IMG/VR virus record: IMGVR_UViG_3300020195_000049
Coordinates: 1 to 44,541 of that record
DNA: 44,541 nt
Source of the DNA: a virus
Reading direction: 5' to 3' (one strand)
Part shown: piece after piece, positions 1 through 44,541 of the stretch
Numbering within the stretch: position 1 is the first letter of the stretch
How the letters are laid out: the number at the start of each line of letters is the position of its first letter
Notes under the pieces: model-generated
Seen by the model: only the letters and a program-made list of their open reading frames with translations
What the model was told of the DNA's origin: nothing
The model's database searches: none
Program-made: the position numbers and the translations under genes

Positions 1-127
1 GGCAGCCAGGTGCCGATAAGCTGAGTAAGGAGTCCAACCATGATGACGATCCTCGATTCTTGCGGTCGCCCAGTCCTGTCAGTGTGTGCGTATGAATGCT
101 GGACCGTCGCCAGGCGCCTGGCCACGG
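1..127. repeat. Terminal overlap, left copy
   Basis: These 127 bases are identical to 44415-44541. The length 127 equals a common maximum assembly k-mer, so the plain reading is a circular contig reported with one k-mer of overlap. The genome unit is then 44,414 bp, circular or circularly permuted. A true 127-bp terminal repeat is less likely but cannot be excluded from sequence alone. Confidence 0.93.
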
Positions 128-195
128 CGCGCCGCGAGCGGATGTTCATCCGGGATCCCTCTGATGGCTCGCGGCGCCCGGTCGACCCGGAGTGA
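40..195 (+). CDS. Small hypothetical protein ahead of terminase genes (51 aa)
   Basis: ATG follows an AAGGAG ribosome site eight bases upstream. The stop overlaps the next start as GTGA (192-195), the coupling used throughout this genome, which argues that this short frame is translated. The product has three cysteines in its first 20 residues and a basic middle (ARRLATARRER). No family is recognised. The gene spans the contig overlap and is repeated in part at 44454-44541, so on the circle it is intact. It is the first gene of the rightward packaging block. Confidence 0.6.
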   Translation: MMTILDSCGRPVLSVCAYECWTVARRLATARRERMFIRDPSDGSRRPVDPE

Positions 196-701
196 CCCGG
201 GGCGCCGGGTACGATCCCGCGGTGGTCGACCGGGCGCGGCTGGCCATCCGCAAGGGTCTGCCCAGGAGGCGACTCGGTCCGGAGTCCGGGGTCTCATCCC
301 TGGTCATGCGTGCCTGGCTCGCGGCCGGTGAGAGTGACCCGTCAGGCCAGTACGGCCCGCTGGCGCGAGCCGTGGCACTAGAGGAGAACGACTACGCTCT
401 GCGCGTCCTAGATCGGATCCAGAGGCTATCTAGCGACGCTGCGGACGATCGCGTCCGCCTCCAGGCGAGCGCCTGGCTGCTCGAGAAGGGGTACCCTGCC
501 GACTTCGGCAGGGCCCAGACCGGGACCCAAGAGGAACCCATAAGGGTCCAGCTTAGCGCTGATGTCCAGCTTAGACCTCTCTTCTCGGACGAGCAGCTCG
601 CGGTCCTAAGCTCGGAGCAGATCCGAGCGGCGATCGGCGCCGCTCGGACCCCGCTCGTCCTGGACGAGGCAGAACTCGAAGACGAAGACGACCCGGAGTA
701 G
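192..701 (+). CDS. Putative terminase small subunit
   Basis: GTG start overlaps the preceding stop. The 169-residue product has an N-terminal region (about residues 15-45, RLAIRKGLPRRRLG then VSSLVMRAWLAAGE) with the spacing of the helix-turn-helix used by small terminases to recognise packaging sites. A helical middle and an acidic tail (ELEDEDDPE) follow. Known small terminases bind pac or cos DNA and feed it to the large subunit. The position two genes before terL, same strand and coupled, supports the call. No family signature is strong enough to be certain; it could be another DNA-binding protein. Confidence 0.55.
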   Translation: MTRGAGYDPAVVDRARLAIRKGLPRRRLGPESGVSSLVMRAWLAAGESDPSGQYGPLARAVALEENDYALRVLDRIQRLSSDAADDRVRLQASAWLLEKGYPADFGRAQTGTQEEPIRVQLSADVQLRPLFSDEQLAVLSSEQIRAAIGAARTPLVLDEAELEDEDDPE

Positions 702-705
702 CCGC

Positions 706-840
706 GTGAAGACAATCCCTGGCCTCTGTGAGGCCAGCCTGGCAGCCATCCAGTCCGGCCAGACGGCGCCAGCGCTGGCGCTGGTCGAACAGTCCTCCGG
801 AGTCCAGGAGCTCCTGGTGGCGCAGCCACCCAAGCCATGA
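706..840 (+). CDS. Small hypothetical protein between terminase genes (44 aa)
   Basis: GTG start four bases after the previous stop, with GGAG nine bases upstream. The stop overlaps the terL start as ATGA (837-840). The peptide is Ala/Gln/Leu-rich (ASLAAIQSGQTAPALALVEQ) and probably one or two helices. No family is recognised. Its tight placement between two coupled genes is the main evidence that it is translated; it may serve mainly to deliver ribosomes to terL. Confidence 0.55.
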   Translation: MKTIPGLCEASLAAIQSGQTAPALALVEQSSGVQELLVAQPPKP

Positions 841-2324
841 CCCCGCTCGACTGGAAACGAGCTCAAGATGAGCTCGACTGGCGCGCAGCGGCAGAGTCGC
901 TCTGCTTCGGCCCGCCGTCCAAGGACATCGCGAAGCGGCACCTCCTGGAGCAGATCCGGCTAACGCATCGATCCTACCAAGTAGGGTGGTTCCACCGCGA
1001 GCTCTCGAACTCGCTCGAGAAGTTCTCGAGAGCCGTCACGGACGGGCTATCGCCTCGACTGCTGATTGCGGCCCCGCCGAGACACGGCAAGAGCGAGGCG
1101 GTATCTAGGAATCTACCTGTATGGCACCTCGGCCGGAACCCCACCCATGAGATCGTCGTCGCTAGCTATGGCCAGGATCTCGCGAACGACATGTCGCGCG
1201 ACGCGCGAGCCATCAGAGACCGGCTGATCGAGTCATGGCCACATCTCGCGCCAGGAGACAGAGACGGGGTAGAGCACTGGCGGATCAAGGGTGGAGGCTC
1301 CTACTTCGCGGTAGGCGCTGGCGGTCCGCTGACCGGACGAGGATGCAACATCCTGATCCTGGACGATCTGCTGAAGAACTACGAGGAGGCCTCCTCGGCG
1401 GTCATACGAGAGTCTAGATGGAATTGGTACCATTCGACCGCCTACACTCGCCTGGCGCCAGGCGGTGGGATCCTGGCCATGGCCACGCGCTGGCACGAGG
1501 ATGACCCATCCGGCCGTATGCTCCGTCAGCTGGCGCGGGGTGAGGAGCAGTGGACCGTTCTGCGGTACCCTGCAATCGCAGAGGCTGACGAGCCATACCG
1601 GCTGCTCGGTGAAGCCCTCCACCCGGAGCGCTACTCCCTGGCATCGCTGCAGCGAACGCAACGAGTCCTGTCCCCACAGGTGTTCGCAGCATTGTATCAG
1701 CAGCGACCGACTCCCGCAGCTGGCGGTCTGTTCCTGCGCTCCTGGATGTGCCAGCGGTACCATTGGGATCCGCAGCGACCGCCTAGACCGTACACCGAGG
1801 TAGTCGTGACGGTAGACGCCACCTTCAAGGGGACCGCCGGCTCTGCCTACAACTCCATCCAAGCCTGGGGAAGGTACGACTGGAGCTCGTATTACCTATT
1901 GGGGGAAGTGCATGCCAGGATGGACTACCCGAGCCTTAGGCAGTCATTGCGGGACGTGAACAGGATGTACCGTCCGAATGCAATCCTGATCGAGGAGAAA
2001 GCCAACGGTGCTGCTCTCATCGCAGATCTGCGCACCGAACTACCCAACGTCGTCGGCTTCGTCCCGGACAAGTACGGTGACAAAGTCTCGCGCGCGAACC
2101 TGTCGACTCCGGTATGGATGGCAGGAGCCTGCCATCTGCCGGATGAAAGCTGGGTACTGGAGTACGTCGAAGAGCTCGTATCCTTTCCCGCCGGAGCGGC
2201 GAAGGACAGAGTCGATGCCATGTCACAACTGTTCCTATGGTGGCACCAGCGCCGGTCGGTCCTAGACGACGGTGGAGTAACGGCCGCTACGAATCAATGG
2301 CTAGATACGCTCGGTATGGAGTAG
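837..2324 (+). CDS. terL: Terminase large subunit
   Basis: 495-residue packaging motor that pumps DNA into the prohead using ATP and cuts it. The Walker A loop is APPRHGKSEA (about residue 80) and the Walker B strand with catalytic acid is ILILDDLLKN (about residue 175). The C-terminal half carries the RNase H-fold nuclease: an aspartate strand at VVTVDATFKG (about residue 325), the ILIEEKANG strand, and a late aspartate at KDRVDAMSQLF. Length and domain order are normal. An internal segment of this gene (1096-1139) has a near-copy in the non-coding region at 43149-43192. Confidence 0.95.
   Translation: MTPLDWKRAQDELDWRAAAESLCFGPPSKDIAKRHLLEQIRLTHRSYQVGWFHRELSNSLEKFSRAVTDGLSPRLLIAAPPRHGKSEAVSRNLPVWHLGRNPTHEIVVASYGQDLANDMSRDARAIRDRLIESWPHLAPGDRDGVEHWRIKGGGSYFAVGAGGPLTGRGCNILILDDLLKNYEEASSAVIRESRWNWYHSTAYTRLAPGGGILAMATRWHEDDPSGRMLRQLARGEEQWTVLRYPAIAEADEPYRLLGEALHPERYSLASLQRTQRVLSPQVFAALYQQRPTPAAGGLFLRSWMCQRYHWDPQRPPRPYTEVVVTVDATFKGTAGSAYNSIQAWGRYDWSSYYLLGEVHARMDYPSLRQSLRDVNRMYRPNAILIEEKANGAALIADLRTELPNVVGFVPDKYGDKVSRANLSTPVWMAGACHLPDESWVLEYVEELVSFPAGAAKDRVDAMSQLFLWWHQRRSVLDDGGVTAATNQWLDTLGME
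1096..1139 (+). repeat. terL internal segment with a distant near-copy
   Basis: These 44 bases match 43149-43192 at 41 positions by direct alignment, in the same orientation. Here they encode the residues just after the Walker A loop (AVSRNLPVWHLGRN). Two of the differences would change an amino acid and one would be silent. Confidence 0.9.
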
Positions 2325-2387
2325 CCAGCGATTTCGCTACCCTGGGCCCGGTACTATGTGTTACTGTTACAATGTCGGAGGGGTAGG

Positions 2388-2894
2388 ATGCCACGAAACA
2401 AAGAGTTTCAGGCCATCGGCCGAATTGCGCGCGCAGTAGGCATGCAATGGAAGCCGACAGGAGCCTGGGACCGCAGCAGCGTAGGATGGGACGGATCTGT
2501 ACTGCATGGCAGGCGTAAGACTCCTACCGGATCACGTAGCCAGAAGGCGCGGGATCTATGGCACGAGCTCGCGCACTGGCTGCTGGCCGAGGATGATTGC
2601 CAAGGCCTGGTCGGCTTCGGCGGAGGGTCCCCTCCGGACCGTACAACACCACCTGCATACCACCCCATGACCAGCAGAGTCAAAGAGGTAGAAGCCAGTG
2701 CGCTAGGGATCCTTCTTCAGCTCCGGGTCACGTGGCCCGGCGCAGCGGCACACTACCAGGAGCACTGTTGGGACGGGGCAATGGACCCTAAGTGGCTGCT
2801 AAAGCAGATCAAGCCCATCAACCTCCGCCGGGTGTCGACTCGATGTCAGCAGGCCGGATTGTCCATCTATGATCTGATAGGAGGCGAACTGTGA
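2388..2894 (+). CDS. HExxH metalloprotease-like protein (ImmA/IrrE-like outline)
   Basis: 168 residues, started at the ATG behind GGAGGGGTAGG rather than at an in-frame ATG ten codons earlier. LWHELAHWLLAED (about residues 62-74) contains the zinc-binding HExxH motif. EVEASALGILL about 40 residues later could supply the third ligand, as in ImmA/IrrE peptidases (ExxA). Those proteases cleave phage or stress repressors. An insert containing GFGGGSPP separates the two motifs. The last codons overlap the thyX start as GTGA. Assignment rests on the motif pair only; it may be an unrelated zincin. Confidence 0.6.
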   Translation: MPRNKEFQAIGRIARAVGMQWKPTGAWDRSSVGWDGSVLHGRRKTPTGSRSQKARDLWHELAHWLLAEDDCQGLVGFGGGSPPDRTTPPAYHPMTSRVKEVEASALGILLQLRVTWPGAAAHYQEHCWDGAMDPKWLLKQIKPINLRRVSTRCQQAGLSIYDLIGGEL

Positions 2895-3598
2895 TTAGTG
2901 TCCTAGACCACGGGTATGTACGGCTGATCGAGACATGGGGCCATGGTGACGCAGACGTGCCAGAAGCTGGCATCGTAGAGGCGGCAAGGCAGAGCACACA
3001 AGGCTCGTTCCGCGGCTGGGACGAAGACGGGAAGCTGATCCGCCATCTGTTCAACAGCCGACCGCAACACGCTGGCCCGTTCGAATTTGCTGGCGCAGTG
3101 CTCGAGATCCAGGCGCCTATCTTCGTTTTCCGCGAATGGCACCGCCATAGGACACAGAGCTACGCAGAGATGAGCGCCCGATATAGTCCGCCTCCTGACT
3201 TGTATTACTTGCCTTCCGTCGAACGGCTCATGACCAAGGCCAGCGATTCGAACAAGCAGGCAGGGAAGCTGAAAGGCTCTGGGACCCTGACCTCGGAAGA
3301 AGCAGAAGCATTCCAGACCCTGCTGCGTGAGCAGTACGAGAGCTGTGAAGAGCTATACCGCCAGGGAATGGCAGCGGGAGTTCCAAAGGAACTCGCTAGA
3401 ACGATCATGCCAGTTGGGCACTACAGTCGTATGCGCAGCTCGTCCAACCTGCGTAACTGGCTCGCATTCCTGACGTTGAGGGCTGATCCTGCTGCCCAAT
3501 GGGAGATCCGGCAGTACGCCGAAGCGGTCGCTGATATCCTATCGAAAGAGTTTCCGAAGACTTGGGAACTGTTCTCGGGAGGAAAGAATGAGCAATGA
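2891..3598 (+). CDS. thyX: Flavin-dependent thymidylate synthase ThyX
   Basis: 235 residues, a full-length ThyX. The diagnostic motif appears as RHRTQSYAEMSARY (about residues 84-97), matching RHRxxSxxExSxRY. The C-terminal substrate and flavin-contacting region is ARTIMPVGHYSRM then SSNLRNWLAFLTLR. The enzyme makes dTMP from dUMP using methylenetetrahydrofolate, FAD and NADPH, supplying thymine for phage DNA. GTG start behind ATAGGAGGCGAACT, overlapping the previous stop. The next gene begins inside its 3' end, so it belongs to the same transcript. Confidence 0.95.
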   Translation: MISVLDHGYVRLIETWGHGDADVPEAGIVEAARQSTQGSFRGWDEDGKLIRHLFNSRPQHAGPFEFAGAVLEIQAPIFVFREWHRHRTQSYAEMSARYSPPPDLYYLPSVERLMTKASDSNKQAGKLKGSGTLTSEEAEAFQTLLREQYESCEELYRQGMAAGVPKELARTIMPVGHYSRMRSSSNLRNWLAFLTLRADPAAQWEIRQYAEAVADILSKEFPKTWELFSGGKNEQ

Positions 3599-3890
3599 AG
3601 AGCCTAAGCCTGAATCTAATACACTCAAGATCTTGAGGGCTGAAATGCAACGAGCGAACGAGGAACATAGTCGGCGCCTGGTCGCCGAAGCGCAGGTCGA
3701 CCTGCTGGCCGATGAGATCCAAGGGATGAGATCGTTCAAGTTCGAGCGCGACGAACTCGCGCTCGAAAACGCCGAACTGAAGCATCAGATCGATGCCCGT
3801 CCGGCTCGAACATCGGGCGACGTCGATGCGAGGATTCTATCCTTGGAATCCGAACTGAATCGAATCAAGTCAGTTCTGAAGGCTATCTAG
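3588..3890 (+). CDS. Coiled-coil hypothetical protein (100 aa)
   Basis: ATG lies eleven bases before the end of thyX, behind GGGAGGAAAGA. The protein is almost wholly charged heptads (for example LLADEIQGMRSFKFERDELA and LENAELKHQID), predicting a long coiled coil with a short break near ARPARTSGDVD. No enzymatic motif. Similar small coiled-coil proteins are common in phage early regions but their roles are unknown. Probably cytoplasmic and oligomeric. Confidence 0.75.
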   Translation: MSNEEPKPESNTLKILRAEMQRANEEHSRRLVAEAQVDLLADEIQGMRSFKFERDELALENAELKHQIDARPARTSGDVDARILSLESELNRIKSVLKAI

Positions 3891-4112
3891 GTGACTCTAG
3901 AGTATTGCCCTGACCTCCGGCTCCATACGAGGGTGCCAAGGGGATCCGCGCCTGCGAGAGCTGACGCGGAGCGTCGACTGTCACTAGGACAGATTCAAGT
4001 AAAGTGTCGAGTCTGTGGACTCACCGCGGTCTGGATGAGCGCTTCTGGCGGGAAGGCTAGAGGCAGCCCAAGGCAGGCACCGGCACCGCGCGTTGCTGTC
4101 TCCCAGGACTAG
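3891..4112 (+). CDS. Small cysteine-containing hypothetical protein
   Basis: GTG follows directly on the previous stop with no gap; the ribosome site is weak, so translation probably depends on coupling. The 73 residues contain YCPDL near the start and KCRVCGLTAVWM in the middle. This could be a degenerate zinc ribbon, and the tail is basic and Pro/Gly-rich. No family is recognised. It is the last rightward gene before the convergent head morphogenesis gene. Confidence 0.5.
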   Translation: MTLEYCPDLRLHTRVPRGSAPARADAERRLSLGQIQVKCRVCGLTAVWMSASGGKARGSPRQAPAPRVAVSQD

Positions 4113-4156
4113 CGCGTTCCAGCCGAACGCTCTTGCGATCAGGAGGTACGCGAGCG

Positions 4157-4870
4157 TCATGTCAGCCTAATAGGAGCGGCTACGCAACGGCATCCGTATG
4201 CGTAGCCTGGGTGAACTTCAGTGGGATGTGGGTCATCCCATCGTCTCACGGTTCCGTCCAGCCTACGATGGACGGGGCGCACCCTCTCATCTCGCATGGA
4301 GATCCAACGGTACCCGGAGACTCCGGCGTTGGCAGACCGCTCGCGTACAACGCTCGATACGAGCTTAGATGTAGAATCCCTGGCTAGAGCAGACACTCTA
4401 GCCGCTGACGCGTCTAGCGATGCCGTGGCGCCTTCTATCGACCCCGATGCCACGGCAGCGTCTATGGCCAGTTCTTCGAACAGTCTGACCTTGGCGGACG
4501 TTACCTTTCCCCATTCTCGCAGCACCGATTCAAGTGGCACCAGTGCGCGGTCGACGGTCCTAGTGGAGACTACCCCTGGCATGCTCTTGATCGGGGCCTC
4601 CGCCAGGCCCCTGGCTACCTGTCGCGAAACGTTCGCGTCGATCGCGCGAGCGATCGCGCGCAAGTCTACAGGCTCCATTCCAAGCGCAGCTCTAATCCGG
4701 AAGGCGATCGGCGCGATCCATCGATTCCAAGCAGCGGCTAGCACCGACGGAACGGAGTCCACCCGTTTGTATTCCACCCGCAGCTCGGCCAGAACGCGCG
4801 CACGGATCCTACGTTGGCGAGCCTTGAGCAACGATCGAAGTTGCCGCTCGAGTCTGATCGGGTACCTCAC
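4157..4870 (-). CDS. Head morphogenesis protein (Mu F / SPP1 gp7-like)
   Basis: 237 residues. The C-terminal quarter carries the family signature YRWISMRDERVRPVHRRLDG followed by HPGYAYGCRCVAAP, with the conserved Asp/Arg/His and the Cys-x-Cys pair. The N-terminal half is basic and helical. Members of this family are minor head proteins that bind the portal and are needed for head assembly or DNA ejection. The start overlaps the portal stop by four bases (ATGA), so the two are co-translated. The pair runs opposite to every other structural gene, which is unusual. Confidence 0.9.
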   Translation of the reverse strand: MRYPIRLERQLRSLLKARQRRIRARVLAELRVEYKRVDSVPSVLAAAWNRWIAPIAFRIRAALGMEPVDLRAIARAIDANVSRQVARGLAEAPIKSMPGVVSTRTVDRALVPLESVLREWGKVTSAKVRLFEELAIDAAVASGSIEGATASLDASAARVSALARDSTSKLVSSVVRERSANAGVSGYRWISMRDERVRPVHRRLDGTVRRWDDPHPTEVHPGYAYGCRCVAAPIRLT

Positions 4871-6357
4871 TTGGAGGCCAGTTCTCTGTTGCTCTCGCTG
4901 ATCGGATCTTGGGCATCAAGAGAAATCGATGCCGACGCAATCTCGGCCGCTACGCCAGAGGCTACCTCTTCGGCGATCCGGTCTTCTTCCGCAGGGTCTA
5001 GAGGTTCGACTTCCATCATATTCATGACCCATCCGTCCCGCCCGAACCGGGACTCGGCTACCTCCGCTGGCGAGTATACAGACCGATCCAGGTAGATCGC
5101 ATCCGTTTCGGCGACTAGCTTGCGCAATGATGCGATCTCACCTTCAGAAGGCTCGTTCAGCGGATGGAAGTCAAGGCTCCACTCTTCCGGGATCCTCCCG
5201 CCGGTAGGACCGTCCTTGGCAGCGTAAATCACCTGGTATAGCTGCTCTAGCGGCTCCCTGTTGGATTCCTCGTAGTCGGAGATCAGCTGATAGAATCCTT
5301 CCCAGCTCGACTTCCCGTCGCTATTGAGTCCCGACGGTGTGTCGCCGAACAGGATCACTTCGGGGATCCCGGTAACTGCCGAAAGCATGGACTTGGCCTC
5401 CTTCGACAGCTGGTCGAATCCTCCTACAGGATTCGACTTCGTCTCGTAGGAGTCGTTGGGCCCGATCATGATCATGTTCAGCATGCTCTTGGTTCGCTGC
5501 ATAGTCCTGATCCGCATGTCTAGCTTGGCAGCCTGGTCTCCGGTCGAGATCGAAGGAAGTTCGCCGATCTTTAGCACACTCTCTCGGAGCTCCTGCGCCA
5601 GGACCGCCCCGCCTTGCATCGTCTCCGTCAGCCGGCGGAGCTCGTCCCATACCGACTGGAGGCACGAATCATCCGGCATCCGGCCAGCTCGATACCATCC
5701 GCCTCCCCGCTGCTCGGATGGCGGTCGCCTCGCCCCGCGGAAGTGGATGATCCTAGATCCGTGGACGAAGGCGGTCAATCCGTCAGCCGAGATAGACCAC
5801 ATAGAAGGGGATCGGTAATACGGGGACGTAATGTCCTTATTGTATTCCGTAGGATAGGCCTCAAAGCTATCGAATACCTGGACAGCTTTGAGCGACCCGA
5901 TCCGAGACATGTCGAGCGGAGTAGACAGGTATCGCATCGGATCGGCACGAAGCGACCGGGGAACGAAGTCCTCGGTCACCATCAGTAGCGCAGAGCCACC
6001 ATAAAGCCTAGCCCAGGTCAAGGCTTCAGATACCTTTGCCCAAATCCGGAGCCTGCGCTCCTCCTCGGCCATCTCTGGAACGAGCCATCCTCTCCTACAC
6101 GCGCGAGACGGGAGGATCTCGACGATCCGTCTAGCCAGACCATTGTTCGCGTGCAGCGATCGGAGCTCTTCATCCGTGAGCTGCATCACGTAGGTATTGG
6201 GTCTGGCGACCGATCCCTTGTCTCCGCCAGATCCGAGGCCTGTAAACCCGTTGATCACCGAGTCTACCCGTTGTCCGATCTGCGAAGCGAAGGAATGCCT
6301 AGGTTGCAGTTCGTCAGAGAGCCTTGGCCAACGGAGAAGGCGATCTAACAGTGACAT
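4867..6357 (-). CDS. Portal protein (DUF1073 family)
   Basis: 496 residues starting at ATG 6357 behind GGAG; longer in-frame extensions have no ribosome site and run into the divergent gene. Family features seen include NNGLARRIVEILPSRACRRG, EALTWARLYGGSALLM, SRIIHFRGARRP and AVTGIPEVILFGDTPSGL followed by the Asp/Tyr helix of the stem. Portals form the dodecameric gate through which DNA is packaged and to which the neck binds. The family name in databases mentions anti-CBASS Acb1 because of some fusions, but no nuclease-like motif is present here. Confidence 0.92.
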   Translation of the reverse strand: MSLLDRLLRWPRLSDELQPRHSFASQIGQRVDSVINGFTGLGSGGDKGSVARPNTYVMQLTDEELRSLHANNGLARRIVEILPSRACRRGWLVPEMAEEERRLRIWAKVSEALTWARLYGGSALLMVTEDFVPRSLRADPMRYLSTPLDMSRIGSLKAVQVFDSFEAYPTEYNKDITSPYYRSPSMWSISADGLTAFVHGSRIIHFRGARRPPSEQRGGGWYRAGRMPDDSCLQSVWDELRRLTETMQGGAVLAQELRESVLKIGELPSISTGDQAAKLDMRIRTMQRTKSMLNMIMIGPNDSYETKSNPVGGFDQLSKEAKSMLSAVTGIPEVILFGDTPSGLNSDGKSSWEGFYQLISDYEESNREPLEQLYQVIYAAKDGPTGGRIPEEWSLDFHPLNEPSEGEIASLRKLVAETDAIYLDRSVYSPAEVAESRFGRDGWVMNMMEVEPLDPAEEDRIAEEVASGVAAEIASASISLDAQDPISESNRELASK

Positions 6358-6447
6358 TATGGACTCCGCTGCGATTATGTGTGAATATCCCACATGGCAG
6401 ACCTCGCGTCCAGAACATGGGAGACCCGTCACGATCGCGGGGAGCTG
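6358..6447. promoter_or_regulatory. Divergent spacer between portal and protease genes
   Basis: This 90-base spacer must start transcription leftward into the portal pair, and probably rightward into the capsid block. It holds an AT-rich stretch (TTATGTGTGAATAT, about 6374-6387). On the minus strand CATAAT is a plausible -10 element, but no good -35 hexamer is visible for either direction. Confidence 0.4.
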
Positions 6448-7635
6448 ATGGCTCCCGTCGAACGTGCGGACGGAACGCTTCTGCTCGAGGGCTTCGCCGC
6501 TAAAGAGGGGATCCTGGAATATAGGACAGCTCGCGGGGCCATCCGCGAGCTCGTGACGGCCGAATGTCTCGAGGACTCCGCACACGGGCTAGCTCGTTGC
6601 CCAATTACCCTAGAGCATCCAGACCTGTCGAAATACCCCGAATGGGTGACTCCTGACACGGTCGCAGAACTCTCCGTCGGAGACACCGACGGGGAAGTGA
6701 TGGTCGAGGATGGCGGGTTCGTTCGGGTTCGTCTCGCCGTCAGACGCAGGGATGCGATCCGCGCCATCCAGTCTGGGCTACGGGAGCTAAGCCCAGGGTA
6801 TCATGCGCTGATCGACTCCACTCCTGGCGTCCATCCCATTCATGGTCCGTACGATTCTGTTCAGGTTAGTCGCCGATATAATCATCTTGCTCTAACTGAC
6901 TCTGCGCGAGCAGGCAGAGAGGTTCGTTTTCGTGCTGACGGATATGCGTCGGATGTGATAGGCGGTGTAAGAACTGGGAAGACATCAACAGAAAGGGGAG
7001 CCATTGTGAACTCTCGATTCATCGGGCTTCTCGCAGCGATCGGGCATACCGGTCAGCGGATCGACAGCGACGATGCTGCGATCGACGCAATCGAACGTAA
7101 GCTCCGCGAGCGAACGGATTCGGCAGACCAGGCACGAACCGATGCCTCGAAAGAGCTCATGAAGGAGTCGGCGCGCGCCGATGCAGAGAAGTCACGCGCC
7201 GACGCTGCCGAAGCTAAGCTCGGTGAACTGAAGGCTGCGGAGCAGTCGCGCGCCGACGCTGCAGCGAAGACCGCTCTATCCGAACTCGCAGCAAAGCTTG
7301 GACTCACGGTCGCTGCCAACGCTGACGCTAAGGCGATCAAGCGGCAAATCGCAGAGAAACACCTGGGATCTGCGCTCAAGGCAGATGCGGTCGACGCTTA
7401 CGTCGACGCATTGGTAGATCTCGCTGGGTCAGCTAGCGCGAAGATCCAGACTGCAGAGCAGGATCGCGCGGACGCTTTGTCCGCTGGTCGTAGCGCTTGG
7501 ACCGCAGTTGCGGCGCCGGGACCCTCCGGCTCTGCTGCCGCAACTGCGGACAAGCTTGAGCGTCGGAAGTCTCCGACGCAGATGTCTAGAATGAACGCTG
7601 ATTCGGCCTTCAATGCCGCAAGGGGTGACAAGTGA
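6448..7635 (+). CDS. Prohead protease / scaffold fusion (DUF2213)
   Basis: About 395 residues from the ATG behind GCGGGGAGCTG; an upstream ATG at 6394 lacks a ribosome site. The N-terminal 180 residues show the DUF2213 pattern: EGILEYR near the start, CPITLEHPDLSKYPEWVTP (likely catalytic His in the LEHP segment), then GLRELSPGYHALID with the conserved Ser. From about residue 210 the protein is an Ala/Asp/Arg-rich coiled coil (repeated RADAA), as expected of a scaffold joined to the protease. It would organise and then cleave the capsid shell. Its stop overlaps the next start. Confidence 0.87.
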   Translation: MAPVERADGTLLLEGFAAKEGILEYRTARGAIRELVTAECLEDSAHGLARCPITLEHPDLSKYPEWVTPDTVAELSVGDTDGEVMVEDGGFVRVRLAVRRRDAIRAIQSGLRELSPGYHALIDSTPGVHPIHGPYDSVQVSRRYNHLALTDSARAGREVRFRADGYASDVIGGVRTGKTSTERGAIVNSRFIGLLAAIGHTGQRIDSDDAAIDAIERKLRERTDSADQARTDASKELMKESARADAEKSRADAAEAKLGELKAAEQSRADAAAKTALSELAAKLGLTVAANADAKAIKRQIAEKHLGSALKADAVDAYVDALVDLAGSASAKIQTAEQDRADALSAGRSAWTAVAAPGPSGSAAATADKLERRKSPTQMSRMNADSAFNAARGDK

Positions 7636-8804
7636 CCATCAGTCAGGGCGTATCTGATGTGCGCTCCCGTTCGCGGCAAGGCAAGCCTGGCCAGTGGGTC
7701 GAGCGCGGATTCACCGAAGAGTATTTCACCGGCCTGAATCAGTCTCCGCAGGCTGTTCAGGTTTCGACGGTCACCCTGACAGATCAGGGTGATGACGATG
7801 ACGTGATCATCACGATCAACGGTATCGATGTCACGATCAACACCGGCACCGGACTCTCCCTGGCGCAGATCGGAGCTGCGCTTGCAGCGGCGATCAACGC
7901 GGAGCCGCTGGTGCGAGGGCAGGTGGCTGCATCGTTCGACACCGCCACTCTGACGCTGACCGGTGTTGTGCCAGGATTGGCGTTCACACTGTCGATTGCG
8001 TCCGACCCTGATACCGTGCTTTCGGCAGATACTGCCGTGACTGCCGCGGACGCTGCGGACCCGATCCCGTTCGGCCGAGCGGTCATGATGACCGGGTTCA
8101 ACACCGGAGAGAGCGAGAAGCTGGTGGCCTTGGCAGCTAGCACTGTCTTCACCGCACAAGTCGCTACAGCGACGATTGCCTACGTTGAAGACGCCGTGAT
8201 CCGTATCAAGGTGTACGAGGTCAGCGGATCCGAACGGACCATTATCGCCGATGTCTCCGAAGCGTCCGCCGTCAACCGAGACACTACGGTCGACGCACTG
8301 GTCGTCCTCCTGAACGCAGACCTCCCAACGAACTCGGTCCTGGCCGCTGCTGACAACGCGACCGCTACCGGGATCGTGTTCACGGCCGAAGTCCTCGGAC
8401 TTGAGTTCGAGGTTGAGGTCTTCGCTGGACATGAGGGCGCAACCCTCCCTGCAACCTCGGTGGCTGCTACCACCGGGCCATCGTTCGCAACCAGCATTGG
8501 CCGCTCGATTTGCGGTGTGTCGCTCTACAGTCATACCGACCCTGCTTCATCGACTGGCGAAGGCGAGTACGCTGGAAACGCTGGCGTACTCGTGGCCAGC
8601 AAGGGGAAGGTTTGGGTCGAATGCGATGAGACGGTTGTTCATGGCGGGACCGTTTTCGTCGAGATGGGTGTCTCTGCCGATAACGGCAAGCTCTACGCTG
8701 CTGCTTCTAGCACGCGCGTTGCACTTTCGCGGCGCGTGGCGGTCTGGGAACGTGATGGACTCGCGGCCGGTGATTCGATCGCCGCTGTCCGCTTGTCGAT
8801 GTGA
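7632..8804 (+). CDS. Capsid cement / decoration protein (DUF2190-like) with inserted beta domains
   Basis: 390 residues, GTG start coupled to the protease stop. A cement-like core is recognisable in PIPFGRAVMM and, at the C-terminus, EYAGNAGVLVASKGKVWVE. Two related beta-rich modules are inserted: residues about 45-130 (IITINGIDVTIN then LAQIGAALAAAINA) and about 180-280 (IRIKVYEVSG then VDALVVLLNADL). The same module occurs in the fibre-region protein at 22407-23132. The position between protease and capsid genes is typical. The added domains make it about three times the usual length, so it probably projects from the head surface. Confidence 0.75.
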   Translation: MTISQGVSDVRSRSRQGKPGQWVERGFTEEYFTGLNQSPQAVQVSTVTLTDQGDDDDVIITINGIDVTINTGTGLSLAQIGAALAAAINAEPLVRGQVAASFDTATLTLTGVVPGLAFTLSIASDPDTVLSADTAVTAADAADPIPFGRAVMMTGFNTGESEKLVALAASTVFTAQVATATIAYVEDAVIRIKVYEVSGSERTIIADVSEASAVNRDTTVDALVVLLNADLPTNSVLAAADNATATGIVFTAEVLGLEFEVEVFAGHEGATLPATSVAATTGPSFATSIGRSICGVSLYSHTDPASSTGEGEYAGNAGVLVASKGKVWVECDETVVHGGTVFVEMGVSADNGKLYAAASSTRVALSRRVAVWERDGLAAGDSIAAVRLSM

Positions 8805-8814
8805 GGGGTAGAAC

Positions 8815-9972
8815 GTGATCCACAACGTAGGTTCGATCTCGCTTGACTCCGCTCGCATCGAGTCGGCTGTGGCCAATGCGCTGCTCTGGCGCCACAACCA
8901 GCGCATGGATTCGCATGGCCCGATCCGTCATGAGGATGCGATCGATGCATATGCACGCAGCGTTGACGCCGATGCGCTTCAGGCGCTCGGCTCTCGCGGG
9001 TGGTCGCCTCCGCCCGAGATGCTGGACGATGCTCGGCGCGCGGATGCACTGCCATCCGGATCTGGGATTGTAATCCGAGATCTGGAGTATGTTCGGTCTG
9101 AAGTCCTGGACGAGGCTCTCCCTGCCCTCAACGCAGAGCGGTTGTTTCGCGCAGACGCATCGGTCCCACTCGGAGCTACCTCCCACGTGATGCAGCGGTG
9201 GGTGACTTCTGGCGAGGCGCAGATCCACCGCGGTGGATCTTCTGTCCCGCTCGCGGGCGCGGGAAAGGTCGAAGAGCGGTTCCCAGTTGTCTATGTCGTC
9301 TGCGCAGTCAGCACTAACTTCTTCCAAGCGCTCTCTGTCAACTACGCTGGACTCCGGACGTTTCAGGCCGAAAGCATGGCAGCAAGGCGCCTGGTTCAGG
9401 AGCGGTTGAACCGGCTCTACTGGGGAGGGGATGTCGGCACTGGACTCAAGGGAGTCCTCAACTACCCGCACATGTCCAAGATGGTTATCCCGACCCTGTT
9501 CGACGGGACCGCGACCGGTGCAGCCGTTGTAGCTTCGCTGTCCGACATGGTCGGAACACCTCGCATCCTGTCTAAGCAGGTCTTCTATCCGAATCGGATC
9601 GCTGTCTCCGAGACGATCCATCAGTACCTGTACCAGACGCAGTTCGCGTCTGGTACCGATACGTCGATCGCGGAGTACTTCATCCGCGGCCAAGTAGGCA
9701 AGCCGAACGGGATCAAAGTGATCGAAGCCGTTCACGAGCTCGAGGCTGACTCCGACGAGATGACCAGATCCGGCGCTCCTGCCGGATACCATGGGATCCT
9801 CTCCTATCGGGATGATCTCTCCGCTACTCGTCGCGTGGTGGTTCAGGAGCCTACTTGGCTTCCGCTGGTTCAGAACGGACCATTTGACACGCTCCACGTG
9901 ATGTTCGCTGCTACCGGCGGTATGGTCATGCCAGACGTCGGTGCTAACGTTCTCGCGTTCGTGAGTGTCTGA
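8815..9972 (+). CDS. Major capsid protein (DUF2184)
   Basis: 385 residues, GTG start behind GAGGGGTAGAAC. Family features include EYVRSEVLDEALPALNAERL, VVCAVSTNFFQALSVNYAGL, the RLNRLYWGGDVGTGLKGVLN loop, and the C-terminal strand of an HK97-type fold. The gene forms the icosahedral head shell. The protease upstream suggests the N-terminal ~100 residues, which are charged and helical, may be removed at maturation. Order protease, cement, capsid, neck is the standard one. Confidence 0.93.
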   Translation: MIHNVGSISLDSARIESAVANALLWRHNQRMDSHGPIRHEDAIDAYARSVDADALQALGSRGWSPPPEMLDDARRADALPSGSGIVIRDLEYVRSEVLDEALPALNAERLFRADASVPLGATSHVMQRWVTSGEAQIHRGGSSVPLAGAGKVEERFPVVYVVCAVSTNFFQALSVNYAGLRTFQAESMAARRLVQERLNRLYWGGDVGTGLKGVLNYPHMSKMVIPTLFDGTATGAAVVASLSDMVGTPRILSKQVFYPNRIAVSETIHQYLYQTQFASGTDTSIAEYFIRGQVGKPNGIKVIEAVHELEADSDEMTRSGAPAGYHGILSYRDDLSATRRVVVQEPTWLPLVQNGPFDTLHVMFAATGGMVMPDVGANVLAFVSV

Positions 9973-9991
9973 TTTGGCTTCCGGAGGGGAA

Positions 9992-10297
9992 ATGGCAGAG
10001 AGCATTCTCGAACTCGAGAACACCGGTCGAGACGTCATGATCTTCCCGATCATCCGCCTCGAAGGGAAGGACAAACGACCCAAGGTTGTCCGCAGGATCG
10101 TCATCGGCGATTCCGCTGACCGGGTGCCGTACAGCCCTGGCGAGCGAGACCATAAGCTCCAGCCCGATCCTATCGTTCGTCTAACGCTCGAAGACCTGGC
10201 TGACATGACGCCTGGCGTTCGACAGGCTCTGATGTTCCAGATCGACTCTGGAACGCTCCGGGTCCTGCGCGGTCGCGAGCTGTTGCAGGCAGCCTGA
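9992..10297 (+). CDS. Small head/neck-region protein (101 aa)
   Basis: ATG chosen behind CCGGAGGGGAA. The 101 residues form a compact alpha/beta-like sequence (DVMIFPIIRLEGK, VVRRIVIGDSADRVPY, LTLEDLADMTPGVRQAL). No named family is recognised. It sits directly after the capsid gene, and its TGA overlaps the next ATG (TGATG). This is the place of a small head-tail joining or capsid accessory protein in related phages. Confidence 0.7.
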   Translation: MAESILELENTGRDVMIFPIIRLEGKDKRPKVVRRIVIGDSADRVPYSPGERDHKLQPDPIVRLTLEDLADMTPGVRQALMFQIDSGTLRVLRGRELLQAA

Positions 10298-10701
10298 TGA
10301 GCGCCAGCCTCGACCTATACCGCGTCCTGATCCCAGCCCATTCGGCGGTGGATGACGCCACGGTAGAAGCGTGGCTAGCCATCGCGGCTCGCAGGCATAC
10401 AGCGGCGCTGTGGGGCTCCGTATACCCGGAGGCTATGGTCTTCTGGGCAGCGCACACGATCGACCGTAGCCCTTCTCCAGGCTCTGGCGCTGGAGGTGGC
10501 GGAGCCGTTGGAGCGCTCACATCACAGCGAGACGGAGATTTGCAGCGCACGTATTCGTCTCCGTCTTCGTCTAGTTCGGCAGCCTACAGCGCTGCCGACT
10601 CTGCTCTAGCAGCTACAGCTTACGGTCAGGCTTATCTCGATCTGCGCAACAGCCGAGTGGCTGCAGCTCCGACCTCGATCCTGGCTTGGCCATGGCTGTA
10701 A
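10297..10701 (+). CDS. Neck / head-tail connector protein (DUF4054)
   Basis: 134 residues. DUF4054 features are the N-terminal AIAARRHTAALWGSVYPEAM segment, AAHTIDRSP, the serine-rich loop (SSPSSSSSAA) and YGQAYLDLRNSR near the end. Proteins of this type form the adaptor ring under the portal. The start shares a base with the previous stop and the end overlaps the next gene, as expected of stoichiometrically made neck proteins. Confidence 0.85.
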   Translation: MSASLDLYRVLIPAHSAVDDATVEAWLAIAARRHTAALWGSVYPEAMVFWAAHTIDRSPSPGSGAGGGGAVGALTSQRDGDLQRTYSSPSSSSSAAYSAADSALAATAYGQAYLDLRNSRVAAAPTSILAWPWL

Positions 10702-11135
10702 GGGATCGCGACTTCGGCTACCGCGATTTCTTCCGGACGATGCGTTCGGGGATCGGCATCCAAGTCCAGGTAGGAGTCCATGAGGATGGCGGTAAACCTG
10801 GCAGACCCGACGTTGCGAAGCTCGCAGTGTGGCACGAGTTCGGGACTTCCAAAGTTCCGGAACGTTCGTTCCTGCGCTCTACACTCGACGAGAATCGCTC
10901 CAAGTACGCGACCCTGCTCCAGGCAGCTACGCAAAAAGCGCTGTTCGGCGCGAAGACGCTCAATGGATTCAAGCGGCTTGGGCATAGGATTGTCTTCGAC
11001 GTCCAGCGCAAGATCTCTCGGCGCATTCCTCCGCCGAACGCGCAGTCAACCATCGATGCTAAAGGCTCCGACATCCCGCTGATCGATACCGGCGGTCTAC
11101 ACACTGCGATCGACTATAAGGTATTGGTCACATGA
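10692..11135 (+). CDS. Head-tail joining protein (HK97 gp10 / Mu gpG-like)
   Basis: 147 residues beginning MAVRDRDFG. Signature elements are VQVGVHEDGG, LAVWHEFGTSKVPERSFLRS (the family's conserved HEFG...PxRxFLR) and DTGGLHTAIDYKV at the C-terminus. Family members attach to the neck or terminate the tail. The gene overlaps DUF4054 by ten bases; the ribosome site is weak, so coupling probably drives it. Confidence 0.85.
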   Translation: MAVRDRDFGYRDFFRTMRSGIGIQVQVGVHEDGGKPGRPDVAKLAVWHEFGTSKVPERSFLRSTLDENRSKYATLLQAATQKALFGAKTLNGFKRLGHRIVFDVQRKISRRIPPPNAQSTIDAKGSDIPLIDTGGLHTAIDYKVLVT

Positions 11136-11368
11136 CGATCGGCGAAGACTGGCGAGATGCAGGCGACGGAATGCATTCCGTTTCGAATCTCGGGAGAGTC
11201 CGAACCCGTGAGAAGTGGGTAGGGAGAGCTCCACAGAGGTTCGTTCCTCCCAGGCTTGTCGACGGACTGCAAATCTTGAAACTAGGTATAGACGTCGCTG
11301 CTCTGCTAGAGAAGATCTGGCCTGACCGCGCTAAGAGAACCCGCCAGCCAAAGGCCAGGAAAGGCTGA
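11132..11368 (+). CDS. NUMOD4-only protein, truncated homing-endonuclease relative
   Basis: 78 residues. EDWRDAGDGMHSVSNLGRVR matches the NUMOD4 DNA-binding motif that opens many HNH homing endonucleases. The rest (LQILKLGIDVAALLEKIWP) resembles the segment that normally follows, but there is no His-Asn-His nuclease core. It is coupled on both sides (ATGA at the start, TGATG at the end) inside the neck genes. Either a homing endonuclease was trimmed to a harmless remnant, or the DNA-binding part was kept for use. Nuclease activity is not expected. Confidence 0.75.
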   Translation: MTIGEDWRDAGDGMHSVSNLGRVRTREKWVGRAPQRFVPPRLVDGLQILKLGIDVAALLEKIWPDRAKRTRQPKARKG

Positions 11369-11742
11369 TGCCGTACCTCGGAGCTCAAACGGTAATTCGC
11401 TTGCGGTATGAGGCACCGGCCTATACTAGTGGCCGAGCTTCGTTTGACGCGATCCCTGGAGAGACCGAGGTAATGGCATCGGTTCAGCCGCTTCCGGAGA
11501 AGGACCGTCAGCTCCTGCCTGAAGGAGCCAGGCATCGGGACGGTCGTAAAATGTACTGCGATCTTGGAACGTTCCGCGTTGACGACCAACATTCTGGAGA
11601 TCAAGCTGATCGCGTTCAAATCGGGTCGAAAATATTTACCGTCATCCACGTCGACGCGCTGCATCCGCTCATATCGCACGAGCGCGTTTATGTGGTACGC
11701 GTCGCGGAGACATGCGAACCTGTATCGGAGGACGAGCTTTGA
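11368..11742 (+). CDS. Neck / tail completion protein (124 aa)
   Basis: Begins MPYLGAQTVIRLRYEAPAY and reads as a small beta-rich protein (DRVQIGSKIFTVIHVDAL, HERVYVVRVAE). Sequence and position between the gp10-like protein and the tail terminator candidate fit the small completion protein found here in related myoviruses. No catalytic residues. The next gene uses a TTG start inside its stop region. Confidence 0.65.
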   Translation: MPYLGAQTVIRLRYEAPAYTSGRASFDAIPGETEVMASVQPLPEKDRQLLPEGARHRDGRKMYCDLGTFRVDDQHSGDQADRVQIGSKIFTVIHVDALHPLISHERVYVVRVAETCEPVSEDEL

Positions 11743-12290
11743 GTGTCCGTTCGTCCATCGAAGATGGCATCCGGGCATGGCTCGTCCTGGCCGGCGCCAA
11801 TGGAGGGATCCCGAGTCCCGACAGCTCGGTGATCTATGCTAACCAGGACGCGCCGCGTCCAGCGCTGCCGTACCTTACGGTACGGGTCTTCGTGTACGAT
11901 GTACAAGTGCACGAAGACGAGAGCTTGATCGATGACAGCGATCCTCCGCTATGGCGAGGCAGGGGACAGAGGACTTCGACCGTTTCTGTCAACGGCTACG
12001 GGATCGGAGCAGACGAGTGGATGGAGAGAGCTGTATTTATGCTCCGATCTCCCAGCGTCGTGGCATCTCTGAATGAGTCTGGTCTCGCAGTTAGACCGGT
12101 CAGCGGGATGAATAACCTTAGCGGAATTCTGGATGAGAGCACCCAAGTGCGCTTCCAACGTGATTTCGGGGTAGACTATCAGCGCGATTCAAGCGAAACG
12201 GACGTTGAAGAGCTGGCAGAGCTTGAGCTTGTAGAGCACGAAGACGATTACGTCGATCGAGTTGTGACCGAAGTAATTGACCTGAGCTGA
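11739..12290 (+). CDS. Putative tail terminator / neck protein
   Basis: 183 residues from a TTG start with GGAGG seven bases upstream; TTGA overlaps the previous stop. The order of elements resembles tail terminators: an N-terminal helix (VRSSIEDGIRAWLVLAG), the PALPYLTVRVFVYDV strand pair, the THR/SER-rich TSTVSVNGYG strand and a C-terminal acidic tail. Terminators cap the sheath and tube and dock the tail on the neck. Its position directly before the sheath supports this. The family assignment is by context and outline. Confidence 0.7.
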   Translation: MSVRSSIEDGIRAWLVLAGANGGIPSPDSSVIYANQDAPRPALPYLTVRVFVYDVQVHEDESLIDDSDPPLWRGRGQRTSTVSVNGYGIGADEWMERAVFMLRSPSVVASLNESGLAVRPVSGMNNLSGILDESTQVRFQRDFGVDYQRDSSETDVEELAELELVEHEDDYVDRVVTEVIDLS

Positions 12291-12303
12291 CGGTGAGGTC
12301 GAA

Positions 12304-13377
12304 ATGAGCGCGGATCACAGCAATACGATCACAGTAAACATCTTCCTCGCCCCGCTACCTCCGACACGCGCAGGGTTTGGGACGGCGCTGTTCATCGTCG
12401 ATCAGGATGACGGGAACACGCTCGGCGGAGATCGGATCGTCTCGTTCGCGAATTCGGCCGAAGCCGAAGCAGCGGAGATCGCTGGCACTATCAGCGCCGA
12501 TACGCTGGCTGCTCTACAGACCGCGTTCTCGCAACAGCCTACTCCGAGTAAGGTCAAGGTCGCCTACCATGACAGCGGAGCGGCCGAGTCTGTGACTACC
12601 ATGCTGGCAGCGATCGAGGCTGTGGACGCAGACTGGTACGGAGTCGCATTCTACAGCCGTGTCGCTGCTTCGATTGTGGCGATGAGCGCTGCAATCGAGA
12701 CTCGAAAGAAGATCTACGTCGCGCAGAGCCAACACGCTTCGTGGCTTACTGGCACGCTCGACGCATCACTTACCGACCTGGAGGAAAATGAGCGTACGGC
12801 TGTGATCGTCCACGACGATGAGGACCCCGCCGATCTCGCCTGGCTCGTCTCGAGGCTCGTGTTCAATCCCGACGAGCGATCTGCCGGATGGGAAGGCCAG
12901 ATCCGTCAGGTAGACGCGCAGGACACGTTGCCGACCACGGCACAGCGTGACTTCGTGATGAATACGAACAGCGCGAATATCGGCCTGCCGTTCTCGAGCG
13001 CTGCGGTCTATGTCAGCCCTGGCCAAAATATGAATGGACGGGCGATTTACGAGATCCTTAGCGGAGATTGGCTCGCAGCCAGAATCGCCGAAGATGTGGC
13101 CTACCTCAAGCTGCAGCACACCGCCCGCGGCGAGAAGATCATCGTCGATGCTACCGGTCAAGCTAAGATCATGACCATCCTCGCCGGGAGACTGCAGCAG
13201 GGTGAAGAAGCCGGACACTTCGTCAAGGGTCAGACCCGGGCTACCGCCGAGACGATCAGCGCCGATGACATTTCCAACAGACGCCTGCGCTTCAAGGCCG
13301 AAGCGCAGATCGCAGCAGACGCGCGCCTGTTCGTGTTCAACGTCTACCTTCAGCCCGATCCTCTTCAGGCGGAGTAA
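12304..13377 (+). CDS. Tail sheath protein (DUF3383)
   Basis: 357 residues behind a GGTGAGGTCG ribosome site. DUF3383 features are FGTALFIVDQD near the N-terminus, DWYGVAFYSR followed by AMSAAIETRKKIYVAQSQ, the ADLAWLVSRLVF helix, and MNGRAIYEILSGDWLAARIA in the C-terminal domain. This contractile sheath surrounds the tube and drives it through the envelope. The protein is compact, as in Mu-like and Pam3-like phages. It makes the virus a myovirus. Confidence 0.9.
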   Translation: MSADHSNTITVNIFLAPLPPTRAGFGTALFIVDQDDGNTLGGDRIVSFANSAEAEAAEIAGTISADTLAALQTAFSQQPTPSKVKVAYHDSGAAESVTTMLAAIEAVDADWYGVAFYSRVAASIVAMSAAIETRKKIYVAQSQHASWLTGTLDASLTDLEENERTAVIVHDDEDPADLAWLVSRLVFNPDERSAGWEGQIRQVDAQDTLPTTAQRDFVMNTNSANIGLPFSSAAVYVSPGQNMNGRAIYEILSGDWLAARIAEDVAYLKLQHTARGEKIIVDATGQAKIMTILAGRLQQGEEAGHFVKGQTRATAETISADDISNRRLRFKAEAQIAADARLFVFNVYLQPDPLQAE

Positions 13378-13383
13378 ATAGCC

Positions 13384-13833
13384 ATGGCTAAGACCTACGA
13401 TCTGAAGAACGTGGTGCTCATCGTTGGGCCCTCCAGAGTGGAGGGCTTCGGCGAGACCGACGCTATCGGGTTCGAATGGAACTCAGATATTGTTACTCCG
13501 ACCGTGACCGCGGACGGTCAGTATATCTACTCGAGGAACAACGACCGCGGCTTGATGGTCACGCTGACTATCAGTCAGAAGTCCAGCGCTTACCTGTTCC
13601 TTGCGTTTTTTCTGGAGGCGCAGCATGGCGACAACCTGGGCATCCATCCGCCTGTGATCATTCCGCTAGGGTTCGCCATGATCGACCCTTCGACTGGCGA
13701 GTCGATCACAAGCTTCGATTGCGTCTTCATCAGCCGACCAGCGCCGTCTAAGAACAAACTGATCGGCGAAGTCCAGTTCAAGCTTCACCTTCCCAACCCG
13801 AAGGTTACGCCTGCTTTGGCGAATATCATTTAG
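13384..13833 (+). CDS. Tail tube protein (DUF3277)
   Basis: 149 residues. The N-terminus MAKTYDLKNVVLIVGP and the repeated beta strands around GLMVTLTISQKSSAYLFLAF and FDCVFISRPAPSKNKLIGEV are characteristic of DUF3277 inner tube subunits. These stack as hexameric rings inside the sheath. It follows the sheath gene after six bases, the usual order. Confidence 0.9.
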   Translation: MAKTYDLKNVVLIVGPSRVEGFGETDAIGFEWNSDIVTPTVTADGQYIYSRNNDRGLMVTLTISQKSSAYLFLAFFLEAQHGDNLGIHPPVIIPLGFAMIDPSTGESITSFDCVFISRPAPSKNKLIGEVQFKLHLPNPKVTPALANII

Positions 13834-13844
13834 TCGGAGGGTAA

Positions 13845-14384
13845 GTGGAACATACCGGAGTCCATCAATTCCAGGTCAGCGGGGCAGACGGACAGCTCCA
13901 CAGCTACGTCGTAACGGAGCATCCTGCCGGAGAGGGTATGGAGATCATGTACTCCCTGCTAGGCCTCGGAGCGCCTACGGTGCTTGGCCTTGCTGGCGCT
14001 GCCCTGCAATCAGAGGAGATGCTTAGGAGTATCCTGAAGGCTGTTGGCGGCGCAGATCTGGAGCGGAGCTCCGGCGACCTGTCCGCGCTAGGGAAGCTGG
14101 TCGCTGATCTCGACCTGGAAAAGCTCGGGGCAGAGCTTAGCCGCGCGCTGGGTACAGGAAAGGCTCCAGAACTTACCCGTCGAGTCCTGGCCAAGGCGTT
14201 CCGGGACGGGAAGCCTCTAGTGTCGCACTTCGATATCGCTTACCAGGCCAACTACGGGGAGCTTCTGCAAGCCGTTTGGAAGGTATGTACGATCAACCGT
14301 TTTTTTCCGGTGCCGTCTATCTCGCAGAGCTCCTCCTTCGGAGTTCCGACGAAAGCCCTCCAGAGTCAGGGGTCCGTCGCCTGA
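13845..14384 (+). CDS. Tail assembly chaperone, unshifted form
   Basis: 179 residues from GTG behind CGGAGGGTAA. Mostly helical, with an N-terminal small domain and a Leu/Ala-rich middle (ALGKLVADLDLEKLGAELSR). The position between tube and tape measure is that of tail chaperones, which coat the tape measure during tail assembly. At residues 152-154 the ribosome meets seven T's, and a -1 slip gives the longer form. Beyond that point the unshifted frame encodes a Ser/Gln-rich tail that looks non-native. Confidence 0.85.
   Translation: MEHTGVHQFQVSGADGQLHSYVVTEHPAGEGMEIMYSLLGLGAPTVLGLAGAALQSEEMLRSILKAVGGADLERSSGDLSALGKLVADLDLEKLGAELSRALGTGKAPELTRRVLAKAFRDGKPLVSHFDIAYQANYGELLQAVWKVCTINRFFPVPSISQSSSFGVPTKALQSQGSVA
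14300..14306 (+). promoter_or_regulatory. -1 ribosomal frameshift slippery site (T_TTT_TTT)
   Basis: In the chaperone frame the codons are CGT-TTT-TTT-CCG, so the heptamer is T TTT TTT, an ideal X_XXY_YYZ site. A one-base backward slip continues into the overlapping frame as TCC-GGT-GCC. Location and direction match the conserved programmed frameshift of tailed-phage chaperone genes. Confidence 0.85.
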
Positions 14385-14572
14385 GACGCGATGCTAAGCG
14401 CTACGAGGTTAACGTCATGGTTCACCGCGTGGCAATGAGCGAAGCCTACAGGAGCAGCCCTACATCCGTTCGATGTAGTTGGGCATTCTGCGATTTCATC
14501 GCCGCTCATGTGATGCTCGACATTCTCGACGCAGAGAGGGAGCGAGCTAGGGAGGCAGGCAATGGCTGGTGA
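14306..14572 (+). CDS. Tail assembly chaperone, frameshift extension (T domain)
   Basis: This frame has a local ATG, but its natural entry is the -1 slip at 14300-14306. The fusion would be 154 residues of the upstream frame plus 88 here, 242 in all. The extension starts SGAVYLAELLLRSSDESP and ends RAREAGNGW; it is charged and helical with AEL/RRLRRDAKRYE segments. In lambda-like systems the shifted GT form recruits the tube and tape measure at a low, fixed ratio to the short form. Its stop lies eleven bases inside the tape measure gene. Confidence 0.8.
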   Translation, partial: SGAVYLAELLLRSSDESPPESGVRRLRRDAKRYEVNVMVHRVAMSEAYRSSPTSVRCSWAFCDFIAAHVMLDILDAERERAREAGNGW

Positions 14573-16232
14573 TGGCGCGGTCCTGATCCGAGACCTGCTT
14601 GTCGGGCTCGGAGTCGCGGTCAAGCCAGGGACCAAGTCCACGCTCAAAGATTTCGACCACCAGATCGACCGGATCAAGCGGGGCATGGAGGATGCATCCT
14701 CCTTTGCGCTACGACTGGGCGCCAGCCTCGCCGCCGGCATAACGGCTAGCATCGCTGCGGTAGGGGGCCTCGCAGTCTCCACGGGCCAGCACGCGCTTGC
14801 AATCGAGCGCGCTGCTCGCGGAGTCAATCTCACGCGAGAGGAGTACCAGAAGACACTTTACTTGTTCGAAGCGCTCGGCGCGAATCATAGCGACCTCGCG
14901 GATACGCTGCTCCAAATCAACGGAGCCAGTCAGCGAGCTATCCAGGGATCTGGAGACATGGTCAAGGTCTTTGCATCGCTCGGCGTCCAAGTGGACGAGC
15001 TCAAGGGGAAGAATCCGTCCGAGCTGATGGATTTGTTGGCCGAGCGGATCTCAAACACTACCGATAAGGCAGCTGCTCTTGCTGCGATGAGCCAAGTCCT
15101 GGGAGAGGAGGCCTCGAGGAAGCTTGGCCCGGCGCTTCTAGGCGGAGCTAACGCCTTCCGGGAGCTCAAGGACGAAGCTGTAGAGCTTGGGATCGTCATG
15201 AGCGACCAGCAAATATCGGTCGCAACAGCTGCCGGTGTTCAATGGCGCAGATTTACAACGACTCTAAGATCGCTGCGTAACGAGATTGGGGCAGCGCTGG
15301 CGCCAGTTGTGACCAAGTATCTTAAGCTGATGGTCGAATGGGTAAAGGTCAACCGAGAATGGCTGTCGCAGAAGATGGAAAAAGGCGTAAAGATACTAGG
15401 CGAGTCAATCAAGGGAGTCCTGGCAGTCATCAACACAGTTGGCGGACTTGATAACGTCCTGATGGGCTTGGCTACGGGCGCTGGACTTCTGACGCTGATC
15501 GCCAACATAAGTCGCATTCTGGAGATTTTAGGAGGCATCAGGGTCGCGTTCAGCCTGATAAGCGCAGCAGCGGCAACAGCTGGAATTACGTCTGCAGCAG
15601 CATTCTGGCCCGTGACGATCGCGGTTGCCGCTGCTGCGCTAGCGTTGGCACAGCTGTACCTGGTCCTCGAAGACATCTACGTGCACTTCCAGGGAGGAAA
15701 GTCCGTCGTCGGGACGCTCATGAATTCTCTAGAGGAGATCCTGCCGGTCTATGGCGATCTCCGAGATCTCCTATGGGCTGTAGCTCAGTACTTCCTGACC
15801 GCTGCCACTATGGGACGGCTGTTCATGAACGCGGTTGTAGACGGCATGATCCCGGGACTTACGGAACTGCTCGACAGGGTCCTCGACCCGCTGCTGGGTA
15901 AGCTCGAGGCTTTGATGGAACTTTGGAAGGGATTCAACGAGTACGCCGGACGCAAGATCCGGCCATGGACAGAATGGGTCAATGGTCAGGCAGACGATCT
16001 CGGGTTTGATGGTCTAGTCAAGGCTGGAGAGATTGAGTCGGTAGTCTCTCATCAGATGCAGGGTCAGGTAGAAAGCATGACCCGCTCCCAGCAGGGAATG
16101 ACTCCGCCTGGCGCCTTTACCGTCAACCAGACAAACGCATTTTCTGGCGTGGCCACTTCTACCGACGTGGAACGCGGGCTTGAATCCGTACTCCGTAAGG
16201 CTGCTCCTGCAGTAAAGGGTGGGCGCCGATGA
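14562..16232 (+). CDS. Tail tape measure protein
   Basis: 556 residues, ATG behind GGAGGCAGGCA. N-terminal coiled coil (STLKDFDHQIDRIKRGMED), hydrophobic glycine/alanine segments (LAAGITASIAAVGGLAV near residue 48; ISAAAATAGITSAAAFWPV and IAVAAAALALAQLYLVLED near residues 330-370) and a polar C-terminus. This is the standard outline of a tape measure that sets tail length and is ejected into the host. At about 0.15 nm per residue it predicts a short tail near 80 nm. The first hydrophobic stretch may insert in the membrane on ejection. Confidence 0.92.
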   Translation: MAGDGAVLIRDLLVGLGVAVKPGTKSTLKDFDHQIDRIKRGMEDASSFALRLGASLAAGITASIAAVGGLAVSTGQHALAIERAARGVNLTREEYQKTLYLFEALGANHSDLADTLLQINGASQRAIQGSGDMVKVFASLGVQVDELKGKNPSELMDLLAERISNTTDKAAALAAMSQVLGEEASRKLGPALLGGANAFRELKDEAVELGIVMSDQQISVATAAGVQWRRFTTTLRSLRNEIGAALAPVVTKYLKLMVEWVKVNREWLSQKMEKGVKILGESIKGVLAVINTVGGLDNVLMGLATGAGLLTLIANISRILEILGGIRVAFSLISAAAATAGITSAAAFWPVTIAVAAAALALAQLYLVLEDIYVHFQGGKSVVGTLMNSLEEILPVYGDLRDLLWAVAQYFLTAATMGRLFMNAVVDGMIPGLTELLDRVLDPLLGKLEALMELWKGFNEYAGRKIRPWTEWVNGQADDLGFDGLVKAGEIESVVSHQMQGQVESMTRSQQGMTPPGAFTVNQTNAFSGVATSTDVERGLESVLRKAAPAVKGGRR

Positions 16233-16786
16233 TCGTCACGATTCTAGAGACCGGAGAATCGACAACGTTCAAGTTCCTACGTGTCGACTTCTCGAACGAA
16301 GCACATGTGACGGACCACCCGGTAGAGTTCGGGGCAGAAGTCTCGGACCACGTGCAGATCTTGCCGATCAGGTTCACAGCCGAGGTAGCGGTAACAGCTA
16401 GTCCTCTTAGCGCTATCCCGCAGCCTTTCGCCATCGATGATGCGGTGGGGTTCCTAGAGCGTGCACTAGGCAAGATCTCCACGGTAGTGATTCCCGGCGA
16501 GGGAACGTTTTCGTCTATGGTCCTGGAGTCCGTTCCCCACTCCAGGACCACCGCAGAGTTAAGGACTTTCGCGCTAAGGTTTAAGCACGTGCGGATCGCG
16601 ATGTCAGTTTCCGTGACCATCCCGCCGAGAATGCCTGCTCCTCTAGCAGCCGTAGGAGCTGCTACCGAGCAGCCGCTCGGGCAACAGGCTACGACTCCAG
16701 GCGTGCCGACCTCTAAACTAGCTACAACATCTAAGCTGTTCGATCTCGGTTCCTCGGCCATTGGGCTGGCTGGAGCGGTGTTCTGA
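16229..16786 (+). CDS. Baseplate protein (Dit-like / tube initiator candidate)
   Basis: 185 residues, ATG overlapping the tape measure stop (ATGA). The N-terminal beta segment (IVTILETGESTTFKFLRVDF), the DHPVEFGAEVSDHVQILPIR motif and the helical middle follow the outline of distal tail proteins found after tape measures in simple myoviruses. The DH(P)VE element is typical of proteins that start tube polymerisation. The C-terminus is Ala/Thr/Pro-rich and probably flexible. Confidence 0.72.
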   Translation: MIVTILETGESTTFKFLRVDFSNEAHVTDHPVEFGAEVSDHVQILPIRFTAEVAVTASPLSAIPQPFAIDDAVGFLERALGKISTVVIPGEGTFSSMVLESVPHSRTTAELRTFALRFKHVRIAMSVSVTIPPRMPAPLAAVGAATEQPLGQQATTPGVPTSKLATTSKLFDLGSSAIGLAGAVF

Positions 16787-17139
16787 TGCCAGAACGGCTT
16801 CCATTTTTCCACGAAATCCCAGCACATTCCTACACCGTCGCGCTGGACGGAGTCCAGTACGAAGTTCGGCTGGTGTACAGGCTAAGAACCGAGAGTTGGT
16901 ATCTCGATCTGATGGACGAGAACGGTCTAGCGCTGCTGCTAGGCATCAGGCTGTCTCCGAACTCCAGCCCAAACGCCGGACTAATCGTAACTGGCCCCCC
17001 TGGAGTCCTGTTTGCCTTCGGAGCGGATCCTTACGCCAGAAACGAGCTTGAGCTCTGGTACTTCAACGAGGCGGAACTCTTGGAAGCCAAGGCTGCCGCT
17101 CTAGTGGACGAGAGCCTGCCTTTGGTCTCGTTCCAATGA
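16786..17139 (+). CDS. Baseplate plug-like protein (DUF6983 outline)
   Basis: 117 residues, starting on the last base of the previous stop (TGATG). YTVALDGVQYEVRLVYRLRTESWYLDLMDE matches the pattern LDGxxYxxxxxYNxRxxxWYLD of small baseplate proteins in Pam3-like phages, where a homologue plugs the hub. Entirely beta-rich except for the C-terminal AELLEAKAAALVDES helix. Coupled to the hub gene by four bases. Confidence 0.75.
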   Translation: MPERLPFFHEIPAHSYTVALDGVQYEVRLVYRLRTESWYLDLMDENGLALLLGIRLSPNSSPNAGLIVTGPPGVLFAFGADPYARNELELWYFNEAELLEAKAAALVDESLPLVSFQ

Positions 17140-17975
17140 GCCTGTCTGGACTATTCGGTCGCCTGGTCGTTGTCGAGATCGGGCCGGAGCGGGGACCCGG
17201 GACAAGGCTTAGTTCTGACATGAGAGTCGGGTTCAAAGTCGAGCATAAGGCGTCTAAGACAGTATCTACCGCAACAATCAGAATCTTCAACGTATCTCCG
17301 ACTACGGTTGGCCTGCTGAACGCGCCACTATCAGTGATCCGACTGCTTGTAGGCTACGCTCCAGTAGCGAAAGTCATATTCCAGGGTCCTCCGGTAAAGG
17401 ACGGGATCGATATCATCGTGGAAGGTCCCGACCGAGTCCTTCAAGTCGATGCGGCTGACGGAGGCAGAGCGTACAGCGATACCTTTTTCCAGCTGTCGTA
17501 CACGACCCCCACAACCTTCGGCCAGGTTCTAGCCACGATTCTGGCACAGACTCAATGGGTAAGAGGTCAGATCACGGTGCCGGAATCGACCACGTTACCC
17601 TTCGGTCTGGCGCTGATCGGCAGACCGGCGGAAGTCATGGATAGGCTCGCCGCTGCCGTTCCTCCGTTCGGTGCTGACTGGTTCATTCGGGACAACGCGC
17701 TCTATGTCGTTCCTCGAGGGAGCGCGACAAGCGAGGTCGCACCGCTACTATCTTCGATTCAGGGGAACCTGATCGGAGCTCCACAAGCGACGAAAACCGG
17801 AATCAAAGTCAAGGCACTGATCGACGCAACGATGCGACCCGGACGGGCGATAGTCGTACAATCGTCCGGAGTCAACGGCACGTACATCTGTAAGGAGGTA
17901 ACGTTCCTAGGTGATTCTGGATTCGAATCTCCGTTCTACATGCAGATCACGGCTAAGCCTGTTGGGGTTCCCTGA
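17136..17975 (+). CDS. Baseplate hub protein (gp27 / gpD-like)
   Basis: 279 residues. The first strand set (MRVGFKVEHKASKTVSTATI then RIFNVSPTT) is the usual hub opening. It is followed by the QVLATILAQTQW and PAEVMDRLAAAVPPFGADWF segments where hub proteins fold their second tube-like domain, and YVVPRGSAT. The hub makes a trimer joining tube and spike. Coupled by ATGA to the plug gene and by TGATG to the spike gene. Confidence 0.82.
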   Translation: MSLSGLFGRLVVVEIGPERGPGTRLSSDMRVGFKVEHKASKTVSTATIRIFNVSPTTVGLLNAPLSVIRLLVGYAPVAKVIFQGPPVKDGIDIIVEGPDRVLQVDAADGGRAYSDTFFQLSYTTPTTFGQVLATILAQTQWVRGQITVPESTTLPFGLALIGRPAEVMDRLAAAVPPFGADWFIRDNALYVVPRGSATSEVAPLLSSIQGNLIGAPQATKTGIKVKALIDATMRPGRAIVVQSSGVNGTYICKEVTFLGDSGFESPFYMQITAKPVGVP

Positions 17976-18613
17976 TGGAGACTCCAGATCTTGGCGCGCT
18001 CCTGGCGGAAGTAGCCGCGTTTACTCGCGGCTCGATGACTACCGCAATCCCGGCTACGGTACTCGCGTACGATCCGGTTAGGCAGTTAGTCACTGTAAAA
18101 CCAACGGTCTCCGGACGTTATCACCATCCGGACAGCGATCAGCTGATCCCGTTCCCACTACCCGCTATCGCGAATGTTCCGGTCGCTTTCCCGTCTTCCT
18201 CTGGATTCTCGATTACTTGGCCGTTGCTTCCCGGAGATACGGTCTATCTGGTGATTGCAGACTCGTCGTTAGACGAATGGAAAAGCACGGGCGCAGCCGA
18301 GAATATCCCGATCGATACGAGGCGATTCGATCTTACGGACGCTGTAGCGATACCCGGGCTGCGGTCGATAGCGGATCCGATCCCGGCTACTGGCGTTTCG
18401 GCGACCGCTATGGTGATCGCTGGCGCAGATATCAGGCTCGGATCAGTGGCAGCCACAGATTTCGTGGCACTTAGCGCGAAGGTGATGGTCGAGCTGAACA
18501 AGATCATCCAAGCGTTCAACGTCCACGCACACGTCGCGCCTGGCACGTCGCCACCCGCTCCGCTGATGGTTCCAGCGTCGACGGTAGCCGCTGTCAAAGT
18601 AAAGGCAGAGTAG
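17975..18613 (+). CDS. Baseplate central spike (gpV / Gp138-like)
   Basis: 212 residues. The N-terminal OB-fold is recognisable from ATVLAYDPVRQLVTVKPTV, NVPVAFPSSSGFSITWPLLPGDTVYLVI and SSLDEW. Downstream beta strands (VIAGADIRLGS) form the short spike shaft. The C-terminus has HAHVAPGT, reminiscent of the His-x-His iron-binding tip of phage spikes but without a clear apex domain. It is the membrane-puncturing tip of the tube. Confidence 0.88.
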   Translation: METPDLGALLAEVAAFTRGSMTTAIPATVLAYDPVRQLVTVKPTVSGRYHHPDSDQLIPFPLPAIANVPVAFPSSSGFSITWPLLPGDTVYLVIADSSLDEWKSTGAAENIPIDTRRFDLTDAVAIPGLRSIADPIPATGVSATAMVIAGADIRLGSVAATDFVALSAKVMVELNKIIQAFNVHAHVAPGTSPPAPLMVPASTVAAVKVKAE

Positions 18614-18615
18614 CA

Positions 18616-18888
18616 CTATGGCGTTCTGGACCCTGGCCCGAACGCCGGAGATTCCCAGGTTGATCCTGGCTCTGGCTTGTTCATTTCAGCCGTTGGCTCG
18701 TCATCTGGCGGATTGAGTAGCCTCAAGAACTCATCGCTCCTGAGTTCTTCCCACTTCGTCTCACCCAGCCTACGTCTCCTGAACGATGGCATCCGCCCGC
18801 TAGGCTGGATGGTCTGTGCCAACCGCTCTAGGAGCCAGGTGCCGCCTTCGTCTCGATACTTACCCATACGTACGTAGTCTGTGGCCAT
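18616..18888 (-). CDS. Reverse-strand hypothetical protein within baseplate cluster (90 aa)
   Basis: The only leftward frame in the baseplate block, filling the 308-base gap between spike and gp25-like genes. It is strongly charged (GETKWEELRSDEFLRLLNPP) with a Pro/Glu-rich tail. The rightward frames over the same bases are serine-rich and look like shadows. The ribosome site is poor (AGGATATC, 15 bases away). No family is recognised. A real gene here would need its own promoter, so confidence is moderate. Alternatively the gap is non-coding. Confidence 0.5.
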   Translation of the reverse strand: MATDYVRMGKYRDEGGTWLLERLAQTIQPSGRMPSFRRRRLGETKWEELRSDEFLRLLNPPDDEPTAEMNKPEPGSTWESPAFGPGSRTP

Positions 18889-18921
18889 CGCAAGATGATA
18901 TCCTGATGCGGAGAGGCTAGG

Positions 18922-19380
18922 GTGCCAGTTCAGTCTGACGTGTACATGGACCCAGCGACCGGCGATCTCCCGGAAGTTTCTCGTTTCACGACCGGCATAG
19001 AGCTAGTCGAGCAACGGATCCGGCTCCGGCTCCGACGCGGGGTCGGAGAATGGTTCTTAGACCCGGGAGGCACTGGCCTCCCGCTGATCGAATGGCGCGA
19101 GGCGAAACCGCCAGACGTGGCAGCGATCGTGTCGAGGGTTCAGACCGAGATCCGCGAGATCCCTGGTGTATCTGCCACTAAGAATTTCGATGGAGTTCAC
19201 GATTCGGCAGCTAGAAGGCTAACTATTTCGGGGGATGTGCTGGTTGACGTAGGCTCCGTAACAACTATCGTCATCTCTGCTCCGACAGATCCGGCTCGGA
19301 ACACGTTCCTATTTCAGATCTTCTTCACACGCGGATCCGGCCCGATCGTCAGACCGTCGCCTGTTTTCGTGGGGTTCTAA
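18922..19380 (+). CDS. Baseplate wedge protein (gp25 / gpW-like)
   Basis: 152 residues from GTG behind GGAGAGGCTAGG. The gp25-type core is clear: GIELVEQRIRLRLRRGVGEW, then FLDPGGTGLPLIEW and the late VSRVQTEIREIPGV helix. These proteins nucleate sheath assembly on the baseplate. The start region (DVYMDPATGDLPEV) matches versions found in simple myoviruses. The J gene follows with no gap. Confidence 0.9.
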   Translation: MPVQSDVYMDPATGDLPEVSRFTTGIELVEQRIRLRLRRGVGEWFLDPGGTGLPLIEWREAKPPDVAAIVSRVQTEIREIPGVSATKNFDGVHDSAARRLTISGDVLVDVGSVTTIVISAPTDPARNTFLFQIFFTRGSGPIVRPSPVFVGF

Positions 19381-20547
19381 ATGCCGCTTGAACTAGGCCT
19401 CTCCGATGCAGGATTACAAGTCCCTAGACTCGCCGATTATCTCGAGGAGATCCGGGACAGCTATCGCGCAGACACTGGGATTGACGTTGACTGGGATTCC
19501 GATCTAGTGCTCGGAGTACTCACCGCGATCATGGCGAAGCTCCTAGACCAGCAGGCGGAGGCTCTACAAGCCGTATGGGACGGATTCGGCGTCAACCAGG
19601 CTACGGGCGTCCAGCTGTCGAACATCGCTCTATTGAGCGGCGTAGCGCGCAAGAAGGCTACTCGCTCACAAGCTGTCCTCACGCTGATCGGTGATCCCGG
19701 CACTGTGATCGCCGAAGGGAAGCTGGTCGAAGGCGGAGGCCTGGATGGCAGGTCTAGGTGGGAGATCTCCGAAGATGTGACGCTAGACGGAGCTGGCGAA
19801 GGAGAGGTTATCGGGATCGCTGTAGAATCCGGGAGAACTGTAGCCCTGGCTGGAGAGATCGACGCTATCGTGACGCCTGTTACCGGGTGGGATTCGGTCG
19901 GCAATCCGGGGAACGCCAGCATTGGGCTCGATGCAGAGTCGGATGCCGATCTGCGAGTGCGACGCCAGCAATCGATCCAGCTGTCCGGCGGTATCGGGAT
20001 CGGAGCGTTGCGTGCCAAGATCCTAGATCTGGATTTTATCGAATCCTGCTCGGTGATCGACAACCCGGACAACGACCCGCAGATCGTCGAAGAGATATCG
20101 CTACCAGCGCATAGCTACCTGATCATCATTCTGCCGGCCACGTTGACCGCAGGCCAGAAGACGGAGCTAGCCCAGCTGATCTACTCCAGCGTAGGAGTGG
20201 CATCGAGATCTGCCGGAACCAGCGAAGTCGTAACGCTGACCGGAGCGGACGGGTTCAACAAATCGATCAGCTGGGATTACGCTGTTGAAGTCGAAGCGAA
20301 CCTTGAAATCAACTTGACGATGTCCATCGGCTACTCTATCGCAGATGCTGGCGTAGTCCTGCGAGCGTTGGTCGAGGATTACATCGGGACAATCACGATC
20401 GGACAGCCGCTGCTTCAGCTTAGAATCGCGGCGCTGGCCGCTACGATTCCAGGCGTGATCGGGATGGTGGCTGACGTGAACGGATCCCCGAACCTTCAGG
20501 TTTCGGCAATTGAGCAGATCGTTCCCGGCTCTTGGTCGGTGACCTAG
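19381..20547 (+). CDS. Baseplate J-like protein
   Basis: 388 residues, ATG immediately after the previous stop. Baseplate_J features are GLQVPRLADYLEEIRDSY at the N-terminus, QQAEALQAVWDGFGVNQATG, the GWDSVGNPGNASIGLDAESD loop and SDADLRVRRQQSIQLSGG. The C-terminal VSAIEQIVPGSW segment is also usual. It forms the baseplate wedge ring with the gp25-like and gpI-like proteins and transmits the contraction signal. Confidence 0.92.
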   Translation: MPLELGLSDAGLQVPRLADYLEEIRDSYRADTGIDVDWDSDLVLGVLTAIMAKLLDQQAEALQAVWDGFGVNQATGVQLSNIALLSGVARKKATRSQAVLTLIGDPGTVIAEGKLVEGGGLDGRSRWEISEDVTLDGAGEGEVIGIAVESGRTVALAGEIDAIVTPVTGWDSVGNPGNASIGLDAESDADLRVRRQQSIQLSGGIGIGALRAKILDLDFIESCSVIDNPDNDPQIVEEISLPAHSYLIIILPATLTAGQKTELAQLIYSSVGVASRSAGTSEVVTLTGADGFNKSISWDYAVEVEANLEINLTMSIGYSIADAGVVLRALVEDYIGTITIGQPLLQLRIAALAATIPGVIGMVADVNGSPNLQVSAIEQIVPGSWSVT

Positions 20548-21170
20548 TGGCCACGCATCCAGAAGAGCACAACCTGATCTATGAGCCAGATCAGGCCAAG
20601 AGAGCACAAGAACTCCTTCTGTGGCAACAGTCGGACAAGGCTAGACTGATCGCCTTTGTCCGAGCGCTGGCTGCCGGAGCGCAGCTCGCAGAAAACACAA
20701 CTTGGGCTGTGATTGTAGGATCTACTACCCTTGCTGGATCGGAAGGCGTAAATCTCGAACGATGGGGAGACGTCGTAGGAGAGGTCAGAGGTGGGCTGAC
20801 TAATCAGGAAGAATACCGAAAGTTCATTAATCTTCGAGTGAGAGTAAACAGCGAGGCACCTAGCGAAGATGCGATGTGGGCAGTGTTGGATGCAGCTGTA
20901 GATCCGTCGATCGTCACCAGCCATTACGTGGCTGATGGGATCGTCTATCAGGTAGCATCGCTCGACTGGACCGACGATGCGCAAGCTGCGCATGCTGGAG
21001 CGCTGATTAGAGACTTCAGGCCTACAGGGACGTATGCTGGAGTCATGGAATACGTTCCGGATCACTTTGCCTTAGACTGGGAAGCCAATGCCCCGGTCAT
21101 CGCCGGGTTATCTAGTCCAGGGACGGCCGTTGTGTCTCGACTGATCTATGACGGGAGATCACGTGGCTAA
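20547..21170 (+). CDS. Baseplate wedge / tail protein I-like
   Basis: 207 residues from a GTG sharing a base with the J stop. Helical N-terminus (DKARLIAFVRALAAGAQLAE) followed by ERWGDVVGEVRGGLTNQEEYRKF, which is the conserved core (GxxVGExRGGLxDxxYR) of this wedge protein in small myoviruses. The C-terminal part (DAAVDPSIVTSHYVADG) is beta-rich and probably carries the fibre attachment site. Confidence 0.8.
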   Translation: MATHPEEHNLIYEPDQAKRAQELLLWQQSDKARLIAFVRALAAGAQLAENTTWAVIVGSTTLAGSEGVNLERWGDVVGEVRGGLTNQEEYRKFINLRVRVNSEAPSEDAMWAVLDAAVDPSIVTSHYVADGIVYQVASLDWTDDAQAAHAGALIRDFRPTGTYAGVMEYVPDHFALDWEANAPVIAGLSSPGTAVVSRLIYDGRSRG

Positions 21171-22404
21171 CGAAGCCGACAGCAATCATACAACGCCGCT
21201 CCCCAGGTGGGGAGAGACAGCTGGCGAGGTCCCAGGCGTCGGAGTCGTGGAACCAAGCGGCGGGAAGAAAGACACCGGGTGGGTTCCTGGAGTCGACGTT
21301 CCGGTCGGAGAATGGTGGAACTGGCTTCACTGGGCAGCAGGCGTAAGTCTGCGTTATTTTCACAACCGGGCTGAGCTGGTCTGGCCTAGACCGCAGGTTG
21401 TCAGCGGCGCTGATCCTGGAGAGGGTGTAGTCACCAATGGCGTAGGATGGAGCGTCGACGTAACGAGCTGCCGGGTACTGATCGGCGGAGCGATGTATAC
21501 GGTCCCGGCTGCGACGAACCTCGCCGTTACTGACTCCGCTATCGCGCAGAGTCGCATTGATCTGGTAGTCGCTCGACTCGATGCACTGATTCCTGAATTC
21601 TTAATTGTGGAGGGGACTCCCGATACCCCAGGAAGCCAGGTAGCTCCTAGCGCTCCAGCCGATACGGTTCCTATCGCTGAAATTCTGATTCCGCTATTGT
21701 CTGGAGTTCCGGGGGCGAAAACCTCCCGCAGAGAGTTCGGGGCACTTGACGCCGACGCAGTCCGCAGTCCGCAGATCCTCAAGGCTGGGTCGATGGGCGC
21801 TGGGATCTCCATGCTGGAGGTCTATGGATCTGACAGCGGGCTCTACGAGGACAAGGTAACGATCGGACCATCGGACGATCCGTTCCTGGTAGCCGACGAT
21901 ACCGACATGCGGGTGGAACCTGAAGTCTTCAGGTTCAAGGGGCCGATAAATCGAACTTACGATCTGGGCCCTCCTGACTTCCAGTTCGGCGCCATTGACG
22001 TGAGCGACGTTGATGCGAGCGGGATCGATGCGTCGAACAGCGTAGGCTACGCGCTGATCCACCGCAACGCGGGATCGGCCACGGCGGCAGCCGCCGTCAG
22101 GCTGCCACACGGTGTAATCATTACCGGCTGGACCGTTCGCGGGACGCAGCCAGACACACCGACGCTCAACGCATCAATGTACAAGGTGAACAAGTCAACG
22201 AACGTTCATACGATTATCGGGACTAGCGATATTAGTGGCGGAATCGGAGACTTTTCGCTGTCTAACTCTAGCCTGTCCGAGACTACAGACTTGAATACCT
22301 ACATGTACAAAATGCATCTTGTATTCAGTTCTTTCGACGATTCTCCCAGGTTCTGGAATGCGTCGATCGTGTACACTGAAACTCATCCATTCAACGGGCT
22401 GTAA
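21163..22404 (+). CDS. Tail fibre / receptor-binding protein candidate
   Basis: About 413 residues from GTG behind GGGAGATCAC, overlapping the previous gene by eight bases. The N-terminus is Gly/Pro-rich with the tryptophan-rich segment GEWWNWLHWAAGVSLRYFHN, typical of baseplate-anchoring tail proteins. A beta-rich middle resembles fibre shafts (VTSCRVLIGGAMYTVPAATN), and the C-terminal domain has NSVGYALIHRNAGSATAAAA. No enzymatic motif is visible. It probably links baseplate and distal fibre or binds the receptor. Confidence 0.7.
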   Translation: MANEADSNHTTPLPRWGETAGEVPGVGVVEPSGGKKDTGWVPGVDVPVGEWWNWLHWAAGVSLRYFHNRAELVWPRPQVVSGADPGEGVVTNGVGWSVDVTSCRVLIGGAMYTVPAATNLAVTDSAIAQSRIDLVVARLDALIPEFLIVEGTPDTPGSQVAPSAPADTVPIAEILIPLLSGVPGAKTSRREFGALDADAVRSPQILKAGSMGAGISMLEVYGSDSGLYEDKVTIGPSDDPFLVADDTDMRVEPEVFRFKGPINRTYDLGPPDFQFGAIDVSDVDASGIDASNSVGYALIHRNAGSATAAAAVRLPHGVIITGWTVRGTQPDTPTLNASMYKVNKSTNVHTIIGTSDISGGIGDFSLSNSSLSETTDLNTYMYKMHLVFSSFDDSPRFWNASIVYTETHPFNGL

Positions 22405-22406
22405 AC

Positions 22407-23132
22407 ATGGCAGACATCTACACTACAGCCACGGAATTAGCGATCCTGCAAGCCGGACGCACGCCGGTCTGGGAGGCTCAGGACGGAGACGAAGCGCTGA
22501 CTCCGCCATCAGCGGCTGGTAGCGGCGTGTACCTCGAGAAGGCCGTTCGGGCGCTCATGTTCGTCGCACTACGCGAGCAGCCGCATCGCCGAACTGCGAG
22601 ACTCACGATCCCGGTTCCCGACTTGACTTGTGTATATACGGTCACGATCAACGGCATTGATGTCGACTACGACGCTACTGCAGGCTCTGCAGCAGACGTG
22701 GATGACATCGTCGACGGGATCGTGGCAGCGCTGAATTCGGATGTCGACGTCAGCGATATCGTAGTCGCATCGAGCGCGGCCGGCTCTACCGTCCTGCTCC
22801 GGGGAGTTGGAGAGGCAGACTATTCGGTAGCTTTCACCGAAGACTCTGCTGCCACGCTAGCCATAGTGGCTGATCTCTGTACCGCCGAAGCTCGGCTGTG
22901 GTGGCTGCCCGCGGCACGCGTCGACTCCGACCCTGTCGAGCGCTGGGCTTGGTCCGGCGAGACTTATGCAGTAGGCCGAAGGGGAGCTATCGTCCGAGTC
23001 GACACCGCAGGTATGGAGCGGGTGGCTATCCAGCTCTCGGAGCGAGCTGGCCACTCCGGAGACAGTGCGCTCGTCACGTACAGCGATCCGCAAATCCTGA
23101 TCGGCACTTGCCTGTCGGAGCTCGAGCCATGA
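22407..23132 (+). CDS. Fibre-region structural protein with shared beta module
   Basis: 241 residues. Residues about 75-150 (YTVTINGIDVDYDA then VDDIVDGIVAALNSDVDV) repeat the module inserted twice in the head cement protein. The C-terminal part (RWAWSGETYAVGRRGAIVRV) is beta-rich. No family name is known to me. The place between fibre genes suggests a virion accessory protein. Its stop overlaps the next start (ATGA). Confidence 0.65.
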   Translation: MADIYTTATELAILQAGRTPVWEAQDGDEALTPPSAAGSGVYLEKAVRALMFVALREQPHRRTARLTIPVPDLTCVYTVTINGIDVDYDATAGSAADVDDIVDGIVAALNSDVDVSDIVVASSAAGSTVLLRGVGEADYSVAFTEDSAATLAIVADLCTAEARLWWLPAARVDSDPVERWAWSGETYAVGRRGAIVRVDTAGMERVAIQLSERAGHSGDSALVTYSDPQILIGTCLSELEP

Positions 23133-23425
23133 GCGCAGTCCTGCTAATTGTAAACAAGCCAGACCAGGTCAGCCTGACCACAGCTATGACCAGGCTAATA
23201 TTTGGCGACGACATCGATTACGTCGAGATCTCTGCGCCAGATGACATGTATCTTGTCCTGGATGACACAATAAACGATGGCGACGCTGTCCCGGCCACGG
23301 CGCGATTCCGGATCCCAGCGAATACGATCTACCCGATCCTCAACATCGGCATCCGCCCGTTGATCTGCGCGAAGTCTGGAACGACTACAGCGAACCTGCT
23401 GCCTCAACCACGCGAGGAATTCTGA
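23129..23425 (+). CDS. Small hypothetical structural protein (98 aa)
   Basis: MSAVLLIVNKPDQVSLTTAM starts a compact beta-rich protein with strands YVEISAPDDMYLVLDD and RFRIPANTIYPILNIGIRPL. It overlaps both neighbours (ATGA before, TGATG after), so it is made with the fibre proteins. No family is recognised. It could be a fibre chaperone or a small decoration protein. Confidence 0.65.
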   Translation: MSAVLLIVNKPDQVSLTTAMTRLIFGDDIDYVEISAPDDMYLVLDDTINDGDAVPATARFRIPANTIYPILNIGIRPLICAKSGTTTANLLPQPREEF

Positions 23426-24684
23426 TGCCACGTAGGCGCCAGCGCCCGCGTCCGATCGGAGGCTCGGCGCCTGCCGGAGTGACCGTTAACGGTGACTTCG
23501 TCAGTGCAGGAGACTTCAGTGACAACAACCCTTCGCCCCCTGGCGGATCGGTAAACGTAGTGTGGGACTACGATCCCGGCACTGGCGAGGTATCGGCCAG
23601 CGTCCCGAATACCTTCGGATCCGGAAATTCCGATGTCACGGTCAACGGCGGAGGAACTGTAGCCAGCGCGAACTTCAACGCGTCGACTCCCGCCGCTCCG
23701 GCCAGCGCGCTGAATGTCACATGGCAGTCAGCCGGAGGGATCTCCGCCTATGTAGCGAAGGCAGATCTGGTGACGCTGCTCAACTTGAGCGCGATCGAAG
23801 TCAACGGGGGAGGAGTCAGGGCTGCCTCGGACTTCGGCGCGTCTCCTGCTGCGCCAGGGAGCGCAACGCTAGTCACTTGGCAGGCCTCCGGGAACAACGT
23901 CTCAGGCTACGTAGATCTAAGTTCCTACGGGGTAGGGGACTCCGATGTCACAGTCAACGGGGGAGGTGTCAGGGCTGCCTCGAACTTGAACGCTTCGACT
24001 CCAGCCGCTCCGGCTAGCTCGGTCAATCTGACTTGGCAGGCTTCCGGGAGCGACGTCTCAGGCTACATCGCCAAATCCTCCATTCTAACGCTGCTCGGCT
24101 ACCTGACACCGCCAGCCCCGACGCACACGGTGAAAGGCGTTTGCTGGATGGCTGGAAACGCAGCCGTTGCGAGTACTACGCAAGCAATTTCAGGGAATCA
24201 GTGCAAGTTCGGGATGCACTTCGAGGAGCACGATCTAGGCCATACCTACGATGCTATCGGGATGTTCTCTTCGTCAGGGGTTGGAAACAACGCTAAGACT
24301 GCCATTTACTCCGTAGGTTCAAACGGCAACCCTTCGGCTTTGCTCTGGAGCAGCGCGGTTAGTTCGACCAACACGGCTAACACTAATCATATATTCACGT
24401 TCGCAGGAGGCACCTGGACCGCAGCAGGCGCGACGTACAAGGATGGCTCCAACAGGCTCGTCCTGACTCGAGGACAGGCTATTTATACTGCCTGTATGAC
24501 CGATGGGAACGTGACATGGCGAGTTCTGAATGGAGTCCAGGTTAGGAACTTCGGGATATCTACCGATACGACTACAGGATACCAGGGATTCACCGAAAAC
24601 CAAACTTACCCGACGTTTACTGACCCCGCTACGCCGGTGTCTTTGACTGCGCAGTTGCCCTGTATGGTCCTCCGGTTCATCTGA
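23425..24684 (+). CDS. Repetitive tail fibre protein
   Basis: 419 residues. A basic start (MPRRRQRPRPIGG) leads into four degenerate repeats of about 45-50 residues (residues about 19-218) with the consensus VTVNGGGVRAAS, then STPAAPAS, then a strand ending VTWQASG and SGY. From about residue 230 a distinct C-terminal domain (VKGVCWMAGNAAVASTTQAI) could be the receptor-binding head. Repeated short beta units fit a trimeric shaft. This is the last structural gene; a hairpin follows its stop. Confidence 0.75.
   Translation: MPRRRQRPRPIGGSAPAGVTVNGDFVSAGDFSDNNPSPPGGSVNVVWDYDPGTGEVSASVPNTFGSGNSDVTVNGGGTVASANFNASTPAAPASALNVTWQSAGGISAYVAKADLVTLLNLSAIEVNGGGVRAASDFGASPAAPGSATLVTWQASGNNVSGYVDLSSYGVGDSDVTVNGGGVRAASNLNASTPAAPASSVNLTWQASGSDVSGYIAKSSILTLLGYLTPPAPTHTVKGVCWMAGNAAVASTTQAISGNQCKFGMHFEEHDLGHTYDAIGMFSSSGVGNNAKTAIYSVGSNGNPSALLWSSAVSSTNTANTNHIFTFAGGTWTAAGATYKDGSNRLVLTRGQAIYTACMTDGNVTWRVLNGVQVRNFGISTDTTTGYQGFTENQTYPTFTDPATPVSLTAQLPCMVLRFI
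23479..24078 (+). repeat. Four in-frame repeats in the fibre shaft
   Basis: Repeats begin near protein residues 19, 71, 124 and 174. The first is the most divergent. The others share GTCAACGG(C/G)GGAGG at the DNA level and the VNGGG motif in the protein. Such repeats let shaft length change by recombination. Confidence 0.8.
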
Positions 24685-24704
24685 CGGAGCGGGATTTGAT
24701 CGGC

Positions 24705-24729
24705 AAAGTATCCGCTTAGCGGATACTTT
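24705..24729. terminator. Perfect hairpin after the structural operon
   Basis: AAAGTATCCGC, loop TTA, GCGGATACTTT: eleven perfectly paired bases. It lies 20 bases past the fibre stop and 17 before the next start. The short ACTTT end on one strand and AAAG on the other would let it act, weakly, in both directions. It probably attenuates transcription from structural to lysis genes. Confidence 0.7.
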
Positions 24730-24746
24730 GGTTGCGAGAGGTGCCC

Positions 24747-24917
24747 GTGAGATTTTCCCCTCGCAATATTTCGTTCTCGAAATGGTTCGCCATTCTCCCC
24801 AAGATCGTCGAACTGGTCGAGACCGCAGTTCAGGCCATGAGAGATGGAAAGCTCGACGATAAAGAGCGCCAGCTACTGATGGATGAGCTTTATGGGATCT
24901 TGTCGTCGGTCCTCTAA
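24747..24917 (+). CDS. Small helical protein opening the lysis-like cassette (56 aa)
   Basis: GTG start behind GAGAGGTGCCC, just after the hairpin. The peptide has an amphipathic start (FSKWFAILPKIVELVETAVQ) and a charged second helix (MRDGKLDDKERQLLMDELYG). There is no full membrane span. No family is recognised. It is followed by coiled-coil and membrane proteins, so it may be part of lysis control or of peptide export. Confidence 0.6.
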   Translation: MRFSPRNISFSKWFAILPKIVELVETAVQAMRDGKLDDKERQLLMDELYGILSSVL

Positions 24918-24967
24918 CAGAGGCCAGCATGCCTACTGACGAACGATTTGCGGCTAGGAGGCCCGGA

Positions 24968-25345
24968 ATGCCGACAAATCCGACTATCAACGACAAGATC
25001 CATGAGATCGACATCCGGCTGACTACGCTGGAAGTGAAGTCTGAATCTAGGCACGAAGCGATTATGGACGCGATCAAGTCGTCAGAAGACAGGCGGAACA
25101 TACAGCTCGAAAAAGTGATCCGAGAGGTTCACCTGCCGGCAGTAGCTCCTAAATCCGAAGAGCAAATCAAGTCCTGGAAATTCGCGCTCGCTCCGGGTAC
25201 TGCGAAGGAGCTCGCGCTAGCGGCGCTGGCGATCTCATCTCTTGTAGGCGGTCCGGCGATCGGCGCTTATTTCGGCTCCGAGATGTCTGATGCTAAGCCT
25301 GACGAAAAGCCTACGATCACCGTGCCGGTCCAGGAGCAGGAATGA
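24968..25345 (+). CDS. Coiled-coil membrane protein, holin- or spanin-like
   Basis: 125 residues from the ATG behind CTAGGAGGCCCGGA; an ATG 39 bases upstream has a weaker site. Residues 1-65 form a coiled coil (IHEIDIRLTTLEVKSESRHE). A single hydrophobic segment (ELALAALAISSLVGGPAIGA, about residues 82-104) and a polar acidic tail follow. The layout of coil plus one membrane span resembles XhlA-type lysis proteins. A function in lysis is inferred from this and from neighbours. The next ATG overlaps its stop. Confidence 0.65.
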   Translation: MPTNPTINDKIHEIDIRLTTLEVKSESRHEAIMDAIKSSEDRRNIQLEKVIREVHLPAVAPKSEEQIKSWKFALAPGTAKELALAALAISSLVGGPAIGAYFGSEMSDAKPDEKPTITVPVQEQE

Positions 25346-25386
25346 TTGCAGTCTGCATGTGTCTCTCGGCGCTGGCCTGCCATTGA
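25342..25386 (+). CDS. 14-codon peptide with lipobox-like end
   Basis: ATG overlaps the previous stop (ATGA) with GGAG seven bases upstream, a better site than many real genes here. It encodes MIAVCMCLSALACH and stops by overlapping the next TTG start (TTGA). LSALAC resembles a lipoprotein signal, but nothing would be left after cleavage. It may be a leader that couples translation, or the front of a small Rz1-like lipoprotein cut by a frameshift. Confidence 0.4.
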   Translation: MIAVCMCLSALACH

Positions 25387-25502
25387 CGGAATCTGGAAAA
25401 CCATTGTTGGTAGTTCTGATCTTCTTCGTAGTTTCGATCCTGGCTTATGAATTAGTCGACTACGTCGCTGCGCCGATCAGCGAGGCGTTGGGGGATAAGT
25501 GA
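25383..25502 (+). CDS. Single-span membrane peptide, possible holin
   Basis: 39 residues from a TTG coupled to the preceding peptide. A GTG eight codons upstream is an alternative start. One hydrophobic helix (PLLVVLIFFVVSILAYELV) is followed by an acidic, polar end. Small size, one span and position before two hydrolases fit a holin or pinholin, but no family is recognised. The end overlaps the esterase start (GTGA). Confidence 0.5.
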   Translation: MTESGKPLLVVLIFFVVSILAYELVDYVAAPISEALGDK

Positions 25503-26254
25503 CAGAGACGCGGGTGATCACTGTCGACAATGTCGCTCGTTCCTACGTAGTCCACGAACCGGATGAAGGAGGGGAATCACTTCCGCTGGTAATCTCATGC
25601 CACGGCGGAGGTTCAAACGGAGTCGATTGGTGGACGAGGCACTGGAAACGGCATGCCGATCAGGGACTCAAGATCGTTTGCCCTACCTCCGAATGCGAGA
25701 GACATGGTACCAACTGGGTAGCCCTCGGTGACGAAGACTACGGAGTGGACGTGCACTTGGACGAGGGGTTCATCACCGAGCTTCGCGCGGTTGAGATGTC
25801 TGGAGACACTTCGTACCTATGCGGATTCTCTAGCGGCGCGAAGATGACTCACCACATGATGGCCTTTTCCCCTGCGCTATTCGACGGATACGCAGTAGCC
25901 GGACACGGAATATCTGAAGAAATGGTGGACGAAGGCCAGCTGGTGGCCCCAGCCAGGCTCAGGATCGCGTACGGGACCAAAGACCCGAACTACGCCAACC
26001 CATCAGCCGGGCTGCTCGACGCAACAGGGACGCTGGAGTACTACCTGCGGCTGCAGTCGCTGAACGGACTGGCGCCAAACCGTGACACCATTGAAGGCTC
26101 TAAGACTACGGCCAAACAGCGAGTATGGGATGGTGGCGGGTTCGAGCTCGAGTATGCTGCAATTTATGGAATGCCGCATCGCTACGCCAAGGTACGCCTT
26201 GGTGACCCGTACTACGAGACCAGTAGGATCTTGGCATATTGGGGGATTTCGTGA
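25499..26254 (+). CDS. Alpha/beta-hydrolase esterase (PHB depolymerase / feruloyl esterase type)
   Basis: 251 residues. LPLVISCHGGGSNGVDWW carries the HGGG oxyanion loop; LCGFSSGAKMTHHM carries the GxSxG nucleophile (about residue 115); RIAYGTKDPNYA fits the acid-containing loop and GMPHRYAKV the catalytic His near the end. This order is that of the CE1/PHB-depolymerase esterases that remove acetyl or feruloyl groups from polysaccharides, or cleave polyesters. No signal peptide. It is translationally coupled to a GH6 cellulase, so a polysaccharide substrate is inferred. An alternative is an envelope lipid esterase analogous to LysB. Confidence 0.8.
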   Translation: MTETRVITVDNVARSYVVHEPDEGGESLPLVISCHGGGSNGVDWWTRHWKRHADQGLKIVCPTSECERHGTNWVALGDEDYGVDVHLDEGFITELRAVEMSGDTSYLCGFSSGAKMTHHMMAFSPALFDGYAVAGHGISEEMVDEGQLVAPARLRIAYGTKDPNYANPSAGLLDATGTLEYYLRLQSLNGLAPNRDTIEGSKTTAKQRVWDGGGFELEYAAIYGMPHRYAKVRLGDPYYETSRILAYWGIS

Positions 26255-27162
26255 TCGACCTGAAAGCCATGGAATTGTGGGTCAACCCTGACACTTCGGC
26301 CAGGAAAGAAGCCACGAAGTGGCGCGCATCGAACCCGGCTCGGGCCGCAATCATGGACACACTTGGCGACGTGCCTACCTCGCAGTGGGTGGGTGACTGG
26401 TATCCATGGTCGTCAAAGATGACGGCCGAGGTAGACAAGGTTCTGACTTCTGCCGCTGGGAAGCTGGTCGTATTCACGCTCTACAACGTCCCATTGAGGG
26501 ACCTGGGCAACTACAGCGCTGGCGGTGCGATCAGCGAGAATGCGTACAAGATCTGGGTAGACCAATTCGCTGCAGGCATCAAGGGTCGGACATGCCTAGT
26601 CGTAGTCGAGCCGGATGCACTGCCCATGATTGCCGGCATGGCGGCAGACAAGCAGGCAGAGCGATACCGGTGCATCGGGTACGCTGTGGACAAGAGCACC
26701 ACGGCCGGAGGCCTATGCTACATCGTAGCTGGGAACAGCCGCTGGATTCCGGCTGAAGCCATGATCCAGCGGCTAGAATCCGCTGGGATCCGTCGCGCGC
26801 GAGGCTTTGCCCTGAACGTCTCGCAGTTCGAAAAGGGTTCGGACGAACACGCTTATGCCAAGATTCTCATCGAGACTTACCCGGAAGCCAGGTACGTAGT
26901 GGACTGCGGTAGAAACGGGCGCGCTCCGTACCGCAGGCAGCCCGGCGAAGACTCCGACGTGAGTTGGTGCAATCCGCCAGGAGCCGGCTACGGGCAGCGG
27001 CCTACGCTCAAGCCGTCGCAAGCTGGATGCGACGGCAGACTATGGATTAAGGGTCCTGTCGATTCTGACGGATCTCGGGAAGGGGCCCCGAAGCCTGGCG
27101 AGCCGTACCCGCAGAACGCGGTAAGAATGTACTACAACGCGAATCCAGCGTTCACCACATAG
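26251..27162 (+). CDS. GH6 family cellulase (endoglucanase / cellobiohydrolase)
   Basis: 303 residues from GTG overlapping the esterase stop, with GGGGG seven bases upstream. GH6 landmarks appear in order: ELWVNPDTSA at the start; VFTLYNVPLRDLGNYSAGGA (counterpart of the RDCGNHS loop); LVVVEPDALPMI with the catalytic-acid aspartate; RRARGFALNVSQF; VSWCNPPGAGYGQRPT; and LWIKGPVDSDGS with the late aspartate. These enzymes invert beta-1,4-glucan bonds. There is no signal peptide and no cellulose-binding module. The Cys of RDCGN is Leu. The end overlaps the convergent gene by eleven bases. Role inferred: degrading host or biofilm cellulose. Confidence 0.88.
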   Translation: MIDLKAMELWVNPDTSARKEATKWRASNPARAAIMDTLGDVPTSQWVGDWYPWSSKMTAEVDKVLTSAAGKLVVFTLYNVPLRDLGNYSAGGAISENAYKIWVDQFAAGIKGRTCLVVVEPDALPMIAGMAADKQAERYRCIGYAVDKSTTAGGLCYIVAGNSRWIPAEAMIQRLESAGIRRARGFALNVSQFEKGSDEHAYAKILIETYPEARYVVDCGRNGRAPYRRQPGEDSDVSWCNPPGAGYGQRPTLKPSQAGCDGRLWIKGPVDSDGSREGAPKPGEPYPQNAVRMYYNANPAFTT

Positions 27163-27478
27163 CACCGACACTGGGATCAGCGTCGAACGGGTCGACGAAC
27201 CCTGGCCGATCCGAGCGGGGGTCAGTGCCGTTCCCCATTACGTGCTGCGCCAGCTGCTCGTAAAACGCTCGCTTCTCGCGGTCCCGGGTCTCGTTAGGTC
27301 CCCCGGTAGCTACACGGTCTCCGTACTTGCGGACGTTGCCGATGCAGAATCCGATGAACATGCAATCTCCCAGATCTCTGCCTGCCATCTCTCGGAGCTC
27401 TCGACGGATCTTGTCGATTGTCTCGACCCCGTCGAGCATGTATCGATCTGGCGCGACCCTGCGTTCAATGGCGCTCAC
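27152..27478 (-). CDS. DUF3310 family protein
   Basis: 108 residues. RYMLDGVETIDKIRREL, MFIGFCIGNVRKYGDR and REKRAFYEQLAQHV match the DUF3310 pattern, a small helical domain widespread in phages and often listed as a nucleotide kinase-like protein without proof. Last gene of the long leftward operon; its start overlaps the muramidase stop (ATGA) and its end collides with the GH6 gene. Confidence 0.82.
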   Translation of the reverse strand: MSAIERRVAPDRYMLDGVETIDKIRRELREMAGRDLGDCMFIGFCIGNVRKYGDRVATGGPNETRDREKRAFYEQLAQHVMGNGTDPRSDRPGFVDPFDADPSVGAMW

Positions 27479-28101
27479 GACTTCTCCTCACCAGCATGGG
27501 CTGCACTAAGCCTGTTGGCATACATCTCAACATTACCCGGACCGTTGTAGATCCTAGCGAACGATTCCCAGTCGCGCTCCCTCAGGGTCTGGAGCAGACC
27601 TTGCGATTCCATGAATCTGAAGAAGTCCATTAGCTGGTTTTCCTCGCTGAACTGCGCGAGCAGGAACGCGGCCGGGCTCTCGTAGCCGAGTAGCGCCCAG
27701 TGAATTCCAAGGATCTGCGCGCATCCGACCGACGTTGACTCGATCGCGGAAGAATCGTCAATTTCGCGCGCCAGATCGAAGGCCAGCCATTCTGAATATT
27801 GGCCTTTCTCCCCAGGCCTATGCATGGATGTCCAGCCTCCCGCAAGCTTGACCTCATGTCCTTCCCATGGCCTCGGGCCCCGGACCCGGAAGACTTCGTC
27901 CACCATCCCTCGCAGCCCGTGGCTGCAAGATGCCCAGAACTTGTGTACCTCGAGCCTGATTACAGGCCGTCCGTCGGACAGGCCCCTTCCTCCAGAGGCT
28001 TCTACCGAGAGGACAGCACTTGCAGCGGCAGGTTCTACACAGTACTGCTTGGCCAGGTCTAGGATTAGCTGCTTGATCATGCGACGATCCAAAGTCTGCA
28101 T
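27475..28101 (-). CDS. Endolysin: N-acetylmuramidase (DUF3380)
   Basis: 208 residues from the ATG behind GAAGAAGGACC. The DUF3380 muramidase core is visible: AAASAVLSVEASGGRGL with the catalytic Glu, then RLEVHKFW, SIESTSVGCAQILGIHWALL in slightly varied form, and RDWESFARIYNGPGNVEMYA. It cleaves the glycan backbone of peptidoglycan. No binding domain and no signal sequence, so it needs a holin. It lies on the strand opposite the presumed holin genes, an unusual split of the lysis functions. Confidence 0.88.
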   Translation of the reverse strand: MQTLDRRMIKQLILDLAKQYCVEPAAASAVLSVEASGGRGLSDGRPVIRLEVHKFWASCSHGLRGMVDEVFRVRGPRPWEGHEVKLAGGWTSMHRPGEKGQYSEWLAFDLAREIDDSSAIESTSVGCAQILGIHWALLGYESPAAFLLAQFSEENQLMDFFRFMESQGLLQTLRERDWESFARIYNGPGNVEMYANRLSAAHAGEEKS

Positions 28102-28301
28102 GGCCTGGTCCTTCTTCCGATCGAGTTTACCTGCTCGGAGGTTCCGCTTTGCCTGACTCGGCCAAGGACTTCGAGCCTGTTGAGCGCTCGGATCACGGTC
28201 ACCCGTTCGGCGTTGATAGCCTGTGAGATCTCGAGCGCGGAGATCGGGCGGTTGACCGCGAGCATCCAGTGTGCGATCTCGTCGTGCAAATCCCTTTTCA
28301 T
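28077..28301 (-). CDS. Small winged-helix DNA-binding protein
   Basis: 74 residues. HDEIAHWMLAVNRPISALEI, SQAINAERVTVIRALNRLEV and LGRVRQSG fit a winged helix-turn-helix (MarR/ArsR outline) with a basic wing. It overlaps the muramidase by 25 bases and the gene before it by four. It could regulate late or lysis genes, or replace a replication-initiation helix; no family member is recognised. Confidence 0.75.
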   Translation of the reverse strand: MKRDLHDEIAHWMLAVNRPISALEISQAINAERVTVIRALNRLEVLGRVRQSGTSEQVNSIGRRTRPCRLWIVA

Positions 28302-28561
28302 CCATTCCTCCGCTTGAGCTCGTCTTCGAGATCTCGTGTAAAAAACATCGAGAGATCAGGCTTGGACGCCATGATACCTTTATGCATCGCTACGATAGGC
28401 CACCTTGGGCCCAGCTTTTGCATCAATACATCCTTCGTGATGTGCCCGAACCTGTAAGCCTGGACCAGGCTCGATTCGGCCAAGGTCGGCGGATCTCCGG
28501 CTGATAGATCTCTGTCCATTTCATCTAGTCCTATGTCGGAGTGAATGTTTCCTGCCCACAT
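28298..28561 (-). CDS. Hypothetical protein (87 aa)
   Basis: ATG within TAATG of the previous gene, behind GGGAGGGATCGTA. The product is mixed polar with GHITKDVLMQKLGPRWPIVA in the middle and a basic helical end (FFTRDLEDELKRRNG). No family is recognised. Coupled on both sides. Confidence 0.65.
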   Translation of the reverse strand: MWAGNIHSDIGLDEMDRDLSAGDPPTLAESSLVQAYRFGHITKDVLMQKLGPRWPIVAMHKGIMASKPDLSMFFTRDLEDELKRRNG

Positions 28562-28938
28562 TACGATCCCTCCCGAACAGCGTGGATCGCTACGGCGATA
28601 GCTTCACCTTCTGTCGCAGCCCGGCACGCGTCACTCGCGAACGGGCCGGTCTGCACCCAGCAGAGCCAGCCGTGAACGTCTGCATCCGTCCGGGCCCCAG
28701 GCAGCTCGCTCCATGGGGCCACCGCCTCCCGCAGGAGTGCCATGAGACAACCTACGGTGGCGGGATCGGAGATTGCAATCTGGTAGCCGGTCCCTGGCCG
28801 CTCTTGGGTCCCGTCGACGGCCCGCCAACGGCTCCCGCTCCCAGTACGGACGGCGAGCATTCCCGGCAGCCACCAATGTCGGATCCGACCGGCTGCCTGG
28901 AGCGCCCGGAGATCGTCTGCGAGATGATCGCGTGTCAC
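28561..28938 (-). CDS. Hypothetical protein with duplicated start region
   Basis: 125 residues from GTG 28938, which has GGAGGG at the right distance inside the 55-bp repeat (28932-28986). An ATG at 29049 in the same frame, coupled to the acetyltransferase-like stop, would give 162 residues; both starts are followed by a DHLAD motif (TRDHLADD or SDHLADA). The body is small alpha/beta (IRHWWLPGMLAV, YQIAISDPATVGCLMALLRE, HGWLCWVQTGPF). No family is recognised. The double start is a product of the local duplication. Confidence 0.6.
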   Translation of the reverse strand: MTRDHLADDLRALQAAGRIRHWWLPGMLAVRTGSGSRWRAVDGTQERPGTGYQIAISDPATVGCLMALLREAVAPWSELPGARTDADVHGWLCWVQTGPFASDACRAATEGEAIAVAIHAVREGS

Positions 28939-28986
28939 GACAGCCCTCCAACGTGGACCGCGACCCGAGCCAGCGCGAGTCGATCG
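28932..28986 (-). repeat. 55-bp junction repeat, copy B
   Basis: Matches 29480-29534 at 54 of 55 bases. On the coding strand it holds the end of a gene (ALARVAVHVGGLS, stop), the GGAGGG ribosome site and the overlapping GTG start. The pair brackets the acetyltransferase-like gene with an offset of 548 bases. Confidence 0.93.
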
Positions 28987-29030
28987 TCCGTACGGGGTCG
29001 CATGGGTGCTCCGTGTGTGTGGGGGTGCAT
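28935..29030 (-). pseudogene. C-terminal remnant copy of the upstream gene
   Basis: A 31-codon frame whose last residues (DRLALARVAVHVGGLS) repeat the C-terminus of the gene at 29483-29941. It is what the 55-bp repeat leaves in this frame. Probably not functional as a protein, though its stop overlaps the strong GTG start of the next gene and could deliver ribosomes to it. Confidence 0.5.
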
Positions 29031-29045
29031 CTGCGAGATGATCGC

Positions 29046-29486
29046 TCATGCCAGGTCCATCGTCCACCGCCGTTTGGGCGCTGGTTGCTCTGCCGGGCGC
29101 CTCGCTCGCGATGGTCTAGACCATTCGCCCGTCCCGGTGGTCCCGGTTTGGACCCAACCAGCGGCCCGGAGCGACGACCCGGGCTCATGCTCGAGCGTGT
29201 ATGTCACCAGCCTGGTGTATCCGAGGGCAGTCGCTGCGCGACGGATAGCCCCGTACAGCATCGAGCAAGCGTTGCGCTGGCCCGTAGTCGCCACTCGTGT
29301 AACCTCGAGAGTCAGCCCGTTGTCGAGCATCCTCGCTACAGGTCTCCCAGCCATGGCTACCCCAACCAGCACACCGTCTATCTGGAGACCCACCCGAATT
29401 ACGTCCCCTAACGGGGGCGATAGGCGCCTGTGGACGTCGCGTATCCATGCTCGAGCTGCGGCCCGTGTGAGCGGGGTCAGTGTCAC
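29046..29486 (-). CDS. XF1762-like / GNAT-type acetyltransferase-like protein
   Basis: 146 residues from GTG inside the repeat. Segments AAARAWIRDVHRRLSPPLGD, IRVGLQIDGVLVGVAMAGRP, LTLEVTRVATTGQRNACSML and YTRLVTYTLEHEPGSSLRAA follow the order of the phage XF1762 family, which has a GNAT-like fold (TRVAT plus ACSxLYGAxxRAA acetyl-CoA loop). Substrate unknown. It is bracketed by 55-bp repeats and is GC-richer than the structural genes, so it looks like a recent cassette. Confidence 0.72.
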   Translation of the reverse strand: MTLTPLTRAAARAWIRDVHRRLSPPLGDVIRVGLQIDGVLVGVAMAGRPVARMLDNGLTLEVTRVATTGQRNACSMLYGAIRRAATALGYTRLVTYTLEHEPGSSLRAAGWVQTGTTGTGEWSRPSRARRPAEQPAPKRRWTMDLA

Positions 29487-29534
29487 GACAGCCCTCCAAC
29501 GTGGACCGCGACCCGAGCCAGCGCGAGCCGATCG
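29480..29534 (-). repeat. 55-bp junction repeat, copy A
   Basis: Partner of 28932-28986. It spans the stop of the gene at 29483-29941, the ribosome site and the GTG start of the acetyltransferase-like gene. One mismatch between the copies. Confidence 0.93.
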
Positions 29535-29941
29535 ACGTACCGGGAGCCATCCGGCAGGCGTCGATCGTCCGTATAGTCGAGCCCGGCGAGCGCGGGGACC
29601 CGCGCCACGCCGAAGCCCTGCAGCCAGAATCGCCGATGATGCGGATCGGCCGTGCTGCCTAGCAGCGTCCAGACTACCACGTCCTCCGATTCTCGCGGTG
29701 GCGATTGCCAGGACGGGGCCGTGGCACCGATCTCCATGCCTACTCTGTCTGCGACCCAGCGCGCGACGCGGTCTGCGGTGGATGCATCTGCGAGCGTGAC
29801 TGTCCAGCGATCGTCACCGTAGTCCTCGAGGCAGATCACAGATGCTCGGGTGTCTGGGAGCCACATCCGCAGACCCACCGCATCGAACCCGGGTAGTGCC
29901 GACAGGGGGATCCGGAGAGAGTCGAGCACGTCCCGGGTCAC
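29483..29941 (-). CDS. Hypothetical protein (152 aa)
   Basis: Acidic alpha/beta protein starting MTRDVLDSLRIPLSALPGF, with DDRWTVTLADASTADRVARW and VVVWTLLGSTADPHHRRFWL in the middle. No family is recognised. The start overlaps the previous stop (ATGA) and the stop overlaps the next GTG. Its last 16 codons are copied at 28935-28986. GC content is visibly above that of the capsid genes. Confidence 0.65.
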   Translation of the reverse strand: MTRDVLDSLRIPLSALPGFDAVGLRMWLPDTRASVICLEDYGDDRWTVTLADASTADRVARWVADRVGMEIGATAPSWQSPPRESEDVVVWTLLGSTADPHHRRFWLQGFGVARVPALAGLDYTDDRRLPDGSRYVDRLALARVAVHVGGLS

Positions 29942-30564
29942 TGAGGCACCGCATCACCATGCTTTGCACACCATTCGTCAAACCTGAATCGGTTCTCCGG
30001 CTTCCGCAGCCGGTTCAGGAATCCCAGCCGTTCGTCTTCGCCCATCTGTGAGGGTCGCTTCATGTTGTGTGCCTCGCAGAAGGAGGCAATTGTATAGTAT
30101 GAATCTGCAATATGCATGTCCGAGAGTAGGCCGAAAAACCCCTTGCGGTTAGACTCGATCTTCCAACTCGGATTGTGGTTGGGCAGCGCGGTGACAGCTG
30201 CTACGACCTGCGCCAGCGCGGCGGCTTCGCCTGGATCTAGCGTCCCTTCGCTGGATTCCAAAATCTGCTCGGCTGTCATTCCAGGTTCGAGCTTGATCTT
30301 CACGGAAGCAGGCTCGGGGTGTGGGACCCATTTCTTGGAACCAGATCCCGGATCTGTGGCAGGGGTGGCGGGCGCTGGCTCCTGCGCAACCCCGGTCGCC
30401 ATCCCCACTTCGGGGGGCGGCGCCCGGAACCCGAGCGCCGCCCCCCGAAGGAAGGCGAGTCGCAGCGCGAGATCTCCACACTCGACCCCGAGAGAGTCCA
30501 ACGTCGAATGTACTAGAGCGAGTTGATCGTCAGCAGGGATCGGAGCGGAGATCTTCTTTGACAT
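29938..30564 (-). CDS. Hypothetical protein (208 aa), early-gene type
   Basis: Helical N-terminus (DDQLALVHSTLDSLGVECGD), a Pro/Ala-rich linker (about residues 50-85), then a conserved-looking block HNPSWKIESNRKGFFGLLSD and a helical end (EDERLGFLNRLRKPENRFRF). No catalytic motif. It follows the SSB-like gene after 30 bases, so a role in DNA metabolism is possible but not shown. Confidence 0.65.
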   Translation of the reverse strand: MSKKISAPIPADDQLALVHSTLDSLGVECGDLALRLAFLRGAALGFRAPPPEVGMATGVAQEPAPATPATDPGSGSKKWVPHPEPASVKIKLEPGMTAEQILESSEGTLDPGEAAALAQVVAAVTALPNHNPSWKIESNRKGFFGLLSDMHIADSYYTIASFCEAHNMKRPSQMGEDERLGFLNRLRKPENRFRFDEWCAKHGDAVPQ

Positions 30565-30594
30565 TTATGCTGGTTCCTTACTTAGGCTTCACGG

Positions 30595-31059
30595 TTACCA
30601 GTCGCTCTCCGGATCTTTCGCCACCTCATCCATGATGGATGGCGGAACGAACTTCGCCTCATACAGCTTCGGAGGAGAGAACGCGGGCTTGCTCTTTTTC
30701 CCGTTGGCCGAATACTTGATAGCCAATTCTCCCCCAACCAGTGAGCGACCCTTGTACTTGCTGGCCTTCACAGCCTCCCGAATCGCAGTCTTCATGTAGC
30801 TCTTCGCGAAGACTCGACGCTTGCCATCATCTTCCTCGATTTCGGGATCGGAGAGTTCCGTCTGGAGAGTCAGGATCACCTGCATCTTAGGCTGTCCGTT
30901 GTCCCATACCTCCGGCTTCTGGGTCTCCGGATCGGTACACTGAACGAGTTCTTCGGAGAGCACCAAGCCTTTGATCATCGTTCCTACGGTTTCGAATTTT
31001 GCGGTTGGCGATCCGCCACCCATAAAGAAGGACATCACGTCCGGATCTGCGCGACTCAT
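30595..31059 (-). CDS. Putative ssDNA-binding (OB-fold-like) protein
   Basis: 154 residues. KFETVGTMIKGLVLSEELVQ, PKMQVILTLQTELSD, a basic segment AVKASKYKGRSLVGGELAIK and an acidic end (DEVAKDPESDW). Beta strands with a basic face and an acidic C-terminal tail ending in Trp match phage single-strand binding proteins in outline. Such a protein is otherwise missing from this genome. Start overlaps the previous stop (ATGA). Confidence 0.65.
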   Translation of the reverse strand: MSRADPDVMSFFMGGGSPTAKFETVGTMIKGLVLSEELVQCTDPETQKPEVWDNGQPKMQVILTLQTELSDPEIEEDDGKRRVFAKSYMKTAIREAVKASKYKGRSLVGGELAIKYSANGKKSKPAFSPPKLYEAKFVPPSIMDEVAKDPESDW

Positions 31060-31232
31060 CGTTCTGACTCCTGTTGGGCACGTGCTACTTCGATCAGTTC
31101 TTCGAGCCTATACGGGCCATCTGGCGCTCGACTCTTTCCTGTCCAGAGCCAGTAGAGAGATCTTACCCTTGGTTTGTTAGAATGTAAAGTTGCTTTCTGA
31201 TTACTCTGAATCAAGGGCTGTCCTCGAAGCAT
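31056..31232 (-). CDS. Small basic hypothetical protein (58 aa)
   Basis: Frame MLRGQPLIQS to RAQQESER whose stop overlaps the SSB-like start (ATGA), as with almost every gene in this operon. Middle part VRSLYWLWTGKSRAP is basic and aromatic, and the end is a charged helix (YRLEELIEVARAQQ). The ribosome site is weak, so the exact start is uncertain. No family is recognised. Confidence 0.5.
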   Translation of the reverse strand: MLRGQPLIQSNQKATLHSNKPRVRSLYWLWTGKSRAPDGPYRLEELIEVARAQQESER

Positions 31233-31239
31233 TCGCAGA

Positions 31240-31299
31240 TCAGGACTGCTCTGCCTGCAGTACGCTCGGAGAGAAACCAGACTCCTTGCGCTGGCTCAT
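31240..31299 (-). CDS. 19-codon frame left downstream of the endonuclease repeat
   Basis: Starts inside the 48-bp repeat with the same ribosome site and first codons (MSQRKE) as the endonuclease gene, then diverges and stops after SVLQAEQS. Translation is likely because the site is strong and coupled to the endonuclease stop. It may be the original gene start displaced by insertion of the endonuclease cassette. Confidence 0.45.
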   Translation of the reverse strand: MSQRKESGFSPSVLQAEQS

Positions 31300-31330
31300 G
31301 TATCCTCCCAGGGCGGAAAGACGCCAGCCA
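31283..31330 (-). repeat. 48-bp junction repeat, downstream copy
   Basis: Identical to 31753-31800. On the coding strand it holds the last codons of a gene (AGVFPPWEDT, stop), ribosome site GGGAGGATAC and an overlapping ATG with codons SQRK. Here it forms the end of the endonuclease VII gene. Confidence 0.95.
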
Positions 31331-31769
31331 GCGGGGGATTCGCCAGGTAGGCCGCTGCGCGATCGGTCCACCCGTTGGGGTACCCGATGCCCGTGCGTTC
31401 GAGGACTCCGAGGCGGGTATTGCACACATTGCACACCAGACCGCGAAGGATCCCCGTGGTGGGGCAATGGTCAAAAAAGCAGTCAGGCGCAGGACACAGC
31501 GCGCAGGTACCTAGCGCGTACCCTGCAGCGTGCTGCAGCTGCCTTAACGAGTCGGTTAGGTCGCCCGTTTTGACGGCGATCCGATACGCGCGGAACTCGG
31601 GCGTACGCTGGAACCCGTGGTCGTGCTCGCGACGGTACGCCGCCTCGCGTTCGCGATTCTCGGGGTTCGCGCGGTACGCCGCCATGTACGCGACGCGCTC
31701 GGGGGTCGCGCGGTACGCCGCCTCGCGCGCGAGGAACGCGTCCCGGGTCTCGTCCTTGCGCTGGCTCAT
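31296..31769 (-). CDS. Recombination endonuclease VII-like protein
   Basis: 157 residues from ATG 31769. The C-terminal half has the endonuclease VII signature: CALCPAPDCFFDHCPTTGIL, then RGLVCNVCNTRLGVLER, giving the zinc-binding Cys pairs and the Asp-His of the active site. The N-terminus is a Tyr/Arg-rich helical repeat (REAAYRATPERVAYMAAYRA and similar), common in phage versions. Such enzymes resolve branched DNA before packaging or act as homing nucleases. The gene is exactly bracketed by 48-bp repeats, and its last ten codons come from one of them. Confidence 0.88.
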   Translation of the reverse strand: MSQRKDETRDAFLAREAAYRATPERVAYMAAYRANPENREREAAYRREHDHGFQRTPEFRAYRIAVKTGDLTDSLRQLQHAAGYALGTCALCPAPDCFFDHCPTTGILRGLVCNVCNTRLGVLERTGIGYPNGWTDRAAAYLANPPLAGVFPPWEDT

Positions 31770-31800
31770 GTATCCTCCCAGGGCGGAAAGACGCCAGCCA
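31753..31800 (-). repeat. 48-bp junction repeat, upstream copy
   Basis: Partner of 31283-31330, offset 470 bases. It supplies the end of the 26-codon upstream gene, the ribosome site and the start of the endonuclease VII gene. Confidence 0.95.
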
Positions 31801-31846
31801 TCACGGTGGCGCAGATCAGTAGCAGCAAGGCAGGGTCTCGAGCCAT
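31766..31846 (-). CDS. 26-residue membrane peptide
   Basis: MARDPALLLLICATVMAGVF then PPWEDT. A short hydrophobic helix with a polar end; the stop overlaps the endonuclease start (ATGA). AGAGG lies upstream at a usable distance. It could be a small membrane protein or a coupling leader. Its last ten codons are duplicated at the end of the endonuclease gene. Confidence 0.45.
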   Translation of the reverse strand: MARDPALLLLICATVMAGVFPPWEDT

Positions 31847-31867
31847 AGATGCCTCTGAGAGTGGAGG

Positions 31868-31898
31868 GGGCCATCCGGGGGTTCGGACCCCGAATGGC
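31868..31898. terminator. GC-rich hairpin between small leftward genes
   Basis: GGCCATCCGGGGG and CCCCGAATGGCC pair around TTCGGA, with a mismatch in the middle. It sits between the stop at 31911 and the 26-codon peptide. There is no T-run, so it may be a transcript-stabilising or attenuating stem rather than a full terminator. Confidence 0.45.
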
Positions 31899-31910
31899 CT
31901 TGATAGTGGC

Positions 31911-32264
31911 TTAGCGGCGAAGGCGAGACTGAATCGAGCGAGGCGACGGATGCTCGGCTGACAACCTGCGCTCGAGGTAGTCAGCAGCTTCGACCAGCGT
32001 AGGATGGTAGGCGCGATGAGCCTGGTGCTCTGTACACCAGGGATCGATGAGGTCTGGGCAGTGAGTGATAACCAGTCGCCGATGGTTGTCGACGTAGGCA
32101 GCATACCCTGACTGTTCCGCTTTCTCGGCGAGCGCTCCGACTACCTTTCGGCAATTGAACGGCTCCGGCGGGAAATACGTTCTGACTGGTGCTGGCCACA
32201 TGACTAGACCTACTCCGGAGGCGATGAGTATTAGCGATATGTAAGCTACGAGAAAGTAAGTCAC
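31911..32264 (-). CDS. Membrane-anchored hypothetical protein (117 aa)
   Basis: GTG start inside the previous stop (GTGA). The N-terminus is one membrane span (YFLVAYISLILIASGVGLVM). A soluble domain follows with FNCRKVVGALAEKAEQSGYA, NHRRLVITHCPDLIDPWC and ERRLSAEHPS. Two cysteine-containing motifs and several His are present, but no known zinc pattern. Probably an inner-membrane protein with a cytoplasmic or periplasmic domain; function unknown. Confidence 0.65.
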   Translation of the reverse strand: MTYFLVAYISLILIASGVGLVMWPAPVRTYFPPEPFNCRKVVGALAEKAEQSGYAAYVDNHRRLVITHCPDLIDPWCTEHQAHRAYHPTLVEAADYLERRLSAEHPSPRSIQSRLRR

Positions 32265-32473
32265 GCTGCACGCGCAGCGTGGACGAACCCGCGAGCTCGC
32301 AGCACCGCTGCTCGGTGCTCTGCCGCATCGCAAATTGCGAGCGCAGGCCGTCTGAATCCGAGCTCGAATAGTTTGAGCGATGCCTCGAACCCGGCTCTAG
32401 GGAGGATTCTCCCGCAACGGAGCGCAGCACACACTTCGGCAGCCCAGCGGTAGGCGTCGGTTTCGGTGCTCAT
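32261..32473 (-). CDS. Small helical hypothetical protein (70 aa)
   Basis: MSTETDAYRWAAEVCAALRC begins an all-helical, Ala/Arg-rich protein (FEASLKLFELGFRRPALAIC, AAEHRAAVLRARGFVHAARA). The start overlaps the previous stop (ATGA) and the stop overlaps the next GTG. No family is recognised. Confidence 0.6.
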   Translation of the reverse strand: MSTETDAYRWAAEVCAALRCGRILPRAGFEASLKLFELGFRRPALAICDAAEHRAAVLRARGFVHAARAA

Positions 32474-32667
32474 GATGCCACCATCCTGCGCTGGATTTCT
32501 TCCAGCGCTGCGCGGTAAGTGATGCACGGAATACCGGCTACGTGGACGATGCCCCCTACTCGCTCCACCACGAAGCCATGGACCCTGACTGGCTCACGTT
32601 CCGAACGGCCGAGCACGGTCACCGCGGATTCTCTGGTTTTATTCTTCATGAATTCGCTAATCGCCAT
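32470..32667 (-). CDS. First gene of the leftward early operon (65 aa)
   Basis: ATG behind GTAGGGAGAACAAA. Basic start (MAISEFMKNKTRESAVTVLG) and a beta-strand middle (VRVHGFVVERVGGIVHVAGI), ending in a helix (ITYRAALEEIQRRMVAS). No family is recognised. It is the promoter-proximal leftward gene, facing the XRE regulator across the operator region. Confidence 0.65.
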   Translation of the reverse strand: MAISEFMKNKTRESAVTVLGRSEREPVRVHGFVVERVGGIVHVAGIPCITYRAALEEIQRRMVAS

Positions 32668-32793
32668 TTTGTTCTCCCTACACCCTACATGTGACATGGG
32701 GCCCACGAATCGGCCACCCGATGATTACATGATATAACCGATGGCATATTTTGAGTCATCGGTTACATCGCCATGGCGGATCTGGAGGAACCA
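32668..32793. promoter_or_regulatory. Divergent control region with inverted-repeat operator
   Basis: TAACCGATG (32735-32743) and CATCGGTTA (32757-32765) are perfect 9-base arms 13 bases apart, the size of a repressor dimer site. The spacer is AT-rich (GCATATTTTGAGT). A further CCGATGATTA half-site lies at 32719. The region separates the leftward accessory operon from the rightward regulator and replication operon, so the regulator probably represses one or both here. Confidence 0.8.
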
Positions 32794-33015
32794 GTGAACG
32801 TTGCAGATGAGCTGAGGGCTACCAGGGCCCGTAAGCGAGTCAGCCGGACGAAAGCGGCTAAGGAAATTGGCGTTTCAATAAGGACTCTCGCCAGATGGGA
32901 ATCGGGAGAGCTGCAAGGGATCACCTGGGAGAGATTATTGTGCCTGTCTGACTTTTTAGACATCTCCCTAAACGAGATTGTCTATTCTCTAGAGTCGCAA
33001 TTGGAGCCAGGATGA
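32794..33015 (+). CDS. XRE-family transcriptional regulator
   Basis: 73 residues from GTG, chosen because GGAGGAA lies directly before it; the ATG at 32773 has no ribosome site. The helix-turn-helix reads KRVSRTKAAKEIGVSIRTLA then RWESGELQGITWERLLCLSD, the cI/Cro-like pattern (KAAKEIGVSIRTLARWE). No dimerisation or cleavage domain beyond the HTH. It heads the replication operon behind an inverted repeat, so autoregulation and Cro- or cI-like switching are inferred. Confidence 0.88.
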   Translation: MNVADELRATRARKRVSRTKAAKEIGVSIRTLARWESGELQGITWERLLCLSDFLDISLNEIVYSLESQLEPG

Positions 33016-33284
33016 CCGGAAACCCACCCGTGCGCCCGTACATAGGAGGAACCTTGCGATTCATCGAATGGCCCGAAGACTGCCCGAAGTGTGGAGGCAA
33101 CGTTACGGTCGGGAGCTCCATTTCAGGAGAACACGTAGTAGCGAATCATGGCGATCTTTGGAGATGCGAGAACGACCATCTAGGACACATCCTCGGGATC
33201 GTGGATGACGTAGTGCCGACGAAGGAGGGCTACGGGATCGCGTTTCTGGAGATCGGCCCCTGCCTACAATTAGAGTCAGCGTGA
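33012..33284 (+). CDS. Zinc-ribbon-like hypothetical protein (90 aa)
   Basis: ATG overlaps the regulator stop (ATGA). CPKCGGNVTVGS and the later LWRCENDHLGHI would form a Cys-Cys-Cys-His zinc site. The beta-rich remainder ends GIAFLEIGPCLQLESA. Probably nucleic-acid or protein binding; no named family. Its last codons are part of the 135-bp tandem repeat. Confidence 0.7.
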   Translation: MTGNPPVRPYIGGTLRFIEWPEDCPKCGGNVTVGSSISGEHVVANHGDLWRCENDHLGHILGIVDDVVPTKEGYGIAFLEIGPCLQLESA

Positions 33285-33538
33285 ACGCCAGGACGGCATC
33301 TACAATGCCTCACGACGTGTCCGCGGGCACCCAACCGCAATCGAGTACGGAATTCGATTCGGATTCTCCCAGCGACCTCGTAGCTCGGCTCGTAGCCGCT
33401 ACGATTAGAGTCAGCGTGAACGCTAGGAAGGCATCCACGGTGCCTCACGACGTGTCCGCGGGCACCCAACCGCAATCGAGTACGGAATTCGATTCGGATT
33501 CTCCCAGCGACCTCGCAGCTCGCCTCGTAGCCGAGCTG
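33269..33538 (+). repeat. 135-bp in-frame tandem duplication spanning a gene start
   Basis: Unit 33269-33403 recurs at 33404-33538 with scattered differences (for example GGACGGCATCTACA versus GGAAGGCATCCACG). It begins with the last codons of the preceding gene, its stop and the overlapping GTG start (TTAGAGTCAGCGTGA), so the start site itself is duplicated. Period 45 codons. Confidence 0.92.
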
Positions 33539-33643
33539 AGGGCCAGGATCGAAGAGCTAGAAACAGAGATTGAATCATGGCGCGAGTCCGCATCTAAGCA
33601 CTTGATCGAACACACTTGCCGGCGCAGAGATGGATCGGCCTAA
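33281..33643 (+). CDS. Hypothetical protein with internal 45-residue duplication
   Basis: 120 residues, GTG coupled to the preceding stop. Residues about 1-45 and 46-88 repeat (STxPHDVSAGTQPQSS then TEFDSDSPSDL). A coiled-coil end (ELRARIEELETEIESWRESA) follows. The repeat holds a second copy of the GTG start at 33416, so a shorter 75-residue product may also be made. Acidic, Ser-rich repeats suggest a flexible N-terminus. Function unknown. Confidence 0.65.
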   Translation: MNARTASTMPHDVSAGTQPQSSTEFDSDSPSDLVARLVAATIRVSVNARKASTVPHDVSAGTQPQSSTEFDSDSPSDLAARLVAELRARIEELETEIESWRESASKHLIEHTCRRRDGSA

Positions 33644-33959
33644 GCCCTCGGGCCAGCGCGGGCCGGAGATCTCGATCAGTTCGAGTCCGTCCCACGGGAG
33701 ACCAGCCAGCGTTCTGCGCTCTGATGGCTCGCTACACCGAGGGTACTTGTTCGAATCTGGGATGATCCGTGGCGACAGCGACGTGATAGTAGCCGGGCCG
33801 GAGATCAGGTTCAGGGTAGTTAATTCAGCCGGTCGAGTCGTAATCGACGGAAGTGGAAAGCAAATCTACGGTCCTGCCGGGATGGCTCGCCTGGAGCCGG
33901 GAGCGAAGTTCGAAGTCCGCTACGTCACAACCGCCGGAAACCGCGAGCTCACATGGTAA
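33630..33959 (+). CDS. Hypothetical beta-rich protein (109 aa)
   Basis: Overlaps the previous gene by 14 bases. Pro/Ser-rich start, then strands RGYLFESGMIRGDSDVIVAG, IRFRVVNSAGRVVIDGSGKQ and AKFEVRYVTTAGNRELTW, suggesting a small beta barrel. No family is recognised. It directly precedes, and overlaps by seven bases, the SF2 helicase, so a helper role in replication or recombination is possible. Confidence 0.55.
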   Translation: MDRPKPSGQRGPEISISSSPSHGRPASVLRSDGSLHRGYLFESGMIRGDSDVIVAGPEIRFRVVNSAGRVVIDGSGKQIYGPAGMARLEPGAKFEVRYVTTAGNRELTW

Positions 33960-35395
33960 ACACAGAATGGCTAGGGAACACTCCCAGATCTTGGCAACCG
34001 GAGGCATTGGACGCGGTCATTCTGGCTTTCCGTGCCGGAAAGAAGTCGCCTCTAGTCCATGCCTGCACCGGAGCCGGAAAATCAATATGGATTGCGGAGC
34101 TCTGCGCCAGGGCTAAGGGGAGAGTTTTAGTCACTACCCCAACACAAGCGCTCGTGACGCAGCTCGGGAGCACGATCAGCCAGAGGCTACCCGGGGAGGT
34201 TGGTCGTTGCTTTCAGCACGCTTGGCAGCCAGGGAAGCGAATCGTAGTCTCCTGCAACGCGAGCCTGGACAAGCTGCTTGCCGAGCAGCGGGAGCAATGG
34301 GCATGCTGGGTCGCGGACGAGGCACACCGGATCGAAGGCGATGGGCTCCGGAGCGCCAGTTCAAAGATCCCTCGCAAAGTGGCTTGTGGGCTGACTGCTA
34401 CGCCGTTCCGTGGCGACAACCGAGGCCTTCAGACCTGGGATGAGATCGTCTACAGCTACTCTAGTGGCCAGGCAGTTCGGGACGGGGTCCTGGTACCATG
34501 GCGCGCGGTGCGCTGGGATGGCTCCGGGGATCCAGAGACCGACGACCTCGTGGAGCAATGGGTCAAAGACGCAGATGGTCCTGGAATCGTTTCGGCGATC
34601 TCGATCAAAGATGCGGAGACGTTCGCGGCTAGACTTGGCCCGTCTGTAGCGCTAGCGATTCATCAACGCTGCTCTCCCGATGAACGCGAGCGCCGGATCC
34701 GACTGCTCAAGGCAGGCAAGATCAAGTGTCTAGTGCACGTGCAACTGCTCTGCGAAGGGGTAGACCTGCCGTGGCTTCGCTGGCTCGCCATGCGGCGCCC
34801 AGTCTCTTCTCCGCTCCGTTTGGTTCAGGAGGTTGGTCGAGTCCTCCGGGCAGCGCCAGGGAAGCGTGAAGCGGTCCTGTACGACCCCCACGATCTACTG
34901 GGAGAGCTCGGGTTGGTTCACGCGGCAGTGCTAGAGGACTCGCTACAGCGCGAGGCGGAGGAATCCGAGGAGGTGGCGTGGTCGATCCCGGAGCTCGAAG
35001 GGCTAGAAGCTGTCTCGCAGTTGCCTAAGCCTAAGGCTGTCTCAGTCATCTCCGGGTGGATCACCGACGTTCTCGGTGCGTTCCGTGGCGCAGGACTGGC
35101 CGATCCTCCTGGCCAGTTCGAAGGCGGAGGCTGGCGATACAAGCCAGCCTCCGCGAAACAGATCGAGCTGCTAGGCAAGCTCGCCTGGGTCGCCCGCTAC
35201 CTGCCGGATGAGCGCCACCGGCGCGCGGTGCGCTGGGTCGCGGCACAGCCGGAGGTGCTGGCAGGCACGGCATCGGACTTGATCGAGATCCTCCGGACTA
35301 TGGCCAGCGCATCGGCGCCGCAGCGAAAGGCTCACAGACACTGGCATTGCCCTGTTTCGATTCCTAATGTAGTCATCCCCGGGGAGACGGAATGA
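33953..35395 (+). CDS. SF2 DEAD/DEAH-type helicase
   Basis: 480 residues. Motif I ACTGAGKSIW, motif Ia LVTTPTQALV, motif II VADEAHRIEG, motif III GLTATPFRG, and in the second RecA fold LVHVQLLCEGVDLPWLRWLA (motif V) and RLVQEVGRVLRAAPGK (motif VI). The pattern is that of the ResIII/UvsW-like helicases of phages, which unwind branched DNA or drive replication restart. The C-terminal 100 residues (ASAKQIELLGKLAWVARYLP) form a helical extension. Coupled to the resolvase gene by ATGA. Confidence 0.92.
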   Translation: MVNTEWLGNTPRSWQPEALDAVILAFRAGKKSPLVHACTGAGKSIWIAELCARAKGRVLVTTPTQALVTQLGSTISQRLPGEVGRCFQHAWQPGKRIVVSCNASLDKLLAEQREQWACWVADEAHRIEGDGLRSASSKIPRKVACGLTATPFRGDNRGLQTWDEIVYSYSSGQAVRDGVLVPWRAVRWDGSGDPETDDLVEQWVKDADGPGIVSAISIKDAETFAARLGPSVALAIHQRCSPDERERRIRLLKAGKIKCLVHVQLLCEGVDLPWLRWLAMRRPVSSPLRLVQEVGRVLRAAPGKREAVLYDPHDLLGELGLVHAAVLEDSLQREAEESEEVAWSIPELEGLEAVSQLPKPKAVSVISGWITDVLGAFRGAGLADPPGQFEGGGWRYKPASAKQIELLGKLAWVARYLPDERHRRAVRWVAAQPEVLAGTASDLIEILRTMASASAPQRKAHRHWHCPVSIPNVVIPGETE

Positions 35396-35883
35396 GATGT
35401 GTGGGTATCGATCCTGGGATGACCGGCGCTGCTGTGGTCGTGGACCATGAGTGTTCGGTGATCGACGTACAGACATGGCGACGTTCTCCGACTCCGCCGA
35501 TTCTGGAGATCGTCAGGCCTGGAGATGTCGTCGCGGTCGAACAGCCGTATGTGCAGCTGTCGCCAGCGTCGGCGCTCAAGTTGAGCGAATGGATCGGGCG
35601 ATTGCTCGCGACGCTGCCGATCGACGTAATCATGCTTAGACCGCTAGCTTCTACCTGGCGAGCCAAGGTTCTGCGGGCCGGACGCATCAAGCGAGATCCG
35701 GCCAAAAAGCTAGCGGTGCATGCAGCCATGCCGTATCTGCGGGAATTCGCGGATAAGGAAGAATGCCCACCCCCGTGGCTACCTACCCATACGGCGCAAG
35801 TGAGCCACGATCTAGCTGAGGCATTCCTGATCGCACGATTCGCTTGGGGTTGGCGCTGCGCGCACCCGGAGAAGAGCACATGA
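35392..35883 (+). CDS. RuvC-like Holliday junction resolvase
   Basis: 163 residues. MRCVGIDPGMTGAAVVVDHE gives the first acidic residue, DVVAVEQPYV the second (Glu), and VSHDLAEAFLIARFAW the C-terminal acidic pair, the RNase H-fold order of RuvC. It would cut four-way junctions made in recombination-dependent replication. Lies between two helicases, coupled to both by ATGA overlaps. Together with endonuclease VII the genome has two junction nucleases. Confidence 0.88.
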   Translation: MRCVGIDPGMTGAAVVVDHECSVIDVQTWRRSPTPPILEIVRPGDVVAVEQPYVQLSPASALKLSEWIGRLLATLPIDVIMLRPLASTWRAKVLRAGRIKRDPAKKLAVHAAMPYLREFADKEECPPPWLPTHTAQVSHDLAEAFLIARFAWGWRCAHPEKST

Positions 35884-37148
35884 CTGTAGCGCTGAACCAG
35901 GTTGAGCCGATCGATGCGCTCCGTACTGCGCTCCAGCGCAAGCAAGAGGTAGTCCTCTCCGGGGTAGCAGGGTCAGGAAAGACCACCCTAGTCCGGCAGT
36001 TGGAGCGTTCCTACCTGATCGCTCCGACCGGGAAGGCAGCTCGGAGGTTGTCTCAGGTTACCGGCCGTCCTGCGAACACGGTCCATTCGGCGGTCTATGG
36101 AATCCCTACGCAGCGGTGGACGCGCCCTGATACAGGAGAGCTTTGCCCGGATGCCATGGGTCAGCCAACCCCATGCGCCAAGTGTACTGACTGCAAGCTG
36201 TCTCTACTATGGCCCGCCAAGGAGATCTTGCTAGAGCCAGGAATGACACTCGTTGTCGACGAGGCGAGCATGATCGACGAGGCCATGGCCTCGGCCGTAA
36301 GGAACCGAGTCGCCGAGCTCGGACAAGTGCTGATGACCGAGCTCCGGATCTTGTGGGTTGGAGACCCTGCACAACTCCCGCCGGTCAACGGCAAGCCAGG
36401 GGTAGACCTAGCTAATCCGGACATCATGCTCGACAAAGTCTGGCGTACAGAGCGAACTGGAATCCTCGATTTTTCGACTGCGATCCGTATGTCGAACACT
36501 GCGGATCGGCTCTTTGATGCGATCGACCGGGCCAACTCTGGCGAGTTCGACGGTGTGACGGCCACCAATTCGAATTTCCGTACCGCTGCGGAATGGCGGA
36601 GTTCCGCTCCGGCCAGGATGCTGATCGTCCACACGAACAGCAATCGCCTCGAGCTCAACAAGATGATCAGGCTGGCGCTAGATCGTGGTGCCCGGCTTTG
36701 CGTCGGAGACCGCCTCCTGATCAGGAGCAACAATCGGGACGCTGAAGTCCTCAACGGGGAGGTTCACGTCGTGACGGCAATCGAGACATCAGCCATCGAC
36801 CCTAGGATTGCCAGAGTCGAGACCGTATATGACGGGATCCCTAGGCACTTTGCCATCAACCTCGAGTTGCTCGACAACGTCGACAAAGACGCCTACCACA
36901 GATCGAAGCACACGGTAACAAACCAGTGGGAGATGACCGACGACTACGTCAACGCGCAGTACGGCTACACTCTCACGTGCCATGCCTCGCAAGGCTCGGA
37001 GGCAGACGAAGTCGGGGTAGTTTGGACATCGTTCGACAACTGGCGTTGTAAGCGGGATGAATCCAGTTTCAGGGATGCGCGAGCTTGGCTCTATACGGCC
37101 GTGACTAGAGCATCTAAGTCGCTCAATCTCTGGACCGTGCGCGCATGA
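35880..37148 (+). CDS. RecD/Dda-like SF1 helicase
   Basis: 422 residues. Walker A VLSGVAGSGKTTLVRQL near the start, YLIAPTGKAARRLSQVTGRP, motif II LVVDEASMID, LWVGDPAQLPPVNGKP, and C-terminal YTLTCHASQGSEADEVGVVW with WLYTAVTRASKSLNLW (motifs V/VI, UvrD_C2). Between them CAKCTDCKL is a small Cys cluster typical of phage RecD-like proteins. A 5'-3' helicase is expected, working in replication or recombination. ATGA overlaps at both ends. Confidence 0.92.
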   Translation: MTVALNQVEPIDALRTALQRKQEVVLSGVAGSGKTTLVRQLERSYLIAPTGKAARRLSQVTGRPANTVHSAVYGIPTQRWTRPDTGELCPDAMGQPTPCAKCTDCKLSLLWPAKEILLEPGMTLVVDEASMIDEAMASAVRNRVAELGQVLMTELRILWVGDPAQLPPVNGKPGVDLANPDIMLDKVWRTERTGILDFSTAIRMSNTADRLFDAIDRANSGEFDGVTATNSNFRTAAEWRSSAPARMLIVHTNSNRLELNKMIRLALDRGARLCVGDRLLIRSNNRDAEVLNGEVHVVTAIETSAIDPRIARVETVYDGIPRHFAINLELLDNVDKDAYHRSKHTVTNQWEMTDDYVNAQYGYTLTCHASQGSEADEVGVVWTSFDNWRCKRDESSFRDARAWLYTAVTRASKSLNLWTVRA

Positions 37149-39661
37149 GCTGCGATAACTTTGCCCATGGACGCGGTGTACCCGGCTGCGAATGCCCAAT
37201 TTCCAGCGACGAAGGCATGGGGTTCGGGGTGGCAACAGCCGATGAGTCGGTGTTCAAAATCAGCCTGTTCGCCTCGCAGTACGCGACGATCCCAGAAGAG
37301 GAGCTGGTAACCTGGCCAAGGCTGGTCGAACTGCTGGCTCCAATCAATCCTCCGGTCATCGAGGATGCCAGACGCAGGCAGGCATGGTCCCCTGCCGTGT
37401 ACAAGCGAAATGCGACCAGAGCCAACGCTGGCGTGGCAGCGATCTCCATGCTGGCGATGGATGTAGACGATGGCACTGATCCCGAGCTGCTCTTTCGCCT
37501 GTTCACGGGCTCGACTCGTCTAGTCCATACGACTTGGTCGCACATGCGCGAGAAGCGCGGGAAGGCTATCGCGCGTGCCAGGCTGATTGTACCCTTCACA
37601 GACCCGTGCCCAGCTGATCGCTGGGCGCGCGTATGGCACGGCGCGCGAATTACGGCACTGGATCAAGGTACGACGATCGACAGCGCTGTCGATTCGGTCT
37701 CGGAGCTCTACTTCCTCCCTGCGCTTAGGGACGCAGATCAGCCTTGGCTCGCGCTAGTTGGTGAAGGGGCCCTGCTAGACTGGCGAACCCTCGAAAAGCT
37801 CGCGCCATCGGCGGACAACCTAAAACAGCCATCGATCTGGGAGGCGCCAGATCTTGCGGCGGGCCCGATTCTCGACGCTTTTGCTCACGTCAGAGTCGAC
37901 GGGATGATCCGCGCAAAAGCGACGGAGATCTCAAATTCAGAATCGAGGCATGAAGCCCTATTGGCTGCGTCCCGATACGCCGCTGGTCTCTGCGCGATGT
38001 ACGGGCTCGAGCCCGAGCCATACCGGCTCTTATTGGCCGCTGCTGCCGGAGACAGCAGCGATGCCGATCGTGCGTCGGTCGACGCATTCCGGTATGGCGC
38101 GCAGCAGCCAATAGGCCTGCCTCCGGATCGGCCGCTATGGGGAGAAGCTCCAAATCGGCCAGCTGATGCCAGCGAGCCATCGGATCCTGTAGCCATCCTG
38201 GAACAGGCAGTGACGACAGGCGACTACGCGGATGCCTTCGCCTCGCTGGCCGTGCTCCAGCTGATCGGCGCGCCTGGCCGTCTAGGCGGACGGGTTGAGA
38301 GCCTGCTACTCCAGGCTCCACACACGCACCGAGCAGCGCTTCGGCGCGCAGCCAAGGCGACCCGTACTACAGCGCTAGCGCTGGCTAGTACCCATACTGG
38401 AGCACTGAAGGAGACCGAGCCAGACCCGAACGTGCTCCCGTTCCTGTCGATCCGGCGTAGCAATGACGGATCAGAGTTCGTTCTACCCCATCTGCCGAAC
38501 ATGCTCGAGATCCTAGACCGAGATCGTCGCTGGGTCGGACGCATCAAGAGCGACACGTTCGAGCGCAAGCTTAAGATCGACGAAATCCAAGCTACGGACT
38601 CGACCGTCGCCGAGCTGGTAGCCTGGGTAAACCGTGCCTACGGGTGCGCAGCTACCGTAGGAGTCATGTACGAATCGGTCAGGACCGTAGGGGATAGGCA
38701 CCAATACTCTTCGTTGTCCGAGTACCTGACAGGACTAGTCTGGGATGGAGAAGCAAGGCTAGACCGGTGGCTGGTCGATTACGCTGGATGCGAAGATGAT
38801 GAGATCAGCCGAAAGCTAGGCTCTAAGTTCCTGATCGGCGCTGTAGCCAGGGGAATGAACCCGGGAAGCCATGTTGACTCTGTCCTAGTCTTTGCAGAGC
38901 CTAGGGGAGGGGCCGGGAAAACCAGGATTGTCAGAATACTTGGTGGCAAGTGGCATTCTGAAACTCCTCCCCCGATCGGCAACAAGGATGCCTTGTTGCA
39001 GCTGGCCGGGATCTGGTTCCAAGAAATGGGTGAGATGAGCGCCATCCGGAGCGCCAGGGACATCGAAGCAGTCAAGAACTACATCACAACGCCGGTAGAC
39101 ACTTACAGGCCTCCTTACGGAAGGTGTAGCATATCATTCCCAAGATCGTGTGTGTTCATTGGTACGACCAATACCGAGAGATTCATGGAGACCGCCGATC
39201 GGCGGTGGTGGGCCCGCAAGATCGTCAAGCCGATGCATCCAGACGAACTGATTAAAGCGAGAGACCAGCTCTTCGCTGAAGCTGTAGTCAGGTACCTGGC
39301 TGGCGAATCATGGTGGCTGTCGGAGGCTGACCGCAATATCCAGCAGGAATCCGCCGACGAACACAGAGCTGCCGACCCGTGGGAATCGCACGTTGCGGAG
39401 TACGTCAAAGGTCGCCGCGCCGTTACCAGCGCCATGGTGCTGGTATCGATAGGCAAGGACAAAGGTACCTGGTCTAGACATGACGAGATGCGCGTCACCG
39501 CCGTTCTGCGCTTGCTCGGCTGGACTAGCCACCGGGAGACCAGAGGAGGGATCCGAGGCTACTGGTGGACTCCTAGCCATCCTTCCGCGGATGCTTCGGA
39601 CGTAGTCCCGAATCCGGATCCGGATTCGGGACCGGATTCGGATTCCGATTCCGACTGGTAG
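37145..39661 (+). CDS. Primase/helicase with VapE-type ATPase
   Basis: 838 residues. N-terminal region (about residues 95-200) has AISMLAMDVDDGTDPELLFR and KAIARARLIVPFTDPCPADR, resembling the primase-like domain of phage replication proteins with its DxD pair. The C-terminal half carries the VapE/D5-like ATPase: VFAEPRGGAGKTRIVRILGG (Walker A), WFQEMGEMSAI (acidic Walker B region), and FIGTTNTERFMETADRRWWA. The last residues are an acidic Asp/Ser tail encoded by near-repeats (GGATTC). It is the likely replication initiator and helicase-primase; no DNA polymerase accompanies it. Confidence 0.85.
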   Translation: MSCDNFAHGRGVPGCECPISSDEGMGFGVATADESVFKISLFASQYATIPEEELVTWPRLVELLAPINPPVIEDARRRQAWSPAVYKRNATRANAGVAAISMLAMDVDDGTDPELLFRLFTGSTRLVHTTWSHMREKRGKAIARARLIVPFTDPCPADRWARVWHGARITALDQGTTIDSAVDSVSELYFLPALRDADQPWLALVGEGALLDWRTLEKLAPSADNLKQPSIWEAPDLAAGPILDAFAHVRVDGMIRAKATEISNSESRHEALLAASRYAAGLCAMYGLEPEPYRLLLAAAAGDSSDADRASVDAFRYGAQQPIGLPPDRPLWGEAPNRPADASEPSDPVAILEQAVTTGDYADAFASLAVLQLIGAPGRLGGRVESLLLQAPHTHRAALRRAAKATRTTALALASTHTGALKETEPDPNVLPFLSIRRSNDGSEFVLPHLPNMLEILDRDRRWVGRIKSDTFERKLKIDEIQATDSTVAELVAWVNRAYGCAATVGVMYESVRTVGDRHQYSSLSEYLTGLVWDGEARLDRWLVDYAGCEDDEISRKLGSKFLIGAVARGMNPGSHVDSVLVFAEPRGGAGKTRIVRILGGKWHSETPPPIGNKDALLQLAGIWFQEMGEMSAIRSARDIEAVKNYITTPVDTYRPPYGRCSISFPRSCVFIGTTNTERFMETADRRWWARKIVKPMHPDELIKARDQLFAEAVVRYLAGESWWLSEADRNIQQESADEHRAADPWESHVAEYVKGRRAVTSAMVLVSIGKDKGTWSRHDEMRVTAVLRLLGWTSHRETRGGIRGYWWTPSHPSADASDVVPNPDPDSGPDSDSDSDW

Positions 39662-39668
39662 CTCGGGG

Positions 39669-39693
39669 GGCGCCACGGGAAGCCCTAGGCGCC
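39669..39693. terminator. Hairpin between convergent transcription units
   Basis: GGCGCC (39669-39674) and GGCGCC (39688-39693) pair, enclosing GGGAAGCCC. It lies just past the primase/helicase stop and before the end of the leftward genes. No long T-run; likely a bidirectional stem limiting read-through. Confidence 0.5.
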
Positions 39694-39841
39694 TTCGATC
39701 TGCGTCTCCATGTCAGGATTGTCGCGAGGCCAACGCCATCTGAACCAGGAGCGCGGCAAAATCCACGGGCGTTGCCTCGCGCTCGCGCTTACCCATGAGT
39801 TCCACGCTGCGGGCCGGTCGCCGCGCCTCCGACGCGTGTGG

Positions 39842-40009
39842 TCACCAGAGATGCACGAGCGTTACCGACGCCATCGCGGTGGCGAAGACCCCGAGGGTAA
39901 ATGCCGCGAAAGCCTCAACCTGGTCCTCCTCTGTAGCGTTCTCTCGGGCCCAGTTCGTAGGGTGTACTAGGAGCGCGAATGCTGCGATGATCCTGCGTAC
40001 GGCACACAT
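39842..40009 (-). CDS. Small membrane protein (55 aa)
   Basis: Start overlaps the previous stop (TAATG). MCAVRRIIAAFALLVHPTNW and VEAFAAFTLGVFATAMASVT suggest two short hydrophobic helices joined by an acidic loop (NATEEDQ). No family is recognised. The 180 bases after it (39662-39841) contain only shorter frames of 27 codons or fewer and the hairpin. Confidence 0.55.
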   Translation of the reverse strand: MCAVRRIIAAFALLVHPTNWARENATEEDQVEAFAAFTLGVFATAMASVTLVHLW

Positions 40010-40443
40010 TAGACGACTCCCGTAAGTGCTGCGATCCCTGCCTCAACCACGAACTCTAGCATCTCGTACGGGTTTGGCTTGCGCCCGGACAGCCAGGTAC
40101 GGGTAGCGGCACACACCGCTGGGTGGCTCTGGAGGTGAGTGATCTTGGCCAGGATCCGAGCGGTGTGCGCGTCCCGATCTGCGGAGGCTGCGCCGTCTTG
40201 TGCCTGGCGAGTGTCCTGCCTCGTCTGTCGCGCGAGCGCGAGACCCTGCGGTGTGAGTTCGTACCGGCGCTCGGCCATCCTACCGTGGCCTGCGACTAGT
40301 CCGTCCCGAGAGAGACGCGCGAGGATGCTCTGACCGGCCCGGTTCGGGTTGATCGCGTCGGGGGCGAGGGCCCGGCCGAGCGCCGCCGGTGCGGTGGGTC
40401 CGTGTGCTGCGAGATAGTCGATGACGTTGGCCTGGCGCATCAT
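40009..40443 (-). CDS. Winged-helix DNA-binding protein (144 aa)
   Basis: NVIDYLAAHGPTAPAALGRA, INPNRAGQSILARLSRDGLV and AERRYELTPQGLALARQTRQ make a winged helix-turn-helix (MarR/replication-relaxation outline), followed by a charged helix and an end helix (EMLEFVVEAGIAALTGVV). GC content is higher than in the structural genes. Coupled to the gene before it (TAATG). Likely a regulator; target unknown. Confidence 0.72.
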   Translation of the reverse strand: MMRQANVIDYLAAHGPTAPAALGRALAPDAINPNRAGQSILARLSRDGLVAGHGRMAERRYELTPQGLALARQTRQDTRQAQDGAASADRDAHTARILAKITHLQSHPAVCAATRTWLSGRKPNPYEMLEFVVEAGIAALTGVV

Positions 40444-40649
40444 TAGATGACCCCGTCGGCGGAGAGAACCAGGATCTTAGATTCATACGCCAGGGCGCCA
40501 GACTGGAGATCCCGGAGATCGAAGCCAGTAAGAGCAGCGATCTCGTCGCTCTCGATCTGGAGCATTACGGCTACGTTTCCGGTCCCGAGCTTGATCCTCT
40601 GCGCGGTCAAGATGTTCAGCAGATCGTCGATGGTCGTGAACTTGGACAC
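40443..40649 (-). CDS. Hypothetical protein (68 aa) under a repeated promoter
   Basis: GTG start behind TAGGAG. The sequence FTTIDDLLNILTAQRIKLGT then VMLQIESDEIAALTGFDLRD is mixed helix and strand. No family is recognised. It follows the first of three copies of a conserved promoter element, so it is probably co-regulated with the genes at 43.9 and 44.2 kb. Confidence 0.62.
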   Translation of the reverse strand: MSKFTTIDDLLNILTAQRIKLGTGNVAVMLQIESDEIAALTGFDLRDLQSGALAYESKILVLSADGVI

Positions 40650-40668
40650 TTGGTTGACTCCTATGTGA

Positions 40669-40722
40669 GTTGTATCGGCACAACGTCTTGAGCGCTTTAG
40701 TCTTTTCTCGAAAATCGAATGG
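40669..40722 (-). promoter_or_regulatory. Repeated promoter element, copy 1
   Basis: On the minus strand GAGAAAAGACTAAAGC is followed 22 bases after GACTAA by TACAAC (40674-40669), within GTTGTGCCGATACAAC, then a ribosome site. The same box order and spacing occur at 43.95 and 44.29 kb. The GTTGT/ACAAC arms form an inverted repeat in this copy. Confidence 0.7.
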
Positions 40723-40778
40723 AAGCGAGGCTGCGCCTCGGACTGCGTCGCGGCTAGCCCGGCTCCGATCTGCGCTGG

Positions 40779-41060
40779 TCATGGCCTGTACTTTCTGCGG
40801 ATCTCGGGAAGGGGCCACGGGCGCCTTCCGAGCCTCCTGGCCAGTCCGAGGATCAGCTCTAGGGCCCAGGCCATCGAGTCTTCGACCCAGCGTAAAGACC
40901 AGCGCAGATCGGAGATCGGATTAGGCCTGGCGCTGTAGGATCCGGGCGCCGACTCCGTCGTCTGATAGAATTCGTTCTCGATCTCGATCAGGCAGTCATC
41001 CGAATAGCGCTCGGTCGGGATCTCGTCCTGCTCGTATTCATCTTCGATGATGTATCGCAT
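40779..41060 (-). CDS. Acidic hypothetical protein (93 aa)
   Basis: ATG behind CCGGAGTAATC. An acidic, tyrosine-rich first half (MRYIIEDEYEQDEIPTERYS) and a basic, Trp-rich second half (DLRWSLRWVEDSMAWALELI, GRRPWPLPEIRRKYRP). No family is recognised. Strongly acidic small phage proteins sometimes mimic DNA, but nothing here proves it. Downstream of the tandem minigenes. Confidence 0.6.
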   Translation of the reverse strand: MRYIIEDEYEQDEIPTERYSDDCLIEIENEFYQTTESAPGSYSARPNPISDLRWSLRWVEDSMAWALELILGLARRLGRRPWPLPEIRRKYRP

Positions 41061-41073
41061 GATTACTCCGGAA

Positions 41074-41136
41074 TTAGAGCTTGGGGAACCCATCTTCTTC
41101 CTGGCTCTCGGCCTGCCATTGTGCCGTGAGCTCCAT
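41074..41136 (-). CDS. Minigene copy A (20 aa, diverged end)
   Basis: Third tandem copy of the MELTAQWQAESQEEDGFP frame; here the unit breaks and the peptide ends KL. Start lies one base after the stop of copy B. Translation by reinitiation is plausible but unproven. Confidence 0.35.
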   Translation of the reverse strand: MELTAQWQAESQEEDGFPKL

Positions 41137-41327
41137 GCTAATCTGCCGCCACGAAGTGGACGTGCAGCTCGCCGGGGAATCCATCTTCTTCCTGGCTCTC
41201 GGCCTGCCATTGTGCCGTGAGCTCCATGCTAATCTGCCGCCACGAAGTGGACGTGCAGCTCGCCGGGGAATCCATCTTCTTCCTGGCTCTCGGCCTGCCA
41301 TTGTGCCGTGAGCTCCATGCTAATCTC
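41083..41327 (-). repeat. 91-bp tandem repeat, about 2.7 copies
   Basis: Units align with a period of 91 bases (CATCTTCTTCCTGG begins at 41091, 41182 and 41273). The copies are nearly identical, so the duplication is recent. Because 91 is not a multiple of three, each unit shifts frame, yet each carries its own ATG and stop (TAG-C-ATG), making a row of minigenes. Confidence 0.95.
41138..41227 (-). CDS. Minigene copy B (29 aa)
   Basis: MELTAQWQAESQEEDGFP followed by GELHVHFVAAD. It is a free-standing copy of the last 29 codons of the gene at 41229-41468, beginning one base after that gene's stop. The GELHVHFVA end also closes the unrelated gene at 44050-44241. Confidence 0.4.
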   Translation of the reverse strand: MELTAQWQAESQEEDGFPGELHVHFVAAD

Positions 41328-41468
41328 CCATTCGCAGTCGCATTCTGCGACCGGGTGAAGGCAGCAGTCGCATAGTCCTAGCTGATAGGCCAGCTCCGCT
41401 CGGTCGTTGTCGACGAGCAGCGTCCGTACTGGGAGCGGGAGCAGCCCGAGGAGCCCATCTTCTTCCAT
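41229..41468 (-). CDS. Small cysteine-rich protein with duplicated C-terminus (79 aa)
   Basis: ATG behind ATCGGAGGACGAG. Acidic start, then LVDNDRAELAYQLGLCDCCL and HPVAECDCEWE, a C-x-C-C...C-x-C cluster that may bind zinc. The last 29 codons (MELTAQWQAESQEEDGFP plus GELHVHFVAAD) are repeated as separate minigenes downstream. It has its own strong sigma70-type promoter overlapped by an inverted repeat. Function unknown. Confidence 0.65.
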   Translation of the reverse strand: MEEDGLLGLLPLPVRTLLVDNDRAELAYQLGLCDCCLHPVAECDCEWEISMELTAQWQAESQEEDGFPGELHVHFVAAD

Positions 41469-41475
41469 CTCGTCC

Positions 41476-41516
41476 TCCGATATAGTTACTTTATCGGAGT
41501 ACAAATCAGCTGTCAA
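41476..41516 (-). promoter_or_regulatory. Sigma70-type promoter with overlapping operator
   Basis: TTGACA (41516-41511), 17-base spacer, TAAAGT (41493-41488): near-consensus for the housekeeping sigma factor. TCCGATA (41476-41482) and TATCGGA (41492-41498) form an inverted repeat that overlaps the -10 box, so a repressor probably competes with polymerase. The -35 box overlaps the stop of the upstream gene. Confidence 0.82.
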
Positions 41517-42121
41517 GTGCTCTGGTCGACGATAGGGTCTTTGGCGACGTTCAACCGTCCGTATTTGGTCAGGCCAACGTGGAATTGGACTGAACTCCGG
41601 AAGTTCCAGCGGGAGACCAACTCCTGCAAAGAGTTGATAGTACCTGCCGCGTTCCGCGGAGCGAAGAGGTTGTCAACGTACCCGACGCTGTACCCTAGCC
41701 GATCGGCTAGGGCTTGATTCGTTTCGGCCTCGCCTTGGCTGCGCGCCGAAGCGCGCGCCAGTCGCCGGAATTGGCCGAGCGCTCGCTTGAGCTCCGCTCG
41801 ATCGTCTGCTGCCTCGGCCAGCCTCGCTCGATCGTCTGCTGGCGCGGCCAGCCTCGCTACTATTTCGGCAGTCTGATCCGAGTGTACGACCAAGTCGTAC
41901 TCTCCGAGTCCCGAACTGCGCCAACGAACCAGCCATGCCGATACGGACTCGAGCGAGCCAAACCGGTCCCGGCCGCTGCGAGCAGAGGAATAGTAGGACT
42001 CGGAGATCCCGATCACCCTGGCGATCGATCGCGCGGTCGGGACCTCGCCTCGATCCGTGAGGACCGCGAGCGCCATCGAATGGAATGCGCGCACCGCGTC
42101 CGTGGCTGCAGAGGTAGTCAT
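41513..42121 (-). CDS. Tandem helix-turn-helix protein
   Basis: 202 residues with two related DNA-binding halves: ARSIARVIGISESYYSSARS then FGSLESVSAWLVRWRSSGLG (about residues 29-70), and NQALADRLGYSVGYVDNLFA then INSLQELVSRWNFRSSVQFH (about residues 135-185). Each ends in a strand (YDLVVHSD or VQFHVGL). They are joined by an Ala/Arg/Glu helix (RLAEAADDRAELKRALGQFR). One chain could therefore bind two half-sites. It borders the non-coding block at 42.1-43.5 kb and may be its binding protein or a repressor; this is inference. Confidence 0.72.
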   Translation of the reverse strand: MTTSAATDAVRAFHSMALAVLTDRGEVPTARSIARVIGISESYYSSARSGRDRFGSLESVSAWLVRWRSSGLGEYDLVVHSDQTAEIVARLAAPADDRARLAEAADDRAELKRALGQFRRLARASARSQGEAETNQALADRLGYSVGYVDNLFAPRNAAGTINSLQELVSRWNFRSSVQFHVGLTKYGRLNVAKDPIVDQST

Positions 42122-42142
42122 GGCGGTTCATCTCCTGTATGA

Positions 42143-42160
42143 GTTATACCACAACAATGT
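42143..42160 (-). promoter_or_regulatory. Promoter for the tandem-HTH gene
   Basis: On the minus strand CATTGTTGTGGTATAACTC precedes ACAGGAG. TATAAC (42148-42143) is a good -10 box, and TTGTTGTGGTATAA resembles the TTGTGCCGATATAAT core of the three repeated promoters, but the GACTAAAG box is absent. Confidence 0.5.
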
Positions 42161-42182
42161 GCCAAGCGCCAGGCACCGCGGT

Positions 42183-42202
42183 CCGAGCTGCGAGGCTACG
42201 CC
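42183..42202 (+). repeat. 20-bp direct repeat, copy 1 of 2
   Basis: CCGAGCTGCGAGGCTACGCC, identical at 42374-42393, 191 bases apart. Two perfect small hairpins lie between the copies (GCCCC/GGGGC and CATCGTC/GACGATG). Confidence 0.85.
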
Positions 42203-42373
42203 CCCAGGCGGTGACGCTCCAGACGACGTAGCGTCTTTCCCTGGGCTCTACAGCGCCGCTGGAAGCGTTTGCGTCCGAGTCTGCCCCGTAGGGGCGCCTG
42301 CGAGTTCTGCATCGTCCTGGACGATGCTAGGGCGCTCTATAGGCCTCCCCAGCCTCGGCGTTGCCCCGCCCCG

Positions 42374-42393
42374 CCGAGCTGCGAGGCTACGCC
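42374..42393 (+). repeat. 20-bp direct repeat, copy 2 of 2
   Basis: Identical to 42183-42202 and in the same orientation. Confidence 0.85.
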
Positions 42394-42556
42394 AGTCTAG
42401 AGCGGCGCCTCCTGCCCGGAACTGACCAATATCGGTACAAAGTTCAACCTTTCAACGATCAGCGCTGGCAGCTGCTGCTGACCTAGCAGGCGGTGGTTGG
42501 CTAGAATTCCTTGGAGAGGTTGGTCAGGCTAGGATGCAGTCTGCTGGCTCCTGCTG

Positions 42557-42634
42557 ACTATATAGATACTATACTATACTAACTATTACTATAGGGTATA
42601 TAGAGTATATAGAGTATATATAGGTATATAGTAA
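42557..42634. repeat. AT-rich tract with GTATATAGA repeats
   Basis: About 78 bases made almost only of A and T, with short tandem units (GTATATAGA at 42596 and 42605, then a variant) and ATACTATACTATAC. It stands out sharply from the GC-rich surroundings and would melt easily, as a DNA-unwinding element would. Confidence 0.8.
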
Positions 42635-42796
42635 CTGGTAGAGAGACGCTGATATACTCCTCATAGGGAAGTTTGGGGTGATGGCGGTCAGTTCGGTTGG
42701 TCAATCGACGATAAGCCAGGTCTTAATTCAGGAATTCGTCTGACCATCAATTTGGCGAGGACAAGCCGGATTGGACTCTCGGAGCACTAAGCTGCT

Positions 42797-42865
42797 ACGA
42801 TCAGCTGCTGGCGCAGATCGTGGCGACGGTCGCACTTTTCACGATCTGCGCCAGCAGCTGATCGT
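42797..42865. repeat. Perfect 26-bp inverted repeat
   Basis: Arms 42797-42822 and 42840-42865 are exact reverse complements (ACGATCAGCTGCTGGCGC and so on) around a 17-base loop that itself holds GCGA/TCGC. It is by far the longest perfect hairpin in the genome. It could form a cruciform, a protein-bound palindrome or a very stable RNA stem. Confidence 0.95.
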
Positions 42866-42874
42866 GGTGGCCAG

Positions 42875-42956
42875 GAGGTGGCATCGTTTTCCCTGGCATG
42901 CTTCTTGCAGGCGATGCCAGGGGGTGACATCGGCTGCCTTGGCATGCTTCTTGCAG
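42875..42956 (+). repeat. Iteron-like 36-bp direct repeats
   Basis: Two related 36-base units (42875-42910 and 42921-42956), each ending with the identical TGGCATGCTTCTTGCAG, are 46 bases apart. CCCTGGCAT (42891-42899) and ATGCCAGGG (42914-42922) also form an inverted repeat between them. Confidence 0.8.
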
Positions 42957-43148
42957 TGGCTCCGAGCTGCGGCTTTTATGTCGCGAACCGCAGGAATCGC
43001 TCACGCAGGCTCGTCACAGCTAGGTTTTTAGGGTTTTTTTGGGTTTTTTTGAAAATTGTATCCGAGTTTGCGGATCGGCGCCAGTAATTTTGACGATAAG
43101 CTGGCGGCGCCGATGTTAATCAGCGGCGGGTTCGTCGGGGCGAATCCC

Positions 43149-43192
43149 AGGCGGTATCTGGGAATCTAACTGTATGGCATCTCGGCCGGAAC
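43149..43192 (+). repeat. Near-copy of an internal terL segment in non-coding DNA
   Basis: 41 of 44 bases equal terL positions 1096-1139. No frame of gene length uses it here. Same orientation as terL. Confidence 0.9.
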
Positions 43193-43194
43193 TA

Positions 43195-43530
43195 GGACCG
43201 TCGGCTCCGACTCCGGCTGCTCGGCGCTCCGGCTCCGCAGCTCCGGCTCCGCGACTCCGGCTGCTCGGCGCTCCGGCTCCGCGACTCCGGCTCCGGCTCC
43301 GCTGCTCCAGGACCGTCGGCAGCTCCGACTGCTCGGCGCTCCGGCTCCGCGACTCCGGCTCCGGCTCCGCTGCTCCAGGACCGTCGGCTGCTCGGCGCTC
43401 CGGCTCCGCAGCTCCGGCTCCGCGACTCCGGCTCCGGCTCCGCTGCTCCAGGACCGCCGGCAGCTCCGACTGCTCGGCGCTCCGGCTCCGCGACTCCGGC
43501 TCCGCTGCTCCAGGACCGTCGGCTGCTCGG
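43195..43530. repeat. GC-rich tandem repeat array
   Basis: Built from GGCTCC/GACTCC hexamers arranged in larger units. CTGCTCCAGGACCG recurs at 43302, 43370, 43443 and 43505 (spacing 68, 73, 62). Both strands are open but give only low-complexity Arg/Pro/Ser/Glu peptides, so it is treated as non-coding. It follows the stop of the gene at 43538. Confidence 0.85.
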
Positions 43531-43537
43531 CGGGGAC

Positions 43538-43936
43538 CTACAGCTCGACCATCGCGTCGGTGGCGGACCACATGGCACGGGTCGACACCACCCGCCACGT
43601 CTCGCAGTCCTCGGGGTAGTCATCCTCGTACACCACCCAGTCCACACCGGCTGACTCGAGCGCCTCGAGCACCCGGCTTTGGTCGACGATCGCGGCTACC
43701 ATCCCGGTGGGGTCGTTCGGGGTCTCGCCGAGCACCTCCTCCAGGGCTGCCAGCGCCTCGCGCACCGTCGCGCCGATCCGGAGCACGGTGCCCATGTCCG
43801 TCAGCGTGACGGAGTAGAGGTTCGGGCCACCGAAGCCGCCGTTGTCGAGGTACGCTTCCGCCGATGAGAGCTCGGCCGCGAAGCAGGTGCCTTGGGTCAC
43901 GTCGTTGTCGCGGGCGGCGCGGAAGATGGTCGGCAT
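43538..43936 (-). CDS. Hypothetical protein, weakly ADP-ribosyltransferase-like start
   Basis: 132 residues, ATG behind CAGGAGCACACC under promoter copy 2. The N-terminal half (MPTIFRAARDNDVTQGTCFA, AELSSAEAYLDNGGFGGPNL, YSVTLTDMGTVLRIG) follows the order of an Arg, a Thr/Ser strand, an AxxYL helix and a VLxI strand seen in small ADP-ribosyltransferase folds. The second half is acidic (VVYEDDYPEDCETWRVV). The likeness is outline only. GC content is high. Likely an early accessory protein. Confidence 0.6.
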   Translation of the reverse strand: MPTIFRAARDNDVTQGTCFAAELSSAEAYLDNGGFGGPNLYSVTLTDMGTVLRIGATVREALAALEEVLGETPNDPTGMVAAIVDQSRVLEALESAGVDWVVYEDDYPEDCETWRVVSTRAMWSATDAMVEL

Positions 43937-43953
43937 GGTGTGCTCCTGTAAGT

Positions 43954-44007
43954 ATTATATCGGCACAACATGAGCGAGGCTTTAGTCTTTTCTAGAAAAA
44001 AACGCAT
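43954..44007 (-). promoter_or_regulatory. Repeated promoter element, copy 2
   Basis: AT-rich TTTTTTTCTAGAAAA, GACTAA (43987-43982), 22 bases, TATAAT (43959-43954) within TTGTGCCGATATAATAC. No -35 hexamer at the usual 17-base distance, so an activator or altered polymerase contact at the GACTAA box is likely. Confidence 0.78.
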
Positions 44008-44049
44008 GGGAGGTGGCGAGGCCTGGCTCCGGCCCCGCCAAGGCGCCGC

Positions 44050-44241
44050 CTACTCCGCCACGAAGTGGACGTGCAGCTCGCCGCTGGATTCCTGGACCCA
44101 CACCCGGGTCCGGGATGAGTAGCCCATGCTCACCCCGAACTGCGCGGCGGCAGACTCCGTGTCGGATGCCTCGATGACCACCGCGGGGTGGAGGCCCCTA
44201 TCGTCCCAGCAATGGTAGGCGTTCTTGGTCTCGTCGGTCAT
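44050..44241 (-). CDS. Small hypothetical protein ending GELHVHFVAE (63 aa)
   Basis: ATG behind CCCGGAGCGCACC under promoter copy 3. YHCWDDRGLHPAVVIEASDT then ESAAAQFGVSMGYSSRTRVW is a compact alpha/beta sequence. Its last residues GELHVHFVA are shared, also at DNA level (CCACGAAGTGGACGTGCAGC), with the minigene family at 41.1-41.3 kb. No family is recognised. Confidence 0.65.
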   Translation of the reverse strand: MTDETKNAYHCWDDRGLHPAVVIEASDTESAAAQFGVSMGYSSRTRVWVQESSGELHVHFVAE

Positions 44242-44289
44242 GGTGCGCTCCGGGTAGTGGCAGGCGGTTCATCCTGCCCTGCTGTGAGT

Positions 44290-44343
44290 ATTATATCGAC
44301 ACAACATGAGCGAGGCTTTAGTCTTTCTCAAAAAAAACGCATG
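44290..44343 (-). promoter_or_regulatory. Repeated promoter element, copy 3
   Basis: Nearly identical to copy 2: T-run, AGAAAGACTAAAGCC, 22 bases from GACTAA (44323-44318) to TATAAT (44295-44290). The match extends about 60 bases, far beyond a minimal promoter. Confidence 0.78.
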
Positions 44344-44367
44344 GGAGCGATGAGGATGGTCGAGCTG

Positions 44368-44383
44368 CGGTCTGCGCAGACCG
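44368..44383. promoter_or_regulatory. 16-bp perfect palindrome upstream of the packaging genes
   Basis: CGGTCTGCGCAGACCG is its own reverse complement. It lies between the back-to-back leftward promoter copy 3 and the rightward packaging genes (first start 86 bases on across the circle). It could be an operator or a terminase site. Confidence 0.6.
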
Positions 44384-44414
44384 GACACATTTCGTGCGAA
44401 TCCGCTAAAGCCCA

Positions 44415-44541
44415 GGCAGCCAGGTGCCGATAAGCTGAGTAAGGAGTCCAACCATGATGACGATCCTCGATTCTTGCGGTCGCCCAGTCCTGTCAGTGTG
44501 TGCGTATGAATGCTGGACCGTCGCCAGGCGCCTGGCCACGG
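44415..44541. repeat. Terminal overlap, right copy
   Basis: Identical to bases 1-127; includes the start of the first small gene (ATG at 44454). Should be counted once in the genome. Confidence 0.93.

Follow-up and report, generated by a model that had tools for sequence, protein, structure and literature searches.

GH6 enzymes are normally read as the secreted cellulases of cellulolytic bacteria and fungi, and the secreted forms carry two disulphides. Phage-borne cellulases have also been described. Erwinia phage S6 is reported to direct cellulases against a cellulose receptor, and its GH5 enzyme has been verified on a carboxymethyl-cellulose-type substrate (PMC9544554). A viral GH6 from Mariana Trench sediments has been read as metabolic (PMC8725595), and activity has been shown for the GH5 endomannanase of a soil virus (PMC6786970). 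In Streptomyces phage Gilgamesh, the GH6 protein gp72 bears a glycoside hydrolase annotation and is encoded among the minor tail genes gp68-72. The novelty that the first-pass annotation implied for a phage GH6 must therefore be given up, since gp72, the Mariana Trench enzyme and many examples in IMG/VR make phage GH6 as such already known. What is new at the locus described here is the coupled esterase, a changed active-site position and the recognition of a class of leaderless phage GH6.

GH6 genes in phage and virus collections

A tblastn search of 50,697 phage records returned three GH6 matches, the only true ones being the two entries of phage Gilgamesh. The third, MT836874.1 ('Bacteriophage sp.', L003), was rejected as a phage precedent, as was the IMG/VR contig IMGVR_UViG_3300046794_000703 (L005), because in both the GH6 gene lies among bacterial-looking genes. 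The GH6 neighbours in these two records comprise a TonB-type receptor, an AraC-type regulator and SOS-type genes, and both records are probably bacterial DNA in viral collections. Single-protein scans of IMG/VR with the GH6 and baseplate J proteins found nothing; a scan with a 38-sequence GH6 alignment recovered 158 GH6 stretches, of which 80 were kept. These fall into three groups, namely a compact leaderless clade, a Streptomyces-phage type with an N-terminal extra domain, and a secreted bacterial type. A separate observation concerns L028, a Candidatus Parcubacteria MAG with a small CPR-type genome, whose GH6 has a long proline/threonine linker and a probable signal peptide.

The leaderless clade comprises 55 distinct sequences (among L121-L195) of about 280 aa. 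They lie on metagenomic virus contigs reaching 340 kb, and the 340-kb contig (L129) carries a T4-type Gp23 capsid gene. A peptide deformylase gene mostly lies just upstream of the GH6 gene and a glutaredoxin gene sometimes accompanies it (e.g., L124:5091-6756, L150:5225-6672, and L122:5403-6834). No PHROG or NCBIfam match was obtained for the members tested. That numerous virus contigs carry leaderless, disulphide-poor GH6, and that PHROG matched none of the members tested, points to a phage enzyme class missed by current annotation.

The phage genome and its late genes

The window analysed here is the whole 44,541-nucleotide stretch of IMG/VR record IMGVR_UViG_3300020195_000049. The 127 bases at its start (1..127) recur exactly at its end (44415-44541), and on account of this end repeat the record is taken as a closed, complete phage genome. 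Genes were identified for the large terminase, head maturation protease, major head protein, DUF3383 tail sheath, tape measure, baseplate hub, baseplate J and a VapE-like helicase/primase; these head and tail genes identify a contractile-tailed phage, which is unclassified. Among the matches listed, no GenBank phage has a terminase more than 38% identical to the one encoded here, and the nearest IMG/VR relative (58% identical) lies on a 4-kb contig, the remaining relatives being below 43% identity and scattered across taxa.

Several other features of the genome were recorded. A FAD-dependent thymidylate synthase ThyX is encoded at 2891-3598 (TIGR02170, 160 bits). Three near-exact tandem copies of a 91-nt unit occupy 41083-41355, and a 29-nt part of them (CCGCCACGAAGTGGACGTGCAGCTCGCCG) recurs 2.8 kb away at 44055. 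An element of about 68 nt with the common core CACAAC...GCTTTAGTCTTT is present three times (40649-40716, 43934-44001, and 44270-44337) and is possibly a common regulatory site. A 135-bp tandem duplication (94% identity) at 33264-33533, within the small ORF 33281-33643, doubles a unit of about 45 aa, and a near-exact 55-nt repeat (28932-28986 and 29480-29534) lies at the start regions of consecutive small leftward genes.

A rightward late run extends from the terminase gene (837) through baseplate J (19381-20547, + strand) and putative fibre genes (to 24684) to three small ORFs, the esterase gene and the GH6 gene. The last structural gene ahead of the cassette (23425..24684, + strand) has no family match in Pfam or PHROG; its position after baseplate J and its three internal repeats suggest a tail fibre or receptor-binding protein. 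Repeat units of about 52 aa were noted in this protein at 23640-24066. Downstream on the same strand follow a 56-aa ORF with no assigned function (24747..24917), a 138-aa protein (24929..25345) that is hydrophilic in its N-terminal part and has a single hydrophobic stretch in its C-terminal part, near residue 95, and a 46-aa single-TM protein (25362..25502; hydropathy 2.59). The 138-aa protein has no PHROG or Pfam match and resembles holin/XhlA by appearance only, while the 46-aa protein, which has no PHROG match, is a possible holin. The first-pass annotation had placed the enzyme pair beside lysis-like genes. That description is only partly right: these two small membrane ORFs match no family and are at most putative lysis genes, and the clear endolysin, an N-acetylmuramidase (PF11860; 27475..28305, - strand; Pfam E=8.8e-39, PHROG endolysin), belongs to an opposite-strand gene run convergent with the cassette. 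No spanin was identified.

The esterase gene (25499..26254, + strand, 251 aa) and the GH6 gene (26251..27162, + strand, 303 aa) share the start/stop sequence GTGA at 26251..26254, bearing out the four-base overlap between GH6 and an HGGG/GxSxG esterase reported in the first reading. This overlap depends on GTG 26251 as the GH6 start, which is preceded by GGGGG at 26241-26245; the ORF-calling program placed the start 12 bases earlier, at TTG 26239. The esterase start, GTG 25499, likewise follows a GGGGG (25490-25494) and lies in a 4-bp overlap with the stop of the ORF before it. Given the 4-bp overlaps and the GGGGG located 4-5 bases before both GTG starts, the esterase and GH6 are likely to be translationally coupled to the genes preceding them. 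Codon usage of the two genes resembles that of the rest of the phage, with correlations of 0.86 and 0.89 that fall within the structural-gene range, and GC3 of both genes matches the rest of the phage. A scan of the cassette for Sigma-70-type promoters found none, and terminator-like sites within it are near chance level.

Sequence and predicted structure of the two enzymes

The GH6 protein matches Pfam Glyco_hydro_6 (PF01341) with E=3.8e-45 and 155 bits (cut-off 27 bits) over profile positions 4-298 of 305, and 43 distinct PDB sequences match it, the best being Mycobacterium tuberculosis Cel6 (1up0; E=1.9e-50); the match is therefore not due to chance. An AlphaFold model built with 37 relatives (pLDDT 91.4, pTM 0.91) displays the distorted beta/alpha-barrel of GH6. 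Foldseek placed 1up0 first (TM 0.90/0.92), and the best 48 places were taken by GH6 enzymes together with scaffolds engineered from a GH6, while the BFVD viral structure library yielded no GH6-like match (best TM about 0.36). All four landmarks quoted at first reading are present (RDLGNYS, VEPDAL, WCNPPG, and PVDSDGS), and the family assignment made from them is upheld by the Pfam and fold matches. Numbered from the GTG start, the motifs RDLGN, VEPDAL and PVDSDGS supply D84 (26500-26502, + strand), D122 (26614-26616, + strand) and D273 (27067-27069, + strand), which are aligned and invariant across 150 sequences. In TrCel6A, D221 is the acid, D175 the probable base acting via a water wire, and S181 and the D401 backbone position water (PMC6091422). 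By alignment, D122 corresponds to D221, D84 to D175, S89 to S181 and D273 to D401, so that the acid, the base, the water-positioning Ser and the third Asp are retained, as are the subsite Trp/Tyr and the Lys. That D84, D122 and D273 meet in the fold is supported indirectly by the model's TM of 0.90-0.92 to Cel6 and by alignment with the known residues. Thus, the product of 26251-27162 is a true GH6 catalytic domain, for which the family activity, inverting hydrolysis of beta-1,4-glucan, is predicted; no anchoring, carbohydrate-binding or tail-fusion domain was detected in it by Pfam.

The first reading missed one departure from the family pattern. Residue 159 is Val (codon GTA, 26725-26727), whereas all 149 of the aligned bacterial and viral relatives have Asp there. 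The equivalent in Thermobifida fusca Cel6A is Asp156, one of four conserved active-site aspartates; no account of the exact role of this position was found in the open papers searched. Because GTA is two base changes away from either GAC or GAT, the substitution cannot be put down to a single sequencing error. The branch leading to the GH6 gene is very long as well (1.94 substitutions per column), and the two features are read as real divergence with an uncertain effect on activity. The position bears on activity and not on membership of the GH6 sequence family; the substitution leaves ordinary cellulase activity and substrate uncertain, and its placement near the active site suggests an altered substrate fit or less activity on plain cellulose. 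In the tree, the leaderless clade is supported at 100/99 with the phage GH6 outside it. Joining the phage GH6, on its long branch, to that clade was not rejected by the AU test (p 0.16), and joining it to the Streptomyces-phage group was weakly rejected (p 0.033).

The cysteines of the secreted enzymes have also been lost. An equivalent of T. fusca C80 is found in 63/63 sequences of the bacterial-type set and 0/55 leaderless viral sequences, and Leu85 replaces it in the phage protein; an equivalent of C267 is present in 63/63 and 13/55, respectively, and is missing here. As the first-pass annotation stated, there is no signal peptide, and no TM stretch, in either the esterase or the GH6 protein (maximum 19-residue hydropathy in the first 45 residues, 0.34 and 0.0). 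The missing signal peptide and lost disulphide cysteines fit folding in a reducing cytoplasm as the probable compartment.

The esterase carries the motifs CHGGG (H35-G38) and GFSSG (S111) as well as D162 and H227, the triad being encoded at 25829-25831 (S111), 25982-25984 (D162) and 26177-26179 (H227), all on the + strand. The triad and the H35-G36 oxyanion motif are invariant in alignment A3, which sets the esterase beside nine bacterial relatives drawn from sampled Gemmatimonadota genomes. On its own, the sequence matches NCBIfam NF050058 (extracellular PHB depolymerase) at E=2.5e-11 with 43.6 bits against a cut-off of 150, scores 28.9 bits against a cut-off of 107.85 for TIGR01840, and has no match to PF10503 (Esterase_PHB); the A3 profile matches feruloyl esterases, PHB-depolymerase-family esterases and an acetylxylan esterase in the PDB. 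On the strength of the invariant triad and HG motif and these PDB matches, 25499-26254 encodes a CE1-like alpha/beta-hydrolase esterase and not a formal PHB depolymerase member. The resemblance to polysaccharide esterases agrees with the type proposed at first reading, and activity on acetylated or feruloylated polysaccharide is predicted. A single-sequence AlphaFold model, made with no alignment, reached pLDDT 33. A LysB-like or other known phage esterase was rejected on the absence of any tblastn match at E 0.01 among the 50,697 phage records, and no relative was found in IMG/VR by single-protein scan or by a two-sequence (A4) profile. An esterase HMM run over about 150 GH6 neighbourhoods detected no esterase near any GH6 except in this phage, the pairing being unique among them.

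Proposed role and comparison with known systems

The reading that we favour, at somewhat less than an even chance, is that the pair forms a late-expressed polysaccharide-stripping cassette that is freed at lysis and aids passage of progeny through an ester-decorated beta-1,4-glucan coat or biofilm. Synthesis and folding of both enzymes would take place in the cytoplasm of the host during late infection, and lysis by holin and muramidase would set them free. The esterase would strip acyl groups (acetyl or similar) from the surface or biofilm polymer, the GH6 would then cut the beta-1,4-glucan so uncovered in the host's surface layer or in the biofilm, and this cleavage would allow progeny to escape and reach new cells. 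The identity of the two enzymes, their place after the baseplate and fibre genes, the missing signal peptides, the phage-like codons and the cysteine loss all speak for this reading, and the S6 cellulases acting against a cellulose receptor offer a possible analogy (PMC9544554). Against it, Val159 may leave the GH6 weak or acting on something else, the two small membrane ORFs are at most putative lysis genes with no spanin identified beside them, and the phage cellulases already known, those of S6 and Gilgamesh (CBM-GH6), differ from this one in having several domains and in probably being part of the virion.

The chief alternative is attachment to the virion, because the Streptomyces-phage GH6 sits with tail genes: the enzyme with its N-terminal CBM4_9 lies among minor tail genes in Gilgamesh, and on contig L007 the gene is directly 3' of a long tail-type gene and 5' of a predicted endolysin. 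In this case GH6 and/or the esterase would be tail-bound and cut capsule or exopolysaccharide at entry, a role for which phage S6 again provides a precedent (PMC9544554). The cassette does follow putative fibre genes, but three small ORFs (one with a TM) and the esterase separate GH6 from the fibre gene and the GH6 protein has no anchoring or carbohydrate-binding domain, making this on the whole unlikely. It is less probable that the substitution of Asp by Val has turned the protein into a GH6-derived glucan-binding or different-substrate protein and not a normal endoglucanase. Such a change would suit a Val159 that is unique among 150 aligned sequences, two base changes from any Asp codon, and carried on so long a branch; retention of the acid, base, Ser, third Asp, subsite Trp/Tyr and Lys is unexpected for a decaying pseudoenzyme. 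Slightly more doubtful again is an auxiliary metabolic function, in which the enzymes help the infected host or community to use plant or microbial polysaccharide as carbon. The combination of GH6 and a CE1-like esterase recalls the breakdown of plant polymers, a viral GH6 has been interpreted in this way (PMC8725595) and the soil GH5 endomannanase is active (PMC6786970), but enzymes with no signal peptide would be of no use before lysis unless exported otherwise, and the cassette ends the late structural genes and does not lie among early metabolic genes. Bacterial contamination or chimeric assembly has parallels in the tblastn match MT836874 and the IMG/VR match L005, which lie among bacterial genes, but is largely refuted and exceedingly improbable for a complete genome with an exact 127-bp end repeat, in which the cassette is flanked on both sides by phage genes and resembles structural genes in codon usage.

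If the lysis-release reading holds, the coupled esterase predicts that the host carries a substituted beta-1,4-glucan, the enzymes could be of use against cellulose-containing biofilms, and the host of such a phage might be guessed from its depolymerase content. More tentatively, phages may repeatedly have turned a secreted bacterial GH6 into a leaderless, cytoplasm-folding enzyme released at lysis and free of secretory disulphides; the phage described here would have gone on to change the active site and to add a dedicated esterase, so that the two enzymes act as one system on acyl-substituted beta-glucan.

The esterase shares the HG oxyanion motif, GxSxG, Asp and His with CE1-type feruloyl and acetylxylan esterases and PHB-depolymerase-family esterases (9j07, 8daj, 5x6s, and 3d0k LpqC), but its single-sequence scores lie under the family cut-offs, and no relative turned up in phage collections. 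The GH6 protein has the same catalytic domain as M. tuberculosis Cel6/CelA1 (1up0, 1uoz; about 34% identity by structural alignment, TM about 0.90) and T. fusca Cel6A (1tml, 2bod; 30-32% identity by structural alignment, TM about 0.84), with the acid, base and third Asp in common; these enzymes carry Asp where the phage has Val159, and the phage protein has lost the disulphide cysteines and has no signal peptide. Members of the leaderless clade are likewise stand-alone GH6 proteins with no signal peptide, the first disulphide Cys lost in all and the second in most, but their neighbours are peptide deformylase and glutaredoxin instead of an esterase, and the Asp156 equivalent is kept in 55/55. 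Gilgamesh gp72 and its counterparts (L004, L006-L009, L169, and L181) are phage GH6 proteins of the tail/lysis region, about 32-39% identical to the present one, but they are without an esterase partner and have an extra N-terminal region of about 144 aa that is absent here (CBM4_9 in Gilgamesh, the sole one Pfam-scanned). Erwinia phage S6 gp094/gp095 (GH48, GH5) are comparable as phage cellulases directed against a cellulose-coated host, although they belong to other GH families and are multidomain, and their place in the particle is putative (PMC9544554).
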